Shown here: positions 1-35,909 of the stretch, in pieces
How the letters are laid out: each line of letters opens with the position of its first letter
How positions within the stretch are numbered: position 1 is the first letter of the stretch
Source of the DNA: Flavobacteriales bacterium
GTDB taxonomy: Bacteria > Bacteroidota > Bacteroidia > Flavobacteriales_C > GCA-002722245
NCBI GenBank assembly: GCA_029251005.1
Contig: JAQXEE010000063.1
Location: 1 to 35,909, forward strand
Direction of reading: 5' to 3'
DNA length: 35,909 nucleotides
Position numbers and translations under genes: made by a program
Notes under the pieces: generated by a model
Database searches by the model: none
Told to the model about the DNA's origin: nothing
What the model saw: the letters and a program-made list of their open reading frames with translations, nothing else

Positions 1-86
1 GAGTTTTGCTACAAACTTAACAGAAGGTATTTGGTGATGGACTTTTCTATAAACTAGTGCTTGCTGTTGCCAAATCTTCCTGGTAG
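1..86 (+). pseudogene. 3' remnant of a transposase gene, probably IS1595 family, frameshifted
   Basis: Frame 1 from base 1 reads EFCYKLNRRY and then runs into a premature stop at 52-54. Dropping back one base at position 30 continues as FGDGLFYKLVLAVAKSSW and stops at TAG 84-86. The joined peptide resembles the C-terminal end of IS1595/ISXO2-type DDE transposases of Bacteroidota (EFCY..NRRYFG..LFDRL pattern, recalled from the family). A single missing T in the TATTTGG stretch would explain the break. Only about 28 codons are visible because the window begins inside the gene. The family call is from memory of the pattern, and the frameshift could also be a sequencing error. Confidence 0.5.
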
Positions 87-141
87 AATAGCGAGGAATC
101 AATAATTTTTACAAATAGATTTTTTTTGTCTGAAAATAAAA

Positions 142-167
142 AAGGGTTTACATATTATAAACCCTTT
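142..167 (-). terminator. Intrinsic terminator of the secreted-protein gene
   Basis: A 9-bp perfect stem (AAGGGTTTA / TAAACCCTT) with a 7-base loop lies just downstream, in minus sense, of the stop at 191. Read on the minus strand it is followed by a T-rich tract (TTTTTTATTTT), as expected of a Rho-independent terminator. Confidence 0.8.
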
Positions 168-190
168 TGAAATTTTTATTACAAAGTATT

Positions 191-1012
191 TTAAATCTTT
201 CTAATTTTACCTTGTTTAGAGTCGTAATTCACAAAATACACACCTCTATCTAAACTTGTTAAATCCACTACTTTACCATAGCCTTTTTTCACAATCATTC
301 CGTGCTCACTCCATACTTCGTACATTGTTTCTGATTGAACACCACCTTCATCTGCAAAAATTAACTGGCTATTTATTTTTTGTGTGTTTTCGTTTGCAAT
401 GAATATTTCTTTAGTTGAAGACCTAATCAATCTTTTCTCCTGAGAATACCTTGGTTTTTTTGAAAAATCAACTTGCTTTATTCTAAAAGTATTTTTTCCT
501 GAGTGAGGTTGAAGCTTAAGTGAATATTTGTTTAAACTAGACAAACCTTTACCGTTTACTTGACCAACTTTAACCCATTTATTCCACCTTTTTTGTTCGA
601 TAACGAACGGTAATTCTCCAGATTCGTTTTTTGTAGTAAAAGAAAACAACCCGTCAGGCGTAACTTCCATACTGGCTATAATGAAAGTACTCGCAGCGAT
701 TAAAACGTCAGGATTTAAAACTCTAGGAGTGCAATCATCTTTATATTCAATTTTAACTTCTACGCCTTCACCTTTTGTCAATTGATAACTCGCAAAATCA
801 ATTTCAAAAGCACTTGAATTGATCTCATCAATTGATTGTTGTCCGTTAACTGTAACGTTAACTACACAAAACCCTACTCCGAAGCTCGCAAAAGGATTTT
901 GAACATACAAGTTTTGACCTTGATAAGTTCCTTCTAATACCATTTGCTGCTGAGCCGAAACTCCAGTAAACACTGATGAGAGAAGTAAAAATAAACCAAA
1001 TATCTTTTTCAT
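191..1012 (-). CDS. Secreted protein with a degenerate T9SS-type C-terminal tail, function unknown
   Basis: The protein has 273 residues. Residues 1-20 form a typical Sec signal peptide (Lys-Lys, hydrophobic core, cleavage near VSA-Q). The middle (about 22-190) shows no family I recognise; it looks beta-rich with two cysteines near 49 and 94. The last 45 residues (YEVWSEHG ... VDLTSLDRGVYFV ... KIRKI) match the pattern of the type A sorting tail used by type IX secretion cargo: a paired beta motif, the L..GVYFV strand and a basic end. The inference is export across the outer membrane by T9SS, with the tail cleaved or used for anchoring. The gene stands alone, diverges from the lipoprotein gene at 1212 and has its own terminator. 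The tail is not a perfect match, so a periplasmic protein is possible. Confidence 0.65.
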   Translation of the reverse strand: MKKIFGLFLLLSSVFTGVSAQQQMVLEGTYQGQNLYVQNPFASFGVGFCVVNVTVNGQQSIDEINSSAFEIDFASYQLTKGEGVEVKIEYKDDCTPRVLNPDVLIAASTFIIASMEVTPDGLFSFTTKNESGELPFVIEQKRWNKWVKVGQVNGKGLSSLNKYSLKLQPHSGKNTFRIKQVDFSKKPRYSQEKRLIRSSTKEIFIANENTQKINSQLIFADEGGVQSETMYEVWSEHGMIVKKGYGKVVDLTSLDRGVYFVNYDSKQGKIRKI

Positions 1013-1158
1013 ACCTTAATTTTTCAAACCCAAATTTTGGTCTTCTTTCTGTAAATAAATACAATTATAATACAATTGATAGGACTTTCAAAAAAATTGG
1101 ACAGTTAATATAATCTTATCTTTTCAATTAAAATGCCAAACTTGTAACCTTTTAATTT

Positions 1159-1166
1159 TACTTTTG
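1159..1166 (+). promoter_or_regulatory. Bacteroidota-type -7 promoter box (TACTTTTG)
   Basis: TACTTTTG fits the TAnnTTTG consensus of the Bacteroidota primary sigma factor and lies about 46 bases before the GTG start at 1212. The nearest upstream TTG (1142-1144) is only 14 bases away, shorter than the usual spacer, so the -33 element is uncertain. Confidence 0.35.
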
Positions 1167-1211
1167 TTAGAAGATATATTTTAACAGTACGTAATCAACA
1201 ACAAAACAAGA

Positions 1212-2903
1212 GTGAAGCGTTTCAATTTACCAAAGAATATTTATAAATTTTCTTTTGTCATGTTAGGCATTATTCTTAATTCATGCAGCACTCCCTCTAA
1301 TTTTGAAACAACACCAAATACTGGAGGAGCTTTTTCCTTTTGCTCTCCCAATAGATTACAACACTTCCATCCAACTTTAATTAGTGACGAAAGCACGTAT
1401 TTAGTTGCTAGTCAAATATTTGAAGGATTAGTTAAGCTAAATCACGAAACATTAAAGACAGAACCATCCATTGCTGAAAAAATAAGCTTTGATCAAAAAA
1501 AATTCATTTATACTTTTAAAATAAAAGAAAGTATTTACTTTCATGACAGTCCTTGTTTTATAAACGGAAAAGGCAGGGAACTTAATGCAGACGACATTAT
1601 TTATACTTTTAAAAACCTTTGCACAAAACAGCTAGTAAACTCTGCTTACCATACAGTTTTAAAAGGAGTCGTTAAAGGAGTCGAAGATTATTTCATGGGC
1701 CAATCAGATAACATATCAGGTATTAGAAAGATTGACAACTCAACAATTGAAATTGAACTTCATCGTCCAAATGGACTTTTCTTGAGGAAATTAACGGGAA
1801 TCAACTTCTCAATAGTAGCAAAAGAGGCTTTACAAAAATATGGTATTGAAAACAATGTTGGCACAGGTCCTTTCATCCCACTAAAATTTGACAAATACAA
1901 TGATCAACAAATTTTAATCAAAAATTTGAACTACCACGGAATAGACAAAGAAGGGAATAAATTACCCTATTTAGACTCCATAAAAATCACTTTCGACACA
2001 AGCTTAAAAGAACAAATAAAGTTAGTTGTAGATAAAAAACTGAGCACTGTATTAAACTTACCTTTTAAGGCAGTTAAAAGAATTATTAGAAATAATAAAA
2101 ATAAATTCGATAAGGAAGTAAAAATGCAGAACGCTCCGTTTTTATCAAGTCATTTCATTGAATTTAATATCAATAAGGGCATCTTAAAAAATAAACACTT
2201 AAGAAAAGCAATTAATTACGGACTAAACAAACAGGAGTTAACTTTTAAGGTCTTTGGTGAAACCCGTGGGAAAACTGGTAATGCTGGGATTTCCCATCCT
2301 AATTTAATTAACTACCGTAAGAATGGTGTTAATGGTTATTCTTTCAATCTAGACTCTGCAAAATCTCATTTGAAACTAGCAAGATTAGACTCTAACTCTT
2401 TAGATATAGAATTAGACATCAGTCAAGATGATTATAAAGCTTTGAGTATTGCAGATGAAATAAGGTTTCAATTAGGCCAAAACCTAGGACTTAACATTAA
2501 GATTAATGTTGTTCCACAAAGGTACAAACTAGAAAAATCGAGATATGCAAAAGGGGATATGTACATATCTAACGTAACAGCAAATTATCCTAGCCCAGAA
2601 GGCTTCTTAAATATTTTTTACGGAAAAACTGTTCCTAAATCTTTAAACACCCCTTCTTATCCTAACACCACCCGTTTCATCAATAGGGACTTTGATAGAA
2701 TGATGGATAGAGCAAGAAGATCTATAGATGAAGAGAATGCAAATCAAAGTTTTGCAGCAGCAGAGAGGCTTCTAATGGATGAGTGCCCTATTGCTATGCT
2801 TTGGTATGAAGAAACAAATCGTTTAATAGACAGTCAGGTTAAAAATTTCACATTAAATAAACTACAACTCCTATCTTTTTCAAAGGTTTATATTTCAAAA
2901 TAA
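1212..2903 (+). CDS. ABC-transporter substrate-binding lipoprotein, peptide/OppA-like (SBP_bac_5)
   Basis: The protein has 563 residues from a GTG start; no in-frame ATG precedes the lipobox. Residues 1-25 form a lipoprotein signal (hydrophobic stretch ending LNSC, lipidated Cys25). The rest follows the family 5 solute-binding fold: an N-terminal SDE.TYLVASQIFEGLVKL segment (about 59-77), the ELNADDIIYTF motif (about 122-132), an RKAINYG motif (about 330-336) and a C-terminal part that ends by describing the second lobe. Family members bind oligopeptides, dipeptides, nickel or heme for an ABC importer. No permease or ATPase gene lies within the window, so the partner is unknown. No acidic residues follow the lipidated Cys, so surface export by the Bacteroidota lipoprotein export signal is not expected. 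Family assignment is firm; the substrate cannot be told. Confidence 0.85.
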   Translation: MKRFNLPKNIYKFSFVMLGIILNSCSTPSNFETTPNTGGAFSFCSPNRLQHFHPTLISDESTYLVASQIFEGLVKLNHETLKTEPSIAEKISFDQKKFIYTFKIKESIYFHDSPCFINGKGRELNADDIIYTFKNLCTKQLVNSAYHTVLKGVVKGVEDYFMGQSDNISGIRKIDNSTIEIELHRPNGLFLRKLTGINFSIVAKEALQKYGIENNVGTGPFIPLKFDKYNDQQILIKNLNYHGIDKEGNKLPYLDSIKITFDTSLKEQIKLVVDKKLSTVLNLPFKAVKRIIRNNKNKFDKEVKMQNAPFLSSHFIEFNINKGILKNKHLRKAINYGLNKQELTFKVFGETRGKTGNAGISHPNLINYRKNGVNGYSFNLDSAKSHLKLARLDSNSLDIELDISQDDYKALSIADEIRFQLGQNLGLNIKINVVPQRYKLEKSRYAKGDMYISNVTANYPSPEGFLNIFYGKTVPKSLNTPSYPNTTRFINRDFDRMMDRARRSIDEENANQSFAAAERLLMDECPIAMLWYEETNRLIDSQVKNFTLNKLQLLSFSKVYISK

Positions 2904-3559
2904 TCTGACATTACATTTTATTAATTAATGTCAAAAATAAATGGAAGTTTTGGCCTTAAATGATGTTCCTCCAAATAACATCTAATCCTCAGTATATCCA
3001 TATTATTAATCCTAGTGACAATATCATTATAACTGATCACAAACTAGTACCTTCACTTGAATTATAAAGATATGTGTACTTAGTAGATTTATAAAACAAA
3101 CTTCTAATTTAACTATTCTGGAACAAGTGGAGCGTTTTATAAAACTGGACTAATTATATTAAAATACCAACAACACAACTAAGAATAGGTCTTCCTTGTG
3201 ATTTAGCACTTATTCTTTTTTAAACATAATAAAAGTATTAAACCCTCCGCATTACCTTTTTTGATTTTTTTTTGATATTTCGCTTTAGAGATAACACCTA
3301 ATAATATTACACAAAAAAGTTGTATCGCCAAAAAACAAGGTACAACATGAGGAAAGCAATCTAATCAAAAATCTTTCAAATTTAAAAAACATGTATAACT
3401 CCGCGCACCATCTATCAACTAGTTAATTAGAGTCTCTAAAAAAAGACTCTTCTAAATCACCTCTAATCCGTTAAAATATAGGAAACAATTAAAAGCTTAT
3501 TCAATTTACAATGGTTTTAACCTTTTTTAATTTTTACTTTTACTTAGACCTTAAATGAA
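2904..3559. other. 656-base gene-free region with several inverted repeats
   Basis: No convincing coding frame is present on either strand. The region holds an 8-bp inverted repeat just after the lipoprotein gene (2906-2933, no T-run), a minus-sense terminator-like hairpin (3313-3346), a 7-bp hairpin (AGAGTCT / AGACTCT, about 3429-3450), a possible minus-strand promoter (CAA 3502-3504 and AAAATATA 3473-3480, reading TTG-N21-TATATTTT on minus), and a T-rich element before aguA (3535-3542). It could carry a minus-strand RNA of about 150 nt or be decayed DNA. Confidence 0.5.
3313..3346 (-). terminator. Terminator-like hairpin on the minus strand with no annotated gene before it
   Basis: Read on minus, GTTGTACC and GATACAAC pair (8 bp with one G-T wobble) around a 12-base loop and are followed by TTTTTT. 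This is a good intrinsic-terminator layout, yet no gene on the minus strand ends here, so it may close a small RNA starting near 3466. Confidence 0.35.
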
Positions 3560-4561
3560 ATGAAATCATTTTTCCCAGCTGAATGGAATAATCAAGACGC
3601 TATAGTTATCGCCTGGCCAACTGAGCATACGGATTGGCATTCAAATTTATTAGATACTCAAAGGACCGTAACCAAAATTATAGATCAAATTTCTGATCAT
3701 CAGAAAATAATTCTTCTACATCATCAGGCAACCAGCTATCCATTTCGAAAATTAAACAACAATATTCACATATTCCACTTAAATTACGATGACACCTGGA
3801 CACGTGATTTCATTGGCATTTCGACATACGATAATGGGCATCCAATTTTTAACAACTTTGAATTTAACGCTTGGGGAAATAAATTTAAAAACAAGAACGA
3901 TAATAAAGTCAACATTCAACTTAATTCGCTTCTATCTAAGAATACAGAGATGATAAATCATTCAAATATAATTCTTGAAGGAGGATCAATTGAGAGTAAT
4001 GGCAATGGAATTGTTTTAACAACGGAAAAATGTCTTCTCAATAAAAACAGAAATAATAACTTAAATAAAAAAGAAATCGAGTCCTATTTAAAATCTACAC
4101 TTTTAATTGATGAAATTATTTGGCTTTCACACGGAGTAATAAAAGGAGACGACACTGACGCTCACATTGATACACTTGCAAGATTTTGTAATCAAGATAC
4201 AATAGCATATTCAATTGACAGTAGTTCTGAATTAATTGCCATGGAAGAAGAACTACAAACTTTGACTCAATCGAATTCAAAAAAATTCAATTTGATACCA
4301 TTACCTATACCCAACTATACTTTAAAAGGTAAAAGACTTCCTGCAACTTACACTAATTTCCTAATTACTAACAACAAAGTTCTCGTTCCCGTTTACAATA
4401 AACCCGAGGATGAATTCGCCATCAAACAATTTAAATCATGTTTTAATACTAGGGAAGTTGTGCCTATAAATTGCGAAGCCTTGATAAGGCAAGGAGGATC
4501 ATTACATTGTTTAACAATGCAATTACCTGAGGGATTTTTAAACTTAGCTTTACTTTCATGA
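3560..4561 (+). CDS. aguA: Agmatine deiminase (agmatine iminohydrolase)
   Basis: The protein has 333 residues and is a full-length member of the PAD-like guanidino-modifying superfamily. It would convert agmatine to N-carbamoylputrescine and ammonia in the cytoplasm. Visible motifs in order are PAEWNNQDAIVIAWP at the N-terminus, DTWTRDF (78-84), ILEGGSIESNG (138-148), the substrate-binding GDDTDAHID (196-204) and the catalytic GGSLHC with nucleophile Cys317. A nearby upstream ATG (3555) is in another frame and stops at once, so 3560 is the start. The stop overlaps the aguB start (ATGA), giving translational coupling and a two-step putrescine route. Arginine decarboxylase, which would supply agmatine, is not in the window. 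A peptidyl-arginine deiminase role is less likely given aguB next door. Confidence 0.92.
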   Translation: MKSFFPAEWNNQDAIVIAWPTEHTDWHSNLLDTQRTVTKIIDQISDHQKIILLHHQATSYPFRKLNNNIHIFHLNYDDTWTRDFIGISTYDNGHPIFNNFEFNAWGNKFKNKNDNKVNIQLNSLLSKNTEMINHSNIILEGGSIESNGNGIVLTTEKCLLNKNRNNNLNKKEIESYLKSTLLIDEIIWLSHGVIKGDDTDAHIDTLARFCNQDTIAYSIDSSSELIAMEEELQTLTQSNSKKFNLIPLPIPNYTLKGKRLPATYTNFLITNNKVLVPVYNKPEDEFAIKQFKSCFNTREVVPINCEALIRQGGSLHCLTMQLPEGFLNLALLS

Positions 4562-5439
4562 ACACTATCAAGACCGGAATAATTCAGATGAGAAACTCAG
4601 ATAGTATTTCTGAAAATCAATCATACATTAAAACTGAATCTAAAAAACTTAAAAATGAAGGAAGCCAGCTTATTATTTTACAAGAACTACACGATACAAA
4701 ATATTTTTGCCAATCTGAAAATGTAGCTCATTTTGATTTAGCGATTCCTATACCAAGCGACAATACGAACTTCTACAGTAAACTGGCAAAAGAAACTCAA
4801 ACGGTAATTGTCACCTCACTTTTCGAAAAAAGAGCTCCTGGTATTTACCATAATACAGCTGTAGTGTTTGACTCCGACGGTAGTATTGCTGGGAAATATC
4901 GTAAAATGCATATACCTGATGATCCTGGATATTATGAGAAATTTTATTTCACACCAGGGGATTTAGGTTTTAATCCTATTCAGACCTCACTTGGTAAGCT
5001 TGGCGTTTTAATATGTTGGGATCAATGGTATCCCGAAGCAGCAAGAATAATGACCTTAAAAGGAGCTGAGTTATTAATTTACCCAACTGCAATTGGATTT
5101 GACAACGATGACACCCAAGCTGAAAAAAACAGACAAATAGAGGCGTGGAAAACGATTCAAAAATCGCATGCTATCACAAACGGAATACCGGTCATTACTG
5201 TAAATCGAAGTGGATTTGAAAAAAACACAGAATCAGATAGTCTTGGAATTTCATTTTGGGGAAATTCTTTTGTAGCGGGCCCTCAAGGAGAAATACTATT
5301 CGAGGCAGATATTAATCCTATTTCAAAGGTTATTGATATTGACCTAAATAGTTCAGAACAAGTCAGAAGATGGTGGCCCTTTTTAAGAGATCGAAGAATT
5401 GAGGATTATGATGAAATATTAGAAAGATATATTGACTGA
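4558..5439 (+). CDS. aguB: N-carbamoylputrescine amidase (nitrilase superfamily)
   Basis: The protein has 293 residues. It carries the nitrilase-fold catalytic triad: Glu43 (QELHD), Lys116 (YRKMHIPDD) and Cys153 (ICWDQWYPEA). The DDPGYYEKFYF segment after the Lys is typical of AguB rather than of general omega-amidases. It hydrolyses N-carbamoylputrescine to putrescine, carbon dioxide and ammonia. The ATG overlaps the aguA stop by four bases, and the operon ends at the strong hairpin at 5441-5480. The product should feed polyamine pools such as putrescine, homospermidine or carboxyspermidine; no spermidine-forming enzyme is present here. Confidence 0.93.
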   Translation: MNTIKTGIIQMRNSDSISENQSYIKTESKKLKNEGSQLIILQELHDTKYFCQSENVAHFDLAIPIPSDNTNFYSKLAKETQTVIVTSLFEKRAPGIYHNTAVVFDSDGSIAGKYRKMHIPDDPGYYEKFYFTPGDLGFNPIQTSLGKLGVLICWDQWYPEAARIMTLKGAELLIYPTAIGFDNDDTQAEKNRQIEAWKTIQKSHAITNGIPVITVNRSGFEKNTESDSLGISFWGNSFVAGPQGEILFEADINPISKVIDIDLNSSEQVRRWWPFLRDRRIEDYDEILERYID

Positions 5440-5440
5440 T

Positions 5441-5480
5441 TATAAAAAGCCTCTTATTTAAAAATAAGAGGCTTTTTATA
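5441..5480. terminator. Bidirectional intrinsic terminator
   Basis: A long near-perfect inverted repeat (TATAAAAAGCCTCTTATTT and its complement) has A-runs on the left and T-runs on the right arm, so it ends transcription both from aguB (+) and from the convergent gene at 5493 (-). Confidence 0.93.
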
Positions 5481-5492
5481 ATTTTTTAATAT

Positions 5493-5915
5493 CTATAAAT
5501 CGTCTGGACTTGGCGCTACAGCGATTTTCTTCTTTGGTGGCTTGATGGATTTAACAAAAATAATATTTACAATTTCTCCATCAACAGTAATTCTTGACTT
5601 AGAAATTCCATTGGAAATAACCGCTTTCTCGTCGTGTTTCCAATGCTTCGTGAATATTTGATAACTACCATCTTCATTTTTTATGTACATCTGAGTAACT
5701 GCACCTTTTTCAACCTGTACCTTACCCAATACACATTCAGCCGTAGTACCTTGACGGAATGTAATTACAACATTTTCATACCAACCATCTTTAACAATAT
5801 TAGCACCCCTTTCTTCAAACTTTTTTGAATAAGCATCATAACAATTACCACCATCTCCTGCAAAAACTCCTGTTGAAGCAGCCACTAAAAATAGACTTAA
5901 TACTAATTTTCTCAT
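5493..5915 (-). CDS. Small exported protein, function unknown
   Basis: The protein has 140 residues from ATG at 5915. A TTG nine bases earlier also opens the frame, but the ATG has the A-rich leader usual here and begins the signal peptide cleanly (MRKLVLSLF...VFA). The mature part (from about residue 20) is small and basic, has Cys near 25 and 60 that could form a disulfide, and ends in a Pro/Lys-rich tail (KPPKKK...PSPDDL). I do not recognise a family. It is monocistronic, convergent with aguB, and shares the bidirectional terminator. Probable location is the periplasm. Confidence 0.7.
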   Translation of the reverse strand: MRKLVLSLFLVAASTGVFAGDGGNCYDAYSKKFEERGANIVKDGWYENVVITFRQGTTAECVLGKVQVEKGAVTQMYIKNEDGSYQIFTKHWKHDEKAVISNGISKSRITVDGEIVNIIFVKSIKPPKKKIAVAPSPDDL

Positions 5916-5985
5916 TTCTTTCAATTTAATTTTAACTCACCTTAAACAAAAGACTTGCCAAAAAAAGGTACTTACTAATCATCGG

Positions 5986-6013
5986 TAAAATTAACAAATA
6001 ATTGTTAATTTTA
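5986..6013. repeat. 11-bp perfect inverted repeat between divergent genes
   Basis: TAAAATTAACA and TGTTAATTTTA flank a 6-base centre (AATAAT). It lies between the divergent starts at 5915 and 6108, about 70-95 bases from each, so it could be an operator serving either gene. No T-run follows beyond the stem itself. AT-rich palindromes do arise by chance. Confidence 0.4.
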
Positions 6014-6107
6014 ACCACTTATCAGATAGCAAGCAATATTTAACAAAAAAAACATTCAAAATATAGTATTTGAATAAGCCTTTATTAGTTTTAAAAAAAC
6101 ATATTTT

Positions 6108-7646
6108 ATGCTAATAAAAACTTTTGGGGGCGCAGTTCAAGGAGTTGATGCAACTTTAATAACAGTAGAGGTCTCTGTTTCAAAAGGAATAAAATTCTTC
6201 TTAGTTGGTCTTCCTGACAAAGCAGTTCAAGAAGCCGAAATCAGAATTGACACAGCATTAAGAAATACAGAATATAAAAGACCAGGAAAAAAAATTGTCA
6301 TTAACATGGCTCCAGCAGACCTTAAAAAAGAGGGTGCCGCTTATGACCTTCCAATTGCCATAGGTATTCTTGGCGCCTCTGAGCAAATTAATAACGAATA
6401 CCTAGATCAATATATAATTATGGGAGAACTCTCCCTTGACGGCACACTACAACCAATTAAAGGAGCCTTACCCATAGCTATCCTAGCTAGAGAGAAAGGG
6501 TTTAAGGGAATTCTTCTTCCTAAACCAAATGCAATAGAGGCTGCCATCGTTGGAGATATAAATGTTTTTGGCTTTAATAATATTAATGAAGTAATTAAAT
6601 TCACTAACGACCCCAGTAAATTTAACCCAACAAAAATCAATACTAGAGATCAATTCTTTGACAGTATTGACAATCCTGATTTTGACTTTTCGGATGTAAA
6701 AGGTCAAGAAAACATTAAAAGGGCAATGGAAATAGCCGCAGCTGGAGGGCACAACTTAATATTAATAGGTCCGCCAGGTGCTGGAAAAACGATGTTAGCA
6801 AAAAGGTTTTCTTCTATTCTGCCACCGATGACTTTACATGAAGCGTTGGAAACTACAAAGATTCACTCTGTAGCAGGTAAACTAAAAGGAGACATTGGAC
6901 TTGTTGCCCAGCGTCCTTTCAGAAGTCCCCACCACACAATATCGGATGTGGCATTAATTGGCGGCGGTACAAATCCACAACCAGGTGAAGTATCGATGGC
7001 ACATAATGGAGTTTTATTTTTAGATGAATTACCTGAGTTTAAAAGAACAGCGTTAGAAGTTCTTCGACAACCATTAGAGGATCGATATGTTTCAATTTCA
7101 AGAGCCAAATTTACAGTTGACTACCCTGCTAGTCTTATGTTAATAGCAAGCATGAATCCTTGCCCTTGTGGGTATTATAATCATCCCGAAAAAGATTGCA
7201 TTTGCCCCGGAGGAGCTGTACAAAAATACCTCAACAAAATTTCAGGACCACTTTTAGATCGTATTGATTTACACGTCGAAGTAACTCCTGTATCTTTCGA
7301 TGAACTAGCAGATATCAAGCCTGCTGAGAAAAGCACTAAAATTCGTGTTCGTGTTTTAAAAGCAAGAGAAATTCAAAATGAAAGATTTAAAGCCCACAAA
7401 ACAATCCATTCTAATGCTCAAATGACTAGCCAACAATTAAAAAACTCTTGTATTCTTTCTGAACAATGTAAGAATCTTTTAAAAAATGCGATGAATAAAC
7501 TTGACTTATCCGCAAGAGCTTATAACCGAATTTTAAAAGTGGCACGAACAATTGCTGATTTGGATAGCTATGAAAATATACAAACCAACCATATAGCCGA
7601 AGCTATACAATATAGAAGTTTAGACCGTGACGGCTGGGCAGGTTAA
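6108..7646 (+). CDS. YifB/ComM-family magnesium-chelatase-like AAA+ ATPase
   Basis: The protein has 512 residues, the usual length. The N-terminal ChlI-like/Lon-protease-like domain covers about 1-165; the AAA+ core has Walker A GPPGAGKT (221-228) and Walker B LFLDELPEF (303-311); a cysteine cluster PCPCGYYN..DCICP (351-367) may bind metal; a C-terminal Mg_chelatase_C domain (about 405-505) ends in YRSLDRDGW. In gamma-proteobacteria ComM is a hexameric branch-migration helicase that helps integrate DNA taken up by natural transformation. Whether the same holds in this lineage is inference. It is a single gene with no partner beside it. Confidence 0.92.
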   Translation: MLIKTFGGAVQGVDATLITVEVSVSKGIKFFLVGLPDKAVQEAEIRIDTALRNTEYKRPGKKIVINMAPADLKKEGAAYDLPIAIGILGASEQINNEYLDQYIIMGELSLDGTLQPIKGALPIAILAREKGFKGILLPKPNAIEAAIVGDINVFGFNNINEVIKFTNDPSKFNPTKINTRDQFFDSIDNPDFDFSDVKGQENIKRAMEIAAAGGHNLILIGPPGAGKTMLAKRFSSILPPMTLHEALETTKIHSVAGKLKGDIGLVAQRPFRSPHHTISDVALIGGGTNPQPGEVSMAHNGVLFLDELPEFKRTALEVLRQPLEDRYVSISRAKFTVDYPASLMLIASMNPCPCGYYNHPEKDCICPGGAVQKYLNKISGPLLDRIDLHVEVTPVSFDELADIKPAEKSTKIRVRVLKAREIQNERFKAHKTIHSNAQMTSQQLKNSCILSEQCKNLLKNAMNKLDLSARAYNRILKVARTIADLDSYENIQTNHIAEAIQYRSLDRDGWAG

Positions 7647-7980
7647 CAGAACTAAATTTACATCATCCTAAAAATAAAGACATAAATTTACGCGCATTAA
7701 GACTCAAGAAACACGAGTAAATATGATTTAAGAACTAATACTTTTTTAACCTCTAGCAAAAAATTGAATCTATATTTATGAGATTAATAAGCAAAACATT
7801 TATAATGGATATTAGCGTGATATATTTACTATATAAAACCCTATCTACCAATAAATTTTTAACCACTCAAACTCTCTCTTGTTAAAATGAATTAGGTAAC
7901 TCTTCTATAGGAGTTTAAATCAATTATCCTTAATGGAATCAAAATCTAACCCTGAATAAATAAGAAAAGAATGGAGAATT
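7647..7980. other. 334-base gene-free spacer
   Basis: It lies between the 3' ends of two convergent genes. I see only a short 5-bp hairpin (AACTC/GAGTT, 7898-7915) and no T-run terminator, tRNA or credible coding frame. Confidence 0.6.
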
Positions 7981-8913
7981 TTAACTCAACCTTAAACAAA
8001 TTGACAAAACCAACAGGATAACAAATGCTAATTCTCTTACGAAAACTCGCTTAATAGATATAAAAAATTCAATTGAAAAAATTGACATAGGCAATGCTAA
8101 AAATAGAATTAATTTCTCATTTTCAAATTCTTGTTGAAAAAACAAAAAAGAAATAAAAAGGAAAATAGATGCCCAAATCCAAATCCAATAATGAATTCTA
8201 CTCTTAATATTCTTCTTCTCAATAACTGCAAATAATTTAACCAAAAACAAAAATTCAAAGATTAAAATACCCATCACAAGTATTTTATGAACATTAAAAC
8301 CTAAACTAAATTTAGGATAAGAAAAATTAAAATTAAAGCCCCCTATCTCTAAATCCAATAAATAAATTTTTACAAAAAAGAATAAAAAAATACTCCCTAT
8401 TCCAAATAATGGAATTATAAAATCTCGCCAACCGAAGGTAGTTACCAAAGCCAAGCCTATTAAATAAATAAACAATAAACCAATCAACGAAGGTGAAATT
8501 ACAATTAAGCCACCTAGCAACAACCCAATTCCAAATACTTTTAAATAATTACGGGTTGAGTTGTGAAGAGACACAAGCCTCTCACTAACCAATAAAAGCA
8601 TAAAAATTGATATCTGATGTTCCATAAAGCCTTCCGAAACAGATATTCCTAAACAAAAAACCATATAAAGTATAGCAGGCAGTGTATTACTCATTCCTAT
8701 AAACTTATGCCTTGCTAAAAGATACAGTAATGCAAACCCAGTAATTAAAATAAATATTTCCCCTATAACTATTTTTAACAATGGAATTAGATCCAACAAT
8801 AAGAACCCTTGTGAAATCTCATAAATCCCAACTACCCCATTTAAAAACCAAAGAATAAAAACCACTAAATATCCCACAATAGAATTTGTACCGTTCGCTA
8901 TTTTTATGATCAT
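7981..8913 (-). CDS. Polytopic inner-membrane protein, DUF6427-like
   Basis: The protein has 310 residues, about ten hydrophobic segments and very few charged residues except in short loops such as HNSTRNYLK (about 116-124) and the EKKNIKSRIHYW loop (about 232-243). It matches my memory of the flavobacterial DUF6427 family, membrane proteins of about 300 residues and unknown function with an N-terminal segment before the first helix. It diverges from the 54-residue membrane protein at 9011, an arrangement I associate with this family. A perfect TAnnTTTG box on minus (8918-8925) lies only four bases before the ATG, so the promoter is unclear. The name is by resemblance, and the function is unknown. 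Confidence 0.65.
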   Translation of the reverse strand: MIIKIANGTNSIVGYLVVFILWFLNGVVGIYEISQGFLLLDLIPLLKIVIGEIFILITGFALLYLLARHKFIGMSNTLPAILYMVFCLGISVSEGFMEHQISIFMLLLVSERLVSLHNSTRNYLKVFGIGLLLGGLIVISPSLIGLLFIYLIGLALVTTFGWRDFIIPLFGIGSIFLFFFVKIYLLDLEIGGFNFNFSYPKFSLGFNVHKILVMGILIFEFLFLVKLFAVIEKKNIKSRIHYWIWIWASIFLFISFLFFQQEFENEKLILFLALPMSIFSIEFFISIKRVFVRELAFVILLVLSICLRLS

Positions 8914-8985
8914 ACTTCAAATTTAAAATTTTATTGTTTGAAATTTATTATCATCTTGAAATTCGTTTAATAATAATTTTCCTTT

Positions 8986-8993
8986 TATATTTG
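8986..8993 (+). promoter_or_regulatory. Consensus -7 promoter box (TATATTTG)
   Basis: This is an exact TAnnTTTG match 17 bases upstream of the ATG at 9011. It would give a leader of about ten bases. No clear TTTG sits 19-21 bases upstream. Confidence 0.5.
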
Positions 8994-9010
8994 TTGTAAA
9001 TCGAATTAAA

Positions 9011-9175
9011 ATGAACATCAACGGAATCGCAGATTTTTTACATCAGTTTTTTTATAAAACATTTGAAGTTTTACCAATGATTGGGTGGGCTGCAAACTAC
9101 TTTTTCCTAATTGTTATGTTTTTATTCTTCCTCTACTGGTTATCTGTTTTAGCAAAGTCTCCTTCAGAAAAATAA
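9011..9175 (+). CDS. 54-residue single-pass membrane microprotein (DUF6341-like)
   Basis: An ATG at 9011 opens a 54-codon frame ending TAA 9173-9175. It has an amphipathic N-terminal part (MNINGIADFLHQFFYKTFE), a WAANYFF...FLYW transmembrane helix (about 26-46) and a short polar tail (AKSPSEK). A consensus -7 box lies upstream and a strong terminator at 9197-9225, so it appears to be a self-contained transcription unit. It recalls the small flavobacterial DUF6341 membrane proteins (about 70 residues) found next to DUF6427; this one is shorter. Its conserved place beside the polytopic protein suggests they act together, which is inference. Confidence 0.75.
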   Translation: MNINGIADFLHQFFYKTFEVLPMIGWAANYFFLIVMFLFFLYWLSVLAKSPSEK

Positions 9176-9196
9176 AGACATTTATCATAATATTTG

Positions 9197-9225
9197 AAAG
9201 CTAACAATTAATGTTAGCTTTTTTT
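9197..9225 (+). terminator. Intrinsic terminator of the 54-residue protein gene
   Basis: A 10-bp perfect stem (AAAGCTAACA / TGTTAGCTTT) with a 5-base loop runs into T-residues. It lies 21 bases after the stop. Confidence 0.92.
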
Positions 9226-9260
9226 ATGCCCGAAATCTTTAGAACCAATAGTAAAGGCAC

Positions 9261-9288
9261 AAAAAAAGCCATCCTAAGACAGCTCTTT
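9261..9288 (-). terminator. Intrinsic terminator of the MORN-protein gene
   Basis: On minus, AGCTGTC-TTAG-GATGGCT forms a 7-bp stem with two G-T wobbles, extended by A-T pairs, and is followed by seven T residues. It lies 17 bases beyond the stop at 9306. Confidence 0.82.
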
Positions 9289-9305
9289 TAAAAATATTAA
9301 ATCAA

Positions 9306-9728
9306 TTAATTTCCAAATGTTGGTTTCTCTTGTGAGTCAGTAACCGTGTTCACATCCATATTGGTAATCTGATCTTCCTTCCAAAATCCGTTGTAAGTTG
9401 CGCTGTTGGGCCATTGAAACTTGCCACTTCCTTCTCTTCTATCGGATTTCCATTCTCCAGTATAACTTCCTTTGTTTTTCCAAATATATACTCCAGAACC
9501 ATCTCTCTTGTTAATATGAAAAGCGCCTTCGTATCTATCACCATTAGCGAATTCATATTTACCTCTTCCGTTCATCTTTCCTCCTTTCCACTGTCCTTCG
9601 TATTTATCTCCATTGGCGAACTGATAAGTACCACTTCCATTATGGCAATTTCCTTTTACGCATTGCGCGCTAGCGTTTAACCCTAAACCACCGATAAAAA
9701 ACAAGGTAACGTAAATTATTCTTTTCAT
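9306..9728 (-). CDS. Exported MORN-repeat protein
   Basis: The protein has 140 residues. The signal peptide covers 1-21 (cut near ASA-Q). Four consecutive MORN repeats of about 23 residues follow (YQFANGDKYEGQWKGG, YEFANGDRYEGAF, YIWKNKGSYTGEW, FQWPNSATYNGFW). The last 20 residues are a polar tail. MORN repeats form elongated beta sheets and in bacteria mostly occur in exported proteins of unclear role, possibly in peptide, lipid or envelope binding. Two cysteines (about 23 and 28) sit before the first repeat. It is monocistronic with its own terminator. Confidence 0.85.
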   Translation of the reverse strand: MKRIIYVTLFFIGGLGLNASAQCVKGNCHNGSGTYQFANGDKYEGQWKGGKMNGRGKYEFANGDRYEGAFHINKRDGSGVYIWKNKGSYTGEWKSDRREGSGKFQWPNSATYNGFWKEDQITNMDVNTVTDSQEKPTFGN

Positions 9729-9934
9729 TATAATAAATTTTTAAGTTGGTATAATTGTTAAAAACAAATCCCGTACCAAAAACCTTTAAACTGTAAAAGT
9801 TAAGCCAATTACGGATATTAGTTTACTGAAGTTTCAACTCTGGATAAAATTAGCTAATATATTCGAGTTATCAAATTTTCTAAAGAATCTAAGCATTATA
9901 TTGAATAAATATTTAAAAATATTATACTTGTGTT

Positions 9935-10255
9935 ATGGGGAGAGTCATTTACATCACATTTTTAATTGCGTTAACAATTTCTTGTACCCAAGAAAACATT
10001 CGACCTAACAATTTACTATCAAGAAAACAGCTTGTTGAAGTACTCTATGATTTTCATTTAGTAGACGCCGCCTCAAAGCACTCTATTATAGCTAACAATA
10101 GAAATAACAAAATAAAACATGCCCAATACAAAGGCATTTTAGAGTACCATAAAATATCAAAGGGCCAGTTTGACTCAACAATAAACTACTATATATCTAT
10201 TCCAGAAGAATTAAAAGTGATTTACGAAAAAGTAGAGCAAAAATTCATTCCCTGA
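9935..10255 (+). CDS. DUF4296 lipoprotein
   Basis: The protein has 106 residues. Residues 1-17 are a lipoprotein signal (TISC, lipidated Cys17). The mature part contains LLSRKQLVEVLYDFHLVDAA (28-47), the hallmark P..LLS...L...L.D.HL..A segment of DUF4296, followed by a helical QYKGILEYHKISKGQFDSTINYYI segment. The family is Bacteroidota-specific with no known function. Its last 11 bases overlap the 3' end of the convergent gene at 10245. In other flavobacteria I recall the same two genes as neighbours, so the link may be real although the orientation here is convergent. Confidence 0.78.
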   Translation: MGRVIYITFLIALTISCTQENIRPNNLLSRKQLVEVLYDFHLVDAASKHSIIANNRNNKIKHAQYKGILEYHKISKGQFDSTINYYISIPEELKVIYEKVEQKFIP

Positions 10256-11273
10256 TAAATTTATCTGTATTATCTTTTAGGAAAAGGTCAGCTGTTTCCT
10301 TTACTGCAATTTTGATAGGAGTAAATTCAAATTGCAAGTCTTTTTTTATTTTTTGATTAGAATATTTAGTGATTCTCATAGCGCTATCTGCAGATTCTTT
10401 GGTAACCAAAGGATTTGATTTAAATAGAAAACTTTTTATTGCCTCTACATTACAAATTACACTCGTCATCCATTTTCTGACTAAAATCAACGGATAAGGT
10501 TTATTTAAATATTCTGAAATGTAATTAAATAGTGTTTGAAAAGTTAAATTCTCTGCTATTACTAAATAGCGTTCATTCTTAATATCACTATTCATCAGCT
10601 CGGTCATAGACTTAACTACATCATTAATATATACAAACCCATTAACGCCAAGTGTATAAAACCTCAAGCCATTCCAAACTTTCAAAAACAAGTTACTACT
10701 TGATGAATTCCAATCCCCTCCACCAATTATAATTGAAGGATTTACGATTACAACATCTAATCCTTCTTCACTCCCTCTCCATACTTCCATCTCTGCAAAA
10801 TATTTCGAAATTGAGTACTTGGATAAAGCTACATCGTTTTGCCAATCGATCTTCTCTGTTATAAAATCTCCATTCGTTGTATTTCCGATAGCTGCAGTTG
10901 AGCTTACATAACACAACTTTTTTATATTGTAATCTAAAGATAGATTTACAACATTTGAAGTACCTTCAATATTTACCTTTAACATTTGATTTTTATCTCT
11001 TTTATTAAAAGAGACCATCGCTGCACAATGATAGACGTATTCGACACCTATAAAAGCGTCTTCTAATACAGCTGGATTAAGTAAATCAGACTTAATCCAT
11101 TCAACTTTTTTCAAAACATCGCTCCAAGAGACTTCAAACAGATCAAAGAAATGTTTGATCTTATTCAACGATTTTTCATCGCGATAAATAGCTCGAATTG
11201 ACTCCTCACCCTTTATTAATTGTTTTAATAAATGCGAACCAACCAATCCAGTACCTCCTGTAACTAAAATCAT
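10245..11273 (-). CDS. NAD(P)-dependent epimerase/dehydratase, extended SDR family
   Basis: The protein has 342 residues. The Rossmann motif GGTGLVGS (6-13) is followed by an acidic D-rich strand end (KSDLLN, 61-66), the YHCAAMVSF segment (81-89), catalytic Ser in YVSSTAAIG (122-130) and the YxxxK pair Tyr153/Lys157 (YSISK). The C-terminal half should set the substrate, which cannot be told; relatives act on nucleotide sugars, dihydroflavonol-like ketones or 3-beta-hydroxysteroids. Bacteroidota homologues are annotated as NAD-dependent epimerase. It is monocistronic, diverges from tyrS by 67 bases and overlaps the DUF4296 gene at its end. Confidence 0.85.
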   Translation of the reverse strand: MILVTGGTGLVGSHLLKQLIKGEESIRAIYRDEKSLNKIKHFFDLFEVSWSDVLKKVEWIKSDLLNPAVLEDAFIGVEYVYHCAAMVSFNKRDKNQMLKVNIEGTSNVVNLSLDYNIKKLCYVSSTAAIGNTTNGDFITEKIDWQNDVALSKYSISKYFAEMEVWRGSEEGLDVVIVNPSIIIGGGDWNSSSSNLFLKVWNGLRFYTLGVNGFVYINDVVKSMTELMNSDIKNERYLVIAENLTFQTLFNYISEYLNKPYPLILVRKWMTSVICNVEAIKSFLFKSNPLVTKESADSAMRITKYSNQKIKKDLQFEFTPIKIAVKETADLFLKDNTDKFIRE

Positions 11274-11340
11274 ACAGTAAAATTAAGGATAATACGCCTT
11301 GACTAACTGAAATATTCTAAATTTACATAAAATTTTGATT

Positions 11341-12618
11341 ATGGGTTTTGTAAATGAATTACAATGGAGAGGTATGATTCACGACATCATGCCAGGAACG
11401 GAAGAACAATTGGAAAAAGAATTAACTGCTGGTTATGTAGGATTTGATCCAACAGCCGATTCTTTACACATTGGAAATCTAGTATCGATAATGATGCTTA
11501 AGCATTTACAAAAAGCAGGTCATAAGCCATTTGCGTTAGTTGGCGGCGCTACAGGTATGGTTGGAGACCCTTCTGGTAAATCTGAAGAGCGAAAATTCTT
11601 ATCTGAAGAAACACTTCAACAAAATTTAGAAGGAGTAAAAGCTCAATTAAATAGTTTTTTAGATTTCGATTGCGGTGAAAACTCAGCCGAAATCGTAAAC
11701 AACTATGACTGGTTTAAAGACTTCTCTTTACTTGATTTTTTAAGAGACGCAGGAAAACATCTTACGATCAACTATATGATGAGTAAGGACTCTGTTAAAA
11801 AGAGATTAGAAACAGGGATTTCATTCACCGAATTTTCTTACCAATTAATTCAAGGATACGACTTCTACCATTTAAACAAAGAAAAAAACTGTAAGCTTCA
11901 AATGGGTGGTTCAGATCAGTGGGGTAATATTACAACTGGTACAGAATTCATTCGTCGTTTAGGAGGAGGTGATGCTTTTGCTTTAACTTGTCCTCTAATC
12001 ACTAAAGCTGATGGATCTAAGTTTGGTAAATCAGAAGGTGGAAATATCTGGCTTGATCCAAAAAGAACTTCTCCTTACAAATTCTACCAATTTTGGTTGA
12101 ACCAAAGTGATGAAGATGCATTAAAATCTATTAAAATCTTCACAATGAAAACAGAAGAAGAAATTAATAAATTAAATACTCGACATAATGAGGCTTCTCA
12201 TCTAAGAGTCTTACAAAATGCATTAGCAGAAGACATTACTGTTACTGTACATTCTAAAGAAGCACTAGAAAACGCCAAAGCGGCTTCTCAAATTTTGTTT
12301 GGTAAATCAACTGAAGAGAATGTAAGAGAATTAAGTGCCGAAGCATTCCAACTTATTGGTCAAGAGGTTACTTTACATGAAATTAACAAAGACATTATCC
12401 CGAATGGAATTAGTATAATTGACCTTCTTTCTGAAAACGCACCTATTTTTAATTCAAAAGGTGAAGCTAGAAGAGCGTTAAAAAATAATGCAGTTGCTGT
12501 TAACAAAAATAAAGTTCAAGACTCAAAAATGATAACTTCCCATGATGTTATTAAAGAAAACTACATCTTATTGCAAAATGGTAAAAAGAACTACCATCTA
12601 ATAGTATTACAAGACTAA
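11341..12618 (+). CDS. tyrS: Tyrosyl-tRNA synthetase
   Basis: The protein has 425 residues from ATG 11341; a TTG two codons earlier also opens the frame but is not needed. Class I signature HIGN sits at 43-46 and the KMSKS counterpart KFGKS at 227-231. Tyr-binding and tRNA-binding motifs (VGGATGMVGDPSGKS 67-81, MGGSDQWGNI 188-197) are intact, and an S4 RNA-binding domain covers about 360-425. It charges tRNA-Tyr in the cytosol. The stop codon is followed after three bases by the tsaB TTG start in the same frame, so the two genes are an operon. Length and motifs are those of the bacterial TyrRS type with S4. Confidence 0.97.
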   Translation: MGFVNELQWRGMIHDIMPGTEEQLEKELTAGYVGFDPTADSLHIGNLVSIMMLKHLQKAGHKPFALVGGATGMVGDPSGKSEERKFLSEETLQQNLEGVKAQLNSFLDFDCGENSAEIVNNYDWFKDFSLLDFLRDAGKHLTINYMMSKDSVKKRLETGISFTEFSYQLIQGYDFYHLNKEKNCKLQMGGSDQWGNITTGTEFIRRLGGGDAFALTCPLITKADGSKFGKSEGGNIWLDPKRTSPYKFYQFWLNQSDEDALKSIKIFTMKTEEEINKLNTRHNEASHLRVLQNALAEDITVTVHSKEALENAKAASQILFGKSTEENVRELSAEAFQLIGQEVTLHEINKDIIPNGISIIDLLSENAPIFNSKGEARRALKNNAVAVNKNKVQDSKMITSHDVIKENYILLQNGKKNYHLIVLQD

Positions 12619-12621
12619 AAT

Positions 12622-13302
12622 TTGAACTACATTCTACATATAGACTCGAGTACAAAAGTATGCTCCATTGCTTTAAGCAACGGAGCCCAACTTTTAGAAT
12701 TAATCGAAACAGATAGCGAAAAGTTAGCCCACAGTGAAAAATTGCACGTATTTATTGAACAATGTTTAAATAAAGCTGGTATTCAACCCGCTAACCTTAG
12801 TGCCGTTTGTGTTTCTAAAGGCCCTGGTTCTTACACCGGCTTACGAATTGGTGTATCCGCAGCAAAGGGATTGTGCTACGGCTTAAGCATTCCTTTTATC
12901 GCAATCGACACATTGGAAGCAATGGCTGATTCCGTTCAATTTAAAGTAGAGAACAACGCTATTCTAATCCCGATGATTGATGCAAGACGAATTGAGGTTT
13001 TTTGTTCTGTCCATCAAAACGGAAATACACAAACAAAAGTTCATGCAAGAGTTTTAGATGAGAAACCATTTACCGAATTAGAAGGTAAAAAAGGGTATTA
13101 CTTTGGAGATGGTGCCGAAAAAGCAATTCAATACATGCCTTTATCATTTACCTTTTTAAAAAATCAGAATACATCGGCCAAAAATCTAATTTCGTTAGCT
13201 TGGAAAAAATTTGAAAATAACGACTTTGAAGATACTGCTTATTTTGAGCCTTTTTACCTGAAAGACTTCAAAGCAGGAAAACCTAAGAAAGTTTTAAAGT
13301 AG
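12622..13302 (+). CDS. tsaB: tRNA threonylcarbamoyladenosine biosynthesis protein TsaB
   Basis: The protein has 226 residues. It uses a TTG start: the frame is open only from the tyrS stop, and the first residues (MNYILHIDSSTKVCSIAL) align with the normal TsaB N-terminus, so no later start is possible. The conserved ASKHA segment SKGPGSYTGLRIGVSAAKGL (65-84) is present. TsaB pairs with TsaD and TsaE to make the t6A37 modification of tRNAs reading ANN codons; those partners are not in the window. Its stop directly abuts the stop of gpsA with no bases between. The C-terminal tail (FKAGKPKKVLK) is basic. Confidence 0.95.
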   Translation: MNYILHIDSSTKVCSIALSNGAQLLELIETDSEKLAHSEKLHVFIEQCLNKAGIQPANLSAVCVSKGPGSYTGLRIGVSAAKGLCYGLSIPFIAIDTLEAMADSVQFKVENNAILIPMIDARRIEVFCSVHQNGNTQTKVHARVLDEKPFTELEGKKGYYFGDGAEKAIQYMPLSFTFLKNQNTSAKNLISLAWKKFENNDFEDTAYFEPFYLKDFKAGKPKKVLK

Positions 13303-14307
13303 CTATTTCAGTAAGCTTTGAATTGCCTCAAACATTCTGCGAGGATCTTTTCCGTTATATAAACACTGATAAACAGCATCTGCAATAGGTAAATCAAGCT
13401 CAAATTTTGTCTGAATTTCATTCACACATTTTGATGCATAATATCCTTCTGCAATCATTTTCATTTCAAGTTGAGCTACTTTTACAGAGTAACCTTTTCC
13501 GATCATATTACCAAAAGTTCTATTTCTTGAATATTGGGAATAAGCAGTAACCAATAAATCTCCTAAATAAGCAGATGTTTTAACATCTCTGTGCTTTGGA
13601 TATACGTAATCAATAAATTGTTCTGTTTCTCTAATTGCGTTCGAAATAAGGACAGCCATAAAATTATCTCCATAACCTAAACCATGACAAATCCCTGCTG
13701 CAATAGCATAAATATTTTTCATTATGGCACTATACTCAGTACCTACTAAATCATCATTTTTATTTACTTTGATATAACGACACTTAAAAAGATCACCAAT
13801 AGCGTATGCTCTTCCTCTAGTAGGGGTTGCAATTGTTAAATAAGATAACCTTTCATGAGCAACCTCTTCTGCATGACATGGTCCTGCAACAATAGCCATA
13901 TTATTGTACTCTACATCAAATTTTTCATTTAAATAAGCAGCTGGAATAAGCGTAAATTCTGGAATAATTCCCTTAATAGCAGAAACAATTATTTTATCTT
14001 TTAAATCTTCTTTTGTAATTCCCGATTTTTCAAATTCTCGGTGCAAGAAAGCCGATGGAATCACTAAAAATATTACATCTGAAGATTGAATTACTGATTT
14101 TAAATCAGTAGAAACATTCAGTTTTTCAGTATCAAATTCAATAGAAGAGATATAATTGGGATTATGACCGAAATTCTTAATGTATTCAGAAGTTTCTTCA
14201 CGGCGAACCCACCAATTGATTTCTTCGACATTATTCAATAGAATTTTGGATAAAGCTGTAGCCCAACTTCCTCCTCCAACAACTGCTATATTTGAATTCC
14301 CTAACAC
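13303..14307 (-). CDS. gpsA: NAD(P)-dependent glycerol-3-phosphate dehydrogenase
   Basis: The protein has 334 residues with a GTG start four bases after the lysS stop. The dinucleotide motif AVVGGGSWATAL (8-19), the GPCHAEEVA segment (142-150, the GPSFA site of E. coli GpsA) and the catalytic-lysine region EYSAIMKNIYAIAAGI (191-206, Lys197) are intact. It reduces dihydroxyacetone phosphate to sn-glycerol 3-phosphate, the head-group precursor of phospholipids. It is transcribed after lysS, and its 3' end abuts tsaB, so no terminator separates the two convergent units. Confidence 0.95.
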   Translation of the reverse strand: MLGNSNIAVVGGGSWATALSKILLNNVEEINWWVRREETSEYIKNFGHNPNYISSIEFDTEKLNVSTDLKSVIQSSDVIFLVIPSAFLHREFEKSGITKEDLKDKIIVSAIKGIIPEFTLIPAAYLNEKFDVEYNNMAIVAGPCHAEEVAHERLSYLTIATPTRGRAYAIGDLFKCRYIKVNKNDDLVGTEYSAIMKNIYAIAAGICHGLGYGDNFMAVLISNAIRETEQFIDYVYPKHRDVKTSAYLGDLLVTAYSQYSRNRTFGNMIGKGYSVKVAQLEMKMIAEGYYASKCVNEIQTKFELDLPIADAVYQCLYNGKDPRRMFEAIQSLLK

Positions 14308-14311
14308 AACC

Positions 14312-16024
14312 TTATCCTAAATATTCAATAACTAAACCTTCTTCAGTTTTGGTCACCTTGGTTAAACCAGCTTTACCCAAACCTTTTAATGTTTTATCCC
14401 AAGCCTTGTTGCTTAAATCTAACTTACTTTTAAGAACACCTAAATCCATTTTAATTTCATTAAGTAAAATGTCAACGACCGCTTTTTCATTTCCTGATAA
14501 TTCAGGGCCTTTCTTTGCTTCTGGTTTCATTTGAGGGAAAAACAACACATCTTGGATAGAATTAGAATTTGTCATGATCATCGATAAACGATCAATTCCA
14601 ATCCCTAAACCAGCAGTCGGGGGCATTCCATATTCAATTGCTCTCAAAAAATCCTCATCCAATACCATTGCTTCGTCATCACCTCTTTTACCAAGCTCTA
14701 ACTGATCTTCAAAACGTTTTCTTTGATCAATAGGATCGTTTAACTCTGAGTATGCGTTACAGATTTCTTTTCCGTTACAAATACACTCAAAACGTTCCAC
14801 TAATCCTTCCTTAGATCTATGTTTTTTAGCTAGTGGAGACATTTCAACTGGATAATCAGTAATAAATGTAGGTTGAATTAATAACCCTTCACATTTTTCA
14901 CCAAAAATCTCATCAATTAATTTCCCTTTAGCCATTGTTTCATCAATAGGAACATCAAGTTTTTGAGCAGTTGCTCTTAACTGAACTTCATCCATTTCCG
15001 AAATATCTATTCCTGTATATTCTTCAATTGCTTCAAACATGGTTAGACGCTTCCATGGTCGAGCAAAATTTATTATATTTTCACCAACTGTAACTTTGGT
15101 TTCACCATGTAAAGCAATAGCGATTTTCTCTACCATCTCTTCAACCATATCCATCATCCAATTGTAATCCTTGTAAGCAACATAAAGTTCCATTTGAGTA
15201 AACTCAGGATTATGAAATCTACTCATCCCTTCATTTCTGAAATCTTTCGCAAATTCATAAACGCCGTCAAAACCACCAACGATTAACTTTTTCAAATACA
15301 GCTCGTTTGCTATTCGCAAATACAACGTCATATCTAACGTATTGTGGTGCGTCTTAAACGGTCTTGCTGCTGCACCTCCATAAATTGGCTGTAAAACAGG
15401 AGTTTCAACTTCTAGGTAACCTTTATCTCCTAAAAAATTACGCATTGTACTAACCACCTTTGACCTTTGAATAAAGGTCTCACGAACTTCTGGATTTACA
15501 TTTAAATCAACATAACGCTGGCGATATCTTTGTTCAGGATCAGAAAAAGCATCATGCTCCTTTCCATCTGCATCAATTACAGGTTGCGGAAGAGGTTTTA
15601 CTGATTTTGTTAAAATCACGAATTCCTTTACATGAATTGTAATTTCACCAACCTCAGTTGTAAATACATAGCCTTTAACTCCAATGATATCTCCTAAATC
15701 AACTAACTTTTTGAAAACATCATTATACATCGTTTTATCCTCACCTGGACAAATCTCATCACGATTAAAATACAATTGGATTCTAGCAGACGAATCTTGA
15801 AGAACAGCAAATGCAGCTTTACCCATCATTCTCCTTCTCATTAGCCTTCCTGCAAAAGTTACAGTTTTATACAATGTTTTGTTACTTTCGTAATTTTTCA
15901 AGATATCCTCTGCTGAGCAATCAACCTTAAACTCCTCTGCAGGATAAGGGTCGATACCTATCCCTCTCAACTTAACTAACTTTTCTCTTCTCTGAATTTC
16001 TTGTTCGCTTAATTCTTGATACAT
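14312..16024 (-). CDS. lysS: Lysyl-tRNA synthetase, class II, with C-terminal extension
   Basis: The protein has 570 residues, about 65 more than E. coli LysS. The OB-fold anticodon domain covers about 55-150. The class II core has motif 2 [14 protein letters not shown] (262-275) and motif 3 [12 protein letters not shown] (472-483). Residues about 501-570 form an extra domain ([17 protein letters not shown] ... LGKAGLTKV) that looks like a small winged-helix or HRDC-like helical unit; such extended LysRS are usual in Bacteroidota. It charges tRNA-Lys. It is first of a pair with gpsA (4-base gap) and follows a GT9 gene by 89 bases on the same strand. Confidence 0.96.
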
Positions 16025-16113
16025 CTGACTAAAATTATTAGGATAAAGATACTTTTTTTTGAAGAATTCACGAAGCGTGATTAAGCGATAACAACGAGAA
16101 TATAATTTAGATA

Positions 16114-17091
16114 CTAAATATACCGATTAACTATTCTTTTCACTTCTTGAATATCAATATTTTTTATACAATTAAAATGCTGTTTCGGGCATTTTTCATA
16201 CCCTATTTTTGAGCAAGGCCTACAGTTTAATTCCTTCACTTCAACAATGTGTACTAATTCTTTTGCTTGAGGAATGTAAGGGTACATACCAAATTCAGGA
16301 ACTGTATTCCCCCAAATACTTATTACCGGTTTATTTAATGCTGAAGCAATGTGCATCATCCCAGTATCAGGCGTTATTACACATTTTGATTGTTCTAAGA
16401 TACTGGCTGATTGTTCTAAATTATAAGTACCACAAGCGTTAAAAACTCTAGATAAATCGTCACTTAGAAAAATTGCTTTCTCGCTCTTTTCTTTATCATC
16501 TTTTCCCCCTACAAGTATTACAGGGAAATTTACAGAATCAATAATTTTAGATATTTCCTGAACGGTCAAAGCTTTGGTTTGGTGAGCGGCTCCTACAACA
16601 AGGGCAAAATAATTATCAAATGGCAAGTCTGATACTTTATTTTTAGGATCTATAAAAAAGTCCAGTCCTTTTAAATCATTCACAACTTCTAATTCTGCAA
16701 CAGTAGAAAAATAACGATCTACGATGTGTAAATCAGGCATTTTATTCAACTTGAAATGAGTTAACAAAAACTTCTCCCAATTATATTTTTTAAATGATTT
16801 ATTTTTTGCCTTTGCAAAAGAGATTACTTGCCTTGATCGAATATTCTTGTGTAGATCTACAACAAAACTATATCCTTCTCGCTTTAACTGCTGAGCAACC
16901 TCTTTTACTTCCTTATCAATCGAAATAATTTTTGAAACGTAAGGATTTGAAGCGATTACGCTACTAAAATTTTTCTTTGTTATAAAATGAATTTCAGCAT
17001 TGGGATATTTATCCTTCAAACAGCGAATAACAGGAGTTGTTAAAACAATATCACCAATAGAACTGAACCTTATGACAAGTATTTTTTTCAA
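16114..17091 (-). CDS. Glycosyltransferase family 9, heptosyltransferase-like
   Basis: The protein has about 325 residues from TTG 17091. The frame stays open to another TTG at 17166, but the family's N-terminus ([25 protein letters not shown]) begins right after the TTG at 17091. The GT-B fold signatures include the N-terminal RFSSIGD loop, [10 protein letters not shown], and the C-terminal [21 protein letters not shown] sugar-nucleotide site. A cysteine-rich [19 protein letters not shown] motif near the end is common in Bacteroidota GT9 proteins. It probably adds heptose or another sugar from ADP-heptose to the LPS inner core at the cytoplasmic face. Acceptor and donor are not provable here. 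Confidence 0.85.
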
Positions 17092-17320
17092 TGCTTCAAA
17101 GTTAGTCCAACAATATGAGAAGTAGAGTGGTTCTGAAAAAAATTGTGAGTAAAAACTCAATCCCAATCAACTTTAACTAAATTAAAACCCATCAATCTTT
17201 ACCCAACAATAAAGATGCACTTCATAATTCTTTTGTCAAAAATCGCTTTGTAGCCAATACAAAGTGAATATCCTTTGGGCATTTAGGTGAAAAATAGGTT
17301 ATATGCGCTACATTTACAAC

Positions 17321-17536
17321 ATGGAGTTTAGTTTACAAGGAAAGGAGTTTATTGAATTAAATAAATTACTCAAGTTTTTAAATATTGTTGAATCTGGCGG
17401 GGTAGCGAACCAAGTTATATCAAACGGACAAGTTCTTTTAAATGGAATTGTCGATACGAGAAAAAGATGTAAAATAAGGATTGGAGACATTATTACAATC
17501 AAAGAGCAATCCACAGTTATAAAAGTAATAGCTTAA
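17321..17536 (+). CDS. Small S4-domain RNA-binding protein (YbcJ/YaaA-like)
   Basis: The protein has 71 residues from the second in-frame ATG (17321). The first ATG (17303) adds six residues (MRYIYN) absent from homologues I recall, which begin M.F.L.G.EFIELNKLLK. The S4 core is LNKLLKFLNIVESGGVANQVISNGQVLLNGIVDTRKRCKIRIGDII. Relatives bind structured RNA and are thought to act on ribosomes. It is convergent, 11 bases stop to stop, with a second S4 protein gene. A TACATTTA box at about 17308-17317 would place the transcript start almost on the ATG. Confidence 0.85.
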   Translation: MEFSLQGKEFIELNKLLKFLNIVESGGVANQVISNGQVLLNGIVDTRKRCKIRIGDIITIKEQSTVIKVIA

Positions 17537-17547
17537 TAAATTAGTCA

Positions 17548-17919
17548 TCAATCTTCAAAAAAATCGTCTAAGTCCCTCCTATTTCTTTTAGTCGGCCTTC
17601 CTAACATTCCCTTTAATCTGTTTTCCTGATTTTGCTTCTGTAATTCAGCCAATAATTTTAAATCAACTTCTGAGGTAATTTCGATTATTAAATCAGCAAC
17701 TAATTTCGCGCCTACTCGTGACTTTGGAATATCAAGCACTTTATACTTTCTCCAAATCGGTTGTTCTCTTAGAGAGAAAGTCTGGTCTATTTTAATTTCT
17801 CTACTACTCTTTTTAATAACTTCGTTAACAATTTTAACATTACCACCTTCTATAAATTTCGAAGATTTTGATCGTGTTTTTTGTAAACGAACACACCATA
17901 AAAATTTATCTATTCTCAT
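17548..17919 (-). CDS. Hsp15-type S4-domain RNA-binding protein
   Basis: The protein has 123 residues. The S4 domain covers 1-60 (MRIDKFLWCVRLQKTRSKSSKFIEGGNVKIVN), the signature of the Hsp15/HslR family, followed by a helical basic tail rich in Arg, Gln and Asp (QKQNQENRLKGMLGRPTKRNRRDLDDF) that ends in acidic residues. E. coli Hsp15 binds free 50S subunits carrying stalled nascent chains; the same role here is inference. It is translated three bases after the DUF2461 gene on the same transcript. Confidence 0.88.
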   Translation of the reverse strand: MRIDKFLWCVRLQKTRSKSSKFIEGGNVKIVNEVIKKSSREIKIDQTFSLREQPIWRKYKVLDIPKSRVGAKLVADLIIEITSEVDLKLLAELQKQNQENRLKGMLGRPTKRNRRDLDDFFED

Positions 17920-17922
17920 CTG

Positions 17923-18612
17923 TTATTCTTCAAATAATGGGACACCGTTTGCATCCGTTGTTAAAATGTAACTCATCAAATCAAAAAACGGTCTCATTGC
18001 TTCAAATACTTTATTTGTATTTTGTAAGAAATCAGCCTTTAGGACCTCATCATCTGAAAAGTCTTTTTTAATCAAAAACTGTTTGTATCTTAATAAGTCA
18101 ATCGCCGTAGACTCTTTGTCGAAACCTTTAGGACAAGTTTTCAACTGATCTCCCTCTAACATTCCAAATACGGACTTGAATTTATCCGAATTTAAAACAG
18201 CTCTAAATTCTTCTTGATCGGTCACAATTCCTTTACGAATCCTCAATAAATCATCTTTATTAGGCCCCCAAAAACCTCCACCTACGAATGAATTCCCTGG
18301 TTCAATATGAACGTAATAACCACCTCTTAAAAGTTGAGTTCCCCTTTTAAAACTCATTCCAGAATACGTTTTATATGGGGCTTTGTTTTTTGAGAATCGA
18401 ACATCTCGATAAATACGCATAACTGCCTTTTTTCCAGTTGAAGTTTCTATATTATCATGCTTTCTCATTAAATCAATCAAATTATCAGAAAAATTCACAA
18501 GAATATTATGCTGATTTTGATAATCTTCTCTATGCTCGGCAAACCAATCTCGATTGTTATGCTTAGCAATATCCTTTAAAAACTTAAAACTTGATTTTTG
18601 AATTTGAGTCAT
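17923..18612 (-). CDS. DUF2461 family protein
   Basis: The protein has 229 residues, with the features of the TIGR02453/DUF2461 family: FLKDIAKHNNRDWFAEHREDYQ (11-32), the RIYRDVRFSKNKAPYKTYSGMSF block (66-88) and GGYYVHIEPGNSFVGGGFW (97-115). No signal peptide or membrane segment is present, so it is cytoplasmic. No biochemical function is established for the family. It lies between mutS2-like and Hsp15-like genes on the same strand, 85 bases after the former and three before the latter. Confidence 0.9.
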   Translation of the reverse strand: MTQIQKSSFKFLKDIAKHNNRDWFAEHREDYQNQHNILVNFSDNLIDLMRKHDNIETSTGKKAVMRIYRDVRFSKNKAPYKTYSGMSFKRGTQLLRGGYYVHIEPGNSFVGGGFWGPNKDDLLRIRKGIVTDQEEFRAVLNSDKFKSVFGMLEGDQLKTCPKGFDKESTAIDLLRYKQFLIKKDFSDDEVLKADFLQNTNKVFEAMRPFFDLMSYILTTDANGVPLFEE

Positions 18613-18697
18613 GACCTAAAATTAAGAAAATTCACAAATAGGTTTAAAAGACGGGTTAATTTAAAACAATCGACTGGAAAGGCTAAGCTCATTAACT

Positions 18698-20818
18698 CTA
18701 AACAGCCTCTAAATCAATTACTTTTACTTTTATTCTGAAACTACCAACAATAACCTTAGCATTTTTCCCATCTAAACTCTCCACAATTCCCGATTTAGAA
18801 TTACCTACAATCTTTACTCTTCCTCCAACAACAATAGGCTTTAAGTTTTTTGGCGTTTCTTGAACAACTTCTTTTACCACTTTTTTAGCAGGCTTCGGAA
18901 TCTTTGGTGCCTTTAATTTTCGGTCTAAAGCGGGAGCGTCTTTATGACCCATAGCTCTACTTTTCTCTATAGAAACGAATTTCTTTATCGCAAGGTTGAA
19001 ATCTTTGTTAGATTCATCCGAGAGGTGTTTTCCTATTAATTCAAAAACTCTTTTTCCAACTTTAACAAACTTGTTCTGCTGTTCATAAAACCGATGCTGC
19101 TGATTTGCCTTATCATACAAATCCTGCAACTTCAAATCATATTCTTTAATCAGAACACGTGACTCATTTGTAGTCTTATTTTGAAGCTTATTCGCTTTAT
19201 TAAAATCAGACTTCTCTTTCTGTAATCCTGAAGCTAAATTATCAAGATTAACTTTAGTATCAGATACCTTTGCTTGCGCTCTTTTAATTAAACTTTTACC
19301 GATACCGTTCAACTCAGCCACCTCAAAAGTAAAAGAAGATCCAGGCTGACCTACGGATAGTTTATATAGAGGTTTTAACTCATCAGCATCAAACAACATA
19401 AAAGCGTTCGTTGCCTCTTCTTTTTTAGAGGTTAATATTTTTATATTTGTATAATGGGTATTGATAACTGCAAAACAGTTTTTATCATATAATTCCTCGT
19501 AAAAAACCTCTGCTAAAGCCCCTCCCAAATCAGGATCCGAACCACTTCCAAACTCATCTAAAAGGATTAAGGAATCCTCGTTTACAACATTCAAGAACAG
19601 TTTCATTCTAGAAAGTCGATAACTGTAGGTACTAAGTTGATTATCGATAGATTGATTATCTCCAATATCTGATAAAATGTTGTTAAACCAACAAAATTCA
19701 CTTACATCTTTAACAGGAACGAAAAGTCCACTCTGAAACATAATCTGAAGTAAACCAACCGTTTTTAAGGTTATCGATTTACCTCCTGCATTTGGTCCAG
19801 AGATAACTAAAAATCTCTTTTCCTTTTTCAAATCAAAATCCTGTCCAATTGTAGGAAGGTTCAATTCATTATTTTTTAACAGTAAAATTGGATGAAAAGC
19901 TTCTTCCCAATACATCTTTTTTACGGCATTCATTTTAGGAATTACACCGTTGTAGGTTTCAGCGAACTGTACTTTTGCATTGTACAAATCAAAACGAATT
20001 AGTAACCGCTCGAAAGCTTCTAAATTTCTTTTTTCACCTCTTAACTCAAACGTTATTGTTTGAAGTATTTTAAATACCTCATTAGATTCATCAATTCTTA
20101 ACTGATCAAGTTCCTTGTTTAAAGGAATGTTTATGTTAGGCTCTATATAATTAAAAGCTCCCTTTGAACTTACACCTTGTACTTTTCCTTTTACTTTCCT
20201 TTTATGAGTTGATATTACTACCAATAGCCTTCTGCCATCCAAGTAAGTTTCTTCGGTAACATCTAAAAAGTCTTCTTTTTTATATTGCCTAAGCGCCGAT
20301 TCAAAATTGGAATTAATAGCTTTTTGATGAGATTTTAGTTGAGCCCTAATTTTTGCTAAATCAGAAGATGCATTATTGTCAATTTCTAACTTTTTATTTA
20401 AAACTGATCTTATAATCTTCAAAAGCTCCTCTACACTATCAATATGAATACAAGCCTCATAGACTTTCGGGTAGTTTTCTTTATGCTTTTTCGCAAATTT
20501 AATTAACGATTCTGTTCCCAAACAAAGCTTAAACACACGTACTAATTCATCTAAAATAAGCACCCCATTTTCAACCCTTAAAACTTTTAAAGCGTGATCA
20601 ATGTCTTCTGAACTGGCATGTGGGAAACTAATATCATCATTTAAATAAACCGCTTGAATTTCTTCAAGGATAGAAAACTCATTTTTAACATCGATTAAAG
20701 ATTCTAAAGGCTTAATTCGTCCGGCATTAACTTTAGCCTTCTCTGATTTACAATAATTTGCTAAAAAACCACGTAAAGCATCAAACTCTAAATCTTCTAT
20801 ACTCTGCTCATCAATCAT
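18698..20818 (-). CDS. MutS2-like ATPase lacking the Smr domain
   Basis: The protein has 706 residues. The core/lever region covers about 1-300. The ABC-type ATPase has Walker A GPNAGGKS (341-348) and the Walker B/signature stretch LILLDEFGSGSDPDLGGAL (418-436). A Lys/Gln-rich coiled coil covers about 520-620, and a KOW/SH3-like domain about 660-706 (VVGGRVKIVGNSKSG...VIVGSFRIKV). Canonical MutS2 (about 780 residues) continues into a C-terminal Smr nuclease domain that is absent here. MutS2 proteins bind branched DNA and suppress recombination; in Bacillus subtilis one also rescues collided ribosomes. The protein is not the mismatch-repair MutS. Whether the Smr-less form still cuts anything is unknown. 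Confidence 0.88.
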   Translation of the reverse strand: MIDEQSIEDLEFDALRGFLANYCKSEKAKVNAGRIKPLESLIDVKNEFSILEEIQAVYLNDDISFPHASSEDIDHALKVLRVENGVLILDELVRVFKLCLGTESLIKFAKKHKENYPKVYEACIHIDSVEELLKIIRSVLNKKLEIDNNASSDLAKIRAQLKSHQKAINSNFESALRQYKKEDFLDVTEETYLDGRRLLVVISTHKRKVKGKVQGVSSKGAFNYIEPNINIPLNKELDQLRIDESNEVFKILQTITFELRGEKRNLEAFERLLIRFDLYNAKVQFAETYNGVIPKMNAVKKMYWEEAFHPILLLKNNELNLPTIGQDFDLKKEKRFLVISGPNAGGKSITLKTVGLLQIMFQSGLFVPVKDVSEFCWFNNILSDIGDNQSIDNQLSTYSYRLSRMKLFLNVVNEDSLILLDEFGSGSDPDLGGALAEVFYEELYDKNCFAVINTHYTNIKILTSKKEEATNAFMLFDADELKPLYKLSVGQPGSSFTFEVAELNGIGKSLIKRAQAKVSDTKVNLDNLASGLQKEKSDFNKANKLQNKTTNESRVLIKEYDLKLQDLYDKANQQHRFYEQQNKFVKVGKRVFELIGKHLSDESNKDFNLAIKKFVSIEKSRAMGHKDAPALDRKLKAPKIPKPAKKVVKEVVQETPKNLKPIVVGGRVKIVGNSKSGIVESLDGKNAKVIVGSFRIKVKVIDLEAV

Positions 20819-20863
20819 AATCTAATTACAAATATACGAATTAAGACTGACGATTTAAAAGTA

Positions 20864-22234
20864 CTAAAAACTTGATTCAGCTATATTTAAAAGAGCTCCC
20901 GAATCCAATTTCCCATTTATATTCAGAGGTATTTTTTCAACGGTCATAACCTTACTTGGTTTATAATAATTTGGGAAAAGTTCATTTATTTTAGAACTCA
21001 CCAGTTTATCATCTTCCAAACTGAACACAATTAAATTCTGATTCGATTTTAAATAAATACATTTAACCCAAACGCCTAAAGCTTTAGATAAAGTATTCTC
21101 TATTTCTTCTAATTCAATTCGATAACCGTTCCATTGTATTTGATTATCCTTACGGCCATCAAATAGCAATTTCCCCTCTGAATCAAAATGTGCTAAATCT
21201 CCAGATGGGAATCGATTAATTACTTTATTATTTAAATATCCCTCAAACGTTTGCCTACCTGAAAAAACAAGTTCACCATCAACTAATTCTAATTCAACTT
21301 CAGCAAACTTCTCACCTAGTGGCAAAGGAAGTCCATTGTTAAAATAAAAATCATCTAACGCATTTAAATGTTCTTCGGTGCAAACAATTACAGTTTCGGT
21401 GGGCCCATAACAATTATAAACCTGAGCCTTAGGTAATGAATTCATCCAAACTTTAGCATCTTTTCCCATTAAGACTTCTCCACTAAAAAAAGAATAACGT
21501 AGTTGTGGAAATTGGACACGAGGTAAAAAATCCTTTGTCAACCGAATTACCGAAGGGACAAAACTTGCAACAGTGACTTCATAATCCAACATAGCTTTAA
21601 ACAAGCTTAATTGTTTGGTCTTATTTGAATTTGGTAATACCAAAGTAGCTCCGTTTACAAACGCCATTAAAAAGCAAAAAACACTTACATCAAATGTTAA
21701 TTCGTAACTCTGAAGAAAAATGTCAGATGAATTAAAATCAATAGTCTCATGTGTTTGATAATGATTTACAAACGCTTCTAAATTTCGCATTTTAATCGGC
21801 ACACCTTTTGGCACACCAGTAGTTCCACTTGTATATAAGAGGTATGCCCATTCACCCGAAACTTCTTTTAATTCGAAACAAGGTTTTGGTATGATTAATT
21901 TTAGTTCGATATTATGTAAATTAGAAATAACAGCTTCAACCCCACTAGACTTGATAATAGATTGAATTCTGTTTTTCGGAAACGAAAAATTAATTGGTAA
22001 ATAGCCCTTTCCTGCTAACCAACACCCAAAAATAGCCGCATAGCATTTCCAACCTAAAGTTGTATCTACGCCAATCCAATTGGATCTTAAATCTTCATCT
22101 TTAATTGACTTAGCGTAAGATTTTGCCAAGTCAAACAACTCGCCATAACTCACTTCAATGCCGTCACCTTTTAATGCTACCTTTTCGGTATTTTCTTTAC
22201 AATTACGGATAATTTGTTGAACTAATGAATGCAC
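20864..22234 (-). CDS. Stand-alone AMP-forming adenylation enzyme (amino-acid/acyl activating)
   Basis: The protein has 456 residues from a GTG start. A10-type adenylation motifs are in order: P-loop YTSGTTGVPKG (134-144), the YELTFDVSVFCF region (177-188), SFFSGEVLM (248-256), NCYGPTETV (274-282), the GDLAHFD Asp, and the C-terminal INGKLD Lys. The pattern of motifs recalls D-alanine:carrier-protein ligases (DltA) and NRPS A-domains more than acyl-CoA synthetases. It is short for the family and has no carrier-protein domain; no carrier or MBOAT gene is nearby. It precedes mutS2-like by 45 bases on the same strand, and diverges from the M28 peptidase gene. The substrate cannot be told. Confidence 0.8.
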   Translation of the reverse strand: MHSLVQQIIRNCKENTEKVALKGDGIEVSYGELFDLAKSYAKSIKDEDLRSNWIGVDTTLGWKCYAAIFGCWLAGKGYLPINFSFPKNRIQSIIKSSGVEAVISNLHNIELKLIIPKPCFELKEVSGEWAYLLYTSGTTGVPKGVPIKMRNLEAFVNHYQTHETIDFNSSDIFLQSYELTFDVSVFCFLMAFVNGATLVLPNSNKTKQLSLFKAMLDYEVTVASFVPSVIRLTKDFLPRVQFPQLRYSFFSGEVLMGKDAKVWMNSLPKAQVYNCYGPTETVIVCTEEHLNALDDFYFNNGLPLPLGEKFAEVELELVDGELVFSGRQTFEGYLNNKVINRFPSGDLAHFDSEGKLLFDGRKDNQIQWNGYRIELEEIENTLSKALGVWVKCIYLKSNQNLIVFSLEDDKLVSSKINELFPNYYKPSKVMTVEKIPLNINGKLDSGALLNIAESSF

Positions 22235-22336
22235 AATAACAAATGTAAGTAAACATATAATGTTTTAACAATAGTATAACTCATTCCATTCTATATAATT
22301 TCCGTAAATTCGGCACGATATTTACCAAATTCAGAT

Positions 22337-23605
22337 ATGAAACAAATTTTCCTTTCTTTATTATTCTTGAGTAACCTTTTCACCTTCGGACAAGACAAAG
22401 AATTAGCTAGAGAGATTATTGACACTTTAACATCCGATAATTATGCAGGAAGGGGATACATAAAAGACGGTCATTTAAAAGCAGCTAATTTTATTGCTCA
22501 AAAATTTAATGATTTTGGACTCGAAAGATTTGACTCAAACTTCAAACAAGAGTTTCAAATAAATGTAAACACCTTTGGAGGGATAGCTGACGTATTAATC
22601 GATAATAAGCTGCTTTTTGCTGGAGTTGATTTCATAGTAGATCCTAGTTGCCCAACCATAAAAGGAGAATTTAAATTAAAATGGCTAAACCCTAAAATCG
22701 TTGGGAATCCAAAAAAAATGGGACAGTTCATTCAAACCGATCTTAAAGAATCATTTTTAATTATTGATAAAACGGGAATTACAGATACTGTCCAACTTGA
22801 GTTTTTAAACAATATGATTCACAATCCTTTTCAAGCAAAAGGAATCATTATTGTTGAACCTAAAAAACTCACTTGGGGAACGGCTCAAGTTCAGCGTCCC
22901 TACCCAATCATCTTCATTAAAAAGAATCGTTTAAAATACAGTAACAAGGAAATTCAATTAGATATTGAAGCTAAATTAAAAAAGAATGAAATAACCCAAA
23001 ATGTAATTGGATATGTAAAAGGCAGTGAACAACCAGGTTCATTTACTGTTTTCTCTGCACACTATGATCATTTGGGCATGTTTGGCCCTGACGCTATTTT
23101 TACTGGAGCTAATGATAATGCCAGCGGTACTGCATTACTTTTAAACTTAGCTCAACATTACTCTAAACCCGAAAACAAACCTAAAAATTCAATTTTATTC
23201 ATTGCTTTTGGAGCTGAAGAAGCTGGTTTGTTAGGGAGTAAATACTATGTAGACAATCCATATTCACCCCTTGAAAAAATTAACTTGCAAATTAACGTAG
23301 ATATTATGGGTACTGGCGATGAAGGAATTAAAATGGTTAATGGATCTGTTCATGAAGACGTTTACGATTTGTTTTCAAAAATTAATAAAGAAAAAGGTTA
23401 TTTATCCAAAGTAGGAAAAAGAGGACCCGCAGCGAATAGTGACCATTATTGGTTCGACCAAAATAATGTAAAATCGATCTTCATATACACACTTGGCGGT
23501 TCTAAAGCTTACCATGACATATATGATACAAACGATAACTTAACGCTTTCAAAATACAACGAATGCTTCCAATTAATTACCGATTTTATTCAGGAATATA
23601 AATAA
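22337..23605 (+). CDS. Exported M28-family zinc aminopeptidase
   Basis: The protein has 422 residues. The signal peptide covers 1-18 (FTFGQ). The M28 metal site is complete: His242 (AHYDHLG), Asp260 (GANDNASG), Glu294/Glu295 (FGAEEAG, catalytic and bridging), Asp322 (NVDIMG) and His393 (AYHDIYD). About residues 30-225 carry a PA-like insert typical of Bacteroidota M28 peptidases. It should cleave N-terminal residues of peptides in the periplasm or outside. Its stop overlaps the start of the methyltransferase gene (TAATG), implying coupling; why these two are linked is not obvious. Confidence 0.9.
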   Translation: MKQIFLSLLFLSNLFTFGQDKELAREIIDTLTSDNYAGRGYIKDGHLKAANFIAQKFNDFGLERFDSNFKQEFQINVNTFGGIADVLIDNKLLFAGVDFIVDPSCPTIKGEFKLKWLNPKIVGNPKKMGQFIQTDLKESFLIIDKTGITDTVQLEFLNNMIHNPFQAKGIIIVEPKKLTWGTAQVQRPYPIIFIKKNRLKYSNKEIQLDIEAKLKKNEITQNVIGYVKGSEQPGSFTVFSAHYDHLGMFGPDAIFTGANDNASGTALLLNLAQHYSKPENKPKNSILFIAFGAEEAGLLGSKYYVDNPYSPLEKINLQINVDIMGTGDEGIKMVNGSVHEDVYDLFSKINKEKGYLSKVGKRGPAANSDHYWFDQNNVKSIFIYTLGGSKAYHDIYDTNDNLTLSKYNECFQLITDFIQEYK

Positions 23606-24498
23606 TGGGACTAATTAAACATACGAATTGCCAAGTTTGTGATTCAACAGATATTATTGAAGTATCTATTTTAAAAGATCATTCTCATACTGGGGAAACT
23701 TTTCCCATTGCAAAATGTGGGAATTGCGGTTTTCATTTTACTCAAAACATTCCTGATGCGGCTTCTATTGGTACTTATTATCAAAATGAAAATTACGTTT
23801 CCCATTCCGACACCCAAAAAGGATTGTTCTTTAAGGTTTATCATATAGTAAGAGACTATATGTTAAAAAAGAAGAAGAATTTAGTTATCAACTCTTCGGA
23901 AAAAAAAACCGGAAAATTACTAGATATAGGTACCGGCACAGGATATTTCTCAAACACAATGATTCAAGCAGGCTGGAAAGTTAAAGGAATTGAACAAGAT
24001 CCTGATACACGAAATTATGCAGCATCAAAATTTAATTTTGAAGTGTACGATACGCCAACTTTATATAATTTACCAGATAAATATTTTGATGCTATTACGA
24101 TGTGGCACGTATTAGAGCATGTACACGATTTAAAAGGATATCTTAAAAAAATCCATAGTTTACTTGCTGATAACGGAACATTCGTTGTTGCCGTTCCTAA
24201 CCACACTTCTTTTGATGCCGATTACTATAAATCGTTTTGGGCAGCTTGGGATATCCCAATACATCTTTGGCATTTTAACCCTTCAACGATGAAAAAGTTA
24301 ATGGAGGAGAATAATTTCGAATTGGTTAATCTGAAGCCAATGCCTTTTGACGCAGCTTATGTTTCGATGCTAAGTGAGCAATACAGCTCAGGAAAAAAGC
24401 TACCGGGGCTTTTTAAAGGTATTATATTTGCGCTAAAAGGCAAATATAATCCAAAGAGGTGCAGTTCGGTAATCTATGTTATGAAAAAGAAAGCTTAG
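23605..24498 (+). CDS. Class I SAM-dependent methyltransferase with N-terminal Cys4 motif
   Basis: The protein has 297 residues. Two CxxC pairs at the N-terminus (Cys9/Cys12 and Cys38/Cys41) resemble a zinc ribbon as in the bifunctional UbiG/Methyltransf_23 proteins. SAM motif I is LLDIGTGTGYFS (105-116), followed by IEQDPDTRNYA (129-139), MWHVLEHVHDL (166-176) and VPNHTSFDADYY. The C-terminal part (about 235-297) ends in a basic tail. Bacteroidota homologues often sit with polysaccharide or lipid genes, so a sugar or lipid substrate is plausible. The start overlaps the M28 gene by one base. Confidence 0.85.
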   Translation: MGLIKHTNCQVCDSTDIIEVSILKDHSHTGETFPIAKCGNCGFHFTQNIPDAASIGTYYQNENYVSHSDTQKGLFFKVYHIVRDYMLKKKKNLVINSSEKKTGKLLDIGTGTGYFSNTMIQAGWKVKGIEQDPDTRNYAASKFNFEVYDTPTLYNLPDKYFDAITMWHVLEHVHDLKGYLKKIHSLLADNGTFVVAVPNHTSFDADYYKSFWAAWDIPIHLWHFNPSTMKKLMEENNFELVNLKPMPFDAAYVSMLSEQYSSGKKLPGLFKGIIFALKGKYNPKRCSSVIYVMKKKA

Positions 24499-24602
24499 TT
24501 AATTCCTTTAAAAAAATTAACCTGCCTTGAACCAAAAAAAGAGTTAAACTTAAGGGAAAATTGTTGCCTTTAATAATATTTCGATAATCCTCAATACAAC
24601 TA

Positions 24603-24663
24603 AGCATTGCATTTTTTCCCACTTAGGAAATTAATTAGTTTGCAGTAATACAATGCAATTGCT
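24603..24663. repeat. Interrupted inverted repeat with a 38-base loop
   Basis: AGCATTGCATT (24603-24613) pairs with AATGCAATTGCT (24652-24663), 11 bp with one bulged base. It lies in the spacer between the 3' ends of the methyltransferase and ctaA genes. There is no T-run, so it is not a simple terminator; it may be a folded 3' UTR. Confidence 0.3.
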
Positions 24664-24711
24664 ACAAAACACAAAATTATATTAAAAATAAAAGTTTGAA
24701 ATTGTAACTAC

Positions 24712-25728
24712 TCAAGATTTTTTAGCCTTAGACTGAATCAAAAACCAAAACAAAACTCCAAAAAGCACTGAAGCAAATAGCAAATGAATAGTGCGGACAA
24801 GCCCTGGCATTTCCAAGTGAGCTAACAATACTCCAGAAAACAATTCCATGGACAAGACAAGGAAAGACAAGCGGATGGCTCCAAACCTTTGTCCTCTCTC
24901 ATTAGACAAAAAGACTATGAAGAGTAGAACCAATACCAGCCATGAAAAACTTCTATGTATATAAAACGGTAACCCAACGCCTTCGGTCCAATATTCTTTA
25001 CCGACACCTTTTTTAATTAATAAATCAATAGCCTCTCTAACCTGAGTTCCAAGAAACATTTGATAAAAGATAATTATAAAGACCACCCATAACAACGTAA
25101 GCATCCAATTTGGGATGCTAAATTTTTGAAAAACAAGCTGCTTTCCAGAGGCCGAAATAGTAAAGTATATTTGAATACCAATGATTAAAAGCGCCATGAA
25201 CATGTGTATTGTAATCGTCCAAGGAACAAGATTAGTTGCAACTACAATAGAACCAAACCAGGCTTGAAATGCCATTAAAACAAGGTTGATCGCACTTACC
25301 CAAAATAATTTCGACTTTCTGTACACGAATATTATCCAGAAAAAAACCAATAACATAGTGTTTCCAGCAAGAAAACCTAACAAACGATTAATATACTCGA
25401 TCCATGTTTTTTGGACATTGAAAGGCTCCTCTTTATATACCGATGGATTATTTTTCAAAACATCAGAAGTTTCTTCCATCCCAATTAAGTTGAGAATTTT
25501 AGAAAACTTTTCAACTTTCTTGGTTCTTTTACCAATGTAAACATCTCGATAATTTTCAGGAAGTTCTTCTGCATTCGTGGGAGGAACCCAAGACCCAAAG
25601 CATTTAGGCCAATCTGGGCAACCCATTCCGCTTCCTGTAATTCTCACAAAGCTTCCTGCAATGACAACAAGATAAATAAGTATTAAAACTATCCAATTAA
25701 AACGAATAAAACGTTTAGAGAAAATCAT
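24712..25728 (-). CDS. ctaA: Heme A synthase (COX15/CtaA family)
   Basis: The protein has 338 residues and about eight transmembrane helices. It oxidises a methyl group of heme O to make heme A for aa3-type oxidases, in the inner membrane. The first extracytoplasmic loop holds the Cys pair Cys37/Cys43 (GMGCPDWPKC). An insertion of about 50 residues separates helix 1 from helix 2. Conserved Glu111 is kept in IEYINRLLG, but the usual heme-ligand His of E.xHR is Asn114. Other His sites are present: His175 (TIHMF), His258 (YIHRSF) and His315 (TIHLLF). It lies 30 bases after the HMA lipoprotein gene on the same strand. Confidence 0.93.
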   Translation of the reverse strand: MIFSKRFIRFNWIVLILIYLVVIAGSFVRITGSGMGCPDWPKCFGSWVPPTNAEELPENYRDVYIGKRTKKVEKFSKILNLIGMEETSDVLKNNPSVYKEEPFNVQKTWIEYINRLLGFLAGNTMLLVFFWIIFVYRKSKLFWVSAINLVLMAFQAWFGSIVVATNLVPWTITIHMFMALLIIGIQIYFTISASGKQLVFQKFSIPNWMLTLLWVVFIIIFYQMFLGTQVREAIDLLIKKGVGKEYWTEGVGLPFYIHRSFSWLVLVLLFIVFLSNERGQRFGAIRLSFLVLSMELFSGVLLAHLEMPGLVRTIHLLFASVLFGVLFWFLIQSKAKKS

Positions 25729-25758
25729 ATTTCAAATCTACGGATATATGTAAAAATG

Positions 25759-26199
25759 TTAATTGATTTTTAGTAAAGAATTTAATAAACTAAAGATATT
25801 TGGTAACTGGTAACTTGAAGATGAAACCTCTGAGTTTGAAATATGAAACTTATTTGTTGAACTTTCATCACCAGTTGATTCAATTGATTCAACATCATTC
25901 TGTTTTTCTTCCTCAACATTAATTACCTTGTATTGACCGTCAGCAATTGTTTGGATTGTCTTGATAATCTCTTCTTTGGTGATTTTGTTTTTGTCAAACA
26001 CAACCTTAGCTTCTTTATTTTCAAAAGTTACCTCAGCATCTAAAACTCCCACTGTTTTTAATAATTTCTTTTGGATATAAGGAGCGCAAGAATGACTACA
26101 AGACATTCCTTCTACTCCTATGTTTAAAGAAGTCTTTTCGATAGGAGATCCACACGCCATTAAAAAAATTGATAAAAATAAAAATAATAACTTTTTCAT
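25759..26199 (-). CDS. HMA-domain lipoprotein, probable copper-binding
   Basis: The protein has 146 residues from ATG 26199, one base after the upstream HMA gene. A longer frame reaches 26229 but would overlap that gene. Lipobox LMAC gives lipidated Cys16. A single heavy-metal-associated domain covers about 24-98, with metal site GMSCSHSC (Cys34, Cys38). The spacing is CxxxC, not the usual CxxC, a variant also seen in other Bacteroidota HMA proteins. Residues about 100-146 are a Glu/Ser-rich low-complexity tail. It would be anchored in the periplasm and could pass Cu(I) to the oxidase being built. The metal is inferred from the family. Confidence 0.85.
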   Translation of the reverse strand: MKKLLFLFLSIFLMACGSPIEKTSLNIGVEGMSCSHSCAPYIQKKLLKTVGVLDAEVTFENKEAKVVFDKNKITKEEIIKTIQTIADGQYKVINVEEEKQNDVESIESTGDESSTNKFHISNSEVSSSSYQLPNIFSLLNSLLKIN

Positions 26200-26200
26200 A

Positions 26201-26398
26201 TTAATAAGCTTTGTAAACTGATGTTTCATTAATCGCTTTAAGTAATTCTCTTTTTAAACATGAACCTTTGACAGCAGCCTCACCGCTTCCCAAAGAAACA
26301 CTAACATAATCAACGCCTTCAACCTCTCGTAAAAGATTAGTTACCGCAGAAACACAATGTCCACAACTCATACCTTCTATTTTTAAAAAAAAATCCAC
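26201..26398 (-). CDS. Small HMA-domain metallochaperone (CopZ-like)
   Basis: The protein has 65 residues from GTG 26398. It is one complete HMA (ferredoxin-like) fold with the standard GMSCGHC site (Cys12, Cys15). It should carry Cu(I) in the cytoplasm, or transfer it to an ATPase, which is not present here. The start lies beside a nine-base T run on the coding strand (26385-26393), a point prone to slippage or to base-calling error. It is first in the three-gene unit with the HMA lipoprotein and ctaA. Confidence 0.85.
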   Translation of the reverse strand: MDFFLKIEGMSCGHCVSAVTNLLREVEGVDYVSVSLGSGEAAVKGSCLKRELLKAINETSVYKAY

Positions 26399-26439
26399 AG
26401 TTGATTGAAGTAAATAAAAAAATCTTTTTTTTACACTTA

Positions 26440-26447
26440 CAAATATA
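26440..26447 (-). promoter_or_regulatory. Consensus -7 promoter box (TATATTTG) of the HMA/ctaA unit
   Basis: Exact TAnnTTTG on the minus strand, about 42 bases before the GTG at 26398. No TTTG is seen at the expected -33 distance. Confidence 0.45.
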
Positions 26448-26542
26448 ATTATAATATTACCCCCTGTCTTTATTTGTTATAACAATTATTAATCCTTTGA
26501 TAGATTAACTGATAAGAAGGGAAAAATACAGCTATTAGCTGT

Positions 26543-26573
26543 TTTGCCATTAGAGAAAAAAATGGTAGCTTTA
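26543..26573 (+). promoter_or_regulatory. Bacteroidota-type promoter of rplU-rpmA
   Basis: TTTG (26543-26546), a 19-base spacer and TAGCTTTA (26566-26573) match the TTTG-N19-TAnnTTTG layout of the primary sigma factor with one mismatch. It would give a leader of about 30 bases before the ATG at 26612. Confidence 0.6.
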
Positions 26574-26611
26574 CAGTCCAAAATTTTTGTATTAATTAAT
26601 ATACTGTATAT

Positions 26612-26926
26612 ATGTACGCAATTGTAGAGATAGCAGGGCAACAGTTCAAAGTAGAGAAAGATCAACAGATCTTTGTTCATCGTTTGGCTGCTGAAGAAGG
26701 AAGTTCGGTTGATTTCGAAAAAGTTCTTTTAGTAGACAACGATGGGAAAGTTAATGTTGGCGCCCCGGCTGTAGAAGGTGCGAAAGTTACTGTAAAGGTT
26801 CTTTCACACGTTAAAGGAGACAAGGTATTAGTCTTCAAAAAGAAAAGAAGAAAAGGATACCAAAAATTGAATGGACACAGACAATTGTTTACTCAAATTC
26901 AAATTGAATCAATTTCTGCTAACTAA
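26612..26926 (+). CDS. rplU: Ribosomal protein bL21
   Basis: The protein has 104 residues, starting [25 protein letters not shown], the bL21 signature, and ends with the conserved [24 protein letters not shown] segment. It sits on the 50S subunit near 23S rRNA domain I. Standard operon with rpmA 15 bases downstream, led by a good promoter. Confidence 0.98.
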
Positions 26927-26941
26927 AATTTTTTTTAAGAT

Positions 26942-27199
26942 ATGGCACATAAAAAAGGAGTTGGGTCTTCGGACAATGGTAGAGACTCGCAATCGAAAAG
27001 ACTAGGAGTAAAGAAATTTGGTGGAGAGCAAGTAATTGCTGGTAACATTATCGTTCGCCAAAGAGGAACTAAACATCACCCAGGTGAAAATGTTGGTATG
27101 GGAAAAGACCACACATTATTTGCATTAACTGACGGTGAAGTGGAATTCAGAAAAAAGAGAAATAACAAATCGTTTGTTTCTATTAAAGCTGAAGCTTAA
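26942..27199 (+). CDS. rpmA: Ribosomal protein bL27
   Basis: The protein has 85 residues, beginning [28 protein letters not shown] as usual for bL27, with [26 protein letters not shown] following. The N-terminal tail reaches the peptidyl-transferase centre. No extra N-terminal cleavage motif as in Firmicutes is present. A terminator follows at 27224. Confidence 0.98.
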
Positions 27200-27223
27200 A
27201 CAAAAACTCGTTTTTACGATATT

Positions 27224-27252
27224 AAAGGCTACTCATTTGAGTGGTCTTTTTT
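27224..27252 (+). terminator. Intrinsic terminator after rpmA
   Basis: A 12-bp stem (AAAGGCTACTCA against TGAGTGGTCTTT with G-T wobbles) ends in a run of T residues, 24 bases beyond the rpmA stop. Confidence 0.85.
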
Positions 27253-27339
27253 ATTTTAGAACTTTTTGGTTTAAATAATCCATCATCAAAGCTGTTTTAG
27301 AAAACCGCTTTTATATATTTACACTTTAAAAATTAAGTT

Positions 27340-28611
27340 ATGCTTCAAGTAAAATATATTCTTGACAATAAAGAAAAAGTTATTGAAGGTCTAAAAAAAA
27401 GAAACCTAGATTCAGATCCACTTATTCAAGAAATCATTGAACTAAACATTAAAAGAAAAGATCGTATTTCTAAAGTTGAAATACTACGTGCTGAAGGGAA
27501 TAAAATGTCCAAAGCTATTGGTGATTTATTCAAAAAAGGAAAAAATGAAGAAGCAAACGAAGCGAAATCAAAAGTACAAGCTATAAAAGGAGAACAAAAA
27601 TCTCTTGAAGATGGACTGCATGAAATAGAAAATAAATTTACAGACTTATTATACCATATTCCTAACGTTCCGCATGAAACAGTTCCAACAGGAAAATTAG
27701 AAGAAGACAATGTAGAAATTTTTAGGGAAGGTGATATTCCTAATCTGCATGAAAGCGCTAAACCCCACTGGGATATCGTTAAAGAGAAAGACATTATTGA
27801 TTTTGAAACTGGTGTTAAAATAGCTGGAGCAGGTTTTCCTATTTACAAAGGAAAAGGTGCGCGTTTACAACGTGCCTTAATTAACTTCTTTTTAGACGAA
27901 GCTGATAACTCAGGTTACCATGAAGTAATTCCTCCATTATTAATTAACGAAGCTTCAGGGATCGGAACGGGTCAATTACCCGATAAAGAAGGTCAAATGT
28001 ACCATACTGTTGCTGATGACTTATATTTAATTCCTACTGCAGAGGTTCCTGTAACAAACATTTATCGTGACGTAATTTTATCAGATGATGAATTACCTAA
28101 GAAGCACACCGCTTATACTCCGTGTTTTAGAAGAGAAGCAGGTTCTTATGGAAAAGATGTTAGAGGATTAAACAGGCTACACCAATTTGATAAAGTTGAG
28201 ATTGTTCAGGTTGTTCACCCTGATAATAGTTATGCTGTATTAGATGAAATGGTTGACCATGTAAAAGGTTTGGTTAGAAAACTAGGACTTCCATTTAGAA
28301 TTTTAAGATTGTGTGGTGGAGATTTAGGGTTCACTGCTGCCTTAACATTTGATTTTGAAGTTTATTCAACTGCTCAAGATAGATGGTTAGAAGTTAGTTC
28401 CGTTTCAAATTTCGAAACTTACCAAAGTAATCGACTAAAATTAAGATTCAGACAAGGTAAAGACAAACCTCAATTAGCACATACTTTAAATGGAAGTGCA
28501 TTGGCATTACCAAGAATAATGGCTGCATTAATAGAAAACAATCAAAATGAAAAAGGAGAGGTTTTAATACCTGAAGTACTTCAAAAATATACAGGATTCG
28601 ACAAGATGTAA
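27340..28611 (+). CDS. serS: Seryl-tRNA synthetase
   Basis: The protein has 423 residues. The N-terminal long coiled-coil arm that binds the tRNA-Ser variable loop covers about 30-105. The class II catalytic core has the TAEVP serine site (233-237), motif 2 FRREAGSYGKD (263-273) and the C-terminal NGSALALPRIMAALIENNQ motif 3. It charges tRNA-Ser and tRNA-Sec. It is a single transcription unit between the rpmA terminator and its own terminator at 28632; a TATATTTA box (27314-27321) lies 18 bases before the ATG. Confidence 0.97.
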   Translation: MLQVKYILDNKEKVIEGLKKRNLDSDPLIQEIIELNIKRKDRISKVEILRAEGNKMSKAIGDLFKKGKNEEANEAKSKVQAIKGEQKSLEDGLHEIENKFTDLLYHIPNVPHETVPTGKLEEDNVEIFREGDIPNLHESAKPHWDIVKEKDIIDFETGVKIAGAGFPIYKGKGARLQRALINFFLDEADNSGYHEVIPPLLINEASGIGTGQLPDKEGQMYHTVADDLYLIPTAEVPVTNIYRDVILSDDELPKKHTAYTPCFRREAGSYGKDVRGLNRLHQFDKVEIVQVVHPDNSYAVLDEMVDHVKGLVRKLGLPFRILRLCGGDLGFTAALTFDFEVYSTAQDRWLEVSSVSNFETYQSNRLKLRFRQGKDKPQLAHTLNGSALALPRIMAALIENNQNEKGEVLIPEVLQKYTGFDKM

Positions 28612-28631
28612 TTTTGTACTTTTTTTAAACA

Positions 28632-28662
28632 AAAGGGCTGAACATAATATTCAGCCCTTTTT
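28632..28662 (+). terminator. Intrinsic terminator after serS
   Basis: A perfect 11-bp stem (AAAGGGCTGAA / TTCAGCCCTTT) around a 7-base loop runs into TTTTT, 21 bases after the stop. Confidence 0.93.
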
Positions 28663-28770
28663 CATTTTATGTTCGTAAATCTTATTTACAGTCCTTGAAA
28701 TTTTCATATCCTACTTTGTAACCTAAAACAACTTTTACGAATACTAACTAAAAAGGAATCGCCGTTAAAA

Positions 28771-28806
28771 AATGTTAACACTTTAACATTCGAACATTTT
28801 AACGTT
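28771..28806. promoter_or_regulatory. Repeat-rich control site before the two-component operon
   Basis: AATGTTAA (28771-28778) and TTAACATT (28783-28790) form a perfect inverted repeat around CACT. TTAACATT, CGAACATT and TTAACGTT then follow head to tail with an 8-base period (28783-28806). The block ends 11 bases before the kinase GTG, overlapping the likely promoter (TACATTTA at 28806-28813). It is a likely operator; an autoregulating RprY is the natural candidate. Confidence 0.55.
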
Positions 28807-28817
28807 ACATTTAAATT

Positions 28818-30365
28818 GTGAAAGAAAATCACTTAAAAATATTAGTATCAGTTATGACGGCTGCATTACTGGGGATAATTGTCGTACAAGGCTATTGGCT
28901 AAACAGTGCGATCGAACTAAAGGAACAACAATTCAAAGAAAGTGTAATGCATGCAATGAGTGTTTCCGTTCAGCGATTAGAGCGCCTAGAAAAAAGATCA
29001 CTTTACAATAATATTCAACAAGCCCAACCTGTTATTAAGCCATTTTCTATAAAAACCCATACTTCAATAGATACTAATTTAAACTCAAAAAATTATTCAT
29101 TCGAACTAGAGGAAGAAAGTGTTTTTGAAACAGCTGAAGGAAAACTAATAAAAAAAACAACACAAATCCTGAAGGATGCAAATGGTAGTATAATTCAAAA
29201 ATCGTACAATACTATTAAATCAAAAAACAGAAGAAATGTTTATAATGACCCTTCAAAAAACACGATATTTAAAAATATTATCCAAGACCTAACAAGTTTC
29301 GGCAGACCAAAAGGAATTACCGAAAGAGTTGACCCTCACCTTTTAAGTAAACTTTTAAAGAAAGAACTTAAAAACCATGGAATCAATACTAAATTTCAAA
29401 TTGGTCTATTCTCAAACAATAACCTCGTCTTAAAAGAAAAAGGTGTTGAAACAGCACAATTTATGAACTCCCCCTACTCTATTCAGCTTTTCCCTAGTGA
29501 TTTCTTTTTCAGCAGAGACCATTTAAGCATTATTTTTCCTAAAGAACGTGGATTCTTAATCAAATCAGTTGGTGACGTCATCGCATTGTCATCTGTATTT
29601 ATTTTAACCATTGTAATTGTATTTTGGATTACTTTTGCCACTGTTGTTCGTCAGAAAAAAGTAGCTGTTATTAAGTCTGACTTCATAAACAATATGACAC
29701 ACGAGTTAAAAACTCCTATTTCTACGATATCCCTAGCTTGTGAAGTTTTGAATGATCAAGAAATCCCTAAAACACAAGAAAGAACTTTGCATTACGTTGA
29801 TGTAATTAACTCAGAAAACAAACGATTAGAGACATTAGTTGAAAATGTCCTACAAAGCGCTGTATTAGATAAAGATGATTTTAAACTTAAATTTCATGAA
29901 ATTAATACTCAAGATGTAATAAATCATGCTTGCAACCAAGCCAAGGTAAGAGTAGAAGGAAAAAACGGAAACATAACTACACTCTTCAATGCTCAAACAT
30001 CAATTATTATAGCTGACAAAATACACTTTACCAACATCATCAATAACCTTCTTGATAATGCTATAAAATATACACCGGTAACTCCATCAATTATAATTTC
30101 AACTCGAAATTTAAACAATGGAATTGTGATTGATGTTACAGATAATGGAATTGGAATAACGAAAGAAAATACAAGTAAAATATTTGATAAACTATATAGA
30201 GTTCCTACCGGAAACGTCCATGACGTTAAAGGATTTGGATTAGGTTTGAGCTATGTTAAGGCTATTGTTGACAAGCACCAGGGATCCATCAAAGTAACAA
30301 GCCAAATAGGAAAAGGATCTGTATTTAGTATTTATTTACCTTTTAAACCAAACGAAGATGAGTAA
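28818..30365 (+). CDS. Sensor histidine kinase, RprX-like
   Basis: The protein has 515 residues from a GTG start. Transmembrane helix 1 is about 8-28, an extracytoplasmic sensor region about 30-248 follows, helix 2 is about 251-275, and there is no clear HAMP. The HisKA box MTHELKTP holds His295; the HATPase_c part has the N box (NLLDNAIKYTP), G1 (DVTDNGIGI) and G2 (GFGLGLSYV). Length, order and the downstream regulator resemble Bacteroides RprX. The stop overlaps the regulator start by eight bases. The sensor domain gives no clue to the signal, and repeats just upstream suggest autoregulation. Confidence 0.88.
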   Translation: MKENHLKILVSVMTAALLGIIVVQGYWLNSAIELKEQQFKESVMHAMSVSVQRLERLEKRSLYNNIQQAQPVIKPFSIKTHTSIDTNLNSKNYSFELEEESVFETAEGKLIKKTTQILKDANGSIIQKSYNTIKSKNRRNVYNDPSKNTIFKNIIQDLTSFGRPKGITERVDPHLLSKLLKKELKNHGINTKFQIGLFSNNNLVLKEKGVETAQFMNSPYSIQLFPSDFFFSRDHLSIIFPKERGFLIKSVGDVIALSSVFILTIVIVFWITFATVVRQKKVAVIKSDFINNMTHELKTPISTISLACEVLNDQEIPKTQERTLHYVDVINSENKRLETLVENVLQSAVLDKDDFKLKFHEINTQDVINHACNQAKVRVEGKNGNITTLFNAQTSIIIADKIHFTNIINNLLDNAIKYTPVTPSIIISTRNLNNGIVIDVTDNGIGITKENTSKIFDKLYRVPTGNVHDVKGFGLGLSYVKAIVDKHQGSIKVTSQIGKGSVFSIYLPFKPNEDE

Positions 30366-31056
30366 CAATATAAAAATATTATTAGTTGAAGACGACGCTA
30401 ACCTAGGATCTTTACTACAGGAATACTTAATAGCAAAAGGATATGACTGTCAACTAGAAACGGATGGAGATAAAGGAATTAAAGCATTTTTAAAAAATGA
30501 ATTTGATCTTTGTGCACTGGATGTTATGATGCCGATTAAAGACGGATTTACACTTGCTAAAGAGATTAGAAACACGAATAAAGAAGTTCCTATTATCTTC
30601 CTTACAGCAAAGTCTTTAAAGGAAGATAAAATTGAAGGTTTTCAAAGTGGAGCTGACGATTACTTAACGAAGCCTTTTTCTATGGAAGAGTTATTGTTAA
30701 GGATAAAAGCAATCTTACGCAGAACAAATGGTGCCAGCACTGTAAAACAAGAGCTTAAATATTTTGAAATTGGTTCTCTTAGTTTTGATTACGATAGAAG
30801 AGTTTTAAAGGGGAAAGAAGATCCTGGTCAAAAATTAACAAGTAAGGAGGCTGATTTATTAAAGCTCTTGTGTGAAAACACGAATGATGTACTAGAACGT
30901 AATGTTGCACTAAATAAAATTTGGAAAGACGATAGCTACTTTAACGCAAGGTCAATGGATGTGTACATCACTAAACTTAGAAAGTACTTAAAAGCAGATC
31001 CAAAGCTTGAAATCGTAAACATGCATGGAAGAGGATTCAAATTGTTGACTAATTAA
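30358..31056 (+). CDS. OmpR-family response regulator, RprY-like
   Basis: The protein has 232 residues. The receiver domain (1-120) has acidic pocket Asp12/Asp13, phospho-acceptor Asp55 (ALDVMMP), Thr83 and Lys105. The C-terminal winged-helix DNA-binding domain (about 130-232) shows LTSKEADLLKLLCEN and the recognition region ARSMDVYITKLRKYLK. It closely resembles Bacteroides RprY as I recall it, and should be phosphorylated by the overlapping kinase. Targets are unknown; RprY of Bacteroides and Porphyromonas has been tied to oxidative stress and primary metabolism. Confidence 0.92.
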   Translation: MSNNIKILLVEDDANLGSLLQEYLIAKGYDCQLETDGDKGIKAFLKNEFDLCALDVMMPIKDGFTLAKEIRNTNKEVPIIFLTAKSLKEDKIEGFQSGADDYLTKPFSMEELLLRIKAILRRTNGASTVKQELKYFEIGSLSFDYDRRVLKGKEDPGQKLTSKEADLLKLLCENTNDVLERNVALNKIWKDDSYFNARSMDVYITKLRKYLKADPKLEIVNMHGRGFKLLTN

Positions 31057-31081
31057 GAAATTAACAAGTCATCAAAATTAT

Positions 31082-32629
31082 TTAACAGTCCTTTTTCTCA
31101 AACAATAATAAGCTTGTTATCAAGGCAAAAATAGTAACTCCGGCTTGAGTTTCTAATGTATCCTCCCAAAACATGCCAAGGATTAAAACAGCTTGTGTAA
31201 TAATGAATATAAAGTCGAAAGAACCAGTATATGAACTCCAATAATAAACTAAAACAAAAAGAAAGATAAATAAACCAAATACCCCTAATGCAATTCCAGT
31301 AGAAAGGTACTGGTTGTGAGAACGCAATTTAAAAGTACGAATTTCATCATTCTTACTTTTTCCGTACTCTAATAAAAAAGATTTATTAACATCTCCTGTT
31401 CCAACTCCAAACATCCAATTATCCTTAAATAGTTTCGCTCCAGTTTTCCAAAAAATGAATCGCATTGTTATACTATTGCCTCTAAAATGACCTGACTGAA
31501 TTGCTTCATTTATTTCCCAAAAAGATTGATAAACACGCTTACTCACCGGATTGCAATCAGTAAAGAATACGTTTGTTAATCCGTTTTCTATGTAATGAAT
31601 ATCTTGATTGGAAAGAGCCGAAATACCTATTGAATCTTTCGTTAAACCTTTAGATGCTAGGTAGCGATAAAGTATGGGGAAATAATTATACCCATTTCTA
31701 ATTTCTTTGAGGTTTAAAGTACTTCTTTTAGTCCATTCTGATTCAACTTCATTCTTATTAATATTCCGATAGACATAATGTCCGTTCTCAGTTGACTTGT
31801 TATTTAAATCATGAAAATAATTTACTCCCGATTTTGTTTTTTCCAATGCGACATCTTCGTGATTTATAAAAACTAACTTATACATACGATATATCCGAAG
31901 ACTAGAGTAAGCAAAAACAACCAATAAAATAGCACTCAACGTAACCGTTAATAATTTTTGTCCTTTTAAAATAAACTTAATAAATAACACTAAAATTATT
32001 GGAATCAAAACAATTCCTGTTAAGCTTTGACTATACCCCAAAATGAATACAATCCAACAAAGCGGTATAAGCAAAAACCATTTCGAGAAATGATTTAGCT
32101 TTGTTAGTCCCCAAAGTCCTAAACCAAAACCTACGCACAATATTAACGACAATCGAATAAGACTTATAAATGGTGAAATAATCCTTAAATCCACCCAATC
32201 CGACGCTGTATTATAATTTAAATTATAATTAACAAACCCAATAACAGTAGCCGTAATAGCAGAACTAGTCATTAAAATAAAAGCCGAAATAATTTGCTTA
32301 CGATTAATTGAATAACTGGTAGTGAATAAAACCGGCAAAATAAATAAAGGTGTTTTTATCTTTACATCTTTCCAACCGAACTTCATATCTTCGGTATAAA
32401 ACAACCCAAAAACAAAAATCAGAAACAAACCTGTTGATGCTAGTAATAACTTGTAATTATTTTGAAGGCCTTCCCATTTTTGTTTCCAATCCCACTTTAC
32501 TAGCCAAGCAACGGCCATTAATATAATTGACAGGGAAGTCGTGAATTTAGAAACAGATATACTTGCAGACAAAGCAAATAGGCCTGTGAAAAAGATGTAA
32601 TATCCTATTTTTTCGTTTTTGGTACCCAA
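31082..32629 (-). CDS. O-antigen ligase / Wzy-like polytopic membrane protein
   Basis: The protein has 515 residues from a TTG start, seven bases after the protease stop; no ATG is available before the first helix. About ten to twelve helices, with a long extracytoplasmic loop at about 250-430 that ends in the Wzy_C signatures WMFGVGTGD (405-413) and RSHNQYLSTG (436-445, His438). The loop is larger than in typical WaaL. Family members polymerise or ligate undecaprenyl-linked glycans to lipid A or proteins at the periplasmic side. No sugar-synthesis cluster surrounds it. It is the last gene of the rnpA-ctp unit, and no terminator is seen before the convergent rprY-like gene 25 bases away. Confidence 0.75.
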   Translation of the reverse strand: MGTKNEKIGYYIFFTGLFALSASISVSKFTTSLSIILMAVAWLVKWDWKQKWEGLQNNYKLLLASTGLFLIFVFGLFYTEDMKFGWKDVKIKTPLFILPVLFTTSYSINRKQIISAFILMTSSAITATVIGFVNYNLNYNTASDWVDLRIISPFISLIRLSLILCVGFGLGLWGLTKLNHFSKWFLLIPLCWIVFILGYSQSLTGIVLIPIILVLFIKFILKGQKLLTVTLSAILLVVFAYSSLRIYRMYKLVFINHEDVALEKTKSGVNYFHDLNNKSTENGHYVYRNINKNEVESEWTKRSTLNLKEIRNGYNYFPILYRYLASKGLTKDSIGISALSNQDIHYIENGLTNVFFTDCNPVSKRVYQSFWEINEAIQSGHFRGNSITMRFIFWKTGAKLFKDNWMFGVGTGDVNKSFLLEYGKSKNDEIRTFKLRSHNQYLSTGIALGVFGLFIFLFVLVYYWSSYTGSFDFIFIITQAVLILGMFWEDTLETQAGVTIFALITSLLLFEKKDC

Positions 32630-32636
32630 CTTATAT

Positions 32637-34292
32637 TTAATTTCCAGATAAAATAGAAGTGTAACGGTCCTTATTGGTTAAAATCTCAACAGCTTCGTCT
32701 ACAAAAAGATCATTCCCTAAGCTACTTTCAATTTTTCCTACTTGAAAGAAAAAACGAGAAGCGATTTCAATTTCTAAGAACCCTTTTATTTGGCTTTTAA
32801 ACTTATTTAAATCCAACTTCTTTTTAAGAATTATTTTATCCTCAATCAATTTAATTTCTGAAGCTATGTCAACTAGTATACTATCTTTTTCAGCGCTCTT
32901 CTTCAAAGCTTTTAGTCCTTTACCAGTACTGGTTTGGTAATCGTATTCATTATCTAACAAGTAAGTAATAAAAGATTGATATTCATCATCAGTTAACCTG
33001 AAGTTTTTAGCATTACTTATTGAATCGTGCTCAAGAACATATTTAGTAGCAAAATTAAATACATGATTTTTAGAAAGTAACGCTCTTGTTATTGCACCAT
33101 ATTTCTCGCGATCCTTTTCAACATCAGGTTTAATACCCGCTCCATCTAAAACTAATCTTCCATTTTGAGTTTTAAACTCAGTTAATAAGGAGTCTGGAAT
33201 TTTCTTTGGATTACCATCTTCGTCCTTATGAGCGTAATCTATTGCTTGAATACACCTACCACTTGGAATGTAATATTTAGCTGTTGTTACTTTAATACTT
33301 GTGTTGTATTTCAAATTGCGAGTTGTTTGAACCAATCCCTTCCCATAAGTGTTCGACCCTAAGATAACTGCTCTATCAAAATCTTGTAGTGCACCACTTA
33401 CAATTTCACTGGCTGAAGCAGATCCTCCATCTACCAAAATCACTATTGGAATTTCTTTGTCTAATGGTGCGTTGAGTGTTTTGTAAATTTTAGTCCATTC
33501 TTCAATTTTCCCTCGAGTTTCAACAACCTTTACTCCTTTTTTAGTAAACAAACCAACAATGTTTATTGCTTCATGTAATAAACCTCCCGGATTACCTCTT
33601 AAATCAAATACCAGTGATTGGAAATTTGGATTCTTTTTTAATTCTAAAAATGCAGTTTTCACTTCTTTGGATACATTTCTCGTGAAACTTTTCATTTTAA
33701 TATAGCCTACATTCTCGGTAATCATTCCCTGATAAGGAACACTTTTAATTTGAACTTTCTCCCTTTTAAAAGACACTTCAAAATCCGCTTCTGTTCCAGG
33801 TCGCTGAATGGTAACAGTAATACTTGTACCAGGATTCCCTTTTAATATTTTACTCAAATCAGATGTCGATTTACCCTTAACATCTTTCCCATCAACTTTT
33901 AAAATCACATCTCCACCTCTTAAACCTGCTTTAAAAGCTGGAAAACCTACATATGGCTCACCAACAACTACAAAGTCATCTATCTTTCGAATACGGGCTC
34001 CAATTCCTCCATACTGACCAGTAGTCATTAACTTATAATCCTCAATATCAGATTCAGGATAGTATACCGTATAAGGATCGAGACTTTTTAGCATGGCATC
34101 TATTCCAACCTTCATTAATTCTCCAGGTTGAGTACCATCAACGTAAAGTGAATTTACTTGCTTGTATACTTCAGTAAAGATGTCTAAATTCTTACCCACT
34201 TCAAAACGATCCGAAGTGTCTTCTAATTCAACAAAACTTAACAGAATTAAGGATAAGAACCCCGCCAAAAAATAGATTTTACTTTTTTTCAT
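32637..34292 (-). CDS. S41 C-terminal processing protease with PDZ domain
   Basis: The protein has 551 residues from ATG 34292. A TTG 9 bases earlier opens the frame too, but the ATG begins the N-terminal signal anchor cleanly (MKKSKIYFLAGFLSLILLSF). A PDZ domain covers about 85-165 (GQYGGIGARI...GGDVILKVDG). The protease domain holds catalytic Ser293 in GGSASASEI and Lys318 in YGKGLVQ. The C-terminal 170 residues are helical. It cuts exported proteins near exposed C-termini in the periplasm; targets are unknown. The start overlaps the rnpA gene by 14 bases, a coupling I recall as usual in flavobacteria. Confidence 0.94.
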   Translation of the reverse strand: MKKSKIYFLAGFLSLILLSFVELEDTSDRFEVGKNLDIFTEVYKQVNSLYVDGTQPGELMKVGIDAMLKSLDPYTVYYPESDIEDYKLMTTGQYGGIGARIRKIDDFVVVGEPYVGFPAFKAGLRGGDVILKVDGKDVKGKSTSDLSKILKGNPGTSITVTIQRPGTEADFEVSFKREKVQIKSVPYQGMITENVGYIKMKSFTRNVSKEVKTAFLELKKNPNFQSLVFDLRGNPGGLLHEAINIVGLFTKKGVKVVETRGKIEEWTKIYKTLNAPLDKEIPIVILVDGGSASASEIVSGALQDFDRAVILGSNTYGKGLVQTTRNLKYNTSIKVTTAKYYIPSGRCIQAIDYAHKDEDGNPKKIPDSLLTEFKTQNGRLVLDGAGIKPDVEKDREKYGAITRALLSKNHVFNFATKYVLEHDSISNAKNFRLTDDEYQSFITYLLDNEYDYQTSTGKGLKALKKSAEKDSILVDIASEIKLIEDKIILKKKLDLNKFKSQIKGFLEIEIASRFFFQVGKIESSLGNDLFVDEAVEILTNKDRYTSILSGN

Positions 34293-34674
34293 AATTATCA
34301 ATAGTTTTGGCCAAACGGGTTAGTAATTCTTTTATTTTAGTTTCAACTAATTCAAAACTAGGAATAGACTCCGCATTACAAATAATCATTGTGTTTACGG
34401 CACAATGATTATTATTCATAGCCGCGTATAAAATGGTTTTATTTAATCTTAAAGATTCTTTCACCAATCTTTTTATGTGATTTCGGTCAACAGCTCGTTT
34501 AAATTTCTTTTTAGGTACACCAATTCCAAATTTGGCATTTACAACATCCTCATGAGAAACAGTATAGAACGCTCTAAATGGATAGGAAGCAACAGATAAT
34601 TTTGGGCCTCCAAAAATATCTTCCACAATTTTTTTCCCCTTAAGCCTCTGACTTTTATCTAATGTATTTCTCAT
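34279..34674 (-). CDS. rnpA: Ribonuclease P protein component
   Basis: The protein has 131 residues from ATG 34674. A TTG four codons earlier opens the frame but is less likely. The signature KFGIGVPKKKFKRAVDRNHIKRLVKE carries the RNA-binding region; the usual RNR.KR reads RNHIKR here, with His for the third Arg. It binds the RNase P RNA, whose gene is elsewhere, to trim tRNA 5' leaders. It is not next to rpmH, the usual partner in many bacteria; instead it leads the S41 protease gene, as in other Bacteroidota. Confidence 0.93.
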   Translation of the reverse strand: MRNTLDKSQRLKGKKIVEDIFGGPKLSVASYPFRAFYTVSHEDVVNAKFGIGVPKKKFKRAVDRNHIKRLVKESLRLNKTILYAAMNNNHCAVNTMIICNAESIPSFELVETKIKELLTRLAKTIDNYEKK

Positions 34675-34770
34675 ATCAGTCTTCAATATACTCGCTAATA
34701 AAAATAATCATTTAAAAGAGAATAATTTAAAATCTAATCATAAACGAGGAAATACTTTAATATAGAGAGT

Positions 34771-34791
34771 GCATCTTTAAGATAAAGATGC
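34771..34791. repeat. 9-bp perfect hairpin upstream of rnpA
   Basis: GCATCTTTA-AGA-TAAAGATGC, about 100 bases before the rnpA start on the minus strand. No T-run follows on either strand, so this is not a standard terminator; leader structure or a protein-binding site is possible. Confidence 0.45.
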
Positions 34792-35084
34792 TAAAGTCAA
34801 CCAAATAACAGTGAAAAATTCATAACATTACAATAAATAAACGCTCCAAAAACTTGTTCCTGTTATAAAGTCAAACTTTCACCAAGAATACTCCTTAATT
34901 GGATTTTCGCTTTGTATTTGAAAAAACACCTTAAATTTCTAAGCAAAATTAAAACACACTGTTTCTCCAGTTGAAAAAGAAAATAAAATCCTGAAAGAGT
35001 TTCACTTTTAAGATTTATAAATTTAGAGAATAGATCATATTTGATTTCTTTCAAGCAATGACTACTATACAATAAGTTCATCTC

Positions 35085-35116
35085 AAAAAAACTGGGTTCA
35101 TTGATGCCGAACCAAG
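35085..35116 (-). terminator. Terminator of the ktrA-like gene
   Basis: On minus, CTTGGTTC and GAACCCAG pair (five core pairs plus two beyond a mismatch) around a 9-base loop and are followed by seven or more T residues, shortly after the stop at 35131. Confidence 0.7.
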
Positions 35117-35130
35117 CATAGCTGGGAATA

Positions 35131-35826
35131 TTAACTATTTATCTCGATAAATCGCTGAATATCTCTCGACGTTCCAAAAACAATTAAAGTATCCGTTTGC
35201 TTAATAATCGTATCAGCCGACGGAACTCCTAGGATATGCTGAACGACTTCGATGGAGTTCCCTTTGTCTTCTTCGAAACAGCGCTTAATTGTAATTAAAT
35301 TTAAGCGATACTTATTTCTCAAACCAATATCTTCAACACTTCTTTCGGCAATGTCTACAGGAGGTTTTATTTCTGCCACCTCGTAATCATCTGGTAATTG
35401 TAAAAACGAAACAATATTTGGATTAATTAATTGTTCAGCTACAAATACTCCAATTTCTTTTTCAGGTTCTAGGATTTCTTCTATACCCATTCTCAAAAGA
35501 ATTTTTTTCTGATTTTCATCATTAGAGCGAGCAATTATTCGTTTAACGCCCAATTCTTTCAATTGAAAACAACACAACAATAATGCTTCAAAATTGGATC
35601 CAATCGCAACAACTACAGCGTCACATTCATGTATATTTTGTGCCTCGAGAGCCTTTCCATCTGTTGCATCCATTGTTACCGCCAAAGCAACAAAATCTTC
35701 AACCTCTTCAACAAGATCCTCTCTATTATCAATTGCAATTACCTCAGCACCTCTATCACTTAAAATTTGAGCAATAGCTTTACCATATTTACCCATTCCT
35801 ATTACAGAAAACTTTGTACCTCTCAT
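35131..35826 (-). CDS. KtrA/TrkA-type potassium uptake regulator
   Basis: The protein has 231 residues. The N-terminal RCK/TrkA_N Rossmann domain begins SVIGMGKYGKAIAQIL (8-23), and the second-strand acidic residues (AIDNR, 31-35) fit NAD(H) or ATP/ADP binding. The TrkA_C domain covers about 140-231. It is a single RCK unit, the KtrA arrangement, not the doubled unit of E. coli TrkA. KtrA forms an octameric ring that gates a KtrB/TrkH membrane channel, whose gene should lie upstream, beyond the end of the window. It has its own terminator downstream and a palindrome 34 bases upstream of the ATG. Confidence 0.92.
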   Translation of the reverse strand: MRGTKFSVIGMGKYGKAIAQILSDRGAEVIAIDNREDLVEEVEDFVALAVTMDATDGKALEAQNIHECDAVVVAIGSNFEALLLCCFQLKELGVKRIIARSNDENQKKILLRMGIEEILEPEKEIGVFVAEQLINPNIVSFLQLPDDYEVAEIKPPVDIAERSVEDIGLRNKYRLNLITIKRCFEEDKGNSIEVVQHILGVPSADTIIKQTDTLIVFGTSRDIQRFIEINS

Positions 35827-35859
35827 GAATGAAATTATTGTATTAAACGAAGATAAGGT

Positions 35860-35887
35860 TTAAGTCCCTTTTAATAAAAGGATTTAA
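35860..35887. repeat. Imperfect palindrome upstream of the ktrA-like gene
   Basis: TTAAGTCC and GGATTTAA flank CTTTTAATAAAA; together they give a 12-bp pairing with one wobble and one bulged C. The centre is 48 bases before the ATG, where an operator would lie. No T-run follows in minus sense. Confidence 0.4.
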
Positions 35888-35909
35888 GAAGGGAAATGTT
35901 TTTGAAAAA

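Follow-up and report, generated by a model that had tools for sequence, protein, structure and literature searches.

A conserved head-to-tail GTTAA box upstream of an RprXY-like two-component operon: a candidate autoregulatory site before a predicted leaderless promoter in Bacteroidota

The window, by which we mean the whole stretch of 35,909 nucleotides analysed here, comes from a genome of 2.9 Mb in 161 contigs whose named relatives are Bacteroidota. It carries a two-component operon of the OmpR/PhoB family, in which the kinase adjoins the regulator and the domains PF00072, PF00486, PF00512 and PF02518 all score above their cut-offs, the regulator gene overlapping the kinase gene by 8 nt. 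The upstream neighbour is serS, separated from the kinase gene by an intergenic region of 206 bases. The features of the locus are the following:

27340-28611: serS, the upstream neighbour of the kinase gene
28631-28661, + strand: inverted repeat I4 (15-nt arms, 93% complementary), a hairpin followed by a T run, 3' of serS
28764-28768, + strand: distal GTTAA half-site, predicted -54 to -50, assigned from the sequence and the conservation of the pair
28774-28778, + strand: proximal GTTAA half-site, predicted -44 to -40, ending 27 nt before the -7 box
28806-28813, + strand: TACATTTA, a Bacteroidota -7 box with A for the last G of TAnnTTTG, at fixed spacing in relatives
28818-30365, + strand: sensor histidine kinase gene, RprX-like (HisKA, HATPase_c), its GTG start being the predicted +1
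30358-31056, + strand: OmpR-family response regulator gene, RprY-like (Response_reg, Trans_reg_C)

Judged by eye, the hairpin behind serS is terminator-like, so that the two-component operon would need a promoter of its own. In 103 of 109 loci the regulator gene lies 3' of the kinase gene in the same orientation, while a SerS homologue was found in six of the 109 (within flanks of 1.5–3 kb), five of them from the genus of the window; on this comparison the adjacency of serS and the kinase gene is a local arrangement. An Rfam scan of the window returned no match at the gathering score, and the window contains neither tRNA nor tmRNA. Among the NCBIfam models listed for the regulator, the best is RprY (NF051850, an equivalog), with 338.1 bits where the cut-off is 370, and we therefore call the system RprXY-like. 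It shares with RprX/RprY of Bacteroides and Porphyromonas the order of a kinase followed by an OmpR-family regulator, and differs in that its regulator scores under the RprY cut-off.

For comparison, 110 kinase loci were gathered by similarity to the kinase of the window and start codons could be set in 101 of them (29 via a whole-genome search and 72 via genome contigs), leaving out eight loci whose match began beyond the first 25 residues or which had less than 100 nt upstream, and one (L039) which duplicated another (L012). It is evident in these 101 upstream regions how strongly two spacings of head-to-tail GTTAA words dominate, with 10 nt from start to start in 63 loci and 11 nt in 31, all other spacings from 6 to 17 nt occurring in two loci at most. 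A strict pair separated by five (N5) or six (N6) bases is present in 76 of the 101 loci (63 for N5 alone) and missing in 25, among which five loci of a sister genus retain the proximal GTTAA only. The reversed word AATTG never occurred at 10 or 11 nt in the same upstream regions, nor did a GTTAA pair at these spacings in the first 300 coding nucleotides of the 101 genes. Longer arrays are also found, and the successions of spacings include 10 (44 loci), 11 (13), 11-10-10 (10) and 11-10-11 (6). In the window the pair is of the N5 type, and its distal word is invariant in the five congeneric sequences aligned. Two relatives whose regulators pass the RprY cut-off, Marinifilum (381.9 bits, L061) and Draconibacterium (387.9 bits, L096), also have the N5 box. 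The half-sites are thus head to tail, 10–11 bp apart and upstream of a promoter, as in tandem boxes of the OmpR/PhoB type, and we regard the GTTAA box as a candidate box of this kind.

The position of the box relative to the promoter is fixed in most of these loci as well. The -7 box of the window, TACATTTA, agrees with the Bacteroidota sigma-A element TAnnTTTG at seven of eight positions, and differs from the usual sigma-A promoter in having no -33 TTG signal and a start codon close behind the -7 box. Of the 76 loci bearing the pair, 65 have a TAnnTTTR word that begins 26–29 nt beyond the final GTTAA (mean of 0.8 and maximum of 4 in shuffles). Some loci add another N6 half-site behind the last N5 pair, and there the pair-to-box distance grows to 38–39, one turn more. 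The -7 box ends 4–6 nt before the start codon in 54 of the 101 loci (shuffles: mean 0.7, maximum 4), this leaderless spacing being absent in the other 47. A TTG at the place expected for a -33 element was seen in 5 of the 54 loci against a shuffle mean of 6.7, so it is not enriched and a sigma-A -33 element was not recognised. The -7 box of Flavobacterium psychrophilum promoters spans -12 to -5 (PMC9723704), and transferring this geometry to the window places +1 on the G of the GTG at 28818, predicting a kinase mRNA that is apparently leaderless. Among loci of the same family, 10 of 10 have their GTG start at this position. In the sister genus, the five loci show (by eye) a GTTAA about 27–28 nt before the -7 box and a start codon 17–19 nt past it, which suggests that the position of the promoter has been kept there and the leaderless spacing has not. 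As a separate observation, for an mRNA predicted to be leaderless a GTG start is unusual, and an in-frame stop codon (TAA, 28812-28814) overlaps the -7 box. Leaderless messages reportedly amount to 5.5% of mRNAs in F. psychrophilum (PMC9723704), and about 3.7% of 5' UTRs are shorter than 10 nt in Bacteroides thetaiotaomicron, whose leaderless kinases include BT_3967 and BT_2166 (PMC7366714).

The original prediction had placed a regulator site directly 5' of the two-component operon, covering the promoter of a nearly leaderless mRNA. The candidate site is supported by the comparison, and so is the predicted short or missing leader, given both the spacing in the 54 relatives and the published position of the -7 box. 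The site does abut the core promoter, but the conserved box sits just upstream instead of covering it; the interval proposed (28771-28813) caught the second GTTAA and missed the first, and four bases lie between the -7 box and the GTG.

We consider the GTTAA pair to be the autoregulatory activator box of the RprXY-like operon, lying before a promoter that would give a leaderless kinase mRNA, and put the probability of this reading at roughly 70%. The OmpR/PhoB-family regulator encoded by the operon itself would bind, as a dimer, to the two head-to-tail GTTAA words, which are ten bases or about one turn apart, at around -54 to -40, directly upstream of a promoter with a -7 box and no recognisable -33 TTG. 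Going by the observed spacing and phase, the bound dimer would recruit RNA polymerase from a fixed phase, and transcription would begin with the G that opens the kinase's GTG codon. While the sequence, conservation, spacing and phase of the box could be read directly from the loci compared, the binding protein, the activation and the start site are what we infer from them, and positive autoregulation is simply the most economical sign to propose. The boxes of PhoB and CpxR of E. coli are tandem direct repeats, one helical turn apart and just upstream of the core promoter, a layout like that seen here, with half-site sequences that differ from GTTAA. A worked head-to-tail example is that of the enterobacterial PmrA (BasR), likewise an OmpR/PhoB-family regulator, which has six-base half-sites 5 bp apart, or 4 bp in a second box, with a TTAA core and periods of 11 and 10 (PMC3973317). 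There the half-site begins with C or T, whereas here it begins with G, and the regulator, the host phylum and the sigma factor are others; a further difference is the constant spacing here between the box and a -7 box with a near-leaderless start. No binding motif for RprY is given in the available portions of PMC3646045, PMC6032018 and PMC5706477, and the 2007 paper by Duran-Pinedo et al. may hold one; a GTTAA box for rprX/rprY was not described anywhere in the literature searched, outside which most subscription papers fall.

The box might instead be the site of another regulator, such as the one of a paralogous system, or a single regulator might serve both promoters, since the paralogues also use the GTTAA half-site. 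Paralogous kinases of about 420 aa form a separate clade (support 1.0) in a tree containing 99 of the 101 kinases of the RprX set and 29 of 30 paralogues, one paralogue (L304) being truncated and having only 21 nt upstream. Among the best 30 paralogue loci (L276-L305), 13 have GTTAA-N6-GTTAA before their own gene, often as GTTAATGAnnTGTTAA, and several show a similar promoter geometry. The N5 pair was found in none of these 30 (including the one with just 21 nt upstream), whereas in the RprX set 56 loci have N5 and 20 have N6 as their proximal pair (Fisher p 4e-7). A further control with 32 paralogue regions (700–1050 nt, both strands) gave a pair in 15, each of them N6; these regions are second-best kinase matches, a few of which (e.g., L229 or L258) have the length of RprX, and as the larger regions were mostly chosen for having a match, the figure that we rely on is the 13 of 30 from the similarity search. 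Another kinase clade also uses GTTAA at N6, and on the kinase tree the 75 box-bearing loci of the RprX set require a single change between N5 and N6, shuffled assignments needing at least 13 (mean 17). The N6 pairs of the paralogues and this single change indicate that the half-site is common to related systems, with the spacing as a trait of the clade.

Residues R198, D201, V202, R208 and K209 of the DNA-binding domain are identical in 103 of 103 regulators encoded behind the kinase genes, which speaks for the operon's own regulator. The core of the recognition helix is common to both regulator sets, which would favour another regulator or a shared one. At position 196, adjacent to the recognition helix, the regulators carry N at 52 of the 56 N5 loci and T at 15 of the 17 N6 loci; in the paralogue regulators this position is mixed (L, T or K), so the residue pattern is not cleanly transferred to them. 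Against regulation by the paralogous system stand the lack of N5 pairs in its 30 loci and the paralogue in the genome of the window (on contig C109), which has no strict pair although the box in the window is intact. Regulation of the window operon by its paralogue, or by one protein for both, hence seems unlikely, and the operon's own regulator remains our preferred candidate for binding the box. The block of N6 loci within the RprX set (L109, L111, L112 and L116, among others) includes Flavobacterium and Salegentibacter, and the two of its regulators that were tested score about 283 bits with the RprY model; this block is possibly a second paralogue and not an orthologue. A broader picture, which we offer tentatively and hold to be rather doubtful, is that related two-component systems of Bacteroidota share the GTTAA half-site and are separated mainly by its spacing (10 bp in the clade of the window, 11 bp in two others), all of them driving activator-dependent promoters that have no -33 element and give leaderless or nearly leaderless mRNAs.

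The specificity of the arrangement was assessed with the composite pattern GTTAA-N5-GTTAA-N26..29-TAnnTTTR. It has a single match in the genome of the window, at the window itself, and one match in each of four congeners, likewise before the kinase gene. Over 60 genomes there were 54 matches against 19 for a mirrored control, 26 of them preceding an RprX-like kinase by coordinates (including one, G032:C73, placed by coordinates only, with no open frame longer than 50 aa starting right after it), and the other 28 do not greatly exceed the control. Away from RprX-like kinases the matches mostly precede genes of varied kinds, many of them encoding signal peptides as judged by eye, and no recurring function was seen among the genes behind them. 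The four-copy array (11-10-10) was found once in each of 26 out of 296 genomes, with none for the mirrored control, and 23 of these 26 lie directly before an RprX-like kinase. Of the three others (L176, L177 and L180), L177 has its four-copy array and a -7 box before a small secreted-looking protein.

The bare pair GTTAA-N5-GTTAA is not enriched in the genome of the window (21 matches against 37 for the mirrored control); nine of the 21 were scored inside ORFs, and the one in the window is alone in having a -7 box at an offset of 27. A large regulon was set aside on account of these counts. We also considered nqrA, which is a reported target of RprY in Porphyromonas gingivalis (PMC5706477). 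A strict pair does lie just 5' of nqrA in the genome of the window (G000:C77:4520-4534; L127, L332), with a -7 box at 17 and not 27 nt, and this pair is broken in the nearest relative. As it was present at 1 of 23 nqrA loci (three of which have a misplaced start, so that their upstream was partly scanned), we rejected nqrA as a shared target and gave the site no weight. Several nqrA loci (among L316, L319 and L329-L333) carry an inverted repeat close to TTTAGAA-N4-TTCTAAA upstream, a possible different operator.

It had first been proposed that the regulator reads an array of 8-base words, repeated in tandem and as an inverted repeat over 28771-28806 and covering the promoter. The elements concerned are these:

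28771-28778: AATGTTAA, the first word, which contains the proximal GTTAA
28779-28782: CACT, between the first two words
28783-28790: TTAACATT, the second 8-mer
28791-28798: CGAACATT, the third 8-mer
28799-28806: TTAACGTT, the fourth 8-mer
28775-28806, + strand: TTAACACT TTAACATT CGAACATT TTAACGTT, four 8-mers in register
28771-28790, unstranded: inverted repeat of AATGTTAA and TTAACATT, with 8-base arms

The words are all where they had been placed; the register of the direct repeat starts one unit earlier, with TTAACACT at 28775-28782, so the array has four 8-mers. Over these 32 nt, period 8 gives 18 matches in 24 positions. None of 2000 dinucleotide-shuffled versions of the intergenic region reached this score at that period, and 76 of 2000 did when some period from 4 to 12 was accepted. 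For the best stretch of 24 nt (13 of 16), 32 of 5000 shuffles do as well at period 8, and 1162 of 5000 do so once all periods from 4 to 12 are admitted, so that period 8 is notable mainly if it was picked beforehand. The two TTAAC words (28783-28787 and 28799-28803), which are GTTAA words inverted, and the inverted repeat, with a longer loop, persist in the nearest species (kinase 94% identical), where an inserted base disrupts the 8-base register. By eye, the inverted repeat is missing from the next three congeners, where the array is gone as well: within the final 60 nt, the best period-8 score over 32 nt is 18 for the window, against 14, 13, 10 and 9 for four congeners. The 101 relatives have no spacing class of TTAAC words either, these being 8 nt apart in two loci and 16 nt in two. 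Finally, the two-unit pattern TTAACNNTTTAACNNT has eight matches in the genome of the window against two for its mirrored control, seven of which fall inside ORFs, the sole intergenic one being that of the window.

An 8-base operator as a conserved unit was rejected on these grounds, and that the regulator reads it at all we hold to be very unlikely. The conservation in relatives that had been suggested as a check is found, on a wide scale, for GTTAA-N5-GTTAA with its 10-base period, while the 8-base period and the inverted repeat are common to the closest species only. The 8-base repeat is a local by-product, and its TTAAC-bearing 8-mers are, on the alignments, inverted half-sites that arose recently and that only the nearest species has in common with the window. 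The extra TTAAC words (28783 and 28799) may act as weak sites or give weak negative feedback, or they may have no function, the one observation in favour of a function being their persistence in a single close species. It is likewise very unlikely that the GTTAA words are an UP-like contact for the alpha subunit of RNA polymerase and not a regulator box. UP-element geometry does agree with the position (-54 to -40), the A-rich linker and the one-turn spacing, but four-copy arrays extend further upstream, the composite occurs once in the genome of the window and not at many promoters, and the spacing goes with the kinase clade, having changed once on the tree.

In a transposon screen of Bacteroides fragilis, rprX/rprY was the only two-component system that proved essential (PMC4072883). 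A precise and widely conserved candidate box with a fixed promoter geometry would make the targets of the regulator and its autoregulation directly testable, and would do the same for the question of how a leaderless GUG mRNA is translated where, as in this phylum, Shine-Dalgarno sequences are not used.
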